Positions 1 through 64,000 of a DNA stretch of 64,000 bases are shown here, piece after piece. The notes below the pieces were generated by a model. It was not told the origin of the DNA. It ran no database searches and was given only the letters and a program-made list of their open reading frames with translations. Positions within the stretch are counted from its first letter, which is position 1, and each line of letters opens with the position of its first letter. A program made the position numbers and the translations under genes. The DNA is from a virus: positions 1 to 64,000 of IMG/VR virus record IMGVR_UViG_3300036790_000218; one strand, written 5' to 3'.

Positions 1-103
1 CCCGTCAGGGTTCCCCTTGGCCCACCTCCCCCTCCCTTGGCCGCCGGGCAGGGCGCCAAGGTCACGTTGTGTAGTTACCTTGCTTGGCTGGTCAAGCGCC
101 GGA

Positions 104-182
104 TTCGAACACGCACTCGTTCGTGACGGCGACCAAGTCGTTAGCGTGGCGAACGGTCGTGCAAATGCCCGGCGTGTTCGAA
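104..182. repeat. 11-bp inverted repeat downstream of terminase gene
   Basis: TTCGAACACGC at 104-114 is exactly complementary to GCGTGTTCGAA at 172-182, with 57 bases between. It lies just beyond the stop codon of the minus-strand terminase gene, so it could be a transcript end or a protein-binding site. No U-tract is visible. I saw no convincing gene in positions 1-198. Confidence 0.35.
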
Positions 183-198
183 CAGATTCGAAAACCGG

Positions 199-1791
199 TC
201 AGCCTGTCAGCATGCGGATCCTGGCCCGCCGCGGCTCGGGCAGCAGGAGGGCCTGGTGCACGGCGCCGGCGAACGCGTACCCGGCGTCGACGTGGCCTTT
301 CGGCGTCTCGTTCTCGCTCTCCTGGCCGTTCTTGCCCGCGGCGGAGTCCTTCTGCGGCGGGGCCTTGCGGGCGAAGCGCCATCCGTCGCCGGACTTCAGG
401 CGTGAGGCGCCGCCGAGGTGGGCGGCGAGGAGCGGGTCGTTGTTGTGCAGGATCATACGGCCCTTGACGAGGCTGGCCAGCCCCATGCACGCCTCGCAGA
501 CCTCGCCTCCGGTGATGTCGGCGTAGGCGGGACGGCCGGGGGCGGCGTCGGCGAGCTTGACGGGACGCGCGCCTTTGGGCGCGCGGAAGACGGGCGCGAG
601 CGACGCGGCCGGGCCGGACGGGAACCAGGCAATGACCGAGGGCTTCATGCGGGCGAGCATGGCGGGCAGCTCGAGCCTCGCCGCCGCGGCGGACGGCCAG
701 GAGGCGGCGATCTCGCCGCGGACCTTGCCTTCGGGGGTCTGGGCGGCCACGGCGAGGGTGGCGTGGCCGTCGTCGGGAGCGACGTCGAAGCACGCGGCGA
801 GCCGGTTGCGCAGGCTGTCCATGGTGACGGCCGGGTCGGCGCAGGCTGCCCATGCGGTCATGTCGATCGCGGAGTCCAGGTGGCGGACCCTTTGGCACAT
901 GACTTCCGCGCGGTAGATGTCCGGCGGGTCCGCCATGGCGGTGCGGATGGCCGAGGCGCTAATGCGGTAGCCGAGGGACGGGTTTGCCTGAGCGATTTGT
1001 GGCCAATCGTCTATATCACAGTAACTATCGCCCTCTTCGTCGTATTCACCGGACCATTCCAGGAGGCAAATTGTCGGATCTCTACCAGAAAGGGCCGAAT
1101 CACGAAGCTGATTAAGTACTACGGATTCATCGCTGCCGGCATTGGACATGGCCCATATCTGGCTGTTGGCCTTCGCCATGGTGGTCTTGGAGGTGGCGGC
1201 CCAGGATTTCCAGTCGTAGTGCTGCGCAAGTTCGTCGATGTTGACTTCGTCGTTGCTTCCACCGCGGCCGGCCTTGCGGTTGGGTGCCTTGATGGCGTAC
1301 CGGGACTTGTTGGCGAGCCAGAATTTCTCGTCGCCGTTGACGTTGCGGACATTCCCCCACTCCTCCTCGAGCGAGGGGCTCTCGTGGATGGTGTCCTGGC
1401 ACATCTGCCACTGGTCGCGGGCGAGCGAGAGGTCCTGGGCGATGCCCAGGACGTGGCACTTCGGCTGCATGAACATGCGCCAGAGCGTCACTGTCCGTTT
1501 TAGGGTACTTTTCCCGTTTTGCCTGGCCACTACGATGATCACGATGCGGAACCGGTAGTCGCCGCCGGGCAGCAACTCCAGCGCGTGGATCACCGCGAAG
1601 CGCTGCCAGGGCAGTAGCGGCTCGCCGATCATCTCGGCGAAGTCGGCCACGTCGTAGCCGTCGCTGGTCCTGCGGTTCAGGGGCCGCAGCGGCGGGGTGA
1701 AAAGGCGCGGCGTGGTCTTGCCGCGGATGTTACGGGGTGCGGCGCGAAGCGCGGGAGGCGCGGAGACGGTCGAGTTGGGTCGGGGCGGCAT
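199..1791 (-). CDS. Phage A terminase large subunit
   Basis: This 530-residue protein is the packaging ATPase-nuclease that pumps phage DNA into the prohead. The ATPase part shows a Walker A-like motif VVARQNGKS (residues 87-95) and a Walker B-like motif VNIDELAQH (183-191, with the Asp-Glu pair at 186-187). The nuclease part has candidate metal-binding aspartates at D336 (CFDVAPDD) and D502 (GHVDAGYAF). The length is normal for the family. It lies on the minus strand, opposite to the portal and the rest of the morphogenesis operon, which is unusual because terminase genes normally lead that operon. The ATG at 1791 overlaps the end of the next gene upstream by 62 bases. Assignment is from motifs and neighbours. 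Confidence 0.85.
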   Translation of the reverse strand: MPPRPNSTVSAPPALRAAPRNIRGKTTPRLFTPPLRPLNRRTSDGYDVADFAEMIGEPLLPWQRFAVIHALELLPGGDYRFRIVIIVVARQNGKSTLKRTVTLWRMFMQPKCHVLGIAQDLSLARDQWQMCQDTIHESPSLEEEWGNVRNVNGDEKFWLANKSRYAIKAPNRKAGRGGSNDEVNIDELAQHYDWKSWAATSKTTMAKANSQIWAMSNAGSDESVVLNQLRDSALSGRDPTICLLEWSGEYDEEGDSYCDIDDWPQIAQANPSLGYRISASAIRTAMADPPDIYRAEVMCQRVRHLDSAIDMTAWAACADPAVTMDSLRNRLAACFDVAPDDGHATLAVAAQTPEGKVRGEIAASWPSAAAARLELPAMLARMKPSVIAWFPSGPAASLAPVFRAPKGARPVKLADAAPGRPAYADITGGEVCEACMGLASLVKGRMILHNNDPLLAAHLGGASRLKSGDGWRFARKAPPQKDSAAGKNGQESENETPKGHVDAGYAFAGAVHQALLLPEPRRARIRMLTG

Positions 1792-2092
1792 CGGGCTGGC
1801 TGCCTCCTCCCGCCTTGGTGCCCTTGTCGATCTGGGCGCGCGATGCCGGGGTGGCGCCGAGCTGGACGAGGCAGTCCAGGAGGAGCGGGCCTATCCAGCG
1901 CAGCCCCCACGCCTGGTCATGGGCGCGCTCGCTGGTGCCGTCCTCGCGGTCAGGCAGGCCGTCGATGACCTGGGCGTAGCGCTGGGCAAGTCTGCGGGCG
2001 GCCGAGTCTTCCGAGCCCAGGCCGAGGGCGGCGAGGGTCTCCTGGACGGCGGGCCAGAGCAGTTCGCTGGCGTCCCGCAGCGGTGCGGTCAC
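1730..2092 (-). CDS. Possible terminase small subunit or companion protein (phage A)
   Basis: This 120-residue protein is encoded just upstream of the large terminase and overlaps its start. The N-terminal two thirds looks helical (residues 1-60, with repeated Leu/Ala); the C-terminus is basic and rich in Arg. Position and size fit a terminase small subunit, which would bind the packaging site and deliver DNA to the large subunit. No helix-turn-helix is obvious, so the role is inferred mainly from position. It follows the ribbon-helix-helix-like gene at 2095-2274 after two bases, so the three minus-strand genes probably form one operon. Confidence 0.45.
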   Translation of the reverse strand: MTAPLRDASELLWPAVQETLAALGLGSEDSAARRLAQRYAQVIDGLPDREDGTSERAHDQAWGLRWIGPLLLDCLVQLGATPASRAQIDKGTKAGGGSQPDAAPTQLDRLRASRASRRTP

Positions 2093-2094
2093 CG

Positions 2095-2274
2095 TTACCC
2101 GGCCAGCAGTCGCGGCTGCCCGGCGTGGCCCTCTTCCTCGTCAAGCCCGCGCTCGATGAGGATGGCCGCGGCGGTGGCGGGCTTCCAGTGCTTGCGGGCG
2201 GCGAGACGGGCCAGGCGCTCGGCCATGGCGGGCGTGAGGTTCACGGTCAGTTTCTGGCTGCGGAGAGCGTCCAC
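2095..2274 (-). CDS. Small ribbon-helix-helix-like protein
   Basis: This is a 59-residue protein starting at GTG 2274, preceded on the minus strand by GAGGGG as ribosome binding site. A short beta-like segment (QKLTVNLTP) is followed by two helices (MAERLARLAARKHW and TAAAILIERGL), the layout of ribbon-helix-helix DNA-binding proteins of the MetJ/Arc superfamily. It is the first gene of the minus-strand terminase operon and faces the divergent control region, so it may regulate one or both operons. It could also be the DNA-recognition part of the packaging apparatus. The family call rests on pattern alone. Confidence 0.5.
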   Translation of the reverse strand: MDALRSQKLTVNLTPAMAERLARLAARKHWKPATAAAILIERGLDEEEGHAGQPRLLAG

Positions 2275-2484
2275 GGGCAGCGGTTCCCCTCTATGAACGG
2301 GTCAGACCCTTTCAGAACGGTTTAAGGTTCCCTTCCGGCACCGTTCCGTGCGTGTTAGGGATGACCGTAAACCCATTATGCTGCGTCGCAGGAGAGCCGC
2401 CACTTTCGCCTGTTAGTACTTGGCGGTTCTCTCAGGCGCGGTGGCGGCTCGGTTCTCTTGCGAGAGGCGCCGCTCTTGACCACG
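2275..2484. promoter_or_regulatory. Divergent control region between terminase and structural operons
   Basis: This 210-base gap separates the minus-strand terminase operon from the plus-strand head and tail operon and must hold the start signals of both. A near-perfect inverted repeat has arms at 2392-2402 (GAGAGCCGCCA) and 2421-2431 (TGGCGGTTCTC). It could be an operator or a leader hairpin. A related GC-rich repeat follows at about 2433-2475. I could not identify convincing -35/-10 pairs. Confidence 0.45.
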
Positions 2485-2718
2485 ATGACCCTCCCGGGCC
2501 AGCCTCGGTCGCTGCTGGGCAAGGTCATCGACGCATGCGGCCGGCGGCCGAAGGTGCGCAGGCGCGTCGCCGCCATCGCGAACGCGGTCCGGGAGCACGT
2601 CACGACGGTCGCCGCGTTCGCCGCCTGTGACTACGGGGTGTTCCAGCTGAACCACGCGGCGGCGTGGATCGTCGCGGCCCCGCTGCTGATCGTCGCGGAG
2701 TGGAAGGTGCGGGACTAG
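2485..2718 (+). CDS. Small putative membrane protein
   Basis: This 77-residue protein (ATG 2485; a TTG at 2458 is an alternative start) has a basic N-terminal half and a hydrophobic stretch of about 20 residues near the end (AAAWIVAAPLLIVAEW). It is the first gene of the phage A structural operon and ends two bases before the portal start. A single membrane segment is likely. I do not recognise the family. Confidence 0.5.
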   Translation: MTLPGQPRSLLGKVIDACGRRPKVRRRVAAIANAVREHVTTVAAFAACDYGVFQLNHAAAWIVAAPLLIVAEWKVRD

Positions 2719-2720
2719 CC

Positions 2721-4160
2721 GTGCCGTCGCTGCTGGGGAAGGCGCTCGCGGCCACGGCGCCGGCCCGTCCCCCGGTGCCCATGGGCGAGTCCGGGATCTG
2801 GCAGATCCCGCGCGGCTCCTCGTCAAGAGGCAGCGCCGACGAGGCGTACCTGCGGGCCTACGGGCGGAACGGGACCACGTTCTCCAACGGCGGCCTGCTG
2901 GCCAGCGCGACGGCCGGGCCGGAGTGGAAGCTGTTCCGCAAGCAGAAGCGCGACGGCCGGCAGCGGTACTCGACCTCCGACGTCGGCTCCGACCAGCGCA
3001 CGGAAGTCCTCCAGCACCCGGCGCTGAGCCTGCTGTGCAGCCCCAACCGGTACTGGTCCCGGTTCCGGCTGTTCGAGATCAGCCAGCTGTACCAGGACCT
3101 GACCGGCAAGGCGCACTGGGTGCTGACCAAGGCCGCGGGGATGCCGACCGGGATCTGGCCGGTGCGCCCGGACCGGATGCAGCCGGTCCCCGACCGCGAC
3201 AAGTACCTGCTGGGGTGGCTGTACACCTCACCCGGCGGCGGGGAGCAGGTCGGGCTGGACCCGGACGAGGTGATCTACAACCCGCTCCCGGATCCCCTCG
3301 ACAGCTACGGCGGGACCGGGCCGATTCAGTCGGTACTGACCGAGATCGACGCCGTCGACTACGCCGCCCAGTACAACCGGAACTTCTTCTCCAACTCCGC
3401 GCGCCCGGACGGTGTCCTTTCGGTGGACCACCGGGTCAGCGACGAGGAATGGGACGAGCTGACCGACCGGTGGCGCGAGGCGCACCGGGGCGTGGCCCGG
3501 GCGCACCGGGTCGCGGTGCTCGAAGGCGTGACCTGGGTGCCGACGTCGACCGCGCCGAAGGACATGGATTTCCCGGTGCTCATGAGCACGGGCGGGGACC
3601 GGATCCGCGAGGCCCTCGGCATGCACAAGATCATGACCGGGCTCGTCGACGACGTGAACCGCGCGAATGCGCAGACCGGGGAAGAGATTTTCGCCGCGTG
3701 GAAAGTCGCGCCGCGGCTGCGCCGGTGGAAAGACGTGATCAATTTCCATTACCTGCCGCAGTTCGGCGAAGTGGGAAAGGACGTCGAATTCGACTTCCTC
3801 TACCCGATGCCTGTTAACCGCGAGCAGGACAACCTGGAACTGGCCGCGAAAGCGAATGCGGTGCTGGCGCTGGTGACGGCGGGTTACGACCAGGCCGACG
3901 TCCTGCAGGTGGTCGGCCTGCCGTCGATGAAGGCGGTCCTGACCCTGTCCAGCCAGCCCGCCCTGCCGCCCCGGTGGACCGCGCCGACGGCCGTCCCCGC
4001 CGCTCCTGGTGCCCCCGCTGCGGGCGAGCCCGCGCAGGCCGCCGTCGCCGAGGCGCTGGCCACGCTGCGCGCGTCGGCCGGGTGGGACTCCAAGGCGTGG
4101 GACCGGCTCGAGGAAATGCGGCAGACGGCCGCGTGGAACTCGCTGGCGGGTGCCCGGTGA
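2721..4160 (+). CDS. Phage A portal protein (HK97 type)
   Basis: This 479-residue protein would form the twelve-subunit ring through which DNA enters and leaves the capsid and on which head assembly nucleates. It shows the usual HK97-family course: a helical N-terminus, a central beta-rich wing with GKAHWVLTKAAGMPTGIWPV, then the clip and stem segment around YNRNFFSNSARPDGVLS and the conserved tail containing GLVDDVNRANAQTGEEIFAA. GTG 2721 was chosen because it follows the previous stop directly. The C-terminal 90 residues are Ala/Pro-rich and probably disordered. The ClpP-like protease and capsid genes follow, which supports the call. Confidence 0.9.
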   Translation: MPSLLGKALAATAPARPPVPMGESGIWQIPRGSSSRGSADEAYLRAYGRNGTTFSNGGLLASATAGPEWKLFRKQKRDGRQRYSTSDVGSDQRTEVLQHPALSLLCSPNRYWSRFRLFEISQLYQDLTGKAHWVLTKAAGMPTGIWPVRPDRMQPVPDRDKYLLGWLYTSPGGGEQVGLDPDEVIYNPLPDPLDSYGGTGPIQSVLTEIDAVDYAAQYNRNFFSNSARPDGVLSVDHRVSDEEWDELTDRWREAHRGVARAHRVAVLEGVTWVPTSTAPKDMDFPVLMSTGGDRIREALGMHKIMTGLVDDVNRANAQTGEEIFAAWKVAPRLRRWKDVINFHYLPQFGEVGKDVEFDFLYPMPVNREQDNLELAAKANAVLALVTAGYDQADVLQVVGLPSMKAVLTLSSQPALPPRWTAPTAVPAAPGAPAAGEPAQAAVAEALATLRASAGWDSKAWDRLEEMRQTAAWNSLAGAR

Positions 4161-4294
4161 AAAGCGAGCGGCAGCCCGAGGCCCCGCGCAAGCCGCGCAA
4201 GGGGCGAGATCCGGTACCGCAGGCGCGGGTCACCGTAGCGCGCGCGCGGGCGCTCGGCCGCGTCGTGGTCGTGAGCGGGAGGACCGTGCGATGA
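4157..4294 (+). CDS. Small basic protein between portal and protease
   Basis: This is a 45-residue, Arg/Lys/Pro-rich protein starting at a GTG that overlaps the portal stop (GTGA) and ending inside the ATGA that starts the protease gene. The perfect overlap at both ends suggests real, translationally coupled expression. I see no domain. It could be a nucleic-acid-binding or scaffold-associated peptide. Confidence 0.4.
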   Translation: MKSERQPEAPRKPRKGRDPVPQARVTVARARALGRVVVVSGRTVR

Positions 4295-5877
4295 CAAACC
4301 CGTGCCCGATGAGGTGCCAGATCCGGGCCGAGGCCGGCGTGACCCGCGTTGACGTTTACGACGACATCGGCGAGGGCTGGTTCAGCGAGGGCCTGACCGC
4401 CAAGGCGTTCGCCGCGCAGCTCGCCGGGGTCAAAGGCCCCGTAGATGTACATATCAACTCGGTTGGGGGGGACGTCGGCGAGGGAATTGCCATAGGCAAC
4501 ACCATCCGCGCCTACAAGGGTTTCAAGCGGACCGTCGTTGATGGCATGGCCGCCTCGATCGCGTCGGTGATCGCCCAGGCGGGCGATGAGCGCATCGTGG
4601 AACCGGGCTCAATGACCTTCGTTCACGACGCGTGGGGCGGCTGTATTGGCCCCGCAGCCGACCACCAGAAGACGGCCGCGGACCTGAACAAGCACAGCGA
4701 CAACCTGGCCGAGATCTACGCCGCCCGTGCCGGGGGGACTCAGCAGCACTGGCGCGACGTCATGCTCGCTGAGACCTGGTTCAACGCTGACGAGGCGGTC
4801 GCTGCGGGCCTGGCCGACCGGAAGGGAACGGGGCAGGCGGCCCTCCCTGAGGGCATGGACCTGGCGGCGTTCACGACGCTGCCTGGCCGGATCGCCGCGG
4901 CCTTGCGCGCCCTGCCCGTCGCGGCGCTCCCGCAGCCGCAGGACGCCGCCCGCCACGACCCGATGACGGGCACCCACAGCCACCCGCACCCCGCGTACGG
5001 CTCGCAGGGCGGCGATGCGCTCCATAGCCACGAGCACTCCCACGACGGGGACGCCAGCCACTCCCACGACCACGGCGGCACCGAGGACCACGGGACGCGC
5101 CCGGCAGCCGGCCAGCAGTCGTGCGCGGACATGGGCCACCAGTGCTGCAAGGACGCCGGGACCATGGCCGGGGCGCTGACCGCAGGCCAGGCGCGGGCGA
5201 TCTTCGGTGAGTTCCTTGACAGGCTGCCCGCCGCGGCCGCCGGGCCCGGCTCGCACGGCCACGCCGGGGACTGCTGGGACCCGGACGGCGACGGCGACTG
5301 TGACCTCACCGCCGAGGGCGACACCGACCACGACTACTGGTCGCAGGACGGCACGCAGCTCAAGTCCGTGCCCGGCAAGCCGATGGGCGACACGCTGCGC
5401 GAGGCGGTGCTGGCCGTCCTCGTCGCCGAGGGCCTGCTGCCCGGACCGGACGGTTACCTGCGCCCGGCCAATGCCGACGTGGACAACTCCGACTGGGACG
5501 CGAGCAAGGCGTGGCACAACGGCGCCGCCAGCGACGACCCGGCCGCGTTCTACGCCGGGATCTGCGCCGGGAAGAAGTCCGGCGACAAGGCCACCCAGGC
5601 GGCGTGGGCGCTGCCGTACAAGTACACGCCGTCGAGCCCGCCGAACGCGGCGGGGGTGAAGAACGCGCTGTCCCGGCTGCCGCAGACCGAGGGCCTGACC
5701 AACGCTGACGAGGCCAAGGCAAAGCTGCAGGGCCTGATGAAGAAGATCAACCCGGACTACGAGCCGGAAGACAGCGCGGGCGACGGCCCGCACGACACCG
5801 CCGAGGACGACTTCCCCGGGTTCGACCCGGAGAAGGTCAGGACAGCACTCCAGGCTCTGAAAGGGGCAATCGCATGA
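4291..5877 (+). CDS. Phage A prohead protease, ClpP/S49-like, with His-rich insert
   Basis: This 528-residue protein should process the scaffold part of the capsid protein during maturation. The N-terminal 200 residues have a ClpP/crotonase-type serine protease layout: DVHINSVGGDVGEG (residues 52-65), the nucleophile motif GMAAS with Ser89, and FVHDAWGG with His112. Residues 222-267 are extremely rich in His with Asp and Ser, and a Cys-containing stretch (CADMGHQCCKD) follows, so metal binding is possible. The C-terminal 150 residues form a separate helical domain that may act as a scaffold or be released. The gene overlaps its neighbours by ATGA junctions and lies directly before the major capsid gene. 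Confidence 0.85.
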   Translation: MTNPCPMRCQIRAEAGVTRVDVYDDIGEGWFSEGLTAKAFAAQLAGVKGPVDVHINSVGGDVGEGIAIGNTIRAYKGFKRTVVDGMAASIASVIAQAGDERIVEPGSMTFVHDAWGGCIGPAADHQKTAADLNKHSDNLAEIYAARAGGTQQHWRDVMLAETWFNADEAVAAGLADRKGTGQAALPEGMDLAAFTTLPGRIAAALRALPVAALPQPQDAARHDPMTGTHSHPHPAYGSQGGDALHSHEHSHDGDASHSHDHGGTEDHGTRPAAGQQSCADMGHQCCKDAGTMAGALTAGQARAIFGEFLDRLPAAAAGPGSHGHAGDCWDPDGDGDCDLTAEGDTDHDYWSQDGTQLKSVPGKPMGDTLREAVLAVLVAEGLLPGPDGYLRPANADVDNSDWDASKAWHNGAASDDPAAFYAGICAGKKSGDKATQAAWALPYKYTPSSPPNAAGVKNALSRLPQTEGLTNADEAKAKLQGLMKKINPDYEPEDSAGDGPHDTAEDDFPGFDPEKVRTALQALKGAIA

Positions 5878-7379
5878 AGGGGCAGGTTGAGATCCCCCAG
5901 ACCTCTGAGGGGCTGGAGGAACTGCTGCACGACGAGGGCCGGATGAAGGACGTCTGGAAGAACGGCCAGTTCGCCGAGCTGACGTCCAGTTACATCGCCA
6001 AGGCGATGGCCGACCAGCGCCAGGAGCTGGCCGTCCAGATGCGCGAGCAGATGGAACTCGGCAAGCAGCAGATCCTGCAGGAGTGGGAGGCGCAGGGCAT
6101 CACCCCGCGCAACGGGTTCCGGCCCGGCGGGGCACCGGTTAGCAAGCGGGACGCGCGGCGTAACAAAGCTGTCGCCCGCTCCCGCCTGGCCAGCGCGGAA
6201 ATGCAGGCCGAACTGCAGGGCGCGTTCAACCCGGACGCCATGGGCGCCGCCTTCGACGACAAGCCGTACGCCCAGAGCATGCGGGCCTTCATGCACACCA
6301 TGTGGAAGAAGGGCGCGCTGGCGAAGGAGGCGGGCGACACCGAGGGTGTGGCGCTCGTCGAGGGCTACAAGCAGGAGTTGTTCAACGCCCTGCGGCGCCC
6401 GCAGAACGCCGCCATGTCGGAACGCCTCCCGGCGGAGGGCGGGTTCCTCGTGCCCGAGGTTCTCCGCAGCGAGATCCTCATGCTGGCACTGGAGCAGTCG
6501 GTGGTCCGGCCCCGCGCGCAGGTCATCCCGATGGACTCGCTGCGGGTGCCGCTGCCGATAGTGGACGACACCAGTCACACGTCGAACGTGTACGGCGGCG
6601 TGGCGGCGTACTGGACTGCTGAGGGCGCGGCGCTCGCGGCCACCGCGCCGAAGTGGGGCCGGATTGACCTGGAGGCCCGTAAACTTACCGCCTTCACGAC
6701 AATTCCGAATGAACTCCTCCAGGACTCCGTTACGCCATTGGATGCCTGGTTCAACATCTTCTTCCCGAAAGCCATGGCCTATTTCGAGGACGTGGCCTTT
6801 ATAAGCGGCAGCGGGGTTGGGGAACCCCAGGGCTATCTGAACGCCCCGGCCGCGGTGAAGCTGAACAGCGCGACGCAGAACGTGATCGCCTTCTCCGACA
6901 TCGCGTCCATGTTCTGCCGCATGTGGCCGCCGTCGCTGCGCAATGCGGTGTGGCTGGCCTCGCCGGACGCCTTCGCGCAGATCCTGCAGTTGTCCCTGTC
7001 GTCGAACGTTGCCCCGCCGCTGATGCTGCAGTCCTACCAGGCGATCGGTGCCCCGGCCGGCGGCAACGGCGACGGCGTCAACTACATGCTGATGGGCCGG
7101 CCGCTGATCGTGAGCGAGAAGATCCCGTCGAGCCTGAGCGGCAACACGACCACCTCCGGTGCGCTGTCCTTCGTGGATTTCGACCAGTTCCTCATCGGCG
7201 ACCGCCAGTCCATGCAGATCGCCACCAGCGAGGAATACCTGTTCGCGAACGACCTGGTCGCCTACCGGGTGATCCTCCGCGAAGACGGGCGAATCTGGCA
7301 GCAGTCGGCGCTGACTCCGCAGAACGGGAGCACCCAGACGCTCTCGCCCGTCGTCCTGCTCGACACCCCGCACGCCTGA
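5874..7379 (+). CDS. Phage A major capsid protein 1 (HK97 fold)
   Basis: This 501-residue protein has an N-terminal region of about 180 charged, helical residues (coiled-coil-like around 40-75) that fits a scaffolding delta domain. It is followed by an HK97-type capsid core that begins around MSERLPAEGGFLVP (181-194). Core landmarks include a long P-loop/E-loop segment, LEARKLTAFTTIPNELL and GSGVGEPQGYLNAP. The upstream protease probably removes the delta domain. A second, shorter protein at 8997-10091 has the same core landmarks, so this phage carries two capsid-like paralogues. Confidence 0.88.
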   Translation: MKGQVEIPQTSEGLEELLHDEGRMKDVWKNGQFAELTSSYIAKAMADQRQELAVQMREQMELGKQQILQEWEAQGITPRNGFRPGGAPVSKRDARRNKAVARSRLASAEMQAELQGAFNPDAMGAAFDDKPYAQSMRAFMHTMWKKGALAKEAGDTEGVALVEGYKQELFNALRRPQNAAMSERLPAEGGFLVPEVLRSEILMLALEQSVVRPRAQVIPMDSLRVPLPIVDDTSHTSNVYGGVAAYWTAEGAALAATAPKWGRIDLEARKLTAFTTIPNELLQDSVTPLDAWFNIFFPKAMAYFEDVAFISGSGVGEPQGYLNAPAAVKLNSATQNVIAFSDIASMFCRMWPPSLRNAVWLASPDAFAQILQLSLSSNVAPPLMLQSYQAIGAPAGGNGDGVNYMLMGRPLIVSEKIPSSLSGNTTTSGALSFVDFDQFLIGDRQSMQIATSEEYLFANDLVAYRVILREDGRIWQQSALTPQNGSTQTLSPVVLLDTPHA

Positions 7380-7415
7380 GAAGAGGCGGCCCGCCGCCAG
7401 AAAGAGAGTTCGCAA

Positions 7416-7841
7416 ATGGGCATGCTGCCTGTTGGGCTCGCTGTCGGCTACCCGGTGCCCATCGCGGCCGGGAAGCTCATCAGCCTCAAGGATGCCGCCG
7501 GCATCCTGTTCGTCGTCACCGGCAACGACACTTTCACCCTCAAGTCCGCGGCCACCTACAATGGCTCGCCGACCGCGCTACCCACGATCACCGAGTACTG
7601 GACCAGTACCGCCACGGACGGCTCGGTAGCCCTGACGGCCAACACGCAGGCCGCGGCGAGCACCGTGGTCATCGCGTCGGGCATGGCCCTGTTCTACGTC
7701 GATGCCGCGGACCTGCCAGCGCTGGCCGAGTACGTCGAGGTCACCGTGGCGGCGTCGGGCCTGGTGCAGGCGTACCCGGTTGGCCTCCTGGTGGGCCGCG
7801 ACCCGGCGAACCTGCGCGTCGTCTCCGGTTCGAGTTCGTAA
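7416..7841 (+). CDS. Head-region protein, possible capsid decoration protein
   Basis: This 141-residue protein follows the major capsid gene and has a good ribosome binding site (AGAAAGAGAG) before ATG 7416. It is small, rich in Gly, Ala, Thr and Val, with alternating hydrophobic stretches typical of a beta-rich fold, and has no cysteine or membrane segment. Decoration or cement proteins commonly occupy this position, which is the basis of the suggestion. I recognise no specific family. Confidence 0.5.
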   Translation: MGMLPVGLAVGYPVPIAAGKLISLKDAAGILFVVTGNDTFTLKSAATYNGSPTALPTITEYWTSTATDGSVALTANTQAAASTVVIASGMALFYVDAADLPALAEYVEVTVAASGLVQAYPVGLLVGRDPANLRVVSGSSS

Positions 7842-7853
7842 GGCCCTGGGCTG

Positions 7854-8282
7854 ATGAGCAGCGACCTGAAGATCAGCAAGGCCGCCGGGGCGACCGGTGG
7901 CGCGGGCGAGACCACCGAGCAGTCCACGACGTTCCTGCGCAAGGACGGCGTGTACATCAACCCGTTCTCGGTCCCTGCGCCGCTGCTGGCCGGCACGAGC
8001 ACGGCCGCGTCGGCACCGGTCCTGACGCCGACGTTCGCCAGCGGCACCGCTTCGCAGCTGAGCGACACCACGCGCGACTACATGGTGTACCTCAACGTCA
8101 CCACGTCGGGCACGGCGACGAGCGTCACGATCGGGCCCACCTCGGCTGGCAACACGGTGAGCATCATGGCCAGCGCTGCGGCGACCGCAGGCCAGGTCAT
8201 CGCCTTCCGGCTGCCCGCCGGCTGGTACGTCAAGTGGACCGGCACGACAACCGTTCTCGCGCAGGCCGCGATCGGCTGCTGA
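7854..8282 (+). CDS. Beta-rich head-region protein
   Basis: This 142-residue protein starts with a Gly/Ala/Thr-rich arm of about 30 residues, followed by a beta-rich domain ending in FRLPAGWYVKWTGTTTVLAQ. That ending resembles small virion surface or decoration proteins of actinophages. It lies between the two capsid paralogues. The function is inferred from composition and place only. Confidence 0.45.
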   Translation: MSSDLKISKAAGATGGAGETTEQSTTFLRKDGVYINPFSVPAPLLAGTSTAASAPVLTPTFASGTASQLSDTTRDYMVYLNVTTSGTATSVTIGPTSAGNTVSIMASAAATAGQVIAFRLPAGWYVKWTGTTTVLAQAAIGC

Positions 8283-8285
8283 GGC

Positions 8286-8744
8286 ATGGCGGGGCGGTGG
8301 AGGTGCGCGCAGTGCAGGTGCCTGTACGCCCCGGGGGCGCCCTGCTGCCCTGACTGCCGGTCCGCGGAGCACGAGGAGGAGGACGAGATGCCGAAGATCG
8401 ACAGGTTCGGCGTGGCCACCATCGGCTCCGTCACGACCGGGCACGCCTCGGCGATCCTGCCGGACGGCGGGGCCGTGCCGCCCGCCATTCCCCCGGCTGA
8501 GGTGAAGCCAGCGGCCGGGACGGAGGCGCAGGCCGGGGAGAAGGAGGCCGCGGCCCCGGAGGTCGTGACCGTGGCCGAGCAGAAGGCGGCCGGGGTGCCA
8601 CCGGAGGAGACGGTCACGGTCGCCGCCCAGAAGGCGGGCACCCCGCCTCCGCTGCCGCCCCCGGCGGACCCGGCCGCGCCGCCGGCGAAGGCCGCCGCCA
8701 CTCCTGCGCCCGCGACTCCGCCGAAGAAGGCGGCAGATGGCTAG
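8286..8744 (+). CDS. Zinc-ribbon protein with Ala/Pro-rich tail
   Basis: This 152-residue protein begins with a compact zinc-ribbon, CAQC (residues 8-11) and CCPDC, followed by an acidic stretch and then about 90 residues of Ala, Pro, Val and Glu that are likely disordered. An internal ATG at 8388 preceded by GAGGAGGACGAG could give a shorter product without the ribbon. Proteins with this ribbon followed by a disordered tail recur beside capsid genes in actinophages. The role is unknown. Confidence 0.55.
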   Translation: MAGRWRCAQCRCLYAPGAPCCPDCRSAEHEEEDEMPKIDRFGVATIGSVTTGHASAILPDGGAVPPAIPPAEVKPAAGTEAQAGEKEAAAPEVVTVAEQKAAGVPPEETVTVAAQKAGTPPPLPPPADPAAPPAKAAATPAPATPPKKAADG

Positions 8745-9000
8745 CCCGCAGCCCGCGACGGGTGCCTGGTATGCCCTGGGCGCGATCTTCCGGGACCAGG
8801 AATACGAGTTCGAGCGGTGGCGGCAGGAGGTGCAGTCCGAGGGCGGCCTGGCCTGCCCGCGTGACGGCGAGCCGTTGTCGACCGGGCCCAGCACGGGCGC
8901 CGGGGCGTCGGTGGTCCGGTACTGCCGGTTCTGCGGATGGCAGGCGCCACGTGATGTCATCTCGCCGCGGCACGGGGTCAAGATGGGGCGCGACGGGTGA
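8737..9000 (+). CDS. Small zinc-binding head-region protein
   Basis: This 87-residue protein has one Cys in ACPRDGEPL and two more in YCRFCGW, a spacing that suggests a small zinc-binding or knuckle fold. The N-terminal helix contains FRDQEYEFERWRQE. It overlaps the preceding gene by 8 bases and the second capsid gene by 4 (GTGA). Its position suggests a role with the second capsid protein. The function is unknown. Confidence 0.5.
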   Translation: MASPQPATGAWYALGAIFRDQEYEFERWRQEVQSEGGLACPRDGEPLSTGPSTGAGASVVRYCRFCGWQAPRDVISPRHGVKMGRDG

Positions 9001-10091
9001 GCGAAGCAATGTTGCGGCCGCCGGGCGCGGTCCTGGACCAGTACGACTGGGCGCAGTCGTGGTCCCGGTTCCTGGCCGCCCTGCGGGATCCTCACGACGC
9101 ACTCGGCGTCAGGCCGGTGATCCGCGACGCCGCGCAGGGCATGTCGGAACGCATCCCGGCCGAGGGCGGCTTCCTGGTGCCGTGGGTGCTGACCGAGCAG
9201 GTGCTGCACTACACCGCCGGGGCGATCGTCCGGCCGCGCGCGACCCCGGTCCCGATGACCACCCTGCAGCAGGCGATCCCTTCCCTGTCGGCCTACGACC
9301 AGAGCGACGGCGGCCAGGCCCTGGGCGGCATGAAGTTCTCCGTGGTGGAGGAAGCCGCCGCGATCCCGGCGACCGCGCCGTCCTTCGACCGCCTCCAGCT
9401 TGAGGCCCGCAAGTACGGCGGCTACCTGCAGAACGTCCCGGCCGAGCTTCTCGGCGACGCGAACGGCGCCATGGGTGACCTGCTCGGCCGCATCATCGGC
9501 GAGGGTTACGCCTGGTGGGAAGACGAACTCTGGATAAATGGGACAGGTGTTGGCCAGCCGCAGGGCCTGGTGAACGCGCCCGGCGCGAAGGTGGTGGACC
9601 GGGCGGTGGTCAGCGTGGTCGGCCTGGCGGACGTGGCGGCCATGATGGAGGCCCTGCACCCCGCCGCTGAGCGCGGCAGTGCGTGCTGGCTGCTCAACTC
9701 CCAGGTCTTCGACTACTTCCTGACGCTGTCCCTCGGCGTCGGCGCCTCCCCAAGCGCCACTTACGTGCCGGCGTCGGAGTGGCTGCGCTACGACGAGACG
9801 AACCGGTGCTGGCGGCTCATCGGGCTGCCCTGCTTCCCGCACGACCACAACCCAGGACTCGGCGACACGGGGGATGTCATCCTCGCCGACCTGGGCCAGT
9901 ACCTGATCGGCGACCTCCTGGCCCTGACTGTCGAGCTGAGCGAGAAGGGGTCCGGGTTCGGCAAGGACACGGTCAACATCCGCGTCCGCTCCCGCATCGA
10001 CGGCCGGTTCTGGCCGCAGTCCACGTTCACAACGGCCGCTGGTGCCGTGGTGAGCCCGCTCGTGATCCTCTCGGCGACCGTGGCGACCTGA
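8997..10091 (+). CDS. Phage A second HK97-fold capsid protein
   Basis: This 364-residue protein is a paralogue of the major capsid protein at 5874-7379. It shares MSER(I/L)PAEGGFLVP (here residues 49-62), a central ATAP...LEARK segment, and G-GVG-PQG--NAP. It lacks the 180-residue N-terminal scaffold domain, having only 48 residues before the core. It may be a minor capsid subunit for vertices or for a different shell geometry, a decoration protein derived from the capsid protein, or a replacement acquired by recombination. The frame is intact and the gene is overlapped tightly upstream, so it is likely expressed. Confidence 0.82.
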   Translation: MSEAMLRPPGAVLDQYDWAQSWSRFLAALRDPHDALGVRPVIRDAAQGMSERIPAEGGFLVPWVLTEQVLHYTAGAIVRPRATPVPMTTLQQAIPSLSAYDQSDGGQALGGMKFSVVEEAAAIPATAPSFDRLQLEARKYGGYLQNVPAELLGDANGAMGDLLGRIIGEGYAWWEDELWINGTGVGQPQGLVNAPGAKVVDRAVVSVVGLADVAAMMEALHPAAERGSACWLLNSQVFDYFLTLSLGVGASPSATYVPASEWLRYDETNRCWRLIGLPCFPHDHNPGLGDTGDVILADLGQYLIGDLLALTVELSEKGSGFGKDTVNIRVRSRIDGRFWPQSTFTTAAGAVVSPLVILSATVAT

Positions 10092-10125
10092 CCGGCTCGC
10101 ATAACTGAATAGCTCCAGTTTTCCC

Positions 10126-10145
10126 GCCGGGCCGCACGGCCCGGC
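10126..10145. repeat. Perfect 8-bp GC hairpin after the second capsid gene
   Basis: GCCGGGCC (10126-10133) and GGCCCGGC (10138-10145) enclose the loop GCAC. It lies in an 84-base gap, one of the few gaps in the structural operon. It has no U-tract and may act as an mRNA stabiliser or attenuator rather than a full terminator. Confidence 0.45.
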
Positions 10146-10175
10146 TAAGAGCAGAAAGCGACTCTGAGGGAAGCG

Positions 10176-10796
10176 TTGAAGAAGAAGGCGGCCGCCGTGC
10201 CCGGCGGCGTGATGAAGCCTGCGCGCCCGGCTAAGCCGGCGGCGCCCAAGCGGGTAACCGTGCCCGCGCACAAGGCCGCCTCGTCCAAGCACAAACCCGC
10301 CGCGTCGCCGAAGCACAAGGCGGCAGGGACGGCCAAGCACAACGCGAAGACCGGGCTCGCCCTGCACCCGGACGATGTCCAGTGCTGCGCCGCCCAGGCG
10401 CTCGCCGCCTCGCTGCGGCTGGTACTGGGCACCGCCGTGCACCAAGAGGACATGCTGGCGCTGTACTGGCGGACCGCGAGCCACCCGGACGAGGGTGCAT
10501 CGATCCTGGACACGCTCAAGGCCGCGCGGGAGTACGGGCTCGCGGGCCCGAGGCCCCGTTCTTTGACCTCGCTGACCTGCGGAAACGTGATGCGCGATCC
10601 GCGTAATTGCAGGTCAGCGGCCGGGCCCGGCCTGCCGCGTGTCAAGCATGGCCTTATCCTCCGCCTCGAACTTCCCGCAGGTCCGCACGCCGTCCTCGCT
10701 GACGGCAAGCGCTGGTGGTCGTGGGGCGAGCCGTACGACCCGGCTGACTTCGGGAACCCGGTCATCAGCGAGGCATGGGCGGTGGCCTGGTCATGA
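10176..10796 (+). CDS. Papain-like-fold protein with Lys/Ala/His-rich N-terminus
   Basis: This 206-residue protein starts at TTG 10176, seven bases after GAGGGA. Residues 1-60 are Lys, Ala, Pro and His-rich, like histone H1 tails, and could bind DNA. The rest resembles a small papain or C39-type cysteine peptidase: a Cys-Cys at 70-71 at the start of a long helix (CCAAQALAASLRL), and a later His171 in GPHAVLADG followed by GEPYDP. The gene overlaps the next one, which has the same layout. A virion-carried peptidase or amidase-like activity is inferred. The catalytic assignment is tentative. Confidence 0.5.
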   Translation: MKKKAAAVPGGVMKPARPAKPAAPKRVTVPAHKAASSKHKPAASPKHKAAGTAKHNAKTGLALHPDDVQCCAAQALAASLRLVLGTAVHQEDMLALYWRTASHPDEGASILDTLKAAREYGLAGPRPRSLTSLTCGNVMRDPRNCRSAAGPGLPRVKHGLILRLELPAGPHAVLADGKRWWSWGEPYDPADFGNPVISEAWAVAWS

Positions 10797-11323
10797 CCAT
10801 GCCGACCGTGGCGCCAGCGTTCCCGGAGCCCTACCTCCAGCCTGACCGCACCCGGGACTGCGGCTTCTACGGTGCCGCCTACCTCGCTCGCTGCCTCGGA
10901 TTCCCGGATGTGACTGCTGAGCAGGTCAAGGCATGGCGATCCGAGACCTGCCGCCACGAGGATCACTACGCCAGGGTCGCGCTCGGCGCGCAGATGCGCA
11001 CCTTCTGGGATGAGTGCACGGACGATACGGCGTCCGTGGCCGAGAACCTGCGGCGTGGCAGGTTCTGGATGGGGCCGGGCACCGGAGAGTGGGTCCGTTC
11101 CTGGCTGGCGGACGGCTGGATCGCCCACGCCGAGGTCATGCGCATCTCCGCATTCGGCCACGCCGTGGTGCTCCTGGACGCTAGCGATGAGGGCGTCCTG
11201 CTGATGGATCCGCTCTACGGTCACGTGATCGAGCCGTGGGGCTGGTTTCTCGGCAGTGGTCCCGGCACGCCCGGTGCTCATCACATCGCGGGCTGGTACC
11301 GGCTCGGCGGGGGTGCCCGGTGA
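10793..11323 (+). CDS. Putative C39/papain-like cysteine peptidase
   Basis: This 176-residue protein (ATG 10793 overlaps the previous stop; ATG 10775 is an alternative) has the landmarks of C39-like peptidases. Cys23 begins a long helix (DCGFYGAAYLARCLG), and His123 in FGHAVVLLDA is followed by an Asp-Pro pair (D139) in LLMDPLYG. No export signal is visible, so it may act in the virion, for example to cleave a head protein or to modify the cell wall or host proteins on injection. It lies between the second capsid gene and the connector genes, an unusual place for such an enzyme. Confidence 0.6.
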   Translation: MTMPTVAPAFPEPYLQPDRTRDCGFYGAAYLARCLGFPDVTAEQVKAWRSETCRHEDHYARVALGAQMRTFWDECTDDTASVAENLRRGRFWMGPGTGEWVRSWLADGWIAHAEVMRISAFGHAVVLLDASDEGVLLMDPLYGHVIEPWGWFLGSGPGTPGAHHIAGWYRLGGGAR

Positions 11324-12468
11324 CCGTTTACGAGCCGTGTAGCTGCACGCGCGAGGACGTCATGCGCGCGGTGGACTTCCGCGACGGCATCACCACCGAG
11401 ATCCAGGGCAAGATCGACCGGGGCATCCAGTCCGTCTCCCGCGACATCGAAGGCCACCTGCACCGGCTGTTCTACCCCTACGACCGCACTATCTGGAAAG
11501 ACTTCCCGAACCACCAGTACACCTCGCCGTGGAAGCTGTACCTGGACAACACGGGCGAGGAGATGGTGGTCCTGACCTCGCTGGCCTCCGGCGGGGTGCC
11601 GATCGGCCTGGACCAGTGCTTCCTGCGCCCGCAGAACCCGCGCCCCGGCTTCCCGTACACGCGGATCGAGCTGGACCGCTCGTCCGGCGCCACGTTCGGC
11701 GGGGCGTCGGCGACGCCGCAGAACGCGATCAAGGCCACGGGCACGTGCGGGTTCGGCGCTGACGCTGACTCGGCCGGCCAGCTCGGGACCTCCGCCGGGG
11801 ACTCGGACCCCACCATCCTGATCACCGACGCGAGCCAGATGGGTGTCGGGGACCTGCTGATCCTCGGCTACGGCCGGGGCGAGCCCCCGTTCCCCGATGA
11901 CGTCCTCGGCCACGCGGGGACGATCGCGCCGTACATCGGCGAGCGCGTGCTGGTGTCCGACCGGTCGGCTGCGGACACGGGCCTGGCCCAGTCCGGTGAG
12001 GGGTGCACGACGGCCAGCACTGCCGACGTCCAGCTGCAGTGGACGGGGAGCGGGACCGGGCCGCAGCGGGGCGAGGTGCTGCTGCTGGACTCCGAGCAGA
12101 TGCTCGTCCTTTCCGTCGTCGCCGGGGTGGCGCTGGTGGAGCGGGCGTGGAACGGCACCATCCTGCAGGCCCACTCGGGGGCGGAGATCTGGGCGTACCG
12201 GTCGCTGTCGGTGCAGCGGGGCTTCCTCGGCACCACGGCCGCGCCCTGGACGCAGGGGACGGCGGTGTACCGGCACCGGGTGCCGCAGCTGGTGCGGGAC
12301 CTGGCCATCGCCGAGGGCGTGAACCGGTTCCTGCAGGAAGCCTCGGGCTATTCGCGGACAGTGGGCGGCCCGGACATGGTGATGCCCGCCTCCGGGGCCG
12401 CGCTGGCCGACCTGTGGGACGAGTGCCGCACCACCTACGGCAGGCAAGCGAGGAGCAGGACGGTATGA
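11320..12468 (+). CDS. Putative head-tail connector protein
   Basis: This 382-residue protein starts at a GTG overlapping the previous stop. The N-terminal part (about residues 10-60, with VMRAVDFRDGITTEIQGKID) and the C-terminal helices resemble adaptor proteins that dock below the portal. The middle 250 residues form a Gly/Thr-rich, beta-like insertion around GVGDLLILGYG and GEVLLLDSEQMLV. It is longer than usual for gp6-type connectors because of this insertion. The assignment depends on its place after the head genes. Confidence 0.55.
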   Translation: MTVYEPCSCTREDVMRAVDFRDGITTEIQGKIDRGIQSVSRDIEGHLHRLFYPYDRTIWKDFPNHQYTSPWKLYLDNTGEEMVVLTSLASGGVPIGLDQCFLRPQNPRPGFPYTRIELDRSSGATFGGASATPQNAIKATGTCGFGADADSAGQLGTSAGDSDPTILITDASQMGVGDLLILGYGRGEPPFPDDVLGHAGTIAPYIGERVLVSDRSAADTGLAQSGEGCTTASTADVQLQWTGSGTGPQRGEVLLLDSEQMLVLSVVAGVALVERAWNGTILQAHSGAEIWAYRSLSVQRGFLGTTAAPWTQGTAVYRHRVPQLVRDLAIAEGVNRFLQEASGYSRTVGGPDMVMPASGAALADLWDECRTTYGRQARSRTV

Positions 12469-12923
12469 GAAGCCACCCAGCACTGACCTGCCGCAAGTTC
12501 GCGGCAGCCCTCGAAGCGGCCGGGGTCATCTCCGACCTGGACACCATCGAGCGCATCATCATCGACGTCGACCCGGCCAAGATGGTCACGATTCACGTCC
12601 AGCGGGTCGGCGATGAGCGGCTGCTCGAGATCGCTGCCGTGCTCGCCGGCGCGCAGATCACCGAGCGGCCGAGAGCGGTCCGCTACTGGGCCCGGATCCA
12701 CGACGACCTGATAGCGGACGGGAAGGCTGCATGGCCGGCCGGGGTGCGCCCGGTGCGGCCCGACGACTCGGGCCCGCCCGGCGCCGGCGTCCGCTGGTGG
12801 CTGATGGAGGACGATGACGCCCCGGCGGACCTGGACGGCAAGCGGGTCGAGCTAGTTGTTGGCCGCGGGCAGAACGCCGAGGATGCCCCGTACGTGACGC
12901 ACATCGAGCGGCGGGTGGTGTGA
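12465..12923 (+). CDS. Head-tail region protein with beta domain shared with 13185-13541
   Basis: This 152-residue protein starts at an ATG overlapping the preceding stop. The first 65 residues are helical (KFAAALEAAGVISDLDTIERI) and may form a small alpha/beta domain. Residues 75-152 match the protein at 13185-13541: both have a WP-G-R-V opening, a central (R/H)WWLM(E/D)D motif, and a G-(R/K)-VEL segment. The pair looks like a domain duplication within the operon. The function is unknown. Confidence 0.55.
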   Translation: MRSHPALTCRKFAAALEAAGVISDLDTIERIIIDVDPAKMVTIHVQRVGDERLLEIAAVLAGAQITERPRAVRYWARIHDDLIADGKAAWPAGVRPVRPDDSGPPGAGVRWWLMEDDDAPADLDGKRVELVVGRGQNAEDAPYVTHIERRVV

Positions 12924-12924
12924 C

Positions 12925-13185
12925 GTGGACATCGCCGTGACCTTCACCAACTGCCCTGAAGGCGTGGCCGAGGGTGTAGTGCTCCGCTTCCGGGACGTCG
13001 ATCCGGACTGGCAGCTCAGCAGTCCGTGTGACATGGAGCAGATTTCGTGCGCCGAGGCGGGCTGTGCTGGCTGCCGCGCGACCCACCGCCGGTTTACCGG
13101 AAAGGCCCACCTGACGTTGGCGGCCCACGGCAGCAAGGACAGTCTTCGCTGGGAGACGCCCGACGCGGCGGGGGTGGTGTCCTGA
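12925..13185 (+). CDS. Small Cys-containing head-tail region protein
   Basis: This 86-residue protein (GTG 12925) carries five cysteines, including SCAEAGCAGC, and a His-containing follow-up (ATHRRF) that could bind zinc. The rest alternates hydrophobic and polar residues like a small beta fold. It sits between the two paralogous genes on either side. I recognise no family. Confidence 0.45.
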   Translation: MDIAVTFTNCPEGVAEGVVLRFRDVDPDWQLSSPCDMEQISCAEAGCAGCRATHRRFTGKAHLTLAAHGSKDSLRWETPDAAGVVS

Positions 13186-13541
13186 TGGCCCGCTACCAGA
13201 TCCTGATCGCTGACCCGATCCTGGCCCAGGGCCCGGTCTGGCCCGAGGGCATGCGCCTCGTGGGGCAGCTGGAACGCGGCGACGCGGGGACGCACTGGTG
13301 GCTGATGGACGACCCGGCCGCGCCGGAAGAGACCGAGGGCCGGCAGGTTGAGCTCCGGCTGCGCCGGGGCGACGACGGGGCACCCGAGGTCGCCGGGCGG
13401 CGCGTCATCGTGACCCACCTGGTGCCGCAGGACGACGGCGGGCTGATGCCGTGCTGCGGGCTGTCGCCGTTCGACGCACCCCGGTTCGACAAGATCACCG
13501 AGGACAAGGACGAGGTCACCTGCGGGGGCGAGGTCCCGTGA
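13185..13541 (+). CDS. Paralogue of the beta domain in 12465-12923
   Basis: This 118-residue protein begins at an ATG overlapping the previous stop by one base. Its first 85 residues correspond to the C-terminal domain of the protein at 12465-12923, including HWWLMDD and GRQVELRLRRGDDG. The last 30 residues contain a Cys-Cys pair (MPCCGLSPFD), suggesting a bound metal or a contact site. It may be a second subunit of the same neck structure. The function is unknown. Confidence 0.55.
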   Translation: MARYQILIADPILAQGPVWPEGMRLVGQLERGDAGTHWWLMDDPAAPEETEGRQVELRLRRGDDGAPEVAGRRVIVTHLVPQDDGGLMPCCGLSPFDAPRFDKITEDKDEVTCGGEVP

Positions 13542-13663
13542 GGCTGATCTGGGTGCGCTGCCGCTCCTGCCGCAGGCGGATGCGCGTGGTGAAGAGCTCG
13601 GCGATCGCCAGCCGCAGGTACCGGCACTGCAACCGGTGCGTCACGGCGGGAGCGGTGCGATGA
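13538..13663 (+). CDS. Tiny zinc-knuckle protein
   Basis: This 41-residue, Arg-rich protein has a four-cysteine arrangement, CRSC then CNRC, consistent with a zinc ribbon. Its GTG overlaps the previous stop and its stop overlaps the next start, so translation is coupled. It is probably a nucleic-acid or protein-binding accessory. Confidence 0.5.
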   Translation: MRLIWVRCRSCRRRMRVVKSSAIASRRYRHCNRCVTAGAVR

Positions 13664-14223
13664 CCGGGATCCCGCTCGTCATCGCCGAGGTTCAGGATGG
13701 CCGCTGGCACCGGCACCTGCGCCGCTACCGGGCCGGCGCTGAGCGCGACTGCCCTGCGCATGGCTACCACGACGCGATCGTCAGGATCGGGGAGGTCACC
13801 GAGCGGGCCGACGCCACTGGCGACAACTGGCCGCACGACGACGCGCGCTGGCCGGAGGCCTGCGACTGCGGTTACGTGTTCACGGCCGCAGATCACTGGC
13901 AGCGCAACGACTGCCGCGTCGTCCGCCTGCCGGACGGAACCGAGTTCACCTGGTGGGGCTCGTTCGGCAGCGTCGCGCCGCCGGGCACCATGGTCCGCGC
14001 CACCTGGTACGACAACTTCTCGCACCACCCGGACGGGATCGAGTCGTGGCTGGTCTCGCTGCCGGACGGCGGGGAGTGGATCACCAGCCAGCGGGCTACG
14101 GATGGTGGCTACTGGACGGTGACGGGCACGCCGCCTGCGATCACCGCCAGCCCGTCGGTCTGGCATAACTCGCCGAAGGGCTGGCACGGCTTCGTGCGCA
14201 ACGGGGAGCTGGTGCCGGCATGA
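13660..14223 (+). CDS. Conserved-looking hypothetical phage protein
   Basis: This 187-residue protein starts at ATG 13660, overlapping the previous stop. It is rich in Trp, His and Asp, with an ACDCGYVF motif and two similar segments containing WW or WLV and LPDG (LPDGTEFTWWGSFG and ESWLVSLPDGGEW). It has no membrane segment or signal. Its fold looks beta-rich. I cannot name the family. Confidence 0.5.
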   Translation: MTGIPLVIAEVQDGRWHRHLRRYRAGAERDCPAHGYHDAIVRIGEVTERADATGDNWPHDDARWPEACDCGYVFTAADHWQRNDCRVVRLPDGTEFTWWGSFGSVAPPGTMVRATWYDNFSHHPDGIESWLVSLPDGGEWITSQRATDGGYWTVTGTPPAITASPSVWHNSPKGWHGFVRNGELVPA

Positions 14224-14666
14224 CCGCGCTCAGGGTGAGGCTGGCCCCGTACCGGCGGGAGTCCGTCTTTGGTGGCGCCGATGGCCTCGGGCTGTACTTC
14301 GGCCTCGTCGCCGGCCTGATCGCCAGCCGGCAGCAGCCCGGCGCGGTGTGGGCCGCAGCGGTCAGCGGCGGCCTGGCCGAGTTCATCAGCATGGCGAACG
14401 CCCAGCGGGTGTCCGACCGCAAGTCCGGCCCGCTCGCCGCCCTGGTCATCGGCGCCGCGTCGTTCGCGGGCTGCGTGCTGCCCGCGGTCCCCTATGCGGC
14501 GTGGCGCGGCCCCGGGGCGCTGGCCGTATCCCTCGGCGTGGCCGCGGCGGTGGCCGGGGTCATCTCGTGGCTGCGGCCCGAGCGGGGCGTGCTGGCCGCC
14601 GTCGAGACTTACGCCCTGCTGATCGTGACGGGCATTGCCTGCGGGGTGGTGGGGCTGTGGCTGTGA
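14220..14666 (+). CDS. Multi-pass membrane protein, VIT/CCC1-like
   Basis: This 148-residue protein has about five hydrophobic segments. The first part (GGADGLGLYFGLVAGLIAS, then AVSGGLAEFISMANAQRV) resembles the first helices of VIT1/CCC1-type iron and manganese transporters, which have a DG-(x)n-GLVAG turn and an E/D-FxSM motif. It overlaps neighbours at both ends by four bases. A transporter-like protein inside a structural operon is unusual. It may instead be a holin-like or host-membrane protein that shares the pattern by chance. Confidence 0.45.
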   Translation: MTALRVRLAPYRRESVFGGADGLGLYFGLVAGLIASRQQPGAVWAAAVSGGLAEFISMANAQRVSDRKSGPLAALVIGAASFAGCVLPAVPYAAWRGPGALAVSLGVAAAVAGVISWLRPERGVLAAVETYALLIVTGIACGVVGLWL

Positions 14667-15019
14667 ACCGCTCGGTCCGCTCCCTGGCCGTCCTCGCTGG
14701 AGCTGTCGCCGTGTTCCTGCTGGCCTGGTACTGGCCGCAGGTCCGCGACGAGTTCTTCGTCCTGCTCGGCAGCCGGAACGAATCAGGCGGCTGGTACGGG
14801 GTCTGGAGCGGGTTCGGCGGGGCGCTGCCCGATGTGATGATCGGGACCGCGCTGGCGGCCTGGTACTGGCACAGGAACTGTCATGTCCGCAGGTGCTGGC
14901 GGCTGGGCCGGCATCCGGTTGACGGGACGCCGTACATCACCTGCAGGCGTCACCACCCGCGGATCCCGTCCGAGGTCACCGCTGAGCACGTGGCCGAAGC
15001 GCAAAGGGGGCAGACGTGA
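14663..15019 (+). CDS. Small membrane protein with NRSxRSLA start, phage A copy
   Basis: This 118-residue protein starts at a GTG overlapping the previous stop. It has two membrane segments, about residues 7-24 and 52-68, and a basic Cys/His-containing C-terminal tail. The first 16 residues (VNRSVRSLAVLAGAVA) closely match the first residues of the phage B protein at 58819-59064, suggesting common origin. The role is unknown; it may belong to a membrane-associated injection or lysis system. Confidence 0.5.
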   Translation: MNRSVRSLAVLAGAVAVFLLAWYWPQVRDEFFVLLGSRNESGGWYGVWSGFGGALPDVMIGTALAAWYWHRNCHVRRCWRLGRHPVDGTPYITCRRHHPRIPSEVTAEHVAEAQRGQT

Positions 15020-15600
15020 AGCGCGCTGTCGTTCTCCTCGCCGCCGCTGCCGTGGTTGTGACCGCGGGCGGATGGGTGCTGGCGGTCACCTGGCACCTGT
15101 CCTTCGGCGCCGGCTTGTACTGCTCACTCGGGACCGCGTCCACGGCCGGCTGCAACCCCGGCCTCAGCACAGCGGGCAAGGCCGCCGCGGCCGGGGTCAT
15201 GCTGCTGGCGATCCCGCTCCTGGCCGCGTGCTTCTCCCTGCTGACCGGCCACCATGCGGGACGGCGGGCGGCCGAGCGGGCGCGCGAGCACGTGACAGCG
15301 GCGGAGAAGCGCATCGCCGAAGAGGCGGACCGGCGGCACGTGATCATGCAGCGGCACGTGGAACGGCTGCTCGCGGGTCACTGCGCTGACATCAAGGAGC
15401 ACGTCTCGCTGGTGGCCGAAGGGCCGGCAAGGGGCGGAGCCGGTAGCAACCCGGCCGGAGCGGGTTTGAACGCAGAGAGCGCCGGGAGTGCAGCCCCGGC
15501 CGGGCCCTTGGTCCCGCCGCCCGCCACCAGCGACGCGCTGCCGCTCATCAAGACCGGGCCGAAGACCGCCGGCCGCCGCCGGCCGAAGGGGGCAACCTGA
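15016..15600 (+). CDS. Membrane protein with coiled-coil tail
   Basis: This 194-residue protein has two membrane segments (about residues 4-24 and 54-76). An amphipathic charged helix follows (residues 80-125, ERAREHVTAAEKRIAEEADRR), and then an Ala/Pro/Gly-rich end. GTG 15016 overlaps the preceding stop. Together with the two preceding genes it makes a run of three membrane proteins inside the neck-gene region. The function is unknown. Confidence 0.5.
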   Translation: MKRAVVLLAAAAVVVTAGGWVLAVTWHLSFGAGLYCSLGTASTAGCNPGLSTAGKAAAAGVMLLAIPLLAACFSLLTGHHAGRRAAERAREHVTAAEKRIAEEADRRHVIMQRHVERLLAGHCADIKEHVSLVAEGPARGGAGSNPAGAGLNAESAGSAAPAGPLVPPPATSDALPLIKTGPKTAGRRRPKGAT

Positions 15601-16010
15601 TGGGCGGCACCCTGAAGATCGACGTGCAGGCGGACGTGACCGGCCCGCTGGCCAGCGGTGAGGCAGACCGCGCACTGGAGGAATGGGCGCGCAACACCGC
15701 GAAAGCCCTCGGCGACGAGGGCGCGGACATGCTCCGCGCGTTCCCGATGAACAAGACCGGCCGCGCCCGGGGCGGGTTCCAGTCGAACATCCACGTCCTG
15801 CAGCAGGGCGCCACGGCGCGGATCCCGGCCCCGATGATCCGGGGCGTCACCTGGGGGCCGTGGTTGGAGGGGTCGTCAAAGCGCAACGAGTCGACGCGGT
15901 TTCGCGGCTATCACCTGTTCCGCAAGACCCGCCAGGAGTTGCAAAAGCGGGCACCCGAGGTCGGCCAGCGCGAACTGGACAAGATCATGCCGCTGCTCGG
16001 GGGTGACTGA
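15600..16010 (+). CDS. Tail completion / neck protein (HK97 gp10-like)
   Basis: This 136-residue protein begins one base into the previous stop. The pattern of an N-terminal helix, a central WGPWLEGSS-type loop and a C-terminal basic helix (FRKTRQELQKRAPEV) resembles HK97 gp10-type proteins, which complete the head-tail junction. Position two genes before the tail terminator-like gene fits. The assignment is by pattern and order. Confidence 0.55.
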   Translation: MGGTLKIDVQADVTGPLASGEADRALEEWARNTAKALGDEGADMLRAFPMNKTGRARGGFQSNIHVLQQGATARIPAPMIRGVTWGPWLEGSSKRNESTRFRGYHLFRKTRQELQKRAPEVGQRELDKIMPLLGGD

Positions 16011-16012
16011 CC

Positions 16013-16252
16013 ATGGCGTCGGTCGAGGTGACCACGCTTCTGGCCGCGATCCGGCAGTGCGTCACGGTGGTGGAGCCGGGCGAGGTGCTGGCCGTGCGCG
16101 TCAGCGAGAACGCTGCCGATGACTACCTGGACGAGCTGAACGAGCGCGCCCGGGATCTGCGCGAGGTCATCGGCGTGCGGGTCGTGTTCATCCAGGGCGA
16201 GGAGTTCGCGCGGCTGCGGGCAGGCACCGAGCCTGACGGGAGCGGGCCGTGA
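16013..16252 (+). CDS. Small neck-region hypothetical protein
   Basis: This is a 79-residue acidic protein with a central helix (DDYLDELNERARDLREVIG) followed by a short beta segment (VRVVFIQGEEF). It overlaps the next gene by four bases. I recognise no motif. Confidence 0.45.
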   Translation: MASVEVTTLLAAIRQCVTVVEPGEVLAVRVSENAADDYLDELNERARDLREVIGVRVVFIQGEEFARLRAGTEPDGSGP

Positions 16253-16707
16253 GCGTCCACGCCAGCGTCCTTTTCGCCGCCGTGGTCTCGGCCGCCAAGC
16301 AGCAGAACCTGTTCCGGGACGTGATCAGCCACGAGCCGAAGAACGCGCCTGGGACCGGCCTGCACTGCGCGGTCTGGTGGGACGGCACCGTCGCCTCGGG
16401 CCGGTCGTCGGGACTGGCGTCGGTTACCGCCGTGGTCACATTTCAGGGCCGCATCTACAGCAACATGCTCGCCGAGCCGCAGGACGAGATCGACCCCGAC
16501 CTGATGGACGCTGCGCACCAGCTGATGGGCGCCTACGCGATGTCGTTCACGTTCGGCGGCCAGGTGCGGATGGCCGACCTGACTGGCAGCGAGGGCGCGC
16601 CCATGTCCTGCCGCCCGGGCTACATCACGATCGGGCAGGCCATGTTCCGCGCGGCCGAATTGACGCTCCCGCTGGTGGTCAACGACATGTGGGAAGAGGT
16701 GCCGTAG
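16249..16707 (+). CDS. Putative tail terminator protein
   Basis: This 152-residue protein (GTG 16249) comes directly before the major tail protein gene, the usual place of the tail terminator, which caps the tail tube and joins it to the head. It has an alternating hydrophobic beta pattern (LASVTAVVTFQGRIY) and a central helix (LMDAAHQLMGAYAMSFT). The call rests on gene order. Confidence 0.5.
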   Translation: MSVHASVLFAAVVSAAKQQNLFRDVISHEPKNAPGTGLHCAVWWDGTVASGRSSGLASVTAVVTFQGRIYSNMLAEPQDEIDPDLMDAAHQLMGAYAMSFTFGGQVRMADLTGSEGAPMSCRPGYITIGQAMFRAAELTLPLVVNDMWEEVP

Positions 16708-16709
16708 GC

Positions 16710-17657
16710 ATGGCCAAGCAGAGCGGGCTCTCCGCGCGCTTCCTTGTAGGCGGCTACGACCTGTCTGGGGACATCCAGGCCCTGGACAAGATTTCCGGCG
16801 GCCCGGCGCTGTGGGACACCACCGACATCACCCAGTCCGCGCACTCCCGGACCGGCACGCTGCGGGACGGGTCGATGAGCTTCAGCGAGTTCTTCGACGC
16901 GGCGAATGCTCACCCGGTCCTGTCCGCGCTGCCCGTCACCGACGAACTGATGACATTCCTGGTGCCGCCGCAGGCCATCGGCTCACCAGCGGCCTGCCTG
17001 AACGCCAAGCAGATCGGCTACGACCCGGACCGCGGCGCGGATGCCAGCCTGATCCTGAAGACCGAGGGCCAGGGCAACGGCTACGGCCTGGAATGGGGCC
17101 TGACACTCACCGCGGGCCTGCGCACCGACACGGCGGCCACGAACGGCACGGCCCTGGACTGCGGAAACGGGTTCAGCACGCCTTCGGTCCCCGCGTCGGG
17201 TACGCCGGTCACCAATACCTCGCCCCTGCCCGCCACGGTGGTGATCAGCGGCGGCACCGTGTCCAACGTCGTCGTCAACGGCGTCAGCGTGGGCACCGGC
17301 GACGGCACCTACACCGTCCCGCCGGGCCAGGCGATCACGCTGACCTACTCGGCCGCGCCCACATGGACGTGGGCGCTGCAGACCACGTTCGGCGCGCAGG
17401 CCTACCTGCAGGTGACCGCCTTCACCGGGACCAGCGTCACCGTGGCCATCCAGGACTCGGCGGACAACTCCTCGTTCGCCGCGGTGACCGGGCTCACGTT
17501 CACCGCGGTCACCGCCGCGCCGGCGACGCAACGGCTGGCCACGGCGAACACCGCGACGCTGCGGCGCTACGTGCGCGCGGTCACGACCGGCACCTTTGAC
17601 CCGGCCACGTTCGCGGTGGCCTTGATGAGGAACCCGGTCGCGGGAGTTGCTTTCTGA
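16710..17657 (+). CDS. Phage A major tail (tube) protein
   Basis: This 315-residue protein is the best candidate for the tail tube subunit: it follows the terminator-like gene and has the long beta-rich, Thr/Ala/Gly-rich composition typical of such proteins. An N-terminal tube domain (FLVGGYDLSGDIQALDKI) is followed by a C-terminal beta domain of about 170 residues, possibly a surface-exposed Ig-like or lectin-like domain. A second, smaller tube-like protein is encoded at 18042-18461. Confidence 0.65.
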   Translation: MAKQSGLSARFLVGGYDLSGDIQALDKISGGPALWDTTDITQSAHSRTGTLRDGSMSFSEFFDAANAHPVLSALPVTDELMTFLVPPQAIGSPAACLNAKQIGYDPDRGADASLILKTEGQGNGYGLEWGLTLTAGLRTDTAATNGTALDCGNGFSTPSVPASGTPVTNTSPLPATVVISGGTVSNVVVNGVSVGTGDGTYTVPPGQAITLTYSAAPTWTWALQTTFGAQAYLQVTAFTGTSVTVAIQDSADNSSFAAVTGLTFTAVTAAPATQRLATANTATLRRYVRAVTTGTFDPATFAVALMRNPVAGVAF

Positions 17658-18037
17658 TGGCCACCCGGGACTACCTCCTCCGCCTGCCGCGGGACACCAC
17701 CGTCGTGGCTGCCTGCGAGGAAACGCGCTGCGAGAACTGGCTGTACGGGTGGGACACGGTCCTCGACGAGCGCACCCCGGCCGGCCGGGAACTGGCCGCA
17801 TGGATCCGCTCCGGCCAGTCGGGCCGCGACTTCCGCGAGCTCGGCGCCGGCGACGGCGGCACCGTCGTGTTCCGCTTCGGCCCGCATCAGCGGTGCTTCG
17901 CCGAGCACCGCACCCGCCCGGCCCGCTGGCTGGTCCGCTCCGGGCAGCGCGTCACCGCGCACCAGGACATGCAGGCGTGGATCGGCGACCTCGACGACCA
18001 CGTCAGCGACCTGCACCACAAGATCACAGGAGGTTGA
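17657..18037 (+). CDS. Conserved-looking tail-region hypothetical protein
   Basis: This 126-residue protein starts at an ATG overlapping the previous stop. It contains two Cys near residues 20-25 (CEETRCENW), a central GRDFRELGAGDGGTVVFRF segment and a His/Asp-rich C-terminal helix. It lies between the two tube-like genes. The role is unknown. Confidence 0.5.
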   Translation: MATRDYLLRLPRDTTVVAACEETRCENWLYGWDTVLDERTPAGRELAAWIRSGQSGRDFRELGAGDGGTVVFRFGPHQRCFAEHRTRPARWLVRSGQRVTAHQDMQAWIGDLDDHVSDLHHKITGG

Positions 18038-18041
18038 GCAG

Positions 18042-18461
18042 TTGGCTAAAACGTCGGGCCTGGGCGCCGCGATCGTGATCGACGATGCTTCCGGCACTCC
18101 GCAGACCATCTCCAACGACATCACCGAGTTCTCATTCAGCACCCCGCGCGGCGTGCAGGACATCACGGGCGTGGACAAGTCCGCCCACGAGCGGCTGCTG
18201 CTGCTGGCCGATGCCAGCACGAGCCTGAAGGGCGTTTTCAACGCGGCGGCCAACATGTCGCACGCCGTGTTCTCGTCGATCCCTTCCACGTCGGTGGACC
18301 GCACCACGAAGATCACGCCCACCGCGAACAGCGTGCCGTACCTGTCGACCGAGCAGCTGTTCTCCGACTACGCGCTCAGCCGGTCGGCTACCGGTGAGCT
18401 CACGTTCGATGTGACTGGCGCCCTTGCTGACGGGACTGTCCCATCTTGGACCAATTCATGA
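18042..18461 (+). CDS. Second tail-tube-like protein
   Basis: This 139-residue protein uses TTG 18042 preceded by AGGAGG, a strong ribosome binding site. It begins MAKTSGLGAAIVIDD, similar in style to the start of the protein at 16710. A beta-rich domain follows with FSFSTPRGVQDITG and LSRSATGELTFDVTG, features of small tail-tube proteins. It ends just before the tail chaperone genes, where the tube protein normally lies. Which of the two forms the main tube cannot be told from sequence. Confidence 0.6.
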   Translation: MAKTSGLGAAIVIDDASGTPQTISNDITEFSFSTPRGVQDITGVDKSAHERLLLLADASTSLKGVFNAAANMSHAVFSSIPSTSVDRTTKITPTANSVPYLSTEQLFSDYALSRSATGELTFDVTGALADGTVPSWTNS

Positions 18462-18874
18462 CGAATGTCGGATTTGAGGCGCCCGGTGGCGGGTTCGAGG
18501 CCCCGGAAACACTGATCGGCCTGGACTTCTCCGAGACCCCGTACGCAGGCCTGGAGGTCACCGTCGCGGCCGGGAGCATGGGCGAGTTCCTGGACCTCGA
18601 GGATCTCGCGGCGGCCGGGGAGAACCGGCAGATGTTCCGCCGGTTCGCAGCGCTGCTGCGGTCCTGGAACCTGACCCGGGGCGGCGTGCCGGTCCCGGCC
18701 ACCTACGAGGGGATGCTCACGCTGGAGCCGGCCTTCACGGAAATGATCATCACGGTCTGGCAGCGCAACGTCACCTCGGCGCCGCCCCCTTTGCAAAACG
18801 GCTCGCCCTCTGGCGCGAGTTCGCCGGAGGCACAACTAGCTCAGGCGAGCCGGTCACTAAACCCGCAGAACTGA
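18458..18874 (+). CDS. Tail assembly chaperone, short form (G-like)
   Basis: This 138-residue protein starts at ATG 18458, overlapping the preceding stop. It is mainly helical with an acidic middle (MGEFLDLEDLAAAGENRQMFRR) and stands immediately before the tape measure gene, the standard place of the tail chaperone G. In lambda and relatives the G protein and a frameshifted GT fusion coat the tape measure during tail assembly. A canonical -1 slip site lies near its end, so it should be made in both forms. Confidence 0.7.
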   Translation: MTNVGFEAPGGGFEAPETLIGLDFSETPYAGLEVTVAAGSMGEFLDLEDLAAAGENRQMFRRFAALLRSWNLTRGGVPVPATYEGMLTLEPAFTEMIITVWQRNVTSAPPPLQNGSPSGASSPEAQLAQASRSLNPQN

Positions 18875-19026
18875 CCAGGGCGGAGATCGTCATGGGCCTG
18901 TGCCGGGTGTTCGGCCCCGGGGTGCTGCCCGGCCAGGTCCTGGCTGAGCCCGCCACAGTGCTGCGCCTCGTGCAGGTCTACCAGGCCGGCCACCGCGAAG
19001 ACGACGAGGAGGGAGGTGAGGCCTGA
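18458..19026 (+). CDS. Tail assembly chaperone, -1 frameshifted long form (GT-like)
   Basis: A -1 shift at the heptamer CCCTTTG (18787-18793) continues the short form into an overlapping frame that stays open to TGA 19024-19026. The fused product has about 190 residues. The added part contains LALWREFAGG and AEIVMGLCRVFG, which looks like a real helical domain rather than shadow sequence. It lies directly before the tape measure start, as the T domain does in lambda-like phages. The fusion is inferred from the slip site and the open frame. Confidence 0.65.
18787..18793 (+). promoter_or_regulatory. Putative -1 ribosomal frameshift site CCCTTTG
   Basis: In the zero frame the bases read C CCT TTG, the standard X XXY YYZ slip pattern. 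After slipping back one base the codons become CCC TTT. It sits between the two halves of the tail assembly chaperone. Confidence 0.65.
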
Positions 19027-21615
19027 GTGGCGCAGAACTTCGTCCAGATCAAGATCAAGGCGTCGGACACGGCGAAACCAGACCTCACCGACCTGCGTGC
19101 CCAGCTCGCTGACATCGGCCGCCAGGTCGAGACGGCGAAGGTCGACGTCAACGACACGGACGGCAAGGCGCGGCTGCTGGACATGAACGCGAAACTGGCC
19201 GCGCTGAACGCAAAGGTCGCCAACCCGAAGATCAGCCTGGCGGGGGCGACCCGGGCGCAGGCTCAGATCGCGCTGCTCGACGCCCAGCTGCGCAAGTCGT
19301 CGGACGACAGCACCACGGCGAAGACCCGGTTCGGGGCGCTCGGCGGCGTGATCAACGCGCTGACCCTCGGGCTGAGCGGTGGCGTCGGCGAGATGAGCAT
19401 GTTCCAGAAGGTCATGCTCGGCCTGAACATCGCCACGGGCCTCGGGGAGCCGCTGGTGGCCGGGCTGGCCGTGGCCGTCGGCGGCCTGGCCGCGGGCCTG
19501 GTGTCGGCCGGGTCGGCGGCCGGGGCGTTCGGGCTGCTGGCGAAGGCCAACCTGACCGCCGCGTCGACCGCGGCCACGGCCGCGAATGCGGCGCAGACCC
19601 GGTACACCTCGGCGGTCACCGCCGCGAACGCGGCCTACTCCCGTGCCATGGCGTCGGCGACGACGGCGACCGCGCGCAAGAACGCGGAGACCGCCCGCGC
19701 GTCGGCGCTGCAGTCCGCGTACAAGGCCCAGGTGCAGGCCACCACCGCCGCGTACGCGAACCTCACCCCGGCGCAGGTGGCCCTGTCGAAGCAGGTCGGC
19801 GCCATCCAGGGCCAGTGGCAGAAGTTCACCGCCAGCTTCGCCGGGCCGACGTCGGTGATCGTCGCCCAGCTGCGCCCGCTGGTCACCAGCGTGCTGCCCG
19901 ACATCCGCAAGCTGGCCCTGGCCGGGGAGACCGGCCTGTCGTCGATGCTGAGCGTGCTGGGGTCCAAGGGGAGCGGCGGGCTGGACAAGTTCGTGTCGAT
20001 GATGGCGGACGAGGCCCCGGCGGCGATCATGCGGCTCGGTGTCGCCATCGGGCACATCGTCACCGGGATCGGCGGGATCCTGCGCGCGTTCATGCCGGTC
20101 AGCACCGGGCTGCTGTCCGGGCTGGACAACATCACGGCCAGGTTCGCCAAGTGGGGGCAGACCCTATCGGGGCACTCCGGGTTCCAGTCGCTGATGACCA
20201 TGTTCCGGCAGGAGACGCCGCTGGCGGTGTCGGCGCTGAAGCAGCTCGCCGCGCTGATCAAGACCGTGGTCGCCAGCATGGCCGGGATGTCGACCTTCTC
20301 GAACTCGGCGTCGCTGCTGAAAATGCTGGACCTGCTGCTACCCGCGCTGAACAAGCTGGCCAAGGTACCGGGCCTGGTGCAGCTGATCCTCTACCTGAAG
20401 CTGGCGTCGGATGCCGGGAGCAAGCTGAAGACCGTCTTCTCCGGGATCGGCTCAGCGGTGGGCGTGTTCAAATCCGGGGCGTCGGCGTTCCAGGACCTGT
20501 CGGCCGGGTTCACCAACTCCGCAGCCGCGGCGTCCTCGGCGACCGGGGTATGGGGGACGCTCGGGGGGAAGCTGTCGTCGGTAGGGTCGGCACTGTCGTC
20601 GGCCGCGTCGTCGGTGGCGTCGTTCGCCGCGCAGGTCGTGCAGCAGCTCGGCCGGGCCGCGGTGGCGACCGGGGCGTGGATCGCCGAGCACGCTGTCGCC
20701 GCGGCGTCGTTCATCGCCGAGAACGTGGCCATGGCCGCCAGCGCCACGGCGGCGTTCATCGCCGAGAACCTGGCCACCCTCGGCATCATCGCCGGGATCG
20801 CGCTGCTGGTCACCGCGGTCATCTACCTGGCCACCCACTGGCGGCAGGTGTGGGGCGTCGTCAAGAAGCTCGCGGTGGACGCCTTCCACATCCTCGTGGC
20901 CGCACTGAAGGCGTTCATCGCCCCGTGGGTCGCCGGGTTCCACCTGGCGCAGGATGTGGTCCGGGTCGTGATGAGCTTCATCCGCGACTGGATAAACGTC
21001 CAGGTAGACGAGGTGAAGGTGATCTTGTCGTGGTTCGGGCGGCTCGGCGGCCTGTTCCGCGGCTGGTGGGACGACGCGGTGCACGCGGTGACCGGCGCGG
21101 TCGCCCGGATGATCCAGTTCGTGTCCACCATCCCGGGCAAGATCATGAGCACCCTGTCGTCCCTGCCGGGCAAGCTGTTCAGCCTCGGCTCGCACATCAT
21201 CTCCATGCTCGCGTCCGGGATCCGCTCGGCCATCGGCGACGTGACCCACGCCATCGGCTCGGTGGTCGGCGAGATCACCTCGCATCTGCCGTTCTCCCCG
21301 GCGAAGAAAGGCCCGCTGTCCGGCTCGGGGTCGCCGGACAAGGCAGGCAGCCGGATCGCGCGAATGCTCGCGCAGGGGATGGCGTCGGGCACGTCGGCAG
21401 TGACCGAGGCCGCGGCGCGGATGGCCGGGGCCGCGGGCATCGGCGGCCGGCCCGTGATCGCGGGCGCGGGCACCGCCGGCATGCTGCGGCTGCAGGTCGG
21501 CCTCGAGGTGACCGGTGCCGACAGCCTGCTGCTGAAGTGGATCCGGAGCCAGGTGCGCGTGCACGGCGGCGGCGGCCCGGACTCGGTGCAGAAAGCATTC
21601 GGGAGGACATCTTGA
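19027..21615 (+). CDS. Phage A tail tape measure protein
   Basis: This 862-residue protein is the longest protein of the tail-core block, starting at GTG 19027 directly after the chaperone stop. The N-terminal 150 residues are helical with heptad-like repeats. Ala-rich helices (about 170-260) follow, then a hydrophobic region with several membrane-like segments near residues 580-600, and a C-terminal part with PGKIMSTLSSLPGKLFSLG repeats. Tape measures set tail length at roughly 1.5 angstrom per residue, which would give a tail near 130 nm. The start KIKASDTAKPDLTDLRAQL is typical of tape measures from actinophages. Confidence 0.88.
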   Translation: MAQNFVQIKIKASDTAKPDLTDLRAQLADIGRQVETAKVDVNDTDGKARLLDMNAKLAALNAKVANPKISLAGATRAQAQIALLDAQLRKSSDDSTTAKTRFGALGGVINALTLGLSGGVGEMSMFQKVMLGLNIATGLGEPLVAGLAVAVGGLAAGLVSAGSAAGAFGLLAKANLTAASTAATAANAAQTRYTSAVTAANAAYSRAMASATTATARKNAETARASALQSAYKAQVQATTAAYANLTPAQVALSKQVGAIQGQWQKFTASFAGPTSVIVAQLRPLVTSVLPDIRKLALAGETGLSSMLSVLGSKGSGGLDKFVSMMADEAPAAIMRLGVAIGHIVTGIGGILRAFMPVSTGLLSGLDNITARFAKWGQTLSGHSGFQSLMTMFRQETPLAVSALKQLAALIKTVVASMAGMSTFSNSASLLKMLDLLLPALNKLAKVPGLVQLILYLKLASDAGSKLKTVFSGIGSAVGVFKSGASAFQDLSAGFTNSAAAASSATGVWGTLGGKLSSVGSALSSAASSVASFAAQVVQQLGRAAVATGAWIAEHAVAAASFIAENVAMAASATAAFIAENLATLGIIAGIALLVTAVIYLATHWRQVWGVVKKLAVDAFHILVAALKAFIAPWVAGFHLAQDVVRVVMSFIRDWINVQVDEVKVILSWFGRLGGLFRGWWDDAVHAVTGAVARMIQFVSTIPGKIMSTLSSLPGKLFSLGSHIISMLASGIRSAIGDVTHAIGSVVGEITSHLPFSPAKKGPLSGSGSPDKAGSRIARMLAQGMASGTSAVTEAAARMAGAAGIGGRPVIAGAGTAGMLRLQVGLEVTGADSLLLKWIRSQVRVHGGGGPDSVQKAFGRTS

Positions 21616-21630
21616 GCGGGAGGCGCTGAG

Positions 21631-22902
21631 GTGCCAGCGAAAATCGGTGCCGCCGGGGCGACCGGCGGCGGCGGGCTGCCCGTCCCGGCTGACGCGTTCA
21701 TCCGCGAGGACGGGGTGATCACGGCACCCCCGGACAGCGGCGGCGCGGTCACCTCGGTCAACGGGCTGGCCGGGGTCGTGGTGCTGACCGGCGCCAGCCT
21801 GGCCGCGGTGGTCACGCTGACCGACGAGGCGACGATCGCAGTCGACGCCTCCGCCGGGGCGTTCTTCCGGGTCACGCTCGGCGGGGACCGCACCCTGGGC
21901 ACCCCGTCGGACCCGGCGGACGGCCAGCAGATCGTCTTCGAGTTCATCCAGGGCACCGGCGGCGGGTTCACCCTGGGGTTCAGCGCGGCGTACGCGTTCC
22001 CGGCGTCGATCCCTCAGCCGTCCCTGTCGACCACGGCGGGCCAGCGGGATTTCCTGCAGTTCAGTTACGACGCCGGTGACAGCTTGTGGTGGTGCACCGG
22101 GTTCGTGCCGGGTCAGAACGCGGGCGTTGCCGCAATCTCGCAGGGCGGCACCGGGCAGGTCACCCAGCAGGCCGCGCTCAACGCGCTCGCCGGGGCGCAG
22201 ACTGCGGGCCGGTACCTGCGCGGCGATGGCTCCAACGTGGGAATGTCCGCGATCCTGGCGGCGGACCTGCCCTACGACGCCACGGCCTCCGACATCGCCT
22301 TCCTGGGAACGCAGGCCGCTGGCGCCGTCGGAAAGCCGCCTGACTCCGGCCACGTCCACCCCGCCTACGAGACCATCCCCTCTGATCACGGACTGCTGGC
22401 CTGGGTCTACAACATCGACAGCGCCGTCTCCAGTGACGTGATGATCGCCGGGACCATTTACCTGGCCAAGCTTCCCGTCCGGTACGACTTCACCGCCACT
22501 AACGTCTGGTTCGACATCTCCTCGGCCGGGTCGGGCGCGTCGTCCGGCAGCTTCGTCGGCCTGTACTCCAGCTCGGGCACGCTGCTGACCGGGTCGTCTG
22601 ACCTGGGCGCACTCAGCACCGGGTTCAAAGAGGTGGCACTCACTACCCCGCAGGCGCTGACTGCCGGGACCTTCGTGTGGGTCGCGATGCTGGTCAACTA
22701 CGCCTCGACGCAGCCGACACTGCGGGCCATGCTCTCGGCGCCGGGGCCGACGAACAACATCGTGAACCTGAATCTCACCGCCGCCAGCTTCCGCTCCGCG
22801 GTTCCCTCTGGCGGCACTCTCCAGACAACGCTGCCCGGCTCGTTCACCCCGTCGTCGAACACGGCCACGGGCGCGCTGCCGTTCTGGTTCGGGATCTCCT
22901 GA
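21631..22902 (+). CDS. Phage A minor tail / fibre protein
   Basis: This 423-residue protein begins at GTG 21631. It opens with a short Gly-rich arm, then a segment with VTSVNGLAGVVVLTG and ISQGGTGQ..AALNALAG, repeats that are typical of trimeric phage fibre and collar proteins. A C-terminal beta domain contains PVRYDFTATNVWFDISSAG and many Ser/Thr/Gly. It is the first of at least six receptor-binding or baseplate proteins after the tape measure. Confidence 0.65.
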   Translation: MPAKIGAAGATGGGGLPVPADAFIREDGVITAPPDSGGAVTSVNGLAGVVVLTGASLAAVVTLTDEATIAVDASAGAFFRVTLGGDRTLGTPSDPADGQQIVFEFIQGTGGGFTLGFSAAYAFPASIPQPSLSTTAGQRDFLQFSYDAGDSLWWCTGFVPGQNAGVAAISQGGTGQVTQQAALNALAGAQTAGRYLRGDGSNVGMSAILAADLPYDATASDIAFLGTQAAGAVGKPPDSGHVHPAYETIPSDHGLLAWVYNIDSAVSSDVMIAGTIYLAKLPVRYDFTATNVWFDISSAGSGASSGSFVGLYSSSGTLLTGSSDLGALSTGFKEVALTTPQALTAGTFVWVAMLVNYASTQPTLRAMLSAPGPTNNIVNLNLTAASFRSAVPSGGTLQTTLPGSFTPSSNTATGALPFWFGIS

Positions 22903-24902
22903 TGGCCAGCGTGGTCCAGCCGGTCCTGGCCAACTGCTTCGCCGCGGGCGCTGGCCAGCTCGGCACGGCGATCCCCCAGGGCAGCGCCGTGGCCGGGAGC
23001 CTCGGCAACGCCGACGGGGCGCTGTTCGACACTCTGACCACGACGGGCGGGACGCTGGTCTACGGCAACGTGGCCGGCCGTCCGTGCTGCACGGTTACCC
23101 TCACCGCGTCGAACCAGGCGTGCACAGGGCTGTGGGCGGGCGGCGGGATGATCGTCAACGCCGCCGCGCAGAACTGGTTCCGCAAGTACCTCTACACCCC
23201 GGCATGGCCGTCGGCGGTATGCACGGTGGCCGGCCAGGAGGTCTCGGGCTCCAAGGTCGGCGACGTTGTCCTGAACGCCAACGGCACGCTGAGCGTCCGC
23301 AACGCCGCCGGGACCGTGATCCTGACCACCACGAGCACCGTGCCGGTCGGCGCGTGGTACCGGATCGAGGGCTACTTCACCAGCAACGCCAGCACGGGGC
23401 AGGCCGAACTCAAGCTGTTCACCTCCCCGGACAGCATCACCCCGGCCGAGACGCAGACCTCAGCGGCGAACCAGAGCCTGCTCGGCGGGAACGTCAACCA
23501 GATGCGGTACGGCTCGCCGACGGGGGGACCGTCCGGGTACAGCTTCTCGTTCACCAGCGCCGCGCACTCCACGACGGGCTACATCGGTCCGGGCCCGGTC
23601 GTCTTCCACCAGGTGTGCGGCGCGCCTACGCCGTCCGGGTTCACGGTCTGCGCCAAGCCGACTGGCGGCACGTCGCTGCGCCTGAAGGTCGCCACCGACC
23701 CCGGCCTGAGCGAGAACGTCACCTGGGTCAGCGCGCAGGTCCCTGACCAGTACGGATACGTCAGGCATGTGGTCAGCGGGCTGAACCCGGCCACGCTGTA
23801 TTACTGCCAGCTGGCCGACACGCCGCCGGGCGGCACCGAGGCCCTCGCAGGCCCGGTGTGCCAGTGCACGACCCTGCCGCCGGCCGGGTCGCCGGCGTCG
23901 TTCTCGGTGGCGTTCGCCAGCTGCATTTTCGATGCCGCGACATCACCGGATCCGGACGCGGCCCTGGCCGACTGGGTTGCGTGGGCGGCGGAACAGGACG
24001 CGTTCCTCGGCTTGTTCCTCGGCGATTACCACTACGCCGACAGCACGTCGGCCAGTGTCAGCGTCCAGCTCGGCAACATCGAGCAGCAGTCGATGTATTA
24101 CGTGGGCGCCCCGGTCACCACCTCGGCGTGGGGGTATTCGTGCCGGTCCGACCACGACTCAACGACGGACGGCGGCGACAGCGACAACGACTGGACCGCT
24201 GCCAACCTGGTGGCCTTCCAGGAAGCGTTTCCCTTCGCCGCTGACCTGCCCGACCCGAATGACCCGGTACAGGGCCTGTACCAGAGCTTCGTGTGCGGCC
24301 GTGTCCGGTTCATCGTGCTCGATCAGCGCAACGTCAACCGGTCCCCGGTCGCCGATGCGGACAACGGGTCGAAGACGATGCTCGGCGCGGACCAGCTGGC
24401 GTGGCTGCAGGCCGAGCTGGTCCAGCCGGAGCCGCTGAAAGTCATCGTCTGCGACACGAACTGGATGGGCAACGGCACCGCGATCAGCAGCTGCGGCCCC
24501 GGCTGGACGTACTACATGACCGAGCGGGCCGCAATCCTCTCCTACATCGCCGGGAACGCCTCGCTGGTGAAGAACGTGATGCTCTGGCACGGCGACGCGC
24601 ACGGCGTGGGCTGCGTGCCCGGGTGGGGCAACGCCGACGGCGGGTTCCCGGTCTACTGCGCCGCGCCCTTGAGAAACGCGGGGATCGCGTTCACTTCGGA
24701 GATCGCCGCCACGTTCGCCCAGTCCTACAACAACGGCGGCGGCCAGTGCCGCCTCTACGGCCGGGTCGCCATCACCGACGACGGCCAGTCGATCAGCGTG
24801 ACCTTCCAGGGCTGGGACGCGGTTGAGCAGACCGCCCAGGCGGAGCAGACCGACACCTTCAACGTGCTGGCCGGGTACCGGCAGATGGCTGGTGTCCTGT
24901 GA
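22902..24902 (+). CDS. Virion protein with PhoD-like metallophosphatase domain
   Basis: This 666-residue protein has three parts. About residues 1-240 form a beta-rich, lectin-like region. About 245-330 look like the fibronectin-like N-domain of PhoD phosphatases. About 334-640 match the PhoD-type metallophosphodiesterase core: FASC (from 337), LGDYHYADS (from 373), a SDHD signature at 416, GADQLAWLQAEL, and WHGDAHG at 562. These motifs coordinate metal ions in PhoD enzymes. The gene overlaps the fibre genes on both sides, so the enzyme is probably part of the tail and may cut teichoic-acid-like phosphodiesters on the host surface. The substrate is inferred. Confidence 0.75.
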   Translation: MASVVQPVLANCFAAGAGQLGTAIPQGSAVAGSLGNADGALFDTLTTTGGTLVYGNVAGRPCCTVTLTASNQACTGLWAGGGMIVNAAAQNWFRKYLYTPAWPSAVCTVAGQEVSGSKVGDVVLNANGTLSVRNAAGTVILTTTSTVPVGAWYRIEGYFTSNASTGQAELKLFTSPDSITPAETQTSAANQSLLGGNVNQMRYGSPTGGPSGYSFSFTSAAHSTTGYIGPGPVVFHQVCGAPTPSGFTVCAKPTGGTSLRLKVATDPGLSENVTWVSAQVPDQYGYVRHVVSGLNPATLYYCQLADTPPGGTEALAGPVCQCTTLPPAGSPASFSVAFASCIFDAATSPDPDAALADWVAWAAEQDAFLGLFLGDYHYADSTSASVSVQLGNIEQQSMYYVGAPVTTSAWGYSCRSDHDSTTDGGDSDNDWTAANLVAFQEAFPFAADLPDPNDPVQGLYQSFVCGRVRFIVLDQRNVNRSPVADADNGSKTMLGADQLAWLQAELVQPEPLKVIVCDTNWMGNGTAISSCGPGWTYYMTERAAILSYIAGNASLVKNVMLWHGDAHGVGCVPGWGNADGGFPVYCAAPLRNAGIAFTSEIAATFAQSYNNGGGQCRLYGRVAITDDGQSISVTFQGWDAVEQTAQAEQTDTFNVLAGYRQMAGVL

Positions 24903-26413
24903 CGACCCAGGTCACGCTGCCGCCGTCAAACCGGACGACAGGCAAGCCCGCTCCGGCCGCGGATGCCGACCTGCTCACGACCGCGCTGACGGCCATGTCG
25001 GCGACGTCGTTCTGCATGCCGACCGCCGACGCGACCGGCGTCAAGGACGCGGCGAACATCAGCGCGGCGGTGGCCGCTGGCAACATCGCCGTCCTCGGCC
25101 CCGGCACCTACTACCTGTCGGTGACCGTCGGCCCGCTGGTCACCGGCCAGTGGGTGATCTGCACGCCCGGCGTGCTCATCAACTGGCTGGGCACGGGCGA
25201 CTGTTTCCGGTGGGTGGACGCCAGCACCTACACCGCGCGCACGCTCACCGGCGGCGGCCTGCTCGGCCGGCCGGTCATCGACGGCACCAGCGCAGGCGCC
25301 GGGTCGACAGGCCTGCACTTCGGCGACATCCTCGGATTCCAGTTCGACGTCAACGTCCAGAACTTCGCCAGTACCGGTGACATCGCCATTCACCCGGATA
25401 ACCAGAATTACTGGACCGAGCAGGCGATCGGCCGCGCCTACATCTCCAACTGCACGAGCGACGTGGTGTTCGACTGCGGCGGCGCGGATACCTCGGCCGG
25501 GTCGTTCGACCGGGGCGACTTCGCGTTCTACGTCCAGCACAAGACGTTCACCGGCGGCGTCGTCACCTGGCAGAACGGCGCCTACCAGGTCGGCGGATGG
25601 TTCCGGCTATACGGCAACATCAACTCCAGCGCCACCACGTTCACGCAGGCAGTACTCACGCTCACCGGGCAGGCCCCGGCCGGCCACCCGTCATCTTTCT
25701 CGGGGCTGCAGTGCGGCATCGACATCAACGTCGAATCGGACGAAGGCCTGGCCCACACCTTCCAGACCATCAACTTCGGCAGCACCAGCAACACGATCAC
25801 CGACTCTTTCGGCAGCATCAACTTCGGGTCCGGCAACCTGTTCACCGCCAGCAACATCACGAGCCTGTCCAGCCAGTTCACGTTCTTCGGCCCCGTCATC
25901 GGCGACTCCTCCCTGACAGAGGTCACCGTCCCGGACCGGATGGCCGTCAACGGGGCAGCGTTCTTCCACTCCTCGGTCAGCACGCTGCTCGCCGCGTCAG
26001 TGTCCTACACCCCGGCCGACCCGGCCGGCAACGCCACCGGCACCCTGCTCATGGCCGGCCTTGGCGCGACATGCGTGTTCACCCCCGGCCTGACCGGGAA
26101 AGTCCAGGTCACCTGCACCGGGGTGATCCTGAACAACGCCGGGGACGGCTCGTTCCTGCGCGGCTCATACGGCACCGGCACAGCCCCCGCCAACGGCGCC
26201 GCTCTGGCCGGCACGAAATGGGGAACCGGAGCCGACAGCCAGCTGCAGGTCAAGGGCGCCTCGGCCAGCTCGGGCATCCCGTTCTCCATGACGCAGGTGC
26301 TGTCCCTGACCGCCGGGACCGCCTACTGGTTTGACGTGGCCGTGGCCGAGAACGGCGGCGGCACGTCTCAGGTGACCAACGTCGTGTACTCGATGACGGA
26401 ACTGCTGGCATGA
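24899..26413 (+). CDS. Putative beta-helix tail spike
   Basis: This 504-residue protein starts at a GTG overlapping the previous stop. The region of about residues 40-330 has the pattern of pectate-lyase-type right-handed beta-helices: a DATGVKDAANISAAVAAGN start, GPGTYYLS, and repeated turns rich in Asn, Gly and hydrophobic residues. The C-terminal part is a separate beta domain (ATGTLLMAGLGATCVFTP). Such spikes bind and often degrade surface polysaccharides. No catalytic residues were identified. Confidence 0.6.
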   Translation: MTTQVTLPPSNRTTGKPAPAADADLLTTALTAMSATSFCMPTADATGVKDAANISAAVAAGNIAVLGPGTYYLSVTVGPLVTGQWVICTPGVLINWLGTGDCFRWVDASTYTARTLTGGGLLGRPVIDGTSAGAGSTGLHFGDILGFQFDVNVQNFASTGDIAIHPDNQNYWTEQAIGRAYISNCTSDVVFDCGGADTSAGSFDRGDFAFYVQHKTFTGGVVTWQNGAYQVGGWFRLYGNINSSATTFTQAVLTLTGQAPAGHPSSFSGLQCGIDINVESDEGLAHTFQTINFGSTSNTITDSFGSINFGSGNLFTASNITSLSSQFTFFGPVIGDSSLTEVTVPDRMAVNGAAFFHSSVSTLLAASVSYTPADPAGNATGTLLMAGLGATCVFTPGLTGKVQVTCTGVILNNAGDGSFLRGSYGTGTAPANGAALAGTKWGTGADSQLQVKGASASSGIPFSMTQVLSLTAGTAYWFDVAVAENGGGTSQVTNVVYSMTELLA

Positions 26414-29400
26414 CCATCTCCGTCACGGTAGCCGGGTCAGCGGCCACCCCCGGATGGACCACCGCCACCGGCGCCGTCCCCGCCGCCCTGTCCCTCCCCG
26501 TCCCCGTCACCATCACCGAAGGCGACTGGCTCATCGCCCTCCTCGCCTGGCGGCAGCCATACTCCGGCGCCGGGATCACAATCTCCGTCGCCGACGGCTC
26601 AAACTGGTGGGACCCCCTCGGCCAGCCCTCCGGCACCAGTTCACCCGACGGCATCACCAGGTGCGCGATCTGGGCCGCCCCCGCCGCCCGCATCCCCCCA
26701 TCCGGCGTCGTCATGGCCGCCCCCACCGGCTACTACACCGCCCTCGCCGCCATCGTCTTCGACGTGGCCGGCCTGTCACCCTGGTCGCAGCTCGAGCTGA
26801 TCGACGTTGCCGACGCCAACGCCGCCACCGCGCTCACCCTGTCGCTGGCCGCCCCCGCCGCACAGTCCATCGTGCTCGCCCTCGCCGGGTCCGACAACCT
26901 CGCCGACACCGTCACCCTCGCCGCCGGCGGCTGGTCAGCGCTGACCACGATCACCGCGACCAACGGCGCCGACCATTCGGCGGACATCGAAGCCGCCGCC
27001 GCCTGGCAGGTCACCACGGGCGCGACCACCGCCGCATGGTCGTCGACCGGGGCGCTCGACTTCTCCGGCGTCCTCGCCGCTATCGCGGTCACCGGCACCG
27101 GGCCGCCGACCACCTACCCGAACGTCTACCAGCCCGTCTATGGCAGCGACGTCGCCGAAACCTGGCCCGCCTGGGCGATCACCGAGATCGCGCCCGGCGC
27201 CGGCCCCGGCACCCCGCCCGACGAGCTGACCTGGGTGCCGCTCACCGGCCGGGCCCTCGCCTCCCAGTTCACCCAAGGCCGCCAGTACACCCTCGACCAG
27301 CTCCAGGCCGGCCAGGGCACCATGACGCTCGACAACCCCGACCAGGCCCTCATCCCCCCCGGCTCGGGGGCATTCGCGGGCATCGACTCCGGCACCCCGT
27401 TCCGCACCCGGTGCGCGTGGCTTGGCGGCGCCTGGCAAGTCCAGTTCACCGGCAACGGGACGACGACGACGCCCCAGTGCGCCAGCCCCAACGTCCCGGC
27501 CAGCCCCGGGCAGACATGGTCGTGGTCGGCGTGGCTGGCCTGCTCGGCCCCGTACGCGTCCGGTGTCCAGGTGCAGCTCATTTTCCGCAACTCCGGCGGC
27601 GGCATCATCTCCACGTTCACCTCGCCCAACGTCACCGGAACCGCGCCGGTGCTCGCCACGGCCACCGGCACCGCCCCGGCCGGGACCACGCAGATGAACG
27701 TCAAACTGTCCGTCAACGGCACCCCCGCCAGCTCGGTCGTCTTCTACGGCGCTGCCGCGCCCCCCGGCACCGCATGGGTTCAGGTGCCGCCTGGCGTGGC
27801 GTGGATCGCCGAAGGCGGCGCGTCGGTCACCACCCTCGCCCCCTGGCAAGAGGACCCCCGCGGCGCACCCTCCATCACCCCCTGGTACATAGACTCGGCC
27901 GGCTACTTCCAGCGCTGGCCACCCACCTGGGACCCCGACCTGCTCCGCGGCCAGACCATCGCCACCACCACCGACGCATGGGGCTACGCCAACAAACTCC
28001 TCGCCTCCGTCCTCCGCGAAGAAATCCTCACCGACCAGCCTTACGCGTACTGGCCCTGCTCCGACGCCGCAGGCTCCGCCGCCGCATCCAACATCGCCCC
28101 CGGCAACACAAACCCCCTGACCGTGACCATCTCCAAACTCGGCACCGGCGGCGCCGCCCAGGCATTCGGCGCCAACTCCGGAGGCCTGCCCGGCGACACC
28201 GTCACCACCATCACCACCACCCAAAGGCTCGCCACCGAAGGCACCATGTGGTCCCAGGCCGGCGTCGGCGGCAACACCGAAGAGGGCTACTCCCTCGGCT
28301 GCACCGACGCCGCCTACCCCCCGATCAGCAACGGGGTCACCGTCGAAGGATGGTTCCAGTGGGAGGGCGGCACCCCGACGATCGGGGTCCTGCTCGCGCT
28401 CACCTCGGCCACCGGCCAGGTCCTCAACGTCTACGTCGACGACCAGAACGTGCTCCCGGCCCCGCCCTCCATGGTCATGCAGGCCTTCCAGAATCAGGAC
28501 ACCAACGTCAGCCTGGTCGACCTGATCGCCACCCCCGCGTCCATCCCGGCCGGCTTGTTCCACCTCGCCATCGCCTTCAACCAGACCACCTACACCGCGT
28601 ACCTGAACGGCGCGCTGATCGCCTCGGGCACCTGGACCTACCCCCTGCCCGCCCGCTTCTCCCAGGCATGGTTCAACGGCTCCCAGAGCCCCGCCGGAGG
28701 CTTCTACTTCGGCGCCCCGCCCTACGTCACCGGGGTCGGCGCCTGGAACGGGTACATCGCCCACACCGCCATCTACCCCCGCATGCTCCCGCCCGGCCGC
28801 ATCCAGGCCCACTACACGGCCGGGATCACCGCCATGGCCCAGACCCTGCAAACCGGCAGCCCGCAAGCCGGCGAAACCGCGTCCTACCGGATCGAACGCC
28901 TCCTGCAATACGCCGGGGCGGCCGGCCGCCGCGCCATCCTGTCCGACGTGCAAATCCGCGGCAACATCAACGCCGGCGTCGACGACACCCCCGTCACCTC
29001 CTGCCAGGACATCGGCGGCCAGCCCGCCGCCACCAGCCTGACCAACATCGCCGCCTCAACCGTCCCCGCGATCCTCGCCGTCCGCCCGCCCGGCGACATC
29101 ACCTACGCCGCCAAACAGTACGTCTACGACCAGCCGGTCATGTGGGTCCTCGGCGACGACCAGGCCGCCGGGGAGATCCCGCTCCAGCCGGCGTGGACCC
29201 CCGACTACGACCCGGCCCGCGTCGTCAACGACATCCAGGTCACCCAGCTCGACGACCAGTCCGTCACCGTCCCCGACCAGCAGGCCCTCGAGGCGGCGTC
29301 GCAGCAGCAGTACGGCGACCAGTCCTACCAGCCCACCGGCTACCTGCAAAACGACCCCCTGTCGCCTTTGAACGCGGGGCCCGGCACCCAGGACCTGGCC

Positions 29401-29730
29401 GACTGGATCGCCGCCACCGGCGCCCGCCCGCTGATGCGCGTCGCGTCGGTCACCGTCGACGCCGCGAAACACCCCTCAGCGTGGCCGTTCATCCTCGGCT
29501 GCGGGGCCGGCGACCCGGTCACCATCAACCTGCGGCCGGCCACCGCAGGCGGCCAGCTGTTCACCGTCACCGGCCGCATCACCCAGACCTCCCGCACCCG
29601 CGTGTTCTCCCTCGACCAGGTCGAAGGCAGCGTGACCTGCGTGATCGACACCGCGCCCGACCTGAACGCGCTGACCGCCGACGACCCCGTCCGCGGCCAG
29701 CTCAACAGCGAAAACTGCCTGGCGTGGTGA
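26410..29730 (+). CDS. Large multidomain tail protein (hub/baseplate with LamG-like domain)
   Basis: This 1106-residue protein appears to combine several parts. They are an N-terminal beta domain (1-240), a segment with QLQAGQGTMTLDNPDQALIPP that resembles distal-tail/hub proteins (about 290-340), a carbohydrate-binding-like region (350-490), a LamG-like domain (about 560-800 with GVTVEGWFQWEGG and FHLAIAFNQTTYTAYLNG), and a C-terminal hub-like domain. It probably forms the tail tip and binds the host. An almost equally long open frame overlaps it in another phase and is a composition shadow. Confidence 0.65.
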   Translation: MTISVTVAGSAATPGWTTATGAVPAALSLPVPVTITEGDWLIALLAWRQPYSGAGITISVADGSNWWDPLGQPSGTSSPDGITRCAIWAAPAARIPPSGVVMAAPTGYYTALAAIVFDVAGLSPWSQLELIDVADANAATALTLSLAAPAAQSIVLALAGSDNLADTVTLAAGGWSALTTITATNGADHSADIEAAAAWQVTTGATTAAWSSTGALDFSGVLAAIAVTGTGPPTTYPNVYQPVYGSDVAETWPAWAITEIAPGAGPGTPPDELTWVPLTGRALASQFTQGRQYTLDQLQAGQGTMTLDNPDQALIPPGSGAFAGIDSGTPFRTRCAWLGGAWQVQFTGNGTTTTPQCASPNVPASPGQTWSWSAWLACSAPYASGVQVQLIFRNSGGGIISTFTSPNVTGTAPVLATATGTAPAGTTQMNVKLSVNGTPASSVVFYGAAAPPGTAWVQVPPGVAWIAEGGASVTTLAPWQEDPRGAPSITPWYIDSAGYFQRWPPTWDPDLLRGQTIATTTDAWGYANKLLASVLREEILTDQPYAYWPCSDAAGSAAASNIAPGNTNPLTVTISKLGTGGAAQAFGANSGGLPGDTVTTITTTQRLATEGTMWSQAGVGGNTEEGYSLGCTDAAYPPISNGVTVEGWFQWEGGTPTIGVLLALTSATGQVLNVYVDDQNVLPAPPSMVMQAFQNQDTNVSLVDLIATPASIPAGLFHLAIAFNQTTYTAYLNGALIASGTWTYPLPARFSQAWFNGSQSPAGGFYFGAPPYVTGVGAWNGYIAHTAIYPRMLPPGRIQAHYTAGITAMAQTLQTGSPQAGETASYRIERLLQYAGAAGRRAILSDVQIRGNINAGVDDTPVTSCQDIGGQPAATSLTNIAASTVPAILAVRPPGDITYAAKQYVYDQPVMWVLGDDQAAGEIPLQPAWTPDYDPARVVNDIQVTQLDDQSVTVPDQQALEAASQQQYGDQSYQPTGYLQNDPLSPLNAGPGTQDLADWIAATGARPLMRVASVTVDAAKHPSAWPFILGCGAGDPVTINLRPATAGGQLFTVTGRITQTSRTRVFSLDQVEGSVTCVIDTAPDLNALTADDPVRGQLNSENCLAW

Positions 29731-29733
29731 GCG

Positions 29734-30882
29734 ATGCCTGCGCTGCCTGACCCGCGCACCTGGTTCGCCGGGCCCGTCAAAGCCCCCGCGCTGCGCGCCG
29801 ACGTGTCCGGCGCCGTCCAGTGGCTGCGCCAGCCCCCCATGTTCACCGGCTCCCAGCAGGTCACCGCCCAGTCCATTCCCGACTCGACACGCACCGTCAT
29901 CACCCTCGACACCGACATCTGGGACTCCGTCAACGGCCACAACCCCCTCGCCAGCCCCGGCACCTACTACTGCCAGCAACCCGGCTACTACCTCGCCGAA
30001 GGCACCGCCGCACTCGCCTACACCGGCGGCACCGGCCTGTCCGTCGCCTACATCGGCTTCTCCACAGCCGGCGGCACACCGGCCATCTACGACGGCGAAT
30101 CGATCCCGAACGGCACCGTGTACCCGCCGCTGCCCACCGTCGCCAAACTCGTCCTGATGACCCACCCCGGCCCGATCGGATCCTCGGGCACCGACTACCT
30201 GCAACTCCAGACCTTCCAGTCCTCGGGCGGCGCCCAGGACGTGTACAACACGCCGTACTATCCGCTGCTGCAGGCCACCTGGGTCGCCGCCCCGTCCGGC
30301 ACCGCCCCCCTGCCCGTCCCCGCCAACCCGCCCTGGCCCGTGCCGCCCGCCTACGTGACCAGCGCCGACCTCAACGCCAGCATCCGCGACACCATACGCT
30401 TCCTGGCCTACCCGCCGGTCATGGAGGCCTACTACCAGGCCGGAGCCCAGTCCCTCGCCTCCGGCACCGCGATCGGCGCCACCGGCACGGTGGTGCAACT
30501 CGACACGATCACCTACGACACCTACGCGGCGTTCGCCACCAGCTCGCACACATGGACGGCGCCCGTCGCCGGAACCTACTACTGCTACGGGCAGCTGGGC
30601 ATGCCGTCGCAGGCCACGTCGCTGTCGTTCGCCGCCGGGCTGACGGTCACCTCAGCGAACTACAACAGCGGCACCACGGTCACCTTGTGGGAAGGCCCCA
30701 AGAGCATCTGGGCCGGGACCGGGGCCACGTCGTGCACCGCGGTGCGGCGGCGGCTGCGCCTCAACGCGGGGGACACGGTCAAGCTGGCCGGGTTCCAGCA
30801 CGATTCGGGCGGTAATGCGGTCACGCTGTCTGGCGGCGCGGGCGCCGGGTCGAGGCTGATCACCGTGTGGAGGTCGGCATGA
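29734..30882 (+). CDS. Minor tail protein with two jelly-roll-like domains
   Basis: This 382-residue protein starts three bases after the previous stop. It contains two similar beta domains, each with a (P/V)(A/S)GTYYC motif (SPGTYYCQQPGYYLAEG and VAGTYYCYGQLG), a layout seen in C1q/TNF-like trimeric tail tips. A connecting Pro-rich segment lies between. The C-terminus ends SRLITVWRSA. The role is likely receptor binding. Confidence 0.55.
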   Translation: MPALPDPRTWFAGPVKAPALRADVSGAVQWLRQPPMFTGSQQVTAQSIPDSTRTVITLDTDIWDSVNGHNPLASPGTYYCQQPGYYLAEGTAALAYTGGTGLSVAYIGFSTAGGTPAIYDGESIPNGTVYPPLPTVAKLVLMTHPGPIGSSGTDYLQLQTFQSSGGAQDVYNTPYYPLLQATWVAAPSGTAPLPVPANPPWPVPPAYVTSADLNASIRDTIRFLAYPPVMEAYYQAGAQSLASGTAIGATGTVVQLDTITYDTYAAFATSSHTWTAPVAGTYYCYGQLGMPSQATSLSFAAGLTVTSANYNSGTTVTLWEGPKSIWAGTGATSCTAVRRRLRLNAGDTVKLAGFQHDSGGNAVTLSGGAGAGSRLITVWRSA

Positions 30883-31424
30883 CGACCTGGCCAGCGGCGA
30901 CCGTGCCCGTGTTCCCCGCCGGGTACGCCCCGGACGACACCGACTTCGACACCTGGATCCAGTCGAATTTCTCGTTCCTCACCGAAGGCGTGGTGTTCCG
31001 CGCGCGCCGGGTGGCGGCCCAGGCGCTGGCCGGCCCGCCGGGCGGCAACACCCTGATCGAGTTCGACACGATCGACGAAGACCCCTACTCGGGCTGGTCG
31101 GCCACAGCCACGAGCGTCCAGCCGGCGTGGTCGTGGCTGGCACCGGTCACCGGCCTGTACCAGGTCACGTTCACATTCGCGGTCACCGCTGCGGTCAACA
31201 ACACTGAGGCCGAGGTGTGGGTGAGCGGCAACCGGGTCCGCGTGTCGACGGCGGTGTGCGGGACAACCGGCGGCGGAGCGGGCACGGGCGGGATGGCGAC
31301 GGTGCCCATGGCCGCCGGCCAGGACTACGTGCAGGCGACCGCCGACCTGTCGACGACGGGGGAGAGCACGCTGACCGGGGCCGGATCACAGCCGTCGATC
31401 GAAATCGCGCTGGCAAGCCAGTAA
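30879..31424 (+). CDS. Minor tail protein with one jelly-roll-like domain
   Basis: This 181-residue protein (ATG 30879 overlaps the previous stop) has a helical N-terminal arm and one domain like those in the preceding protein (WLAPVTGLYQVTFTF and NRVRVSTAVCG). Together the two genes look like duplicated tail-tip modules that have diverged. Confidence 0.5.
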   Translation: MTTWPAATVPVFPAGYAPDDTDFDTWIQSNFSFLTEGVVFRARRVAAQALAGPPGGNTLIEFDTIDEDPYSGWSATATSVQPAWSWLAPVTGLYQVTFTFAVTAAVNNTEAEVWVSGNRVRVSTAVCGTTGGGAGTGGMATVPMAAGQDYVQATADLSTTGESTLTGAGSQPSIEIALASQ

Positions 31425-31459
31425 CGAGCGCGGATGATAGATGCGAGAGCGAGGCGAGG

Positions 31460-31699
31460 GTGAAGTGGTGGACTCTGCTGAGAGACGTGCTCGGCACGGT
31501 GACCGGCCTCGGGGTGATCGTCTCCCAGGTGTTCTCCGCGCGGCCGTCGGACGTGCTGCTGGTCGTGGGCCTGACGCTCACGTCGCCGAGCCTCGTCGAC
31601 CACACGAGAGCGCTGCTGTCCGGTCCTACCGGTTCGCCGCCATCGCCTTCATCGCCGCCATCTGGGCCCTCGCCGCCATCCAGGCGGGACGGTGAGTAG
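31460..31699 (+). CDS. Small membrane protein, possible holin component
   Basis: This 79-residue protein starts at GTG 31460 after GAGGCGAGG. It has a hydrophobic stretch (VLGTVTGLGVIVSQVF) and a second weaker one (VLLVVGLTL), then a Ser/Pro-rich tail. It lies between tail-tip genes and a glycoside-hydrolase-like protein, which suggests a lysis role. Another frame here (31441-31695) is less convincing. Confidence 0.45.
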   Translation: MKWWTLLRDVLGTVTGLGVIVSQVFSARPSDVLLVVGLTLTSPSLVDHTRALLSGPTGSPPSPSSPPSGPSPPSRRDGE

Positions 31700-31955
31700 G
31701 CTGCGCGGGTGGCTGGCCCGGCACAAGGACACGATTTTCCTGTGCGCGTTCGTGCTGGTGCTGTGCGGCGCGGTGCTGGTCCGCGCCGAGCAGCTCGACA
31801 ACTCGACGCGGCACGCCTTGTGCCCGATTGTGCGGCTCGTCATCGCGCACCCGGTGCCCCGCCCGTCGAACCCGGCGGCGAACCCGAGCAGGGTGGCGAC
31901 CTACCAGATGTACGAGGATTTCGTGATCGTCAAACGCCAGTACGGATGCAGATGA
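31692..31955 (+). CDS. Small membrane protein, lysis region
   Basis: This 87-residue protein has one clear membrane segment (TIFLCAFVLVLCGAVLVRAEQL) near the N-terminus and a soluble C-terminal region ending in YGCR. It overlaps the preceding gene by eight bases. A holin, antiholin or spanin-like role is possible from position, but no family is recognised. Confidence 0.5.
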   Translation: MSRLRGWLARHKDTIFLCAFVLVLCGAVLVRAEQLDNSTRHALCPIVRLVIAHPVPRPSNPAANPSRVATYQMYEDFVIVKRQYGCR

Positions 31956-31956
31956 G

Positions 31957-32454
31957 GTGGCCACAGTGACCGTGTTCTATGACTCGGCCGGCCGGGAGTT
32001 CCCGGCCGGGGCGACGCACGTCATGCTCTACGCCGACGGCCGGTATGCCGTCCCCCCGGCGGACGCGCGCTGGCGGTATGTGCGGTGGATCACCGTCCTC
32101 GGCGGCGAGGAGGCCGCACTGTACGCCGGAGCCATCGACTTCGAGAAAGGCAACGAGGCGTTTGACGCCGGGCGGCTGAAAGCATGGGTGGCCGGCCGTA
32201 AGGCACACAAGTGGCTGGCCCGCGTGTATTGCAGCCTGGCGGATTTGCCAGCGGCACATGCCGCCGTCGGCGCCGAGCCGAACGTCCGCTTCTGGCTAGC
32301 CGACTGGGGGAAGCCCCTCACCGCTGAGCATCTGGCCGCCCGGGCGCTCGACCAGGCCAAGGTGCGCCTGCCGGTGTACGTGCTGTGGGGGCAGCAGTAC
32401 CAGGGCAACCCATCCGGCGGGTTTGATACGTCGGTGCTGTACGGAGTGTGGTAA
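31957..32454 (+). CDS. Glycoside-hydrolase-like protein, candidate endolysin
   Basis: This 165-residue protein begins at GTG 31957. It opens with VTVFYDSAGREFPAGATHVMLYADGRYA, then RWITVLGG, an Asp-Glu-containing IDFEKGN, and later RVYCSLADLPA and RFWLADW. These are arranged like the strands of a small TIM-barrel hydrolase (GH25/DUF1906-like). D and E in IDFE are candidate catalytic residues. It follows two small membrane proteins at the end of the late operon, where an endolysin is expected. There is no signal peptide. Confidence 0.55.
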   Translation: MATVTVFYDSAGREFPAGATHVMLYADGRYAVPPADARWRYVRWITVLGGEEAALYAGAIDFEKGNEAFDAGRLKAWVAGRKAHKWLARVYCSLADLPAAHAAVGAEPNVRFWLADWGKPLTAEHLAARALDQAKVRLPVYVLWGQQYQGNPSGGFDTSVLYGVW

Positions 32455-32457
32455 CTC

Positions 32458-32598
32458 ATGATCCGCTGCACGCTCTGCGGTGACCGGATGGCCAGAAGTC
32501 AGCTCTGCTCGGACCTGGCCGTCATCACGCTGCACTGGATGAGCAAGCACCGGGAGCGGTACCTGAAGTCTCACCCCGAAGCCGCGCCGTACATATGA
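32458..32598 (+). CDS. Tiny zinc-finger-like protein
   Basis: This 46-residue protein starts at ATG 32458, three bases after the previous stop. It contains CTLC (residues 4-7) and a later LHWMSKH, giving a possible Cys2-His2 site. It is the last gene before a strong terminator. Confidence 0.5.
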   Translation: MIRCTLCGDRMARSQLCSDLAVITLHWMSKHRERYLKSHPEAAPYI

Positions 32599-32600
32599 AA

Positions 32601-32636
32601 GGGCCGGGTCCGGGACACCAGCCCCAGACCCGGCCC
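32601..32636 (+). terminator. Strong hairpin terminator ending the phage A late operon
   Basis: GGGCCGGGTC (32601-32610) pairs perfectly with GACCCGGCCC (32627-32636) around a 16-base loop. It lies two bases after the last plus-strand gene and separates the converging minus-strand transfer genes. No strong U-tract follows, as is common in high-GC actinobacteria. Confidence 0.75.
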
Positions 32637-32649
32637 CGCGCGAACAGGG

Positions 32650-32748
32650 TTACTTGCGCCAGCGGGTGTCAGCTGACAGCCAGCGCATGATCGGCGCCTC
32701 ACGCAGCCCGCTTTCAATGGCGGCGAAGCTGTTGCCGTTACTCAGCAT
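32650..32748 (-). CDS. 32-residue small protein with strong ribosome binding site
   Basis: This small reading frame starts at ATG 32748, five bases after AGGAGGTGA on the minus strand, one of the best ribosome binding sites in the window. The sequence begins MLSNGNSFAAIESG and ends WRK. It follows the membrane protein gene at 32753-33088 closely. No function is known. Confidence 0.45.
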   Translation of the reverse strand: MLSNGNSFAAIESGLREAPIMRWLSADTRWRK

Positions 32749-32752
32749 CGGG

Positions 32753-33088
32753 TCACCTCCTCTCGCTGATCTCGCTACCGATCACCACGCCGGGGACGAC
32801 GTGGCGAGCCTCGATCGCCAGCGGCGCTGAGACCGCCCGCACAGGCTCCGGGGCGGGCAGCGCGGCCCGTGCACGCGGTGACCGCAGCACGGCGCTGACG
32901 AGCACGGTGTGCCGCAGCAGCACCCGCTGAAAGCCGTAGGCCCCGGCGGCCACGACCACGAGGCCGCCGATCACCAGCCACAGATGCGTCACCACGAACA
33001 CCACCATCGCGGCGGCGGCGGCCAGGGCCACGACCACAACGGCCGCCACGCCGCTGCCCGGGCTAGGGCAATGCGTCGAGCACCTCAC
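32753..33088 (-). CDS. Small membrane protein of transfer segment
   Basis: This 111-residue protein uses GTG 33088 after AGGAGGCAGC. Two hydrophobic segments (residues 14-34 and 37-55) form a membrane hairpin, and the C-terminal half is Ala/Pro/Arg-rich. Small membrane proteins of this kind (Spd-type) accompany TraB in actinomycete conjugative elements and affect plasmid spread between hyphal compartments. The match is by context. Confidence 0.5.
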   Translation of the reverse strand: MRCSTHCPSPGSGVAAVVVVALAAAAAMVVFVVTHLWLVIGGLVVVAAGAYGFQRVLLRHTVLVSAVLRSPRARAALPAPEPVRAVSAPLAIEARHVVPGVVIGSEISERR

Positions 33089-33366
33089 CGCTGCCTCCTG
33101 TAATTCACCAGCGCCCGCACCGCGCGGTGCACCGCCCTGGAGCCGGCCCGCTGCACCGTCCCCCGCTGACACCGCGGATTCCAGCACGACCCGAAGTACC
33201 TGCTGCCGGACAGCGGGTGGCGGCCTTTGCCTTTGCACCAGCCGCAGTCAGTCATGGGGTTGACGTAGACCCACACCGCCCAGGTCACGACCGCGAGCGG
33301 CCCGGCGAGTAGCAGGTGACGGGACGCCACGCCCCACACGACCTCGCCGCCGATGATCCAGATCAC
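33085..33366 (-). CDS. Membrane protein with zinc-ribbon motif
   Basis: This 93-residue protein has a hydrophobic N-terminal half (about residues 15-35) and a motif CGWCKGKG plus CWNPRC, which would bind zinc. The C-terminus is basic. It overlaps both neighbours by four bases, so it belongs to the translationally coupled transfer operon. Confidence 0.55.
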   Translation of the reverse strand: MIWIIGGEVVWGVASRHLLLAGPLAVVTWAVWVYVNPMTDCGWCKGKGRHPLSGSRYFGSCWNPRCQRGTVQRAGSRAVHRAVRALVNYRRQR

Positions 33367-33932
33367 CGGCCACGCTCCGAGGCTTCCTGCGCATCAGCCA
33401 TGCCGTCGCGGTACGCCTCGCATGCTTGCCGCTGGCACTGCGGGTCCTGGCAGTTCGCGTAGTCGTGCGACGGCCGGCCGGGCCGCCGCGGCGGCTTGCG
33501 CGCCGCCTTCGCCTTCGCCGCCCGCCGCGCGGCCTTGGCCCGCTCGGACCGCCGCGCCGCCGACACCCGCGCCGCCGCCCGTTCCCGCTCAGCCTTCCGC
33601 GCCGCGGCCACCCGCTCGTTCACCCGCTGCCGGTCAGCCGCCCGCTTCTTCTTCGCCGCCTCGGCCCGCTCCGCGCGCTGCGCCTCCCGCTTGCGCTTCC
33701 CGAAGTCGCCCGCGTTGCCGCAGCGATGGCCGAACGGGTTGTTGTACTTCCTGCCGCACGACCCGCAGGCGAACAGCGGCCGCTTGCGAACCTCGCGCCG
33801 GACCGCGCGCTTCGCGGGCAGCACCGTCTTGCGGCGGACCGCTCGCTTCAGCCGGGTACGCATCCGCGGCCGCCGCAAAGCGGTTACCGGAGTAACCCGG
33901 CGGTTACCGCGCCTGACCTGCCGTTTCCTCAT
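33363..33932 (-). CDS. Basic zinc-finger coiled-coil protein
   Basis: This 189-residue protein is extremely rich in Arg, Lys and Ala. After a basic tail it has a zinc-knuckle (CGSCGRKYNNPFGHRCGN, about residues 57-74), then a long charged helix (AEAAKKKRAADRQRVNERVAAARKAER) and a short Cys-containing end (CQDPQCQRQACEAY). It lies directly downstream of the FtsK-like translocase gene. It could bind DNA or the translocase during transfer. The role is inferred. Confidence 0.5.
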   Translation of the reverse strand: MRKRQVRRGNRRVTPVTALRRPRMRTRLKRAVRRKTVLPAKRAVRREVRKRPLFACGSCGRKYNNPFGHRCGNAGDFGKRKREAQRAERAEAAKKKRAADRQRVNERVAAARKAERERAAARVSAARRSERAKAARRAAKAKAARKPPRRPGRPSHDYANCQDPQCQRQACEAYRDGMADAQEASERGR

Positions 33933-36007
33933 GGCTGGTTACCGCCACCCATCCTGACCTGCGCGGTAACCGCAGGCCCCGCGGCCTGCTCGACCGCGAC
34001 TTTCCGGCATCCCTTGTCCTTCGAGCCCCCCACCGACACGGTTACCGACGTCACCCCGAGCGCCCGACACTGCGCCGACAACGCCGTATGCGACAGCCCG
34101 GCCCACCGGTCCGGCCACCGCTCAGCCAGCCGGCCAGCCAGCACATCCCAGTGCTGACCCGGCTCGTCGCCCTTGAACACGGCCAGCACGTCGGCCAGCA
34201 CATCTCGCGGGGCCGCGCCCTCCTCGTCCAGGCCGAGCGCGTACCCCGACAACACCCCGGCCCGCTCCCGGACCGCCCTGGCCCGGGCCGCGATCTTCTC
34301 CGTCGCCGGCAGGTCCAGGTAGTAGGTGCGGACCACCTGCGGGTCACCGTCGGCCTTCAGCCAGCCCAGCCCGGCGTCCGTCTTCGCCCGGAAGATCGCC
34401 GCGTTGTACCCGGCCTTGTAGGCGCCCGTGCCGAGGATCATGTCGTTCGAGTCGTAGTCCGGGACCTTCAGGCAGAACCGGGCCGTCACGATGCCGCGGA
34501 TCGCGGTCGGCAGCGACTCCTTGTCCGGCCGCTGCGTGGCCAGGATCACGATGATGCCCAGCGCCCGGCCCAGCCGGATCACATACGCCAGGTCGTCAGC
34601 GGCCTGCTCGCCGAACTCGGGGTGCATGAACAGGTTCTGCACCTCATCGAAGACCGCGACCTTCGGCCGGAACCCGCGCGCCGCCAGCTCGCGCGTGATC
34701 TTCCCCTCCGGCTTGACGTCCTTCGGGAGCTTCCCGAACACCTGCGAACGCTTCGCCAGCTCGGCGCGCAGCATCCGCGCCGACTCGGCCGCGTAGGCGA
34801 TCGAGTCGTCGTCGAGGCCGGAGACGTACCGGTCGCACACCTGCGCCAGCGGTTCCAGGTCACCCTTGCCCGCCAGCTCGTGCACCTGCATGTCGGCCAG
34901 CGGGTCCAGGGCCACGGCGCAGGCCAGCGCGCGCACGGCCGCCGTCTTCCCCTGGCCGGGCGAGGCGCCGATCAGCCAGTTCACCTCGAACATGGGCACC
35001 GTCACCGGCCGCTGCCGCGGGTCGGTGCCGAACGGCACACCCGCGAAGATGTCCGCCGTCCCCGCCTTGGCCAGCGGGTACTTCGGCTGCTTCATCTTCG
35101 TGATGTCGTGAAACCCGACCCAGAGATTGACCCGCCCCTCGTGCTCCTCCGGCACGCCTTCCGGCCACGTCGCCGACAGCGGCCGCCGCAGCCCGGACGC
35201 GAGCTCGGCGCGCTTGGAGATCAGCCACGCCGCGGTCACGCCCTGCGGCAGGTCGAACTGCACCGCCCACCCCGGGCCGTCCTTGAACGGGTCGGACAGG
35301 TAGGCGATCCCCGGGCCGTCCTTCAGCGCCTTGTTGATGTTCGCGTTCCCCAGCGACCCCAGCGCGTCCGTGACCAGCGACCGGGTGATCGGCTCATACC
35401 GGGGCGGCACCACCGCGGGGGCAATCAGCCGCCGCCCCGGGCTGCCGTAACGCGCCAGGAACGGCGCGGCGAGCACGGCCAGGACCGCCGGGCCGCGCCA
35501 CGACGTGTACTTGACCAGCAAGCCGATGACGATCGCGATGACGGCGACCTGGCCGGCCAGCAGCCACCCGCGGACCTTCCGCGTGTCCCTGGCCACCTTG
35601 TGCAGCGCCCGCCACTCCCGCGCATCCCCCGCGGCCGCGGCCTCCGACCGCAGCTCATGCTGCTCGAGCACCCACCACCAGTGCACCTGCGCGGCGAGCA
35701 GCCGCCCGGCCCCGATGACCGCGAGGATCACGGCGGCGAGCAGGTAGAACGGGGCGCGCAGGCCGTGGTAGCGGGCCCGGTGCCATTGCAGCCCGGTCCA
35801 CTGGGTGAGCGTGGCGCCGATGTTGTCCCGGTGCAGGGACACCGGGACGATGGGGCGGCGTTCGCCGGGCTGGCCGGTGATCTCGGCGTAGACCGCCGGG
35901 GCCGGGGTCTCGTCCGGGACGGCGGGAACGCCGGGCCGGATCGGCACCACCTCGGCGCCCGGCTCCTCGCCGGGGTGCTCGTCATCGCGCGGGTCACTCA
36001 CGGCCAT
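33929..36007 (-). CDS. FtsK/SpoIIIE (TraB-type) DNA translocase
   Basis: This 692-residue protein matches the layout of TraB, the FtsK-like pump that moves double-stranded DNA between mycelial cells in actinomycete conjugation. Two or three hydrophobic segments lie at about residues 86-105 and 148-185. The motor domain has Walker A GASPGQGKT (347-355) and a Walker B-like VAVFDEVQNLF with Asp454-Glu455. The C-terminal 60 residues look like a winged helix, which in TraB reads specific 8-bp repeats. It is the centre of the minus-strand transfer operon. Use in phage DNA handling is the alternative reading. Confidence 0.82.
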   Translation of the reverse strand: MAVSDPRDDEHPGEEPGAEVVPIRPGVPAVPDETPAPAVYAEITGQPGERRPIVPVSLHRDNIGATLTQWTGLQWHRARYHGLRAPFYLLAAVILAVIGAGRLLAAQVHWWWVLEQHELRSEAAAAGDAREWRALHKVARDTRKVRGWLLAGQVAVIAIVIGLLVKYTSWRGPAVLAVLAAPFLARYGSPGRRLIAPAVVPPRYEPITRSLVTDALGSLGNANINKALKDGPGIAYLSDPFKDGPGWAVQFDLPQGVTAAWLISKRAELASGLRRPLSATWPEGVPEEHEGRVNLWVGFHDITKMKQPKYPLAKAGTADIFAGVPFGTDPRQRPVTVPMFEVNWLIGASPGQGKTAAVRALACAVALDPLADMQVHELAGKGDLEPLAQVCDRYVSGLDDDSIAYAAESARMLRAELAKRSQVFGKLPKDVKPEGKITRELAARGFRPKVAVFDEVQNLFMHPEFGEQAADDLAYVIRLGRALGIIVILATQRPDKESLPTAIRGIVTARFCLKVPDYDSNDMILGTGAYKAGYNAAIFRAKTDAGLGWLKADGDPQVVRTYYLDLPATEKIAARARAVRERAGVLSGYALGLDEEGAAPRDVLADVLAVFKGDEPGQHWDVLAGRLAERWPDRWAGLSHTALSAQCRALGVTSVTVSVGGSKDKGCRKVAVEQAAGPAVTAQVRMGGGNQP

Positions 36008-36623
36008 CCCCGTTCAGGCTGGCCGCGGCCGGGACGGTCGGCGTGCAGATCTTGCGCGCCGCCGACCGAGCGATACCGAACCGCTTGTGCAGCTGGTACT
36101 CCGTCAGCGCATGGCCGCCCGCCACAGACGCCGCGTATGCGGCCGCCGCAGCGTCATACGAAGACGCCGGAACCCCCACCGGGCCAGCCGGTATAAGCGT
36201 CTGCTTAACCGCTGCGGCGAGCACCGGGCGGACGGCCACCATGACCATCTCGGCCAGCCCGGCGAACACCGCGCCCGGCCACGCCGAGATCACCGCCGAC
36301 AGCCACCCCGACGGCAGGCCGTAGGTCACGTTCGCGCCGACCGTCGCCGCGATCCCGGCGTACAGCAGCATGCGCGGCAGCCACCGCGCGAGACCGTCCG
36401 GGTCGACGCCCGCCTGCTTCTGCAGCCACATCACCACACCGGCCGCGACGATCAGCAGGTCGACCGAAAGCGGCAGCAGCCGCGCGGTCCATCCGTGCTG
36501 CGCGTGCTGCAGGCCGAGGTTGTAGATGTGCTCGTACGACTGGCCGAACGCGAACGCGGCGACGGCGCCGACGGCGGCCAGGGCGCCGTAGATCAGCCAG
36601 CGGACCGCCGGGTCAGCCTTCAC
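35994..36623 (-). CDS. DUF2637-type membrane protein
   Basis: This 209-residue protein has four to five hydrophobic segments in the first 140 residues (WLIYGALAAVGAVAAFAFG, LLPLSVDLLIVAAGVVMW, LLYAGIAATVGANVTYGL). A soluble C-terminal part contains an HTH-like helix (LTEYQLHKRFGIARSAARKI). This arrangement is typical of DUF2637 proteins encoded beside TraB in actinomycete integrative conjugative elements. It overlaps the translocase gene by 14 bases. Confidence 0.7.
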   Translation of the reverse strand: MKADPAVRWLIYGALAAVGAVAAFAFGQSYEHIYNLGLQHAQHGWTARLLPLSVDLLIVAAGVVMWLQKQAGVDPDGLARWLPRMLLYAGIAATVGANVTYGLPSGWLSAVISAWPGAVFAGLAEMVMVAVRPVLAAAVKQTLIPAGPVGVPASSYDAAAAAYAASVAGGHALTEYQLHKRFGIARSAARKICTPTVPAAASLNGDGRE

Positions 36624-36783
36624 CGGCCACCGCCCGCTCCAGCTTCGAGTCCAGCTCCTCCGCCGACTCGGCCACGTGGATCTCCCACGACGTCGGCGAC
36701 GGCCGCCGCACCGCGATGTAGGCGCCGGAACTCATCAAGATCTCCCACGCGGGCCACTCGGCCACGAGCTCGTCTAGCGTCAC
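36613..36783 (-). CDS. Small soluble protein of transfer operon
   Basis: This 56-residue protein starts at GTG 36783 with GGAAGGAAA upstream. It reads VTLDELVAEWPAWEILMSSG at the start and has a beta-strand segment with SWEIHVAESAEELD later. It overlaps the next upstream gene by four bases (GTGA) and the DUF2637 gene by eleven. Its function is unknown. Confidence 0.5.
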   Translation of the reverse strand: MTLDELVAEWPAWEILMSSGAYIAVRRPSPTSWEIHVAESAEELDSKLERAVAGEG

Positions 36784-36962
36784 CGGCCGTTTCCTTCCTT
36801 TGCCGCGCGCCGCGCCTGCTCGCGCATCTCGTCGACCAGGTCCCGGGTCAGCGGCTGCCCCGACTTGCGCCAGTCGCGGACCAGCACGGCCAGGTTCCGG
36901 CGGTAGCGGCGCCACCGCCGCCACCGCTGCCAGAGGGTGAGGGGTTCGGCATGCGTGCCCAT
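36780..36962 (-). CDS. Small basic protein of transfer operon
   Basis: This 60-residue protein starts at ATG 36962 and is rich in Trp and Arg (LWQRWRRWRRYRRNLAVLVRDW). A negatively charged helix follows. It is the first gene of the minus-strand transfer operon. It may bind nucleic acid or membranes. No family is recognised. Confidence 0.45.
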   Translation of the reverse strand: MGTHAEPLTLWQRWRRWRRYRRNLAVLVRDWRKSGQPLTRDLVDEMREQARRAAKEGNGR

Positions 36963-37012
36963 GCGCCCCACCGTACGCCAGCACAAGCCACCGAGCCATA
37001 CCGCGCTGGCTC

Positions 37013-37018
37013 TAGGAT
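37013..37018 (+). promoter_or_regulatory. -10-like element TAGGAT for GntR gene
   Basis: TAGGAT ends 10 bases before the ATG at 37029, so transcription would start at or near the start codon. A -35 sequence was not clear. Confidence 0.45.
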
Positions 37019-37028
37019 TACCGGGGTT

Positions 37029-37277
37029 ATGTCAGTCACACTGTGGTGCGTGATGGTTGACCACGGCGCACCAGAACCGCTCCACGCTCAGCTCACCGCG
37101 ATCCTGCGCCAGCAGATCGCATCCGGCGAGCTGCCCTCGCACTCCCGGCTGCCGACGCTGAGCGAGCTGGCCGACCGGCACAAGATCGCCATCACCACCG
37201 TCCAGGACGCGCTGAAGCCGCTGAAGGCCGAGGGGCTGATCGTCACCTACCCGGGGCGGGGCATGTTCGTGGCGTGA
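37029..37277 (+). CDS. GntR-family transcriptional regulator 1
   Basis: This 82-residue protein is a nearly bare GntR DNA-binding domain (PLHAQLTAILRQQIASGELP, SRLPTLSELADRHKIAITTVQDALKPLKAEGLI, then the wing YPGRGMFVA). In AICEs of the pSAM2 type, a GntR protein called KorSA represses the transfer and pra genes, so this is a likely controller of the minus-strand transfer operon, which diverges from it. The start could also be ATG 37053. It has no effector-binding domain. Confidence 0.75.
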   Translation: MSVTLWCVMVDHGAPEPLHAQLTAILRQQIASGELPSHSRLPTLSELADRHKIAITTVQDALKPLKAEGLIVTYPGRGMFVA

Positions 37278-37357
37278 GCCGCGGCGGCGCCGGGACCAGC
37301 CCAGGGAGATTGTGTAAGACGCTGGGAACCGGTCCTGTGCGACGGCGCCGCCGCGGC
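37278..37357. terminator. 15-bp perfect inverted repeat between convergent genes
   Basis: The arms are 37278-37292 (GCCGCGGCGGCGCCG) and 37343-37357 (CGGCGCCGCCGCGGC), 50 bases apart. It separates the GntR gene from a convergent minus-strand gene ending at 37360. It may serve as a two-way terminator. Confidence 0.5.
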
Positions 37358-37359
37358 GC

Positions 37360-37572
37360 TCAGGTAGCCGCCTCCGCAGCGGCCAGCAGGCCGTGCAGCT
37401 CGTCCAGCGTCCGCGCCTGGGTCGCCTTCCCGCGCGGATGCCCGTTCTCGTTCAGCCGGCGCGCGCAGTAGCCGAACCCCTCGAACCCGATCTCAACCCG
37501 CCACGCCTTGTGGTCGGCCTTGAACCGGCCCACGTTGTGGCCGTAGGTGGCCGGCCGGGCCTCGGCGGTCAC
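37360..37572 (-). CDS. Small hypothetical protein of GntR region
   Basis: This 70-residue protein starts at GTG 37572, overlapping the stop of the previous gene. It has a small alpha/beta look: KADHKAWRVEIGFEGFGYCARR, then GHPRGKATQARTLDELHGLLAAAEAA. A longer reading to 37725 is possible but overlaps a better gene. The function is unknown. Confidence 0.5.
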   Translation of the reverse strand: MTAEARPATYGHNVGRFKADHKAWRVEIGFEGFGYCARRLNENGHPRGKATQARTLDELHGLLAAAEAAT

Positions 37573-37712
37573 GGCCGGCCACCCAGAGCCATCGCCGCGA
37601 TCGCCCACAGGACCAGAACCACGTAGCCGCCCACGATCCACGCCGCGGCCTTCAGGCCACGCCGCAACCACTTCCGCACGCGCCGCGATTTTGCAATTGC
37701 GTGAACGCTCAT
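37569..37712 (-). CDS. Small single-pass membrane protein
   Basis: This 47-residue protein starts at ATG 37712 and has a basic N-terminus (SRRVRKWLRRGLKAA) followed by one membrane segment (WIVGGYVVLVLWAIAAMAL). It diverges from the second GntR gene and is coupled to the next gene by GTGA. Confidence 0.5.
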   Translation of the reverse strand: MSVHAIAKSRRVRKWLRRGLKAAAWIVGGYVVLVLWAIAAMALGGRP

Positions 37713-37762
37713 GAGGCATAGGCAACCATCAGAAGGGGTAAACAACCACCCCTAGCCCTGGG

Positions 37763-37791
37763 TTGTCACCAGCAGGTAAGCCCGTTACTAC
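37763..37791 (+). promoter_or_regulatory. Promoter of second GntR gene
   Basis: TTGTCA (37763-37768) and TACTAC (37786-37791) are separated by 17 bases and form a good -35/-10 pair. The predicted start falls at about 37799, so the GntR message would be leaderless. Confidence 0.55.
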
Positions 37792-37799
37792 CTTGGAAG

Positions 37800-38030
37800 A
37801 TGATCGACAAGGAGAGCGGCACGCCGCCATGGCAGCAGGTCGCTGCCATCATCCGGCAGCGCGTCATCGACGGCACCTACCCGCCGGGCACCAAGATCCC
37901 CTCCGCGCTCGCGCTCTCCGGAGAGTTCGCCGTCAACCGGGCCACCATCACCAAAGCGGTCAACCAGCTGAAGGCTGAGGGGGTGCTGACCGCGGTCGCC
38001 GGGTGGGGAACCTCGGTCGCCGGGAAATAG
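37800..38030 (+). CDS. GntR-family transcriptional regulator 2
   Basis: This 76-residue protein is again a bare GntR winged helix: PPWQQVAAIIRQRVIDGTYPPG, then LALSGEFAVNRATITKAVNQLKAEGVL and a short wing. The ATG lies at the predicted transcription start, with no Shine-Dalgarno needed. It is followed by a hairpin terminator. Two small GntR proteins beside a TraB-type translocase suggest layered repression of transfer. Confidence 0.75.
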   Translation: MIDKESGTPPWQQVAAIIRQRVIDGTYPPGTKIPSALALSGEFAVNRATITKAVNQLKAEGVLTAVAGWGTSVAGK

Positions 38031-38033
38031 AGG

Positions 38034-38071
38034 AGCCCCCGCGGGCAGAGCCTCGGCTACCCGCGAGGGCT
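38034..38071 (+). terminator. Terminator after second GntR gene
   Basis: AGCCCCCGCGGG (38034-38045) pairs with CCCGCGAGGGCT (38060-38071) with one mismatch, followed by TTTGG. It stands four bases after the GntR stop. The 130 bases between it and the next gene show nothing recognisable. Confidence 0.65.
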
Positions 38072-38202
38072 TTGGTCCTCGCCTTCATCAGTGGCGGGGG
38101 GGCAGGGTCCTGGTCACGGGCTCCAGGCGCCTGCTGGGCATCGGCCGGGCCGGCCAGCGTCCCTACCCTGAGCGGCCCCCCTAACGGGAAGACCCGGCCA
38201 GC

Positions 38203-38421
38203 CTACCGGGCGCTCCATGGACATCCGGAGCGATGGCTGCCGGTGTCACCGATGCCGCCACAAGTGCAGCCGTCCAGCGGGATCGGTGTGGGCCGAGAAC
38301 GGGCGATGCTGTTAATGCGCTGCGTGGTCTCCCGCATGCCTGCAAGCTCGGCGTCGAGCTGAGCTTGCCAGTCGGCGGGAAGTGCGATTTCAGGGCTCTT
38401 GGCTGGCACTGTGGCTGGCAT
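38203..38421 (-). CDS. Small Cys-containing protein beside att site
   Basis: This 72-residue protein starts at ATG 38421, 8 bases after AAGGA on the minus strand. It has an amphipathic helix (PADWQAQLDAELAGMRETTQ) and a C-terminal CTCGG with HRSGCPW, possibly zinc-binding. An upstream in-frame extension would run through the tRNA fragment and is not used. It lies on the opposite side of the att core from the integrase. Confidence 0.5.
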   Translation of the reverse strand: MPATVPAKSPEIALPADWQAQLDAELAGMRETTQRINSIARSRPTPIPLDGCTCGGIGDTGSHRSGCPWSAR

Positions 38422-38457
38422 CTCGCTTGATCCTTTCGGGCCATACGGCCTCTGACC

Positions 38458-38507
38458 TGGTGGGGCGCCCGGGGCTCGAACCCGGAACCCACGGATTAAA
38501 AGTCCGT
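38458..38507 (-). tRNA. 3' fragment of tRNA-Lys(UUU), candidate att core
   Basis: On the minus strand this holds a complete anticodon arm (ACGGA-CTTTTAA-TCCGT, anticodon UUU), variable loop, T arm (CCGGG-TTCGAGC-CCCGG), the 3' acceptor strand and an encoded CCA. The D arm and 5' acceptor strand are missing upstream. Tyrosine integrases often use the 3' half of a tRNA gene as attachment core, and an integrase gene lies 1 kb away. I take this as one end of an integrated element or as attP. Confidence 0.8.
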
Positions 38508-38526
38508 CACACCGTTTTGTGCTTGT

Positions 38527-38700
38527 GTGCACTCGCGTTTACCGGCGTCCACTACGTGCAGCTTAACGGGTTCTGACAGTACCAGTCGTGTGCACTCGCG
38601 TCAACTAAGTGCACTCGCGTGTATTCCCTAGGCTGGCACGTTGGCTGGCAAACTCACCAGCCCATCCGCGTGCACACGAGTGCGCGAAGTGTACTCGCGC
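38527..38700. promoter_or_regulatory. Cluster of 12-bp operator-like repeats before HTH gene
   Basis: Three exact copies of GTGCACTCGCGT occur at 38527-38538, 38590-38601 and 38609-38620. An inverted two-mismatch copy lies at 38674-38685 and a direct two-mismatch copy at 38689-38700. The last one ends five bases before a -10-like TATGGT (38705-38710), so binding there would block the promoter of the HTH gene at 38718. Related copies lie at 41289-41364. Confidence 0.7.
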
Positions 38701-38717
38701 GCGCTATGGTACTCGTC

Positions 38718-38996
38718 ATGCGGACCTACAAGCGGAAGCGGCTGAAGACCAAGGGCCGGGGCCGGATGCTCGTGGCCGCGCAGCTGCGCGGGCAGGGCAT
38801 GTCGTTGCGGCAGATCGCCGCCGAGACCGGCGTGAGCAAAGACACGGTGCTCCGTGACCTCCGCGAGTGGGACTCGCTGAACGCCAAAGTGTCTCAACTG
38901 CCTGTCTCAAAGATGCCCCGCGCCCCTGAAGGCCGGGGCGAAAACGAGACAGCCGAATGCGACAGCAACGTCGTCCAGCTGAGGAGAAGGGCATGA
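38718..38996 (+). CDS. HTH DNA-binding protein, near att site
   Basis: This 92-residue protein has a basic start, a helix-turn-helix (LRGQGMSLRQIAAETGVSKDTVLRDLREWD, with AAETGVSKDTV as the turn), and a disordered C-terminal tail ending in basic residues. The ATG lies 7 bases after a -10-like sequence, implying a leaderless message. The operator-like repeats in front suggest it is part of the lysogeny switch or copy control. The neighbouring gene overlaps its stop. Confidence 0.65.
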   Translation: MRTYKRKRLKTKGRGRMLVAAQLRGQGMSLRQIAAETGVSKDTVLRDLREWDSLNAKVSQLPVSKMPRAPEGRGENETAECDSNVVQLRRRA

Positions 38997-39490
38997 TTCA
39001 AAGGAGTCTGTGGCTGAGGACTCAGCTCGCCGAAACGGGCGAGCAGATCGTCGCCAACAGCGCGACGACAAGAGAAGCGGCCGAGGATCTCGCAGACAAG
39101 ATCAACGCCAACGAGCCGGCCACCGCACAGGCTGTCCTCATCCACTGGCTTACCGGCCAGCTGAAGGTCTGGACCTACAAGCGCGTGCGTGACCACTTCC
39201 AGGAGGACGAGATCCCCGGCCAGGCGACGCTGCCTTGTCCCGAACTGCCGCCGCACCTGGAAATTGGCATCGCGCGGACGGCTCATCAGAACGTCATGAC
39301 CGCCAGGGACTGGGACAACGCGCTAGCCATCTACCGGAACCGACGCGATCAAGCCGAAGTCAGTTTCCAGGCGGTCGAGCGGCGCTACAACCAGATCCGG
39401 CCGCTGCTGATCGATGACACGCTGACCACTGCTGACGTCATCGACAGGCTTCCGCCCGAGTCTCCGCAGGATGAGGCAGCCGACGGTTAG
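38993..39490 (+). CDS. Hypothetical protein coupled to HTH gene
   Basis: This 165-residue protein starts at an ATG overlapping the previous stop. It is mostly helical, with an early stretch LRTQLAETGEQIVANSATT and later YRNRRDQAEVSFQAVERRYNQ. It converges with the integrase gene and overlaps its end by four bases. I recognise no family; its coupling to the HTH protein suggests they act together. Confidence 0.5.
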   Translation: MIQRSLWLRTQLAETGEQIVANSATTREAAEDLADKINANEPATAQAVLIHWLTGQLKVWTYKRVRDHFQEDEIPGQATLPCPELPPHLEIGIARTAHQNVMTARDWDNALAIYRNRRDQAEVSFQAVERRYNQIRPLLIDDTLTTADVIDRLPPESPQDEAADG

Positions 39491-40674
39491 CCGCCGAACA
39501 CCCGGTCGATCACCTCGGCCACCTGCCGGTGCACCAGCGGCCTGACATGCTTGTAAACCTTCGCCATCTCCGCCGTCGACCAGCCCATCATCGCCTGCAC
39601 CACCCGCGGATCCACGCCTTCCTCCATCAGCGTCGTCGCGTAGACGTGGCGGCAGGCATGCACTTTGTACCCCGGCAGGCCGAGATCGGCCAGCAGATCC
39701 TGCCAGTCCTGCCAGTCCCGGCGCGGGTGCACCGGCCGGCCGAGGGCATCAGTGAACACAAGATCATTAGCAATATTTGTAATCTGCGTCTTGCGGTGCC
39801 GGATCAGCGCGGCCACGGCCAGTGCGCCCAGCGGCACGCTGCGCCGCGACTCGGCCGACTTCGGGTCCTTGACGATCCGCTGCGTCGTCCGCTTCCGGCC
39901 GACATGCACGGGCCCGTCGTCGGTGCCGCCCGGTATCAGGGCCGCGCTCTTGTGCACCTCGAGGTGCGCGGGCGGCCGGACGTGAATGTCACGCTTCCAT
40001 TCCAGGGCCAGGCGCTCACCCTGGCGGATACCGGTCGTTATCGCCAGCGTCCACGTGGCGCCGCCCGGCCACGTCTCGCACCGGGCCAGGACCGCCTTGA
40101 CGTCCTCGCGCGGCGGCAGCTGCGGCGCCTCGCGCCTCGCGGACGGGGGCGAGACGTTCGCGGCCGGGTTGCGGCCGATCCGCTTGCGGGCCACCGCCAG
40201 CTTCAGCGCCCGGCTCATGATCCGGTGGCACTGGCCGATCGTCGAGGCCGACAGCGGCCGGCCGGTCCGCTCGCTGACCCGCGCCTCCAGCTCGGCATGC
40301 CAGTCCTCGATCATCTCCTCGTCCAGCTCGGCGAGCGGCACGTGCTCGAAGTAGGGCGCGGTCAGTTCCTCGATCTTCTGCCGGTAGGACTTGTGCCAGG
40401 TGGTGGCTTCTACCTCGCGCCTGGCGGGGCCGTGCAGCCAGTGCAGCAGCCAGTCGGCCACGGTCGGCGGCCGGCCGCGCGGCAGCGTGAACCCGTCGCG
40501 GCGCCGGTCCAGGAACCGCTGCCGCTTATCCATCGCCGCCTTCGCGGTCGGGCCGGTGAACTCCCGGCGGTCACGCCGCCCGCCCCGGTAACCGAGATCG
40601 GCGACGGCCACCCACTGACCGCGGTCCTTGCGGTGGTAGACCGATCCCTCCCCCTGCTGCCGCCGTCCTGACAC
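39487..40674 (-). CDS. int: Tyrosine recombinase (phage integrase)
   Basis: This 395-residue protein carries an Arg/Lys-rich arm-binding N-terminus (QGEGSVYHRKDRGQWVA), a core-binding domain, and the catalytic domain. The catalytic residues seen are Arg217 in TTGIRQGERL, His339 and Arg342 in VHACRHVYAT, Trp365 in MGWST, and the nucleophile Tyr374 in KVYKHV. The size is typical of actinophage and AICE integrases. It would recombine attP and attB, the core being the tRNA-Lys fragment 1 kb away. GTG 40674 is the likely start. Confidence 0.92.
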   Translation of the reverse strand: MSGRRQQGEGSVYHRKDRGQWVAVADLGYRGGRRDRREFTGPTAKAAMDKRQRFLDRRRDGFTLPRGRPPTVADWLLHWLHGPARREVEATTWHKSYRQKIEELTAPYFEHVPLAELDEEMIEDWHAELEARVSERTGRPLSASTIGQCHRIMSRALKLAVARKRIGRNPAANVSPPSARREAPQLPPREDVKAVLARCETWPGGATWTLAITTGIRQGERLALEWKRDIHVRPPAHLEVHKSAALIPGGTDDGPVHVGRKRTTQRIVKDPKSAESRRSVPLGALAVAALIRHRKTQITNIANDLVFTDALGRPVHPRRDWQDWQDLLADLGLPGYKVHACRHVYATTLMEEGVDPRVVQAMMGWSTAEMAKVYKHVRPLVHRQVAEVIDRVFGG

Positions 40675-40792
40675 GGGCCCTCATCCTCTCCCAGAGCCGG
40701 CCGAGCTCGAACGCTATTAATACTGGCGCGATTGCCCATTTGAGGTAAGCCCCGCAGGCTGCGACCGCAGCGAGGGCTATGCCCAGGTCCAT
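40571..40792 (-). CDS. Small membrane protein overlapping integrase start
   Basis: This 73-residue protein starts at ATG 40792 with AAGGAGGGG upstream. The first 30 residues are hydrophobic (LGIALAAVAACGAYLKWAIAPVLIAFELG) and the rest is basic. It overlaps the integrase start by 104 bases, so its C-terminal third is constrained by that frame. The excellent ribosome binding site argues for translation. Confidence 0.45.
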   Translation of the reverse strand: MDLGIALAAVAACGAYLKWAIAPVLIAFELGRLWERMRARVRTAAAGGGIGLPPQGPRSVGGRRRSRLPGRAA

Positions 40793-40888
40793 CAGTTCTC
40801 CCCCTCCTTGTCGGAAACCCGGCATGGGATAGACGACGAGACGGGATTCCCGGTTTACCTCATCTTGCACATCGCTGAACGCAAGGTG

Positions 40889-41275
40889 CTATTCGTCACT
40901 GTTGTCACGGCGGAATCGTTCTTCCAGCCGGTCTTTCTGGCGGCCTGACAGGCGCGGGTCGCCGATGCGGGTCAGGTACGCGGCGACGTCGGCCCGGTCG
41001 CGCTCGCTCAGCTCGCCGGGGGTGATGTTCAGGAAGCGGGCGATCATGGCCACGATCCGGGTCGTGCCTTTCCTGTAGATCTCGATGCCGGGCGCGACTT
41101 TCTTGCGGGCGGTCTCGACCTCGGTCCAGGCGCTGGGGGAGATCCCGGCGCCGATGGCGGCCTGGCGCACGGACAGGAAGCGTGCCTCGCGGCGGGTCCT
41201 GATGAGTTCGGCCTCTGGTGGCGGCGGCGGGAGTGTCGTCACGGCAGGCTCCAGGTTGGGTGCGCTGATGTTCAC
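40889..41275 (-). CDS. XRE-like HTH regulator, candidate immunity repressor
   Basis: This 128-residue protein has a helix-turn-helix in its middle (ARFLSVRQAAIGAGISPSAW, then TEVETARKKV) and a following helical part (TRIVAMIARFLNITPGELSE), the pattern of XRE-family repressors. It diverges from an excisionase-like gene, across a 100-base region rich in operator-like repeats. This is the place of a lysogeny switch, so it is the best candidate for the phage B repressor. GTG 41275 is taken as start. Confidence 0.7.
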   Translation of the reverse strand: MNISAPNLEPAVTTLPPPPPEAELIRTRREARFLSVRQAAIGAGISPSAWTEVETARKKVAPGIEIYRKGTTRIVAMIARFLNITPGELSERDRADVAAYLTRIGDPRLSGRQKDRLEERFRRDNSDE

Positions 41276-41375
41276 ACGTTAACACGCTGTGCACACGCGT
41301 CCATAGGGAAGTTTCCTGCGGCGAGTCGCGCCATCCGGGTAGACACGCGTGCACGCGAGTGCGTAAAGTGCACGC
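41276..41375. promoter_or_regulatory. Divergent promoter-operator region of lysogeny switch
   Basis: Copies of the 12-bp repeat occur here: GTGCACACGCGT at 41289-41300 (one mismatch), and overlapping direct and inverted versions around 41349-41364. On the plus strand TAGACA (41340-41345) and TAAAGT (41364-41369) are spaced by 18 bases, giving a promoter whose start falls on the ATG at 41376. The repeats sit inside the promoter spacer, which suits repression. Confidence 0.65.
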
Positions 41376-41612
41376 ATGACCGAAGCACAGACCGCACCAC
41401 AAGCACTTGTGTGCACCATCCCCGAGACCGCTGAGCAGCTCCGCATATCACGGAGCCAGGTCTACAACCTGATCCGCTCCGGGGCCCTCGCGTGCGTGCG
41501 CTACCCCACCAAGGACGGCGACGAAGACGGCGCCATCCGCATCGAGCAGGCCGAGATCCGGGCGTTCATCGAGCGCAACCGCGTCAACGGCACCGCACCC
41601 GCCGCCCCGTAA
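41376..41612 (+). CDS. Excisionase-like / MerR-type HTH protein
   Basis: This 78-residue protein has the helix-turn-helix of HTH_17 excisionase-type proteins: CTIPETAEQLRISRSQVYNL, then IRSGALACVRYP and a final helix RIEQAEIRAFIER. It is the first gene rightwards from the switch region, so it may be the excisionase that directs the integrase to excision, or a Cro-like activator of the early operon. Its mRNA is predicted to be leaderless. Confidence 0.7.
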   Translation: MTEAQTAPQALVCTIPETAEQLRISRSQVYNLIRSGALACVRYPTKDGDEDGAIRIEQAEIRAFIERNRVNGTAPAAP

Positions 41613-41690
41613 CAGCCGGACGGCGCCCTCCTTGCACGAGGACGCCGCCCGCGAGACCTGACCGACCCGAGTTTACCTAGGAGAGACCTG

Positions 41691-42761
41691 ATGACACCGG
41701 ACAAGCCAGACGACGGCAAGCGGAGCTATGTCGCCCTCGACGGCAAGGACTTCGGCCGCAAGATCGCCACGCACCCGCATGAGGGCTTCGCGGTGGTCGA
41801 CCTGGCCGCCGACATGAAGCTGTGGATCCGGCACCCGGAGCGGGCCCGCGAGTTGCTGCGTGCGGCGTTCGCCGCGGTGCAGATCCTGGACCCGGACGGC
41901 GCTACCGACTCGCTGATCAACGACCTGCTGTCGGATGAGGCGCTGGCGAAGATCCTGGCCGGCGCGCACCCGGACGGCGAGTGCGGGCAGGCCGAGCCCA
42001 AGACTCCGGTGACGCATTACGCGAACCCGTCCACGGGGCTGGTCGGCGACATCGCGCGCCGGATTCCGTGCGGCACGACGCACTGGGCGATCGTGTCTGA
42101 CAACCCTCGCCAGGTCACCTGTCAGGGCTGTCTGCGGAAGCTGGCCGCCGAGCCGCACGCCTGCTACTGGTGCGGCCACCAGGGCACCGGGATGCAGCCT
42201 TGCCCGCCCGGTCCTGGTTATGACGGCAAGTTCGAGTGCGCGGACGCGGACGTGTGCCGTCGCCGCTGCGTTGACAACCCGGAGGGCGTCCCCCCTGGCG
42301 AGCCTGCGGCGTTGGTGACGGCGCGCGAGCACATCGCCGCCGCCGAGGCTGAGGGCCTGGCGGGCCTGGCTCCGCGCGCCTCGACGGCAGGATTGCCGCA
42401 CTGCGGGGCGACGGATGCCGTCGTCGGGCTCTGCACCGCTGTTCTAGGTCACACCGGCAACCACGTGGTGTACGGCTCGCATGGCGACGTCTACGGCACC
42501 TGGCCGCAGCCCGGGGACGACAAGACGGCGTGCCCGGAGTGCGGCGCCGCGGGCTTGCCGCGCCGGGATGACGGGACGTGCTGGAACCGGGACGGCTGCA
42601 AGGACCGGCAGGCCGCGCAGTCGGCCACGTGCGCGCGGTGCGGCGATGACGAGTCGCTGGAGCTGCACCTGAACCCGGGTGGCGGCAGCGGTGAGATGCG
42701 CTGCACGAACTCGGGTGCGTGCGGTCGGCGCGTCCAGGCCGCGAAGGCGAGCGCCCGGTGA
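41691..42761 (+). CDS. Multi-zinc-ribbon hypothetical protein
   Basis: This 356-residue protein starts at ATG 41691 after AGGAGAG. It contains several Cys pairs (CQGC, CYWC, CPEC, CARC) and looks like a chain of small zinc-binding units separated by flexible segments. Residues 1-100 form a helical domain without cysteine. It could be a scaffold or nucleic-acid-binding factor of the early operon. No family is recognised. Confidence 0.55.
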   Translation: MTPDKPDDGKRSYVALDGKDFGRKIATHPHEGFAVVDLAADMKLWIRHPERARELLRAAFAAVQILDPDGATDSLINDLLSDEALAKILAGAHPDGECGQAEPKTPVTHYANPSTGLVGDIARRIPCGTTHWAIVSDNPRQVTCQGCLRKLAAEPHACYWCGHQGTGMQPCPPGPGYDGKFECADADVCRRRCVDNPEGVPPGEPAALVTAREHIAAAEAEGLAGLAPRASTAGLPHCGATDAVVGLCTAVLGHTGNHVVYGSHGDVYGTWPQPGDDKTACPECGAAGLPRRDDGTCWNRDGCKDRQAAQSATCARCGDDESLELHLNPGGGSGEMRCTNSGACGRRVQAAKASAR

Positions 42762-42964
42762 AGCGCGGCCCGGTCGAACACGACGAGCTGCTCACCCCCG
42801 GCGACGTGGCACGCATGTTCCGCGTCGACATCAAGACGGTGGCCCGCTGGGACAAGGCAGGCAAGTTCCCGCCCGGGTCGGTGATCCGCACCGTGGGCGG
42901 TGTCCGCCGGTTCAGGGCGGATGTGGTGCGCGAGCTGCTCGCAGGCGGTGAGCCCCGTGGCTGA
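42758..42964 (+). CDS. BldC-like MerR-type regulator
   Basis: This 68-residue protein starts at a GTG overlapping the previous stop. It matches the compact BldC pattern: LLTPGDVARMFRVDIKTVARW, then DKAGKFPP, RTVGGVRRFRADVVRELLAG. BldC is a small MerR-type DNA-binding protein that binds in head-to-tail fashion and holds Streptomyces in vegetative growth. A phage copy could steer host development or phage gene timing. The similarity is by memory of the motif, and the function in the phage is inferred. Confidence 0.7.
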   Translation: MKRGPVEHDELLTPGDVARMFRVDIKTVARWDKAGKFPPGSVIRTVGGVRRFRADVVRELLAGGEPRG

Positions 42965-43235
42965 CCACAACCACTACGCCTACGAGGTGTACGACGCCGC
43001 GACCAGCGGCGACCTGCGCAACGCCGTCTCGCTGGCCGAGGGTGTGCGGTTCGACCTCGGCCAGGCCGAGGAGCGCATCCGCGAACTGGAGTCGGAGACG
43101 GCGCAGCTTCGCCGCGAGCTGGACGAGGTGCGTGAGCGCCTCGCCGAGCGGGTGTCGACGGTGCAGTCGGTGCTGGCGAAGTACCTGGCGGATGCCGGGC
43201 AGCCGGTGTCGGCCGAGTCGGTGAGGCAGGCATGA
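42957..43235 (+). CDS. Coiled-coil hypothetical protein
   Basis: This 92-residue protein (GTG 42957) has an N-terminal HNHYAYEVYDAATSGDL segment and a long heptad-like helix (AEERIRELESETAQLRRELDEVRERLAERV, about residues 38-70). It is likely oligomeric. It overlaps the BldC-like gene by eight bases. The role is unknown. Confidence 0.5.
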   Translation: MADHNHYAYEVYDAATSGDLRNAVSLAEGVRFDLGQAEERIRELESETAQLRRELDEVRERLAERVSTVQSVLAKYLADAGQPVSAESVRQA

Positions 43236-43525
43236 GCGTCCACGACTACCACGAAGGGCTGCCCGGCTACCACCCTGACCAGCTGCTGCACGACGGCTGC
43301 GCGGAGTGTGAAGCGCGCGGCAAGGACGTCGCCACGGCGATCGGCCACCTTGACCGGACCAACTTCATCCGCGCATGGGCGCGGGCCGCCGACTGGAACA
43401 AGGGGCGCCTGAACGATTCCGCCGTCTCCAAGGCTGAGGCCCCGCTGCTGCGGGTGCTGTGGGCGCTGGAGATCAAGTTCGAGCCGCGCGGCATCGCGGT
43501 CGGCTCATGCCCGACGGGGTTCTGA
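43232..43525 (+). CDS. Small conserved-looking early protein
   Basis: This 97-residue protein has two Cys in CAECEARGKD, preceded by YHPDQLLHDG, and a helical middle (RTNFIRAWARAADWNKGRL). Similar small proteins are common in actinophage early operons. No function is known. Confidence 0.5.
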   Translation: MSVHDYHEGLPGYHPDQLLHDGCAECEARGKDVATAIGHLDRTNFIRAWARAADWNKGRLNDSAVSKAEAPLLRVLWALEIKFEPRGIAVGSCPTGF

Positions 43526-43527
43526 CC

Positions 43528-43662
43528 ATGACCGAAAACGACTTCCTGTCCCTGGCCGCATTCCTGGCCGCGCAGCTAGTGACCGTGCGCCTGGTCCTCA
43601 AGCACCGGGCGGCGCAGAAGGCGGCGGACCGCAAAGCCGCGAAGGAGGCCAGCCAGCCATGA
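43528..43662 (+). CDS. Tiny single-pass membrane protein
   Basis: This 44-residue protein starts at ATG 43528 (ATG 43507 is an alternative). It has one hydrophobic segment (FLSLAAFLAAQLVTVRLVL) and a basic tail. It ends four bases into the next gene. Confidence 0.45.
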   Translation: MTENDFLSLAAFLAAQLVTVRLVLKHRAAQKAADRKAAKEASQP

Positions 43663-44114
43663 CCGGCAAAGGCCCGCTCAACTACACGACCACCGTCGAC
43701 CCGCAGAAGACCATGTCCGAGTGCATCACGATCCTGGCCCGCTACGGCGCCACCGCAATCGCGATGACCTACGACAACGGCATGCCCGGCGGCCTGCACT
43801 TCCAGGTCAACACCGCGTTCGGCCGCCGCAACTACGCCCTGCCCGCAAACGTCGCCGGTACCCATGAGGTGCTGATGAAGGCGTGGAGGGCCGGGAAGAT
43901 CCCGCCGAGCAAGGCAACGCTGGAACAGGCGCAGCGAACCAGCTGGCGCGTGATCAAAATGTGGCTGGAAGCGCAGCTCGCACTGATCGAAGCGGGGCTG
44001 GTTGACCTGCCGCAGGTGATGCTCCCGTTCATGATCGACGACGAAGGGCGCACCGTCTACCAGCGGTTCCTGGAGAACGAGCAGCTCGCGCTGACCGCTG
44101 GCGGTGCGTCATGA
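43659..44114 (+). CDS. Early-operon hypothetical protein
   Basis: This 151-residue protein has an alpha/beta pattern: TVDPQKTMSECITILARYGATAIAM, LHFQVNTAFGRRNYALPANV, then a helix-rich C-terminus (TLEQAQRTSWRVIKMWLEAQLALIEAGLV). There are no cysteines at zinc-like spacing. Its length and pattern recall conserved early proteins of actinophages. The function is unknown. Confidence 0.55.
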   Translation: MTGKGPLNYTTTVDPQKTMSECITILARYGATAIAMTYDNGMPGGLHFQVNTAFGRRNYALPANVAGTHEVLMKAWRAGKIPPSKATLEQAQRTSWRVIKMWLEAQLALIEAGLVDLPQVMLPFMIDDEGRTVYQRFLENEQLALTAGGAS

Positions 44115-44704
44115 ACCACACGTTGCTCGGTCTGGGCGTGATCGTCGTCGCGTTCGCCGCCGTCGGCGCCGCCGCCTGGCACATCGCCGGGACCATCCTC
44201 CGTCACACCGGGCAGCGCGCCGCCCCCCGCCACGACCACAGCATCCTGCCCGTCACCCCCGCCGATGTGGCCGGCCAGATCCTGTTCCTCGGCGGAGACC
44301 ACACCAAGCCGGGCGTGGTGCTGCCGCGGACGCCGCGCGCGGCGGCCCGGGTTGTGCCGGACCAGCTGCCGCCGCTGCCCGCCCACAAGCCCCCCGCCCC
44401 GGTCTGCGCAGGACCGCCGAGGCCCACATCCGCAACCGGCGTCCAGCTTCACGGGGACGCGCGCAGCGATAACCGGGCTGACGCGGTTAACCAGGCCGGG
44501 GCGGGGCCTGACTTTGCCAGTGGCAACGGCCACCACGAAAGCCTCGCCGAGAGGTACGAGCGGCTGTTTCCCGACCGGCGGCCCGAGTGGGTGAAGGTCA
44601 TCCAGCCGTACCCGGACAACGCGATGGCCGTCGAGTCGATGTTCACCCGGGCGCAGGCCGCCACCGTCCGCGCCATGACCGGCGGGGAGGCGACCGGTGC
44701 CTGA
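44111..44704 (+). CDS. Membrane-anchored protein with disordered region
   Basis: This 197-residue protein has one N-terminal membrane segment (LLGLGVIVVAFAAVGAAAWHIAG). A Pro/Ala-rich stretch follows, then a C-terminal segment with LAERYERLFPDRRPEWVKVI. It overlaps neighbours on both sides by four to eight bases. No function is known. Confidence 0.45.
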   Translation: MNHTLLGLGVIVVAFAAVGAAAWHIAGTILRHTGQRAAPRHDHSILPVTPADVAGQILFLGGDHTKPGVVLPRTPRAAARVVPDQLPPLPAHKPPAPVCAGPPRPTSATGVQLHGDARSDNRADAVNQAGAGPDFASGNGHHESLAERYERLFPDRRPEWVKVIQPYPDNAMAVESMFTRAQAATVRAMTGGEATGA

Positions 44705-44927
44705 CATGCGGTACATGATCCCGCTCGACCAGCGTCGCCGCCTCGCCGAACTCTACGGCGACAACCCCCGCGACAGCGACGTGCAGCCCGATCCGTACAC
44801 CGACGCGCTCGCCGCCCAGCACGACCAGGAGTACAAGCCCGAGCTTGCGCCACCCACACGCTGCGACGAGTGCACCTACCGGCTCGACAGCATCGGCCAC
44901 CAGGTGCAGTGCGGAGGCGTCTCGTGA
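44697..44927 (+). CDS. Small early protein with CxxC
   Basis: This 76-residue protein (GTG 44697) has one CDEC pair and a second Cys near the end, and an acidic Asp-rich middle. It is part of the tightly overlapped run of small early genes. The function is unknown. Confidence 0.45.
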   Translation: MPDMRYMIPLDQRRRLAELYGDNPRDSDVQPDPYTDALAAQHDQEYKPELAPPTRCDECTYRLDSIGHQVQCGGVS

Positions 44928-45136
44928 CCGAACGGCACTCCGCCAGCGGCCTGACCGGCCGCCCCGTCGAACAGAACTCGGCCGAAGCCAAACGCCGCGA
45001 ACGAGCCGGGATCCGCGGCCGCCCAGGCGTGACCGCGCTCATCTGGCGCGAACCGCCCGCCAACGGCCTGCCGTTCAAGCCCTACGTGTACCGGGGCCTC
45101 GGCTACGACCAGCTCACCGGGGAGGTGGTCTTGTGA
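44924..45136 (+). CDS. Small basic early protein
   Basis: This is a 70-residue protein whose GTG overlaps the previous stop. It is Arg-rich at residues 22-35 and ends with FKPYVYRGLGYDQLTGEVVL. It has no recognisable domain. The RPV-Q/S-type start (GLTGRPVEQ) recurs in the next protein (NGRPVSGRYVY), which may reflect a shared short motif. Confidence 0.45.
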   Translation: MTERHSASGLTGRPVEQNSAEAKRRERAGIRGRPGVTALIWREPPANGLPFKPYVYRGLGYDQLTGEVVL

Positions 45137-45381
45137 CCGTTCAGAACCGGTCAACGAGCCGCGCCGGCAACGGCCGCCCCGTCAGCGGCCGCTACGTCTA
45201 CCACGGCAACCAGCCCTGGAACGGCCCCGAACCCGCCGACCCGGCCACGCGCGCCCGGCCGCGTTGCGCCGGCTGCAGAAGCCGGTTCGCCAGCCCGGCG
45301 GACGGGCTGTGCTCCGGATGCCGCGACCTGGCCGAACGAGAACAGGCCGCAGCGCAGCGGCTGGCTGGTGAGAAGCCGTGA
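45133..45381 (+). CDS. Zinc-ribbon early protein
   Basis: This 82-residue protein (GTG 45133) has a four-cysteine site CAGC then CSGC, and a charged C-terminal helix (DLAEREQAAAQRLAGEK). It belongs to a series of short zinc-ribbon proteins in this operon. Confidence 0.5.
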   Translation: MTVQNRSTSRAGNGRPVSGRYVYHGNQPWNGPEPADPATRARPRCAGCRSRFASPADGLCSGCRDLAEREQAAAQRLAGEKP

Positions 45382-45674
45382 CCGAGTCCGTGTTCGCCGC
45401 CTGCATCCTCATCGCCGCCGCCGTCGGCTGGACCACCTGCTACCTGCAGCGCGCCAGCCGCGTCAACCGCACCCCGCCCGTCCCCGCCGAGCACGTCACC
45501 GCCCAGCCCAGCCCGTGGGAGAAGTGCGGATGCAAAGTCCTGCGCGACTCCGACGGCCACCTCGCCCTCCGCCAATGCCACAAGCACTGGCTGGCCACGG
45601 CCGAACTGGACGCGGCCAGGCGGGATGACTGGCGGGCGTGGGCACGGGAGATCAAGAAAGGACACCACCGTTGA
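45378..45674 (+). CDS. Small membrane protein with Cys motif
   Basis: This 98-residue protein begins with a membrane segment (VFAACILIAAAVGWTTCYLQ), then a soluble region with KCGCKV and CHKHW, where Cys and His could bind metal. The C-terminus is a charged helix. It lies directly before the exonuclease gene. Confidence 0.45.
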   Translation: MTESVFAACILIAAAVGWTTCYLQRASRVNRTPPVPAEHVTAQPSPWEKCGCKVLRDSDGHLALRQCHKHWLATAELDAARRDDWRAWAREIKKGHHR

Positions 45675-46480
45675 CCGCAACCACCTACCGCCGCGTCTAC
45701 GGCCGCGGCCACTCCTACACCCTCGACGGCGTACCCAAAATCAAGGGCGCCACCACCATGATGCGCGGCCTCCCCAAAGACCTCGAAAAATACTTCACCG
45801 AGTACACCGCCGGATTCACCCTCGACAACTGGGACCGCCTCGCCACCCTCCCGCCCGCCGAGCGGTTCAAGGAGATGGCCGGGGCGACGAAGAAAAGATT
45901 CGAGGCCGCCGGGGCCAAGGGCACCGCCGTGCACAAGATGGCCGAGCGTCTCGGCCGCGGCGAGGAAGTCGTCGTGCCCGACGAGATCCGCGGCCACGTC
46001 GAATCCTGCGTCCAGTTCCTCGACGACTACAAGATCGCCGACGAGCTGATGGAACCCGCGCTGTTCTCCCGCAAGCACCAGTACGCGGGGTCGGCTGACC
46101 TGTTCTGCACCGCGCAGAAGCCCCACGCTGACAGCCGGATCCGGGTGCTCGCGGACTATAAGACGTCGGCGTCCGGGCCGTGGGGGTCGGTCGCGTTCCA
46201 GCTGTCTGCGTACCGGTTCGCCGAGTTCATGCTGTCGGGTGACGGCGGGAAGAACAGCGTCGAGCTGCCGGTGCCCCCGGTTGATGAGTGCTGGGCGGTG
46301 TGGATCCGGGGCGACGGCTACGACGTGTACCCGATCGACACGAGCCCGGACATCTTGCTGCAGCTGCGGTACATCGATCAGTGCCGTCTGGCTGATGAGG
46401 AGTGCCGGAACTACAAGGGTGACGCCTTGCCGCACCCGGATCAGGTGCGCAAGGTCCGGCTCCAGGACGTGGCCGAATGA
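45671..46480 (+). CDS. PD-(D/E)XK exonuclease (RecE/lambda-Exo-like)
   Basis: This 269-residue protein starts at TTG 45671 after AAGAAAGGA. It shows the nuclease layout: an H88-containing helix (GTAVHKMAE), E128 in MEPALFS, D143 in YAGSADLF, the D162-Y-K164 triad in VLADYKTS, and the trailing Q177 and Y181 in FQLSAYRF. Such enzymes digest one strand from a duplex end and work with a single-strand annealing protein. The RecT-like gene lies one gene downstream, which supports the pairing. Confidence 0.78.
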   Translation: MTATTYRRVYGRGHSYTLDGVPKIKGATTMMRGLPKDLEKYFTEYTAGFTLDNWDRLATLPPAERFKEMAGATKKRFEAAGAKGTAVHKMAERLGRGEEVVVPDEIRGHVESCVQFLDDYKIADELMEPALFSRKHQYAGSADLFCTAQKPHADSRIRVLADYKTSASGPWGSVAFQLSAYRFAEFMLSGDGGKNSVELPVPPVDECWAVWIRGDGYDVYPIDTSPDILLQLRYIDQCRLADEECRNYKGDALPHPDQVRKVRLQDVAE

Positions 46481-46698
46481 GCGACCTCACCCGGATCGGG
46501 ACGGCCGACGAGCGCCAGCGCGAGGAGCGCGAGGCGATCGCCGTCGAGACCACGGCCATGTCCGTCGCCTTCAATGCGCTCCAGCCGCTTGGCGAGGAGG
46601 GACGCTACCGCGCCGTCATCTGGCTGGCCCGCGCGCTCGACCTTCCCGCCCCCTACCGAACCGGCCCCCGCCGGCCTGCAGAGGATGTGCCCTTCTGA
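46477..46698 (+). CDS. Small helical protein between exonuclease and RecT-like gene
   Basis: This 73-residue protein (ATG 46477) overlaps the exonuclease stop by four bases. It is mainly one charged helix (ERQREEREAIAVETTAMSVAFNALQ) with a C-terminal DLPAPYRTGPRRPAEDVPF. It might be an accessory factor of the recombination pair. The function is unknown. Confidence 0.45.
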   Translation: MSDLTRIGTADERQREEREAIAVETTAMSVAFNALQPLGEEGRYRAVIWLARALDLPAPYRTGPRRPAEDVPF

Positions 46699-47873
46699 TG
46701 ACCGAAGTTGAGCTCTACCAGCCCCGCCAGCTCGCCGTCCCCTCCGCCGCGATCACCGAACGCGACGTCGTAGACGGCTGGGTCCAGGTCGTGTCTAAGG
46801 TCGCGAAGCTCGCCGACATGATCGCCGACACCGAATTCGTGCCCAAGGCACTGCGCAATAAGCCCGCCGCCATCACCGCCTGCATGCTCACCGGCCGCGA
46901 GATCGGCATCGGCCCCATGCTGTCCATGAAGGTCATCCACATGGTGAACGGCACGCCATCGCTCGCCGCCGAGTACAAGCGGGCCCGTGCGCTCGACCGC
47001 GGCCACGAGATCGTCTACGACGAGACCAGCATCACCCGGTGCGTGGTCCGCGGCCGCCGCCGCAATGAGGACTCCTGGGTCACCGTCACGTGGACGATCG
47101 AGGACGCTAAGCGGGCGAAGCTGGCCGGCAAGGATGTGTGGCAGCAGAACCCGCGGCGCATGCTGGAGGCCCGGGCGACCGGTGAGCTGTGTGACCTGAA
47201 GTTCCCGGATTGCTCGTGGGGCCTGGCGACCACTGAGGCGTTGCAGGATGGTGATGTCGCTGAGTTCGCCGACGTCCCGGACAGGCCCGCGGTCGAGACC
47301 CCGGCTCCTGCCCCGCGGACCGCTCAGCGCCGCCAGCGGGCCGCGGAGAAGCCTGCCGAGCGCCCTACACCTGCGCCGCCTGCGGCCGCCGCGGAGCCTC
47401 CTACGGCGGCCCGCCGCGGCCCTGCACCGACCCAGGATGCCCCCAGCGGCCTGCCACCGCTGCCATGTGAAGACGAGTCGCCGGACCCTACCGCGCCACC
47501 CCAGCCGGACACCGCGTCACCGCCGTCCGGGTCTGCCGCAGGTGACCCGCACCCCCCGCTCGACCCCGACGAGCACGGCACCTCAACCCGCGGCAAAGGC
47601 GGCCAGCTCACAGCCCTGTGGACCGTCCTGAACACCGTCTACGGCTTCGAGCAGAAGACCGAAGCACGCGGCGTCGTCGAGAAACTCGTCTCCCGCAAAC
47701 TCGACGGCGGCACCACCGGAAACCTGTCCTACAACGAGGCGCGCGCGGTGCTGGACACGCTCAGCCTGGTCGGCCGCAAAGCCGACGAGGAAGGGATCGA
47801 TGCGCGGGAGAAGCTGATCGAGTTCCTGGTGCAGATCGACGAAACCCTCGGCCAGGACCACGCCGATGGCTAA
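46698..47873 (+). CDS. RecT-like single-strand annealing protein
   Basis: This 391-residue protein starts at ATG 46698. The N-terminal 180 residues have the RecT-like pattern of actinophages (FVPKALRNKPAAITACMLTG, then GIGPMLSMKVIHMVNG, PSLAAEYKRA, and NPRRMLEARATGELC). A Pro/Ala-rich linker of about 110 residues follows, then a C-terminal helical domain (LTALWTVLNTVYGFEQ and LVGRKADEEGIDAREKL). It should coat and anneal resected DNA in recombination or replication with the exonuclease. Confidence 0.7.
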   Translation: MTEVELYQPRQLAVPSAAITERDVVDGWVQVVSKVAKLADMIADTEFVPKALRNKPAAITACMLTGREIGIGPMLSMKVIHMVNGTPSLAAEYKRARALDRGHEIVYDETSITRCVVRGRRRNEDSWVTVTWTIEDAKRAKLAGKDVWQQNPRRMLEARATGELCDLKFPDCSWGLATTEALQDGDVAEFADVPDRPAVETPAPAPRTAQRRQRAAEKPAERPTPAPPAAAAEPPTAARRGPAPTQDAPSGLPPLPCEDESPDPTAPPQPDTASPPSGSAAGDPHPPLDPDEHGTSTRGKGGQLTALWTVLNTVYGFEQKTEARGVVEKLVSRKLDGGTTGNLSYNEARAVLDTLSLVGRKADEEGIDAREKLIEFLVQIDETLGQDHADG

Positions 47874-48048
47874 CCAGCTCACCATGGACCAGGCCATCAT
47901 CGGCGAGATCCTCAGCAACAACACCGACCTGATCATCATGGCGCTCGGCGACGCCGCCGCCTGGCGGTCGGGGCTCGGCGAGGACGACAACGCCGCAGTG
48001 TACGAGGAGCTGCAGGCCGAGCTGGGACGGTTCCAGGACCTGTCATGA
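47866..48048 (+). CDS. Small early hypothetical protein
   Basis: This 60-residue protein overlaps the RecT-like gene by eight bases. It is helical and acidic (MDQAIIGEILSNNTDLIIMALG, then YEELQAELGRFQ). No motif is recognised. Confidence 0.45.
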   Translation: MANQLTMDQAIIGEILSNNTDLIIMALGDAAAWRSGLGEDDNAAVYEELQAELGRFQDLS

Positions 48049-48320
48049 GCGGGGAGTGGACAGGCGGCGGCGCGAACCGGTACTGGCAACGCCCCGGCTA
48101 CCGAGGCGGCGTCATCGACGACCCCGAACGCGACGCCAGACTGTACGCAGCCATGGCGAACGAACGGTTCTTCTGCGAGACCTGCACCGGCGTCCACCCG
48201 CTCGCCGAGCACCGGCTGTGCCGTGACGGGCGCGCCGCCGAGATCCGGGCCGGCCGCCAGACCAGCCCCGCCGACGCCGCCCGCGCCATGCTCACCACCG
48301 CCCTCGGCCGGCAGCCATGA
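48045..48320 (+). CDS. Small early protein with possible zinc site
   Basis: This 91-residue protein has CETC, then HPLAEHRLC, a Cys/His arrangement fit for zinc. The rest is basic and helical (PADAARAMLTTALG). It overlaps neighbours by four bases. Confidence 0.45.
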   Translation: MSGEWTGGGANRYWQRPGYRGGVIDDPERDARLYAAMANERFFCETCTGVHPLAEHRLCRDGRAAEIRAGRQTSPADAARAMLTTALGRQP

Positions 48321-48568
48321 GCCAAGCCTGGAACTGCGGCCGGTGCAAGCACCCGGTCATCCTCTCCGACATCGGCGGCAAGGCGATCGTCCTCGACCTC
48401 AAACCCCGCATGGACGGCCAGGTAGCCGCCGCCAAAGACGTCCACGGCAAGCTCCGTGGCCGGTGGCTCAAAGGCAACGAAGGGATCCGCGACGGCGAAA
48501 CCCGCTACCGGGCCCACCCCAAAACCTGTGACCAGCCCAAACCCGCACCGCATCCAACCCTGTTCTAG
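48317..48568 (+). CDS. Small zinc-ribbon early protein
   Basis: This 83-residue protein starts WNCGRCKHPVIL and has a later Cys in HPKTCDQ. The pattern is a small beta-rich protein with one metal site. It is the last gene of a coupled run before an 11-base gap. Confidence 0.45.
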   Translation: MSQAWNCGRCKHPVILSDIGGKAIVLDLKPRMDGQVAAAKDVHGKLRGRWLKGNEGIRDGETRYRAHPKTCDQPKPAPHPTLF

Positions 48569-48579
48569 GAGACCCGACT

Positions 48580-48924
48580 ATGACCGCACGACTCGCGTCC
48601 GGCCTGCCCAAGGACGCCAACAGCAACGGCCTGACCGCCATCGAGCAGCTGCTCATCGACCACCCGCACTCCACCCACGTCGTCATCGGCGTCATCGACA
48701 CCCGCAAAGTGATCATGGACGCGGAGAAAGACGAAACCATCCCGTACGCCCAGTTCCAGCACATCGAAGCCATCCGCGACACCGAAGCCGCCGCGTCGGC
48801 CCGCACGCTGATGCTCGCCGCTTTGAAGACGCGGACCGGCGCGGAGATGCTGCCGTTCGAGACCGAGGGCGACGGCGACCCACCCCGTCTGGCGAAACCC
48901 GCGACTACAGGGGGGGGGGCATGA
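48580..48924 (+). CDS. Early hypothetical protein ending in a poly-G tract
   Basis: This 114-residue protein (ATG 48580 after AGGAGA) has an alpha/beta start (HSTHVVIGVIDTRKVIMDAE, then AQFQHIEAIRDTEA). The last codons run through ten consecutive G bases (48910-48919), reading Gly-Gly-Gly-Ala. A change in tract length would alter its end and the spacing to the RusA-like start. The function is unknown. Confidence 0.5.
   Translation: MTARLASGLPKDANSNGLTAIEQLLIDHPHSTHVVIGVIDTRKVIMDAEKDETIPYAQFQHIEAIRDTEAAASARTLMLAALKTRTGAEMLPFETEGDGDPPRLAKPATTGGGA
48910..48919 (+). repeat. G10 homopolymer before RusA-like gene
   Basis: Ten consecutive G bases end one base before the RusA-like ATG at 48921. The tract acts as part of the ribosome binding region and may vary in length. 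Confidence 0.8.
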
Positions 48925-49385
48925 CTGAGCCCATCACGATCACCGTCTACGGCCAGCCCGCACCCCAAGGCTCCAAACGCGCGTTCGCCCTCAAGAAAGG
49001 CGGCGTCTACACCGGCCGCGTCGCCATGGTCGAGTCCAGCAAAGACCGGGTCAAGACCTGGCGCGGCGACGTCATGGCCGCAGCATCTCTCGTCAAGCAG
49101 TGGCCAGCGCTCGACGGCCCGCTCGAGGTGACAATGCACTTCTACCTGCCCCGGCCCAAGGCCCACCTCACAACCGGCCGCCTCGCAGGCCAGGTCAAGC
49201 CCAGCGCGCCCGCGCACCCGTCCGGCCGGCCCGACACCGGGAAACTCGCCCGCTCGACCGAGGACGCGCTCACAGACGCCGGGATATGGCGTGACGACGC
49301 GCAGGTCGTCCGCTGCTTCCTGATCAAGTCCTACGCCGACCTGCGCGAGCCCGGCGCGAAGATCACGATCCGCCAGCTCACCTAG
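48921..49385 (+). CDS. RusA-like Holliday junction resolvase
   Basis: This 154-residue protein matches the RusA layout: a beta-rich start (ITITVYGQPAPQGSKR), the conserved acidic loop with PDTGKLARSTEDALTDAG (D105, D115 and D119 visible) and WRDDAQVV (D125, D126). RusA enzymes cut Holliday junctions and branched DNA during replication and recombination and prepare DNA for packaging. The gene is the last of the recombination run and is followed by a terminator. Confidence 0.8.
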   Translation: MTEPITITVYGQPAPQGSKRAFALKKGGVYTGRVAMVESSKDRVKTWRGDVMAAASLVKQWPALDGPLEVTMHFYLPRPKAHLTTGRLAGQVKPSAPAHPSGRPDTGKLARSTEDALTDAGIWRDDAQVVRCFLIKSYADLREPGAKITIRQLT

Positions 49386-49387
49386 AC

Positions 49388-49439
49388 CCCGGCTGGCCGC
49401 ACCCGGATCCGCTCCGCACGGGCCGCGCGGCCAGCCGGG
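49388..49439 (+). terminator. Terminator after RusA-like gene
   Basis: CCCGGCTGGCCGC (49388-49400) pairs perfectly with GCGGCCAGCCGGG (49427-49439) around 26 bases. It lies three bases after the RusA stop and separates two operons. Confidence 0.65.
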
Positions 49440-49468
49440 CACCACCCACCACCAGCAAGGAGACCACG

Positions 49469-50224
49469 ATGACCGACCTGACCACCATCACCCTCGCCAA
49501 AGGCAGCCACGACACCGACGAAACCGACGACTGCGACAACCCGGAACGCTGCCTGTTCGAGTGGTACAACTGGCTCACCCGCGCCAGGCACACCGACGCC
49601 TGCCCGCCCGGTGTGAGCCCCGTCCTGCACGTCTACGGCATGCGCCTCAACGACGCCCTGCCCGACGACCGCCGCCAGGAGCTGAAGCGCTACCTGCCCA
49701 ACGGCCAGGATCTGCTCGCCGGAACCGCCGCCGACGGCAAAGACCACACCCGGTCCATGATCGCCCTCGACTGGCTGATCCGCGCCTATACCCCCGCGTG
49801 GCTCGACCTGGCCGGGCTGACCGCCGAAGCGACCGCGTTGCGTGACCTGCGCCGCGTCGCCGACTCCGTCGCCGCGCAGGCCGCCGGGCCTGTCGTCCGC
49901 GACGCGGCGGGCAAAGCGGCCGCAGCCAGGGCCGCAGCCAGGGCCGCAGCCTGGGACGCAGCCTGGGCCGCAGCCTGGGCCGCAGCCTGGGCCGCAGCCG
50001 GGGCCGCAGCCTGGGCCGCAGCCGGGGACGCAGCCGGGGCCGCAGCCTGGGCCGCAGCCTGGGCCGCAGCCGGGGACGCAGCCTGGGACGCAGCCAGGGC
50101 CGCAGCCAGGGCCGCAGCCAGGGACGCAGCCAGGGCCAAGCTCGCCCCCGTCGTCACCCAGCTCCAGGACTCCGCGATCACGCTCTACGACGTGCTGATC
50201 ACCGGCGAATGGCCCGCAGCCTGA
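49469..50224 (+). CDS. Protein with long Ala/Trp/Arg helical repeats
   Basis: This 251-residue protein (ATG 49469 after AAGGAG) has a 150-residue N-terminal domain (CDNPERCLFEWYNWL, then YLPNGQDLLAGTA and WLIRAYTPAWLDLAG). Residues 152-223 are then a perfect four-residue repeat, (R/W/G)(A/D)AA, 18 units long, followed by a short hydrophobic end. The repeat would form one long amphipathic Ala helix or a stack of helices. Similar repeats occur in phage and plasmid proteins of actinobacteria, but no function is known to me. The unit is exactly 12 bp at DNA level. Confidence 0.65.
   Translation: MTDLTTITLAKGSHDTDETDDCDNPERCLFEWYNWLTRARHTDACPPGVSPVLHVYGMRLNDALPDDRRQELKRYLPNGQDLLAGTAADGKDHTRSMIALDWLIRAYTPAWLDLAGLTAEATALRDLRRVADSVAAQAAGPVVRDAAGKAAAARAAARAAAWDAAWAAAWAAAWAAAGAAAWAAAGDAAGAAAWAAAWAAAGDAAWDAARAAARAAARDAARAKLAPVVTQLQDSAITLYDVLITGEWPAA
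49921..50136 (+). repeat. Eighteen tandem 12-bp repeats in frame
   Basis: Eighteen units of CGCAGCCNGGGM run without any interruption. Only positions 8 (A, T or G) and 12 (C or A) vary. Both variable bases change the encoded residue, and all synonymous positions are identical. It is a coding minisatellite. Confidence 0.95.
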
Positions 50225-50236
50225 CCGCATAGACGT

Positions 50237-50272
50237 CCCCCGGCCAGGGCCAGCTCCGCACCTGGCCGGGGG
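50237..50272 (+). terminator. Terminator after repeat-protein gene
   Basis: CCCCCGGCCAGG (50237-50248) pairs perfectly with CCTGGCCGGGGG (50261-50272) around a 12-base loop. It stands shortly after the stop of the repeat-protein gene. Confidence 0.7.
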
Positions 50273-50311
50273 CGACCACACAACGCACATCAATCATCTG
50301 AAGGAGACACA

Positions 50312-50564
50312 GTGCACCGCAAGCCCAAGCCCAAGCGCCGCCGCCTCACCAGGACCGTCCAGGCCATCCTCGGCCTGACCGCCCTCACCATCGGCGGCCT
50401 CACCATGACCGCCACCACCGCCTCAGCGTCCGCTGACCGTGCCCGCCACCGGCAGCGTGAGCTTCACCACGACGCGGGGGACGACGCTGCGGCTCGGCTA
50501 CCCGGACGGGCTCGGCGGATGGAAGTACTCGACGTTCGCCTCGCACGTCGCCAGCTGCGCCTGA
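50312..50564 (+). pseudogene. Small secreted protein split by an apparent frameshift
   Basis: GTG 50312, after AAGGAG, opens a clear signal peptide (basic start KPKPKRRRLTRT, hydrophobic AILGLTALTIGGLTM, then TASASA). In the same frame the following sequence is Arg-rich and unlike a protein. One base over, from about 50424, a plausible mature domain continues (VPATGSVSFTTTRGTTLRLG, ..GGWKYSTFASHVASCA) to a stop at 50562-50564. Either one base is missing or added, or the gene is broken. The mature part has one Cys at its end. The function is unknown. Confidence 0.5.
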
Positions 50565-50640
50565 CGGCTGTCCGAGCGTCCGCCCCGGCCCCGCGCCGGG
50601 GCGGGCCCCCGCACCACCGCCACCACAAGAAAGGACCCCG

Positions 50641-50812
50641 CATGCCCGTCACCGAGTTCCGCGACGGCCGCTGGCAGCCATCCGTGCCGCTGCCGATGTT
50701 CTACGGCCCCGTCATCCGCTGCAACTGCGGGAAATGGTTCCTGCACCTGAACCGCAGCCTCCGCAACCGCCGCTACGAGCACCACTACCGCCGCAAGCAC
50801 ACCGACCCCTAG
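50641..50812 (+). CDS. Small zinc-site protein
   Basis: This 56-residue protein starts at ATG 50641 after AAGAAAGGA. It contains CNCGKWFLHL and later HHYRRKH, together a possible Cys2-His2 site. It is read in the same phase as the secreted-protein start upstream but has its own start signals. Confidence 0.5.
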
Positions 50813-50840
50813 ACGGCGGGTCGAGCGACGCCGCCTGAGG

Positions 50841-51902
50841 ATGACAGGCACGCGCACCGCTCCCCGCCACGCGGCACCAGCCCCGGCAGCTGGCGCCGCA
50901 ACCGCCCGCCCCGGCCCGCGTCAACCCCCCGACGCGGCCGGGGCGGGCACCCCTATCCGCAATCCGATGGAAAAGGCTCTGTGGGTGATAGCAAGCATCA
51001 CGAACTGGGTTTGGAAAAACTCCCGTTCCACCGGAACCGCGCGCCTCGTGCTGCTCGCCATCGCCCACGAAGCCGACGCAGGCGGAAACACCACAATGAG
51101 CGTCCTCGAATTGGCACGGAAAAGCACTCTGAGTGAACGGACAGCGCAAACCGCCGCCCGTGAGCTCGAACGCCTCGGCGAGATCGAAGTCTGGGCCAGG
51201 GCAGGCGACCACCGCCGCAACGGCTACCGCATGATCGCGTTCATGGGTGCAGGAGCTGCACCCATCAAGGGTGCAGGATATGCACCCAAGCACAGCCCCA
51301 AGGGTGCAGATACTGCACCCACGTCAGAACCCAAGGGTGCAGGAGCTGCACCCACCAAACCGGACACTTCCCAGGTCAAACCTGTCAAGGGTGCAGATTC
51401 TGCACCCATCGAAGAAAACCGACTAGAGAGAAGTACTACAGGTAGATATACAGCTGACGTTAAACCTTCGTCCGAACTCGCCCGCGACGACGCCGAACGA
51501 CTCTGCGCCCACCTCGCCGACCGCATCGAAGCCAACGGCTCCAAACGCCCCAACCCGGCCACCAAACGATGGCGCGACGCCGCACGACTGCTCCTCGACG
51601 CCGACGGCCGCACCGAACAGCAGGTACACGCAGCTATCGACTGGTGCCAGGACAACGAATTCTGGCGATCCAACATCCTCTCGATGCCAAAACTCCGCGA
51701 GAAATACGACCAGCTACGGCTCAGAGCACACACGGAACGCAACAGCAGGCGTCCCACGCGCCAGGAACAAACAGACGAGCTATTCGACGACGCACTCATT
51801 ACCGCAAGAGAACTAGACGCAAAGGAAACAGGAAATGACCCACGAAGAAACGGTGGTCATCACCAGGTACGTCAAAGCGCTCTGCCCCCAGCAGGCGATT
51901 GA
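50841..51902 (+). CDS. Putative replication initiator with internal iterons
   Basis: This 353-residue protein (ATG 50841; ATG 50970 is also possible) starts with a disordered Ala/Pro part. A winged-helix domain follows (LVLLAIAHEADAGGNTTMS, VLELARKSTLSERTAQTAARELERLGEI). Residues 135-190 form a linker with five KGA-x-x-AP repeats, and the helical C-terminal part contains DDAERLCAHLADRIEANG and DWCQDNEFWRSNILSM. DNA coding for the linker contains five palindromes. The order, HTH, iteron linker, C-terminal partner domain, matches lambda O. I infer an origin-binding role. Confidence 0.6.
   Translation: MTGTRTAPRHAAPAPAAGAATARPGPRQPPDAAGAGTPIRNPMEKALWVIASITNWVWKNSRSTGTARLVLLAIAHEADAGGNTTMSVLELARKSTLSERTAQTAARELERLGEIEVWARAGDHRRNGYRMIAFMGAGAAPIKGAGYAPKHSPKGADTAPTSEPKGAGAAPTKPDTSQVKPVKGADSAPIEENRLERSTTGRYTADVKPSSELARDDAERLCAHLADRIEANGSKRPNPATKRWRDAARLLLDADGRTEQQVHAAIDWCQDNEFWRSNILSMPKLREKYDQLRLRAHTERNSRRPTRQEQTDELFDDALITARELDAKETGNDPRRNGGHHQVRQSALPPAGD
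51245..51470. other. Candidate replication origin: five palindromic iterons plus AT-richer stretch
   Basis: Five 19-bp palindromes GGGTGCA-N5-TGCACCC lie at 51245-51263, 51269-51287, 51302-51320, 51335-51353 and 51389-51407, all with perfect arms. Start spacings are 24, 33, 33 and 54 bases. A stretch of markedly higher AT content follows at 51408-51470, fitting a duplex-unwinding site. The block lies inside the putative initiator gene, as the lambda origin lies inside O. Confidence 0.65.
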
Positions 51903-52215
51903 CCGCTACACGCCCATCGCCTGGCACGACCTACTCGGCGAATTCACCGAAACCGAATGCCACGCGGCCATCGCCGCCGTGGCCCGCCGCCAGCCGTTCG
52001 TAGCACCCTCGGAGATCATCGCCGAAGTCCGCCTCGCACGCCGGGCCGAACTCGGACGCCAGCGCCAGGCCGAACTCGGCGCTGCACCCGGCGCCATCAC
52101 GCAGACGGCGCTGGCCGAGCACGACCCGCGCAGGCAACTCAAAGACCCCCGGCCGCTCCGCGAGACCATCCAGGCCATCCGCGCGCGCTTCAGCCGGCCC
52201 GAGCTGACGTCATGA
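51835..52215 (+). CDS. Small helical protein after replication initiator
   Basis: This 126-residue protein starts at ATG 51835 with AAAGGAAACAGGA upstream and overlaps the initiator by 68 bases. It is helical (ITRYVKALCPQQAIDRYTPIAWHDLLGEFTETECHAAIAAVARR) and ends with basic residues and LRETIQAIRARFS. The position beside the initiator, as lambda P lies beside O, suggests a helicase-loader-like partner, although it is short for that. Similar small proteins occur next to replication genes in actinophages. Confidence 0.5.
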   Translation: MTHEETVVITRYVKALCPQQAIDRYTPIAWHDLLGEFTETECHAAIAAVARRQPFVAPSEIIAEVRLARRAELGRQRQAELGAAPGAITQTALAEHDPRRQLKDPRPLRETIQAIRARFSRPELTS

Positions 52216-52337
52216 CCGCCTGCGACAACTGCCGGTGCGGCGGCCACCCCCTCTGCGAATGCGAATGCCACCCGCAACCCGTCGGCGCCGACGCCGACCC
52301 CGGCGACCTCTACGGCCCCAGCGGCGAGGATGACTGA
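52212..52337 (+). CDS. Tiny Cys-rich protein
   Basis: This 41-residue protein starts at an ATG overlapping the previous stop. It begins with a dense Cys cluster (CDNCRCGGHPLCECECHP, residues 4-21) with two His, likely binding zinc, followed by an acidic end. Confidence 0.5.
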   Translation: MTACDNCRCGGHPLCECECHPQPVGADADPGDLYGPSGEDD

Positions 52338-52881
52338 CATGAGCGAACCCCTCTTCGAGCAGCTCCGCGCCGACCTCGCCCACGCCATCGACACCGAATG
52401 GCACCACCTCGGCCACGCCATCACCAGCCACCTCCACCACCCCGCTACCATCGACACCAGCGCCAGCAGCGTCCCGAAGGAGACCCCCGTGGACCTCGCC
52501 CAGCTCGAAGCCGACATCCGCAACGACGTCCAGGCCGTCGAGAGCAAAGCCAGCGAGGTCTACGACCACGCCAAAACCGTCCTCGAACAGCACCTCCCCC
52601 AGGTCGCCCAGCTCGCGCAGAAAGCCGCCGCCTCGCCGCTGGTCGACGCCGCGCTCAACGCCGTCCACCTGTCCCCGGACCTGCTGACCGCGTTCGCGTC
52701 GGCGATCACCAAGGCCGACGCCGAACTCGGCCAGCAGCAGGAAGCCACCGCCGCGGCCACCGCTGCGCAAGCGGCTGAGAGCGATTCTGCGGCCCCGGAG
52801 ACGCCCGCCGAGCCGGACGCACCGGCTGAGGTCCCGTCGGCTGCGAGCGGCCAGCCCGCCGTCAGCGGCGCCGCAACCTGA
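52330..52881 (+). CDS. Helical acidic protein before small terminase
   Basis: This 183-residue protein (ATG 52330) is largely helical, with long amphipathic segments (LAQLEADIRNDVQAVESKASEVYDHAKTVLEQHLPQV) and a disordered acidic end. No domain is recognised. It comes just before the terminase genes. A role in packaging or in the early-late switch is possible but unsupported. Confidence 0.45.
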   Translation: MTDMSEPLFEQLRADLAHAIDTEWHHLGHAITSHLHHPATIDTSASSVPKETPVDLAQLEADIRNDVQAVESKASEVYDHAKTVLEQHLPQVAQLAQKAAASPLVDAALNAVHLSPDLLTAFASAITKADAELGQQQEATAAATAAQAAESDSAAPETPAEPDAPAEVPSAASGQPAVSGAAT

Positions 52882-52909
52882 GCCAGCAGGCCGTGAGCGA
52901 TCGCAGGCC

Positions 52910-53506
52910 ATGGCGCTTCCTCGCTGCGGCGGCACCAACCGGCAAGGCGGTCCCTGCGAGCTAGCAGCAGGCCAGGGCACTGATCACGTCGGTCACGGCA
53001 ACTGCCTGCACCACGGCGGCTCAACTCCGAACGGCATCAAGCACGCTGCCAGCAAACGCGCCGAGTCGCTGATGGCCACCTACGGCCTGCCCCGCGACAT
53101 CACCCCCGCCGCCGCCCTCCTCGAAGAAGTCCGCTACGCCGCCGGCCACGTCGCCTGGCTCCGCGGCAAAGTCGCCGAACTCGAACCCGACGCGCTCACC
53201 TGGGGCGTCGCCGAGATCGCGCACAAGCAGGCAACCGAGTTCGGCGGCACCGACACCACCGAACGCGCCGCCCTCAACACCTGGCTCGAGGCCTACCACC
53301 GCGAACGCCGCTACCTCCTCGACGTGTCCAAAGCCGCCCTCGCCGCCGGGGTCGAGGAACGCCTCGTCCAGCTCGCCGAAGCCCAGGGCCTGGCCGTCGT
53401 CACCGTCCTGGCCCGCGTGTTCGACCGCCTCCAGCTCACCGACACCCAACGCCAGCTGGCCGCGGTCGCCGTCCCCGAGGAACTGCGGGCACAATCAGCA
53501 CCGTGA
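52910..53506 (+). CDS. Phage B terminase small subunit-like protein
   Basis: This 198-residue protein starts with a zinc-binding motif that often opens small terminase-like proteins of actinophages (CGGTNRQGGPCELAAG and HGNCLHHGG). It continues with long helices (AALLEEVRYAAGHVAWLRGKVAEL and TLLDVSKAALAAG-type segment), and ends LTDTQRQLAAVAVPEELRAQS. It overlaps the large terminase by four bases, so the role as DNA-recognition subunit is well supported by position. Confidence 0.65.
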   Translation: MALPRCGGTNRQGGPCELAAGQGTDHVGHGNCLHHGGSTPNGIKHAASKRAESLMATYGLPRDITPAAALLEEVRYAAGHVAWLRGKVAELEPDALTWGVAEIAHKQATEFGGTDTTERAALNTWLEAYHRERRYLLDVSKAALAAGVEERLVQLAEAQGLAVVTVLARVFDRLQLTDTQRQLAAVAVPEELRAQSAP

Positions 53507-54960
53507 CCACGCTCACCTGCTGGGACGCCGCCGCCGCCGAATGGGAGCGCCGCACCGCGCCCCCGGTCGGCCCGGTCGAATGGGCGGCCCGCAACGGCAT
53601 CCACTGGTGGTCGAAACAACGCGCCATCGCCCGCTCCGTCGAGGTCAACAAACGCACCGTGGTCCGCGCCGGCCACGCCGTCGGCAAGAGCTTCACCGCG
53701 GCCGGCCTCGCAGGCTGGTGGGTCGACACCAAATCCGACGCCATGGTTATCACTAGCGCACCCACCTACGACCAGGTCCACGGCATCCTCTGGGAAGAGA
53801 TCCGCGCGCTCCACGGCCGGCTCCAGCTGCCCGGCAAGGCCCTGGCGACCGACGAGTGGAAGATCGGCGGACGGCAGGTCGCGATCGGCCGCAAACCCCC
53901 CGACTCGGCGAAAGGCTCCGACTTCGACCCCGCCACCTTCCAGGGCTACCACCGTGCTGGCGGCGTCCTGGTCATCCTCGACGAAGCGTCCGGCGTCCCG
54001 GAGTGGCTGTGGAACGCCGTGGAAACGGTGACCACCACCGACAACTGCCGGATCCTCGCGATCGGCAACCCCGACAATCCCGGCTCGCATTTCGCGAAGG
54101 TGTGCACACCTGGTCATCCGGGCTGGGCGCAGCACAAGATCAGCGTGTTCGACTCGCCGAACTTCACCGGGGAGGACGTGCCGCGCGAGGTGTCGGCCGC
54201 GCTGGTGACGCCGACCTGGGCGCAGGACCGCGCCGACGAATGGGGCGTGGATGATTACAAGTACATCTCGAAAGTGCTGGCCGAGTTCCCGTCCGACCAC
54301 CCGCGGCAGGTCGTCAGCGTGGCTGACCTGCTCGCCTGCCAGTTCCCCGACCTGCAACCCGCCTCCGCGCTGCTGCCCGCCGAGCTCGGCGTCGACGTCG
54401 GCGGCGGCGGCGACTGGACCGTCATCCGCGAACGCCGCGGCGTGCGGGCCGGCCGGCAGTGGAAGCTGCGGTCCGACAAGCCGGAGGAGATCGCGCCGCT
54501 GGTGCTGCGCGCGATCCTTGAAACCGGCGCCACGTCGGTGAAAGTCGACAGCATCGGCGTCGGCTTCGGGGTGATCGGGGAGCTGCGGAACATGGGCCGC
54601 CGCGGCGACCACCACGCCGCCGTGCACGGCGTCGGGTTCGGCGAGGCCGCCACCGACCCCGCTAAGTACGTCAACCTCAGGGCGCAGGTGTGGTGGGAGA
54701 TCGGCCGCATGGGCAGCCAGCGGCGCGAATGGGACCTGTCGGCGATGGAGGGCCAGGAGACGACGTGCGCGCAGCTGCTGTGGCCGCGGTACCTCGAGGA
54801 CATCAAGGGCCGGATCCAGATCGAAAAAAAGGAAGAGATCCGGGAGCGTGTGGATGGCTCGCCGGATGAGGCGGAGGCGCTGCTGTACGCGTACGTGGTG
54901 CCGCACGACCCGATGGGCAGCTACTACGAGGCGCTGACCACCGGCAGGCTCGCCCGGTAA
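53503..54960 (+). CDS. Phage B terminase large subunit
   Basis: This 485-residue protein (GTG 53503) is the packaging motor. It shows Walker A RAGHAVGKS (residues 55-63), Walker B VLVILDEAS (155-163, with D160-E161), the C-motif-like ILAIGNPDNPGS, and a nuclease domain starting near GVDVGGGGDWTVI (D298) with further acidic residues. It differs clearly from the minus-strand terminase of phage A, proof that two phages are present. Confidence 0.9.
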   Translation: MTTLTCWDAAAAEWERRTAPPVGPVEWAARNGIHWWSKQRAIARSVEVNKRTVVRAGHAVGKSFTAAGLAGWWVDTKSDAMVITSAPTYDQVHGILWEEIRALHGRLQLPGKALATDEWKIGGRQVAIGRKPPDSAKGSDFDPATFQGYHRAGGVLVILDEASGVPEWLWNAVETVTTTDNCRILAIGNPDNPGSHFAKVCTPGHPGWAQHKISVFDSPNFTGEDVPREVSAALVTPTWAQDRADEWGVDDYKYISKVLAEFPSDHPRQVVSVADLLACQFPDLQPASALLPAELGVDVGGGGDWTVIRERRGVRAGRQWKLRSDKPEEIAPLVLRAILETGATSVKVDSIGVGFGVIGELRNMGRRGDHHAAVHGVGFGEAATDPAKYVNLRAQVWWEIGRMGSQRREWDLSAMEGQETTCAQLLWPRYLEDIKGRIQIEKKEEIRERVDGSPDEAEALLYAYVVPHDPMGSYYEALTTGRLAR

Positions 54961-55016
54961 CCCGCGGAGCCTTCTGGCGCGTCGTACGCTTGAAAGGCGA
55001 AGGGGGCGACGGATCC

Positions 55017-55238
55017 GTGCGGGTCTACGTGAACAGCCGCGGCCGGGCCGGTATCGGCTGCGGCTGCCTGCCCGTGCTGATCGCCCTCGGTCTGGCCGTC
55101 GCCGTGGCCGGGGTGGTGCTGGGCCCCCTGGGCTCGCGGATGAACGGCCGCGACGCGTGGTGGATCACCACGCTGGCCGTGCTGGGGCCGCTGGTCGTGT
55201 GGTGGATCGTTGTCGAGATCCGCAACGCCAGGCGTTGA
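55017..55238 (+). CDS. Small two-segment membrane protein
   Basis: This 73-residue protein starts at GTG 55017 after GAAGGGGG (TTG 54990 is an alternative). Two hydrophobic segments (LPVLIALGLAVAVAGVVLG and ITTLAVLGPLVVWWIVV) make a membrane hairpin with basic ends. It lies between terminase and portal, where small membrane or accessory genes often sit. Confidence 0.5.
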   Translation: MRVYVNSRGRAGIGCGCLPVLIALGLAVAVAGVVLGPLGSRMNGRDAWWITTLAVLGPLVVWWIVVEIRNARR

Positions 55239-55319
55239 GGGATCCTCTAAACGCGCAGGTCGCCTGTGGCGTCTGGCATCCTGTGAGTTGTATGGTTCGC
55301 ACAACCACGGGAGGTCGCA

Positions 55320-55565
55320 GTGGGTCACTGGACGATGCACATCGAGGGCGGCGGACTGCACGACAACGGCCGCGACGACGACGCCGACGCCATGCTCCGC
55401 GTCTTCGCGGGCAATCTCGCTGACGCCGGTCACCAGGTTCACTTGGCGACGATCACGGCCGGCCACACGAAGGAACTGCTGAACTCGGACGACACCACGC
55501 CACTGGACGCACATGTGGGCACGTCGTCGCCGCGCCCGCTGAAGTACCGGGACCGGACTCACTGA
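55320..55565 (+). CDS. Small soluble protein with own ribosome binding site
   Basis: This 81-residue protein (GTG 55320, after GGGAGG) begins HWTMHIEGGGLHDNGRDDDADAMLRVF and then has a beta-helix pattern (HQVHLATITAGHTKELL). An 81-base gap precedes it, containing a -10-like TATGGT at 55291-55296, so it may have its own promoter. The function is unknown. Confidence 0.5.
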   Translation: MGHWTMHIEGGGLHDNGRDDDADAMLRVFAGNLADAGHQVHLATITAGHTKELLNSDDTTPLDAHVGTSSPRPLKYRDRTH

Positions 55566-55567
55566 CG

Positions 55568-56026
55568 ATGGCCAGCAGCAACGGCGTCTCACCCCACAAG
55601 ATCGACCGGGCGCTCCGCGAGCACCAGGCCGGCAACGAAGCGTCGTTCGCGAAGCTCCTCGGCCAGTCGGTAGCGGTCGAGCTGGCGGCCATGCTCGGCC
55701 AGCTGCTGCCCGCGATGCCGTGGCAGCCGGAGTGTTTCTTCTGCGTTCAGGCGGCGAAGACGATGGTGCGCGGCTACCAGGTGGCCGTGGCGGTCGCTGA
55801 GAAAGCCGGTGAGCCGCTGCCCGGCCAGCCTGCGCCGCCGCAGGTGGCCAAGGGCATCACGTGGGTGCCGGTGACGCAGCTGGTGCAGACTCCGGCCGGC
55901 CCGGTGCCGGGCACGGCGAGCGTGCCTGCGTGCTGGGATCATGTGCAGGTGGCTGGTGAGGCGCCGCGGCCGACGGGGCTGGTGGCGGCTGACGGCCGGC
56001 CGATCGTCCGCGGCGGGGGTCAGTGA
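55568..56026 (+). CDS. Hypothetical protein before portal gene
   Basis: This 152-residue protein starts three bases after the previous stop. It has helical segments (HKIDRALREHQAGNEASFAKLL and CFFCVQAAKTMVRGYQVAVAVAE) with a Cys pair (CFFC), and a Pro/Gly-rich C-terminal end. The family is unknown; it may be a head accessory protein. Confidence 0.45.
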   Translation: MASSNGVSPHKIDRALREHQAGNEASFAKLLGQSVAVELAAMLGQLLPAMPWQPECFFCVQAAKTMVRGYQVAVAVAEKAGEPLPGQPAPPQVAKGITWVPVTQLVQTPAGPVPGTASVPACWDHVQVAGEAPRPTGLVAADGRPIVRGGGQ

Positions 56027-56193
56027 TGCGGCTACCGCGACTGCTCGGCGCGCTGGCACTGGCCCGCAAGCGCAGGAAAGTCGCCCGCGAGATCCGCGCT
56101 GGCCGGATCAGCATCAACGAGGGACGCGGGCAGCTGGGCCTGCCGCCGTATCAGCTCGGGACCGGCAGTGGCCAGTCGGTCAGCGCGCCGTAA
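56026..56193 (+). CDS. Small basic protein overlapping portal start
   Basis: This 55-residue protein starts at an ATG overlapping the previous stop by one base. It is basic (LARKRRKVAREIRAGRISINEG) and overlaps the likely portal start by 26 bases. No motif is known. Confidence 0.4.
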   Translation: MRLPRLLGALALARKRRKVAREIRAGRISINEGRGQLGLPPYQLGTGSGQSVSAP

Positions 56194-58064
56194 CCGCAAC
56201 CGCGCCCAGCTCGCGGTCAAAGCACGCCGCCCCCCCGCCAATCCCGGCGGCATCACCCTCACCGGCGACCAGCTCGCCGGAGTCCTCGCCGCCCAGCAGC
56301 GCGCAGGCCAGCTCGCCCAGCCGCTGCCCCGCCCGCCGTCCTGGTCGGCCGACGCGTTGCCCCCCCGGCAGCCCCCTCGTCCCCGCCCCCATCAACCGCA
56401 GGCGGGCCGACACCGGCCGCGCCGAACCCCGCCTCTTCGAACTCCCCATCAGCTCGAACATCAACATCGGCACCGCGCCCTACGTGCCGTGGCGGGTGCT
56501 GTCCGAGGCGGCGGACATGCCGCTGTTCCGCAAATGCATCGAACGGCGCAAAGGCGTGTGCGACCTCGACTTCACCATCGTCGTCGACCCCAAAGCCGTC
56601 GCCCGCGAAGCCGCCGCCGCCGGCCAGCACGAAAAGGACGTCGAGTCGGCGATGCGGGACAAGTACGCCGCCGACATCGTCCGCGTGTCCGACTGGCTCA
56701 CCACACCTGACCAGCAGAACGACCAGGACTGGCCAGCCTGGGGCAAGGCGCTGATGGAAAACCGGCTCGTCTACGACGCCGTCGCCGTCTACCCGCAACT
56801 GAGCATGGGCGGCGACCTGCTCGCCCTGCGGATTCTGGATGGCAGCACGATCAAGCCGCTGCTCGACGAGTACGGCGCACGGCCCGCCCCGCCGTTCCCG
56901 ATGGCGCAGCAGATCCTGTACGGCTTCCCCCGCGGCGAGTTCACCGCCACCGTCGTCGAAGACGACAACGGCCGCAAGCACGTCCCGGGCTGGCCGTCGG
57001 ATGAGCTGCTGTACGAGCGCACCGTGTACCGGCCGAAAACGCCGTACGGCATGTCGGCCACCGAGATCGCGCTGCTCGACGGCATCGTGTGGATGCGGCG
57101 CATGGGCTGGATGCTGGCCGAGTACACCGAGGGCGTGATGCCCGGCGCTCATGTCAAGGTCAGCGCCGAGGTCGCCTGGGACGTGCCGCAGTGGGAAGCG
57201 TGGCAGCGGGCACTGAATGATCATCTGGGCGGCAACACGGCCGAGCGGATGAAGTTCGCCCTGTTCCCGCCGGGCACCGAGCCCGTGGTCTCACCCACGA
57301 TCCCCGAGCAGTACAAGCCCGACTACGACATGTTCCTGGTCAAATTGGTGGCCGGGGACTTCGGCCTCACCGCCACCGAACTCGGCTTCCCCGAGGTCGG
57401 CAGCCTGGGCGCGTCGTTCCACGAGGGCGAGGAAGACGTCCTGAACCGGGTGACCAGGATCCCGGACGCGCAGTGGATCTCCCGGCTGGCGACCAAACTG
57501 GCCCGCCGTCACCTGGCCATGGCCCCGCAGTTGATGGTGAAGATCCTCGGCCTCGAATCGGAGGACGAGGCGGCCGCGGACGCTGTGGCGCAGAACCAGG
57601 TCCAGTCGGGGCGGATGACGTTGAACGAGGACCGTGCCCGCCGCGGCGAGCCCGCGTACGACTTTCCCGAGGCCGACATGGCGATGGTGTCCGGTCAGCG
57701 TGGCGTGGTGTACCTGGAAGGCTCGTCGGACCTGGCGCCGCCGGGGACGCTGATCCAGCCGGCCGCGGTGAAGCCGGGTGATCCGGGGGATTCGGCGTCG
57801 CAGAACGGCGAGCCGGGGCAGGCTGGCCAGCCGGACGGGACGGACGACGGGACACCGCAAGGCAAAGCTCCGGCAAAACCCGCAGGCCAGGACGGCAAAA
57901 CGCCGGACAAGAAGCGGGACACAGCGAAGGCCAGACTCCGGCTCACCGAGTCTGAGCTCGCGGTGGTGGAGGCCATGCGCGCCGGCCGCGTGTCCAAGGA
58001 CGCCGACGACCCAAAAGCGCACGCCAGGCGTGGCCTGGCTGGAGCCGGGACCTGCAGCTGGTGA
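56168..58064 (+). CDS. Phage B portal protein with apparent frameshift at a C7 tract
   Basis: The portal appears in two frames. From GTG 56168 the first frame gives an N-terminus typical of actinophage portals (RNRNRAQLAVKARRPPANPGG and LAGVLAAQQRAGQ). The main frame continues with GSPLVPAPINRRR and the whole HK97/SPP1-type core (YVPWRVLSEAADMPLFRKCI, YERTVYRPKTPYGMSATEI, VAGDFGLTATELGFPEVGSLGASF). The join falls at seven C bases, 56360-56366; with six, one continuous protein of about 631 residues results. It may be a real mutation, slippage, or a sequencing error. The C-terminal 120 residues are Gly/Pro/Asp-rich and disordered. Confidence 0.75.
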
Positions 58065-58822
58065 ACATCTACGCGCAGAAGATCCGCGACGCGCTGGCCG
58101 CCGCGTTCGACCCCGCCGCCCTCGCCGCCGCGTGGGCCGCGCTCCACCCCCGCCGCGGCCAGCGGCAGATCCTGCGCCAGTTCACCGCCCGCGCCCGCCA
58201 CGCCATCGAAACCGCGCTCGAACGCGTGCTGCGCCAACTGTGGCCGGAAGGGTGGGTGCTCGGCCAGCAGTCCGCCCGCGCGCTGACCGCCGCGCTCGGC
58301 GAGGTCGACTGGGCCGGGTGGACACCGGGCGATGCTGAGGCGGCCGAGCAGATCGCGGGCCCCGGTTTGCGGGAGCTGCTCGCCGAGTCCGGGGTGATCA
58401 TCCGGTCGATCGCGCAGACCCGGCTGGAGGAGCTGTCGGCGGTGCTCGAACAGCATCTTGCGTCCGATGAGGTGGTCCGGGAGATGGATCAGCCGAAGCC
58501 TCCCGTGCTGTCGGTGCAGTCCCTCGCGGACCAGCTGCGGGCGGTGCTGGACAACCCGGCCAGGGCGGAGCTGGTGGCGCAGGCGGAGATCGCGCGGGCG
58601 CAGTCGGCGGCGGCGATGCGTGCCTACGCCGAGGACGGCATCGCGGAGGGCGAGTGGTCGACGGCGGAGGATGCGAAGGTGTGCCCGCGGTGCGATCTGG
58701 CCGAGGCGGCCGGGCCCGTGCCGCTGGGAGCGTCGTTCCCGGGCGTGGAGGTGGCTGCGCCGCCGGGGCATCCGCGGTGCCGGTGCGCGCTGATCCCCGT
58801 GGTGGTCAGGAGGGCGGCGTGA
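58061..58822 (+). CDS. MuF-like head morphogenesis protein
   Basis: This 253-residue protein has a helical N-terminal part (QILRQFTARARHAIETALERVLRQL) and the hallmark C-terminal zinc-like motif of Mu gpF/SPP1 gp7-type proteins: KVCPRCDLAEA, then PPGHPRCRCALIPVV. Such proteins sit near the portal inside the capsid and can be injected or carry toxins. It overlaps the portal stop by four bases, the usual arrangement. Confidence 0.75.
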   Translation: MNIYAQKIRDALAAAFDPAALAAAWAALHPRRGQRQILRQFTARARHAIETALERVLRQLWPEGWVLGQQSARALTAALGEVDWAGWTPGDAEAAEQIAGPGLRELLAESGVIIRSIAQTRLEELSAVLEQHLASDEVVREMDQPKPPVLSVQSLADQLRAVLDNPARAELVAQAEIARAQSAAAMRAYAEDGIAEGEWSTAEDAKVCPRCDLAEAAGPVPLGASFPGVEVAAPPGHPRCRCALIPVVVRRAA

Positions 58823-59064
58823 ACCGGTCGGCGCGGTCGCTCGCCATCCTCGCCGCGGGTGCTGTGGCCGTCGGCGGGGTCGTCTGCCTGGTGCGCTGGT
58901 GGGATTCGTACTGGGCCCAGTACGTGGCGCAGAATATGCTGCCGCCGTCGGTGTGGACACTGGTCGGCATCGTGATCGCGCACGTCAGGTTGCATGCCAA
59001 GCTCGACGAGCATCATGAGGACATGAAAGCGCACGTCAGCGGCGTGGCCGGAGGACGGATGTGA
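58819..59064 (+). CDS. Small membrane protein with NRSxRSLA start, phage B copy
   Basis: This 81-residue protein starts at a GTG overlapping the previous stop. Its first residues (VNRSARSLAILAAGAVAV) closely match those of the phage A protein at 14663-15019. It has one hydrophobic segment plus a second (VWTLVGIVIAHV) and a His/Asp-rich end. The shared start in both phages suggests a conserved function or a piece exchanged between them. Confidence 0.5.
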   Translation: MNRSARSLAILAAGAVAVGGVVCLVRWWDSYWAQYVAQNMLPPSVWTLVGIVIAHVRLHAKLDEHHEDMKAHVSGVAGGRM

Positions 59065-59222
59065 AGGCCGCCGAGAAGCCGCAGCCGCCCGAGAGGATGT
59101 GCCCGGCCTGCGGGTCGACGGTCCCGGCCCCGGATGACGTGCTGGCCGAGCACGACAGCGGCGGCGCGCTGCAGATACGGTGTCCGGCTTCGGGCTGGAA
59201 GATCAAGGGAGAGCACAAGTGA
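59061..59222 (+). CDS. Tiny zinc-site protein
   Basis: This 53-residue protein (GTG 59061) has CPAC and a later RCPASGW, making a small zinc ribbon, followed by a basic end. It is coupled to both neighbours by GTGA overlaps. Confidence 0.5.
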   Translation: MKAAEKPQPPERMCPACGSTVPAPDDVLAEHDSGGALQIRCPASGWKIKGEHK

Positions 59223-59758
59223 AAGCCACCGAGACACGGCCCGACGGCACGGTCACCACGATCGAGACCAGCGACGGCGCGGCCAAAGCGACGTGGGACG
59301 GGGAGACGATCTCGGTTGGCCCGCTGGCCAAGGCCCGCCCCGAGCAGCGGTACACGCTGAACGTGATCTACCCGGCCAACAAGGCCGACGTGGTCCGCGC
59401 CATGGACAAGCACCGCGACTTCGCCACCCCCGAAGTCGTCGAGAAAGCCGCATGGGACTACATGCGCAACCACCGCGCGGTCGGCTTGTGTCACACCCCC
59501 GAGCAGGCCGCCAGCGTGGGCGCCGAGTTGCTGCAGGACGGCGCGGCTGACCTGGTCGAGTCCTACATCTACCGGGGCCCGGACTGGCAGGTGTCCGATG
59601 ACCTGATGGTCAAGGCGGGGGACTGGCTCGGCGGGTTCGTGTGGTCGCCGCCTGTGTGGGACCTGATCAAGGCGACGAAGCTGGGCGGCACGTCCGTCGA
59701 GGGCGGCGCGAAGCGGCGCAAGCCGTCTAAGGAAGCGATTGCGGGACTGAGATCGTGA
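59219..59758 (+). CDS. XkdF-like prohead protease (phage B)
   Basis: This 179-residue protein (GTG 59219) has the pattern of XkdF-type capsid maturation proteases: YPANKADV, HRDFATPEVVEKAAWDYMRNHRAVGL, then VESYIYRGPDWQV, VKAGDWLGGFVW and GTSVEGGAKRR. Conserved His and Ser residues lie in these blocks, but I cannot assign the catalytic triad with certainty. It lies after the MuF-like gene and before the scaffold-like gene, as expected. Confidence 0.75.
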   Translation: MKATETRPDGTVTTIETSDGAAKATWDGETISVGPLAKARPEQRYTLNVIYPANKADVVRAMDKHRDFATPEVVEKAAWDYMRNHRAVGLCHTPEQAASVGAELLQDGAADLVESYIYRGPDWQVSDDLMVKAGDWLGGFVWSPPVWDLIKATKLGGTSVEGGAKRRKPSKEAIAGLRS

Positions 59759-60060
59759 GCGCCGATCCGGACCGCGCATGCCCGCACGAGAACTTCGCCG
59801 CCAATGTCGAGGTCAACCGGCTGACGGACAGCGAGCAACCCGGCGCGGCGGTAACCGGATACGCGGCCAACATCACCGTGTGGTGCGCTGATTGCGAGGA
59901 GCGGTTCCGGTGGATCGGCGTCCAGGCCGGGCTTATGCCGGGCCGGCCGATGTGCTCCGTCGACGAGACCGAACTGCGCGCCCCGCTCCGGCCGGCGTCG
60001 GCCGATCCGGACTTTGGCCTGGGCATCCCGGGCTTCGCAGTGACCTACCGAAAGGGCTGA
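59755..60060 (+). CDS. Small protein with Cys/His motif, head region
   Basis: This 101-residue protein starts ADPDRACPHENFAANVEVNRL and has WCADCEERFRWIG in the middle, giving a Cys/His zinc site, and a beta-rich rest. Such small proteins are common beside protease genes in actinophage head operons. The function is unknown. Confidence 0.5.
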   Translation: MSADPDRACPHENFAANVEVNRLTDSEQPGAAVTGYAANITVWCADCEERFRWIGVQAGLMPGRPMCSVDETELRAPLRPASADPDFGLGIPGFAVTYRKG

Positions 60061-60063
60061 GCC

Positions 60064-61158
60064 ATGGGTGACACCGCGGTCGAGGACGACGAGCTGACCG
60101 AGTTCGAGCTGATCGAGGTCGAGAGCATCAAGGCTGTGCCGATGGGCGCGAACGGCTTCCCGCACCTGATCATGAAAGGCATCGCCGAGACCGGCCCGGA
60201 CACCGGCGCCGAGCCTTCCGCCAGGGACCTGGCCGTCAAGGCCGTTGTCAACGGCCAGATCGACGAGGGCCCCGACGTCGCCCTCGGCCAGCAGGTCATG
60301 CACCTCCTCGGCCAGGCCATCATCAACGAGGCGCAGGAAGTGTCGGCGGGGGCGTACGGCGAGACGGGTGACGTCGCGTTGCTGACCCGGGCCGCTGACA
60401 TGGTCGCCCGCTGGTGCGCGGGCGAGCAGGGCGGCTGCGGCTGCTGCGGCGAGTGCACCGGCCCGGGCTGCGGGTGCTGCTGGGAATGCTCTGGCACGGT
60501 CATGCACTCGGCGTGGGCCTATGAGGCGGACGAGGTTGCGAAGGCGCCGCGCGAGTTCACTGCGGCTGAGCGGAAGAAGCACGCCAAGGCGGGTAACGCC
60601 CTGCCGGACGGGTCGTATCCGATCCCGGACAAGGACGCGTTGCGGCGGGCGGCGATCCTGGCCCGGTCCAAGCACGGGAACTGGCAGGCGGCCGAGCGGC
60701 TGATCGCCCGGCGGGCGAAGGAACTCGGCGTGCCCAACCCGCTGACCGAAGCCGGCGACGGCAAGAGCGACAGCAAGAAGAGCACGGTTGCGGAACAGGA
60801 GACCGGTGTGGATACTGAGGGCCAGGACGACGGCATCACCAAGGCCGTCGCCGACGCTGTAGCAAAGGCCACTGCATCCTCAGAGGACCGCTTCAAGCAG
60901 GTCGAGGAACTGGCGGCAAAGGCTGAGCGGCGAGTCGGCCAGCTCGAAGAGCTGATCAAGTCGACACCCAGACCAGGCGGACCTGTCCTGTCCGCGGCCG
61001 CACGCCCCCAGGGTGCCTCGGCCGGCGCGGACGACTTTGCCGCCAAAGCAGCGCTCTACCGGGCCAAGGCCGACGCGGCCACCACCCCGGCGGACCGCGA
61101 AGGTTACCGCCAGCTCGCCCGCGAGTGCGACGCCAAAGCCGCCAAGATCACGGCCTGA
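60064..61158 (+). CDS. Scaffold-like protein with Cys cluster
   Basis: This 364-residue protein starts at ATG 60064. The N-terminal half contains an unusually dense cysteine cluster (GCGCCGECTGPGCGCCWECSG, with eight Cys within about 20 residues). It then has a helical DGSYPIPDKDALRRAAILARS segment, and a C-terminal coiled coil (EDRFKQVEELAAKAERRVGQLEELI). A long coiled coil directly before the capsid gene is typical of scaffolding proteins. The SYPIPDKDAL block resembles part of prohead protease-scaffold fusions. Confidence 0.6.
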   Translation: MGDTAVEDDELTEFELIEVESIKAVPMGANGFPHLIMKGIAETGPDTGAEPSARDLAVKAVVNGQIDEGPDVALGQQVMHLLGQAIINEAQEVSAGAYGETGDVALLTRAADMVARWCAGEQGGCGCCGECTGPGCGCCWECSGTVMHSAWAYEADEVAKAPREFTAAERKKHAKAGNALPDGSYPIPDKDALRRAAILARSKHGNWQAAERLIARRAKELGVPNPLTEAGDGKSDSKKSTVAEQETGVDTEGQDDGITKAVADAVAKATASSEDRFKQVEELAAKAERRVGQLEELIKSTPRPGGPVLSAAARPQGASAGADDFAAKAALYRAKADAATTPADREGYRQLARECDAKAAKITA

Positions 61159-61205
61159 ACCCGTCGCCCGGGCGCGCCCGAAATCCCCTCTGGAGTGACC
61201 CGGCG

Positions 61206-63116
61206 ATGCCCACCAGGCAAGACTTGTTCGGCGGTTCCCGTACCGGCGTGACCTGGGATCCCGCGTACCGCACCAACACCGAGCTGACCGCCGCGTTCGA
61301 GGACTACCTCAACGGCCCCGACGGCGTGGCCAAGGCCATCGCCCGCCACGAGGAAGGCCGCGACTACTTCCCCGGCCAGGGCAAGATCATGAAGGGTGTC
61401 CGGCCGCCGAAGGACTTCGACGACCTGCGGCAGGCCAACCTGGCCGCCTTGGAGCAGCTGACCAAGAGCGTCGGCGCCGAGCAGCTCGCTGCCATGTCGG
61501 CGCAGCTGGAGACGATGCGCGAGTCGCTGGCCAAGGACTGGGATTCCTCGTTCCCGGAGACCGGGACGTTCACCATCCCCAACCAGCTCGCCCCGATCGA
61601 CATGGAAGCCCCGGCCAAGCTGCTGGTGCCCCGGGAGACGCCGCTGGTCAACTCGATGCCGCGGGAGAACGACGGCATCGGCTCGGCCACGAATTACAAG
61701 CGGATCCTCGGCTGGTCCAACTCGGGTGTGGGCGGCGTGCCGGACCTGATGCCGTTCATGGCGTCAGAGTTCCCGTCCAGCCAGTCCACGTCGAACCTGC
61801 CGCAGTTCGGCGGCTACTCGAACACCACTGGCGGTGTCGCGTCGGGCGGCCTGGGCTTGCGCCGCGGCCAGAAGATCACCTACAAGGCCGACCAGGGCCA
61901 GGTCACCTACGTCGAGCTGTCCCTGTCCGACGTCGTGTCAACCAAGGCGTACTACATCGGCCAGGGCTACCAGGACGTCCGCCAGCTGTCGGCCACGGCG
62001 TTGCTGTGGGCGCACAAGGGCGGCGAAGAGCGCGCCATGCTGTACGGCCGCGGCGTCACCTCGATCGGCTACACCGGGCCGATCTCCGCGCCGACGTTCA
62101 GCGGCGCGGGAAACGTGGTCTCGGCCAGCACCGGGGGTTCGATCCCGGCGGGCACCTACTCGGTGATGCTGACCGCGATCGGCGGCGGCGGCGAGTCCGC
62201 GCCGTCCGCGGTGGTCACCTCCGGCACCGCGATCACCGCCACCGGCACGGTCACGATCACGTTCCCGCAGATCCCGTCCGGCGGCCTGGGCTGGAACATC
62301 TGGATGCTCAACGCCTCGTCGGGGAACTTCTTCTTCCAGGCCAGCGTGCCCAACGGCAACGCCACGTTCGTCCTGACCGCCTATAACAACACCGGGCCGA
62401 CCACGGCCAGCACGTCGATCGTTGACACCACGGCCAACCCGAACGGCTACGACGGGCTGCTGACCGTGCTGCTCAACCCGTCGCTGTCCGGGTACGTCGC
62501 CTCCTACGTGTCGTCCGGGGCGACGTCGCAGAACTCGGTCGGCGGCGGCGTGTCCGGGTCAACGGCGTGCGGCGACCAGCCGTGGCAGACCGCGTTCGCG
62601 GCCTTGTTCGGCGCGTCGACCCAGCCGGGGAACTACGGCATGAACTCCGGCGCCCCGTCGTGGCCGTGGACCGGCGGCACCGCCTACGGGCAGAAGCTGC
62701 TGGCCCGCCCGCAGGTCGTTTACGTGGACGGCACGGTCCGCGCGGCGATGGGCGCGTTCGTGCGCCGCACCGGCGGGTCGGCGTCGGCGTACCGGATCAT
62801 GCTGCAGGAGGACGTGACCGGCGGCATGCAGGTCGGCGCGATCGTCAACGGCATCGCCAACCAGACCACGGGTGACATGGTCGATTTCGACGTGCACCCG
62901 TATATGCCGGTCGGCAACAGCGTGATCTGGACGAAGACGCTGCCGTTCCCCGACTCGGAGATCACCAGCACGATCGTGGCCAAGAACGTGCAGGACTACC
63001 TGTACCAGATGTGGCCGCAGATCCAGTTCACCTACGACGCGTCGACCTATCAGCTCGGCAGCCTGATCTTCTACGCCCCGGCGTGGTCGGGTGCGATCAC
63101 CGGGTTGCTGGCATGA
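61206..63116 (+). CDS. Phage B major capsid protein with inserted beta domain
   Basis: This 636-residue protein starts at ATG 61206. It has the HK97-type order: an N-arm, an E-loop and P-domain region (LVPRETPLVNSMPRENDGIGSATNYKRILGWSNSG), YVELSLSDVVSTKAYYIGQGYQ, and a C-terminal A-domain (GDMVDFDVHPYMPVGNSVIWTKTLPF). Residues 292-406 are an inserted Ig-like/fibronectin-like beta domain (GTYSVMLTAIGGGGESAP, ..ITFPQIPSGGLGWNIWML). This makes it longer than usual. No homology to the phage A capsid proteins is visible. The upstream scaffold and protease suit it. Confidence 0.8.
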   Translation: MPTRQDLFGGSRTGVTWDPAYRTNTELTAAFEDYLNGPDGVAKAIARHEEGRDYFPGQGKIMKGVRPPKDFDDLRQANLAALEQLTKSVGAEQLAAMSAQLETMRESLAKDWDSSFPETGTFTIPNQLAPIDMEAPAKLLVPRETPLVNSMPRENDGIGSATNYKRILGWSNSGVGGVPDLMPFMASEFPSSQSTSNLPQFGGYSNTTGGVASGGLGLRRGQKITYKADQGQVTYVELSLSDVVSTKAYYIGQGYQDVRQLSATALLWAHKGGEERAMLYGRGVTSIGYTGPISAPTFSGAGNVVSASTGGSIPAGTYSVMLTAIGGGGESAPSAVVTSGTAITATGTVTITFPQIPSGGLGWNIWMLNASSGNFFFQASVPNGNATFVLTAYNNTGPTTASTSIVDTTANPNGYDGLLTVLLNPSLSGYVASYVSSGATSQNSVGGGVSGSTACGDQPWQTAFAALFGASTQPGNYGMNSGAPSWPWTGGTAYGQKLLARPQVVYVDGTVRAAMGAFVRRTGGSASAYRIMLQEDVTGGMQVGAIVNGIANQTTGDMVDFDVHPYMPVGNSVIWTKTLPFPDSEITSTIVAKNVQDYLYQMWPQIQFTYDASTYQLGSLIFYAPAWSGAITGLLA

Positions 63117-63244
63117 CGCGGGTGCGGTGTTACAGCGCGGTCGTCCCGGTCAAGACGACGAAGGCCAGCGGCCAGACGGTCCTGACCGAGGCCGGGGTGG
63201 CCGTGCAGGGCAGCGGCGGTGCCGAGACGAAGACGGTGACCTGA
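63113..63244 (+). CDS. Tiny head-region protein
   Basis: This is a 43-residue protein starting at an ATG overlapping the capsid stop. It is a simple beta-like sequence rich in Val, Thr and Gly. Similar tiny proteins follow capsid genes in actinophages. The function is unknown. Confidence 0.45.
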   Translation: MTRVRCYSAVVPVKTTKASGQTVLTEAGVAVQGSGGAETKTVT

Positions 63245-63510
63245 TGCCGCGGGTGATCATGGCGGAGGGCTGCCGGGAGATCGACGCCGGCGGCCGCCGC
63301 CACTACGCCCGCGGCGGCGCGAGGGGCTATGAGCAGGGCGGGTCGTTTGACATGGACGACCGGGCCGCCGCGCTGGCGGTGAAGGCTGGCGGGGCTATCG
63401 CGTCGGTCGGCGGCCCGGTCCGCGCCAGGGGCTGGGTGTGCCCGGGGTGCGGGTTCCGGGCGTTTATCCGCCGGTGCGGACGTTGCGGCGGCGATTGCGA
63501 GCGTGAATGA
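63244..63510 (+). CDS. Small zinc-ribbon head-region protein
   Basis: This 88-residue protein begins MPRVIMAEGCREIDAGGRRHYARG. Its C-terminal end has a four-cysteine ribbon (CPGCGFRAFIRRCGRCGG). The middle has a glycine-rich stretch. It starts one base into the previous stop. Role unknown. Confidence 0.5.
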   Translation: MPRVIMAEGCREIDAGGRRHYARGGARGYEQGGSFDMDDRAAALAVKAGGAIASVGGPVRARGWVCPGCGFRAFIRRCGRCGGDCERE

Positions 63511-63756
63511 ATGCGCGCCGTCGTAATCATGCCCGCGCCGGCTTTGTACCCGGGCGAGGCGCCTGTGCCTGTCCATGAGGCTGGCGTGGCGGTCCCGGGC
63601 CCGGGGGTGCGTCCCGACCCCGGGGCGCCGGATCCCGCGCCTGCACTCGTGGCCGAGGCGGGCAAGAACGGGTGCACCGGGCGCCGTGCCGACGGCGGCC
63701 TGTGCAACGGCAATGCCGGGCCGGACGGCCGGTGCGCCCGCCACAAGGACACCTGA
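63511..63756 (+). CDS. Small Pro-rich protein with zinc-like end
   Basis: This 81-residue protein has a Pro/Ala/Val-rich first part and a C-terminal GCTGRRADGGLCNGNAGPDGRC segment with a final His, similar to small-terminase zinc motifs. It is directly adjacent to the gene before and after. The function is unknown. Confidence 0.45.
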   Translation: MRAVVIMPAPALYPGEAPVPVHEAGVAVPGPGVRPDPGAPDPAPALVAEAGKNGCTGRRADGGLCNGNAGPDGRCARHKDT

Positions 63757-63758
63757 CC

Positions 63759-63881
63759 GTGTGCCAGAAGGCCGCGGCCAGCTCGGCGAAGGCCAGCAAG
63801 AACCGCAAGCGGGCCAAGGCCAGGGCGCGCAAAGCGTCGAAAGCCGGCCGGGGTCACGTCTGCCACGGCAAGAAGAAGTAG
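63759..63881 (+). CDS. Tiny Lys/Arg/Ala-rich protein
   Basis: This 40-residue protein (GTG 63759) is highly basic (SKNRKRAKARARKASKAGRG) with a Cys near each end (VCQK and HVCHGKKK). It may bind nucleic acid in the head. It may also be too short to be certain. Confidence 0.4.
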   Translation: MCQKAAASSAKASKNRKRAKARARKASKAGRGHVCHGKKK

Positions 63882-63895
63882 GGAGGTGACCGCTG

Positions 63896-64000
63896 GTGAC
63901 GATCCCCGTGCTGACCCCGCCGACGCAGGCTGAGCTGGCGGTCCCCTACCTCACCCCGGCCGGGTTCACTGCTTATCCGACGTGGCTGGACCTGGACAAC
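63896..64000 (+). CDS. Partial connector-like protein, continues beyond window
   Basis: GTG 63896 follows GGGAGGTGACC, a good ribosome binding site. The 35 visible codons begin VTIPVLTPPTQAELAVPYLTPA and end at the window edge. Its place after the capsid gene fits a head-tail connector. Too little is visible for a firm call. Confidence 0.5.
   Translation, partial: MTIPVLTPPTQAELAVPYLTPAGFTAYPTWLDLDN

Follow-up and report, generated by a model that had tools for sequence, protein, structure and literature searches.

Most HK97-fold phages build both the pentamers and the hexamers of their shells from one protein, and how a single protein changes from one capsomer type to the other is an old question. 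Shells made from two HK97-fold genes are already known. Phage T4 carries the paralogs gp23 and gp24, of which gp24 is a minor shell protein that sits at the vertices, in the pentamers (PMC3012670); 960 copies of gp23 are accompanied by 55 of gp24 (PMC5694885). In the two-protein shell of phage phi12 and Ccm, the pentamers are filled by Ccm, a capsid-protein homolog encoded by the satellite SaPIbov5 with a delta domain of 87 residues and the ability to alter the shape of the capsid, while the delta-bearing phi12 capsid protein (CP) fills the hexamers (PMC8569155). The co-encoded HK97-fold paralogs of the Streptomyces lydicus Family 2B encapsulin also co-assemble, in a variable ratio, and one of them cannot form shells alone (PMC12407261).

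Here we analysed the first 64 kb (hereafter the window) of a 71.8-kb virus contig, in which one head operon holds two HK97-fold capsid genes, MCP1 with an N-terminal delta (scaffold) domain and MCP2 without one. As in T4, the second protein is a paralog of the major capsid protein of the same phage. However, T4 has a separate scaffolding core and a propeptide on both proteins, whereas here the delta domain is on MCP1 and MCP2 has no extension; nor is there close sequence kinship, no T4 chain being among the matches of MCP1 or MCP2. MCP2 could act in the way gp24 does, yet it does not count as a gp24 ortholog. With phi12 the locus shares a ClpP-type protease and a delta domain, but unlike Ccm, MCP2 is the phage's own gene, lies in the head operon of MCP1 and has no delta domain. 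Unlike the encapsulin genes, which encode a cellular nanocompartment, the pair is adjoined by terminase, portal and head protease genes and thus belongs to a phage head operon. The nearest annotated isolate, Streptomyces phage Dagobah, has the same portal–protease–MCP order and an MCP 37% identical to MCP1, but this MCP is single and lacks the A-loop insertion described below; actinobacterial prophages, too, differ from the window in having one MCP. We found no earlier description of the delta-less type in the open-access literature, and subscription journals may hold one; the type appears to be new.

Two paralogous capsid genes in one head operon

All features given below lie on the plus strand unless stated otherwise. 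The portal gene (2664–4160; PF04860, 3e-44; phrog_2662, 4e-54) is followed by an open frame (4009–5877) with a ClpP-like head maturation protease (PF00574, 2e-25, residues 135–271; phrog_2976, 1e-62). The true start of the protease is probably near 4290, inside this frame, and its stop overlaps the start of MCP1 (5874–7379, 501 aa). C-terminal to the ClpP domain, the frame encodes a long histidine-rich stretch, HSHPHPAYGSQGGDALHSHEHSHDGDASHSHDHGG. Four small genes come next, as initially annotated, and all four are kept in the relatives L003 and L004: 7416–7841 (141 aa), with homologs after the capsid gene also in single-MCP relatives; 7854–8282 (142 aa), kept in several further contigs with the pair; 8286–8744 (152 aa); and 8737–9000 (87 aa), which has zinc-ribbon-like cysteines and homologs elsewhere. 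The stop of the 87-aa gene overlaps the start of MCP2 (8997–10091, 364 aa) in the sequence GTGA. The large terminase gene (199–1791) and an ORF upstream of it (1730–2092) are encoded on the minus strand, unlike the portal and head genes.

The initial annotation described the two capsid genes as intact paralogs with common landmarks, and this was confirmed. BLASTP aligned MCP1 and MCP2 with 33% identity over 380 columns, the whole HK97 core, at an E-value of 3e-46, a similarity far beyond chance. The motifs MSER.PAEGGFLVP, ATAP...LEARK and GVG.PQG..NAP are present in both, and neither frame is interrupted. Both proteins matched PF05065 (MCP1 4e-44, 151 bits; MCP2 2e-21, 77 bits) and TIGR01554 (MCP1 1e-55, 189 bits; MCP2 7e-32, 111 bits), in all cases above the curated cut-offs of 24.2 and 27.5 bits, respectively.

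MCP2 had also been described as lacking a delta domain of 180 residues. The domain is indeed absent, but only ∼120 residues are missing; the larger figure includes the N-arm region, which MCP2 partly retains. Residue 10 of MCP2 aligns with residue 124 of MCP1, so that MCP2 'GAVLDQYDWAQS' pairs with MCP1 'GAAFDDKPYAQS' in an alignment running from MCP1 residue 124 on, and the open frame of MCP2 reaches just 14 codons upstream of its GTG start (378 versus 364 codons). The delta domain accordingly corresponds to MCP1 residues 1 to ∼122 (5874–6239, boundary approximate), a region whose model contains a long helix at residues 33–73.

The GTG start of MCP2 in the window would fit a protein made in small amounts for a particular site of the shell, such as the surroundings of the portal. 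Most relatives start MCP2 with ATG, however, and no HK97-fold protein that specifically serves the portal vertex is known to us. Capsid subunits must adapt at that vertex too, as seen in RcGTA (PMC7296036), but we regard a portal-vertex role as very unlikely.

The HK97 fold of MCP2, for which structure prediction had been proposed as a check, was borne out by AlphaFold2. Monomer models calculated with ortholog alignments were of moderate confidence (mean pLDDT 77.6 for MCP2 and 79.1 for MCP1), and Foldseek searches of the PDB matched the MCP2 model to solved capsids, namely Mycofy1 (9lw6, 8e-14), the RcGTA capsid and HK97 (1ohg, 5e-11), and the MCP1 model to the RcGTA capsid (6tsu, 1e-15). A sequence search of the PDB with MCP2 matched no chain up to an E-value of 1. 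In the MCP2 model the spine helix (residues 158–181), the E-loop and the P- and A-domains are all retained. That every shell-forming element is kept, including spine helix and E-loop, argues against the earlier suggestion of a dedicated decoration protein on the capsid surface, and to our knowledge decoration proteins have folds other than HK97. MCP2 does have small head genes as neighbours, and one of them, the 141-aa gene, itself encodes a plausible decoration protein and the better candidate for that function; a decorating role for MCP2 is therefore highly improbable. In single-MCP Streptomyces prophages, homologs of the 141-aa gene directly follow the capsid gene.

The pair recurs in related phages

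The initial annotation had called for a survey of close relatives, and the pair is widespread among them, recurring throughout a group of uncultured phages. Alignment scans of IMG/VR and six-frame HMM searches together yielded 54 loci with both genes; once loci from the same contig had been removed, 42 viral contigs besides the window carried MCP1 followed closely, on the same strand, by an MCP2 without a delta domain. The position of MCP2 varies: it directly follows MCP1 in some relatives, its start overlapping or abutting the MCP1 stop in three of them (L036, L039 and L051), and comes after small genes in others. In every MCP2 examined the likely start is 52–90 residues before the GGFLVP core, indicating that all of them lack the delta domain. 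In several related contigs (L003, L004, L007 and L010) the sequence stops no more than about 450 bases from the end of MCP1, as though assembly tended to fail at this point.

In contrast to these viral contigs, none of the 56 bacterial-assembly loci found with the MCP1 alignment (mostly Streptomyces, with other Actinomycetota) has an MCP2; one of these loci, L140, looks like one frameshifted copy. The MCP2 alignment found no relative among bacterial genome contigs, and none of the 253 phage records matched by MCP1 was matched at two places; the phage Dagobah, whose genome is complete, has its single MCP. MCP2 was also not found in L032, L050, L052, L055 and L170, all with at least 3.5 kb of sequence downstream of MCP1 (∼29 kb were searched in L032). 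Judged solely from the single-MCP relatives, the hosts are probably soil actinobacteria.

Since Ccm, an HK97-fold CP homolog at the pentamers, turns the prolate phi12 capsid isometric (PMC8569155), MCP2 might in a Ccm-like manner set the form or size of the shell, switching particles from one of two sizes to the other or making prolate shells isometric. This is distinctly unlikely, because both genes belong to one head operon and are conserved together, with no separate parasite to serve, and nothing points to two genome sizes.

All MCP2s fall in one clade (SH-aLRT 99–100), and on this sequence evidence MCP2 has a single origin. L046, L053 and L168 carry early-branching MCP2s; a separate duplication for the second copies of L046 and L053 was considered and rejected, both lying with L168 inside the MCP2 clade. 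The MCP1s that have an MCP2 partner likewise form one clade (modest support, 82). Had MCP2 arisen by duplication at the root of this clade, after the split from L032/L050-type phages, no losses would be needed, and this history was not rejected (p-AU 0.28); the best tree places MCP2 deeper, perhaps because of its long branch.

MCP2 is under purifying selection, with dN/dS well below 1 (0.26 for the window versus L003, 0.18 for L003 versus L004, and mostly 0.2–0.3 for close pairs), in agreement with the initial annotation of an intact gene. A decaying or non-structural copy might be suspected from the divergence of MCP2 in the window lineage, which forms a long branch, and from the five relatives that have no MCP2 in at least 3.5 kb downstream. 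Such a copy would, however, hardly be found in 42 further contigs, under this constraint and with residues fixed that are specific to MCP2, and we consider decay scarcely credible.

An A-loop insertion in MCP1 accompanies MCP2

The A-loop surrounds the capsomer axis. In MCP1 this loop carries an insertion (residues 394–401, 7053–7076), PAGGNGDG in the window and PGGGNGDG or variants thereof in others, which among MCP1 relatives occurs only in those with MCP2. It is present in all 35 distinct MCP1 sequences from contigs with MCP2 and in none of the 70 sequences from contigs that lack MCP2 across at least 3.5 kb downstream; among 26 sequences with too little downstream sequence, nine have it, and we predict that MCP2 accompanies these nine as well. 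Since the insertion is confined to one clade of the MCP1 tree, the association represents one event and not 35.

Aligning the phi12 CP with the MCP1 family in hhalign placed Thr323–Pro324 of CP beside Ala393–Pro394 of MCP1, where the insertion begins. The alignment as a whole scores weakly, so the placement depends on a local anchor, the subsequent G.P strand common to both, and on the succession of secondary structure elements. Thr323 of the phi12 CP is an A-loop residue, and its mutation has been proposed to enable CP to pack around the fivefold axis and to outcompete Ccm (PMC8569155). In SU10, hexamers and pentamers differ chiefly in the annular loop (PMC9509320).

MCP2-specific residues

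Comparison of 45 MCP1s, 38 MCP2s and 96 other MCPs located the changes fixed specifically in MCP2 to the E-loop, the spine helix, the A-domain and a late loop. The E-loop of MCP2 (residues 98–131, 9288–9389) has 34 residues versus 32 in MCP1 and in single-copy relatives, and contains a conserved Gln107. In the spine helix, Asp290 and Ala300 of MCP1 are both replaced by Gly, and Trp351 of MCP1 is replaced by His. A Glu-Lys pair at MCP1 residues 415–416, at least 98% conserved in MCP1s and single MCPs, is replaced in MCP2 by Asp283-His284 (9843–9848; Asp in 95% and His in 100% of the 38 MCP2s). The late loop of MCP2 has one additional residue, Gly318.

A possible division of labour between hexamers and pentamers

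The initial annotation had raised the possibility of a distinct vertex protein. The A-loop association, together with the precedents of T4 gp24 and Ccm, favours that part of the proposal, and we put the chance at about even that MCP1, with its delta domain, forms the hexamers and MCP2 dedicated pentamers. According to this model, an ancestral single capsid gene would have been duplicated and the copies would have split the work (subfunctionalisation). MCP1 would have retained the delta domain, and with it the task of driving the assembly of proheads together with portal and protease. It would have turned into a hexamer protein, its extended A-loop encircling the sixfold axis; such lengthening of the axis loop could become possible once an MCP no longer has to make pentamers. 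MCP2 would have lost the delta domain and kept the complete HK97 fold. We infer that MCP2 is present in virions and that, in the order of assembly, it is recruited into the shell scaffolded by MCP1; as homopentamers it would occupy the eleven vertices without a portal and contact neighbouring hexamers through its altered E-loop and P-domain.

Four observations speak against dedicated pentamers. First, gp24 and Ccm each have an extension at the N terminus that is cleaved; since MCP2 has none, the model leaves its entry into the prohead unexplained. Second, the concordance between MCP1 and MCP2 is moderate (identity correlation r 0.55 over 325 pairs; between the window and L031 the MCP1 core is 86% identical and MCP2 51%), which is loose for proteins of one shared lattice. 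By these comparisons, and by the varying place of its gene among relatives, MCP2 seems to have evolved faster or to have been exchanged. Third, the distant contigs L180 and L194, described below, have a delta-less second copy beside a first copy with no clear A-loop extension. Fourth, the A-loop association amounts to one evolutionary event, as noted above.

The main rival is that hexamers, or both types of capsomer, contain MCP1 and MCP2 together, with MCP2 for example tuning shell size or stability. Mixing would suit two proteins that share fold and operon and co-vary only loosely, and the S. lydicus encapsulin paralogs do co-assemble (PMC12407261). Against this, the axis loop of MCP1 has changed in step with the presence of MCP2, which suggests separate capsomers, and A-domain and E-loop residues are fixed in MCP2 alone; mixed capsomers are thus unlikely, although we allow them a modest chance.

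If pentamers are indeed dedicated to MCP2, two genes share a task for which most such viruses use one protein, and single-protein relatives stand beside a natural family in which the roles seem to be split, offering residues for testing: the A-loop insertion, the E-loop changes and the EK-to-DH replacement. The locus also raises the question of whether a scaffold-less shell subunit can be recruited by scaffold-bearing neighbours.

A second delta-less pair

The distant viral contigs L180 and L194 contain another pair, a short-delta MCP directly followed by a delta-less copy; in L194, the MCP has 406 aa and the copy, 15 bases on, 341 aa. The second copies fall outside the MCP2 clade, and both copies carry the N-arm stretch KTAGHM.IGDDAQGGFLVPE, which suggests a separate duplication that led to the same result, apparently the second of its kind. 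By eye, the E-loop of the second copy is two residues longer than that of the first, and its late loop has extra residues where MCP2 has one, while the A-loop of the first copy shows no clear extension over L182 and L193. It is possible, though we would wager slightly against it, that a clade of delta-domain phages evolved a delta-less penton by duplication together with specialisation of the hexamer axis loop, that L180 and L194 arrived independently at something similar, and that a hexamer/pentamer split has thus recurred outside T4-like phages.

Downstream of MCP2 in the window, ORFs 10176–10796 and 10775–11323 contain Cys/His motifs reminiscent of papain-fold or C39-like peptidases. Neither matched an NCBIfam model, nor did ORF 10176–10796 match Pfam; homologs of the latter ORF follow MCP2 in many relatives.
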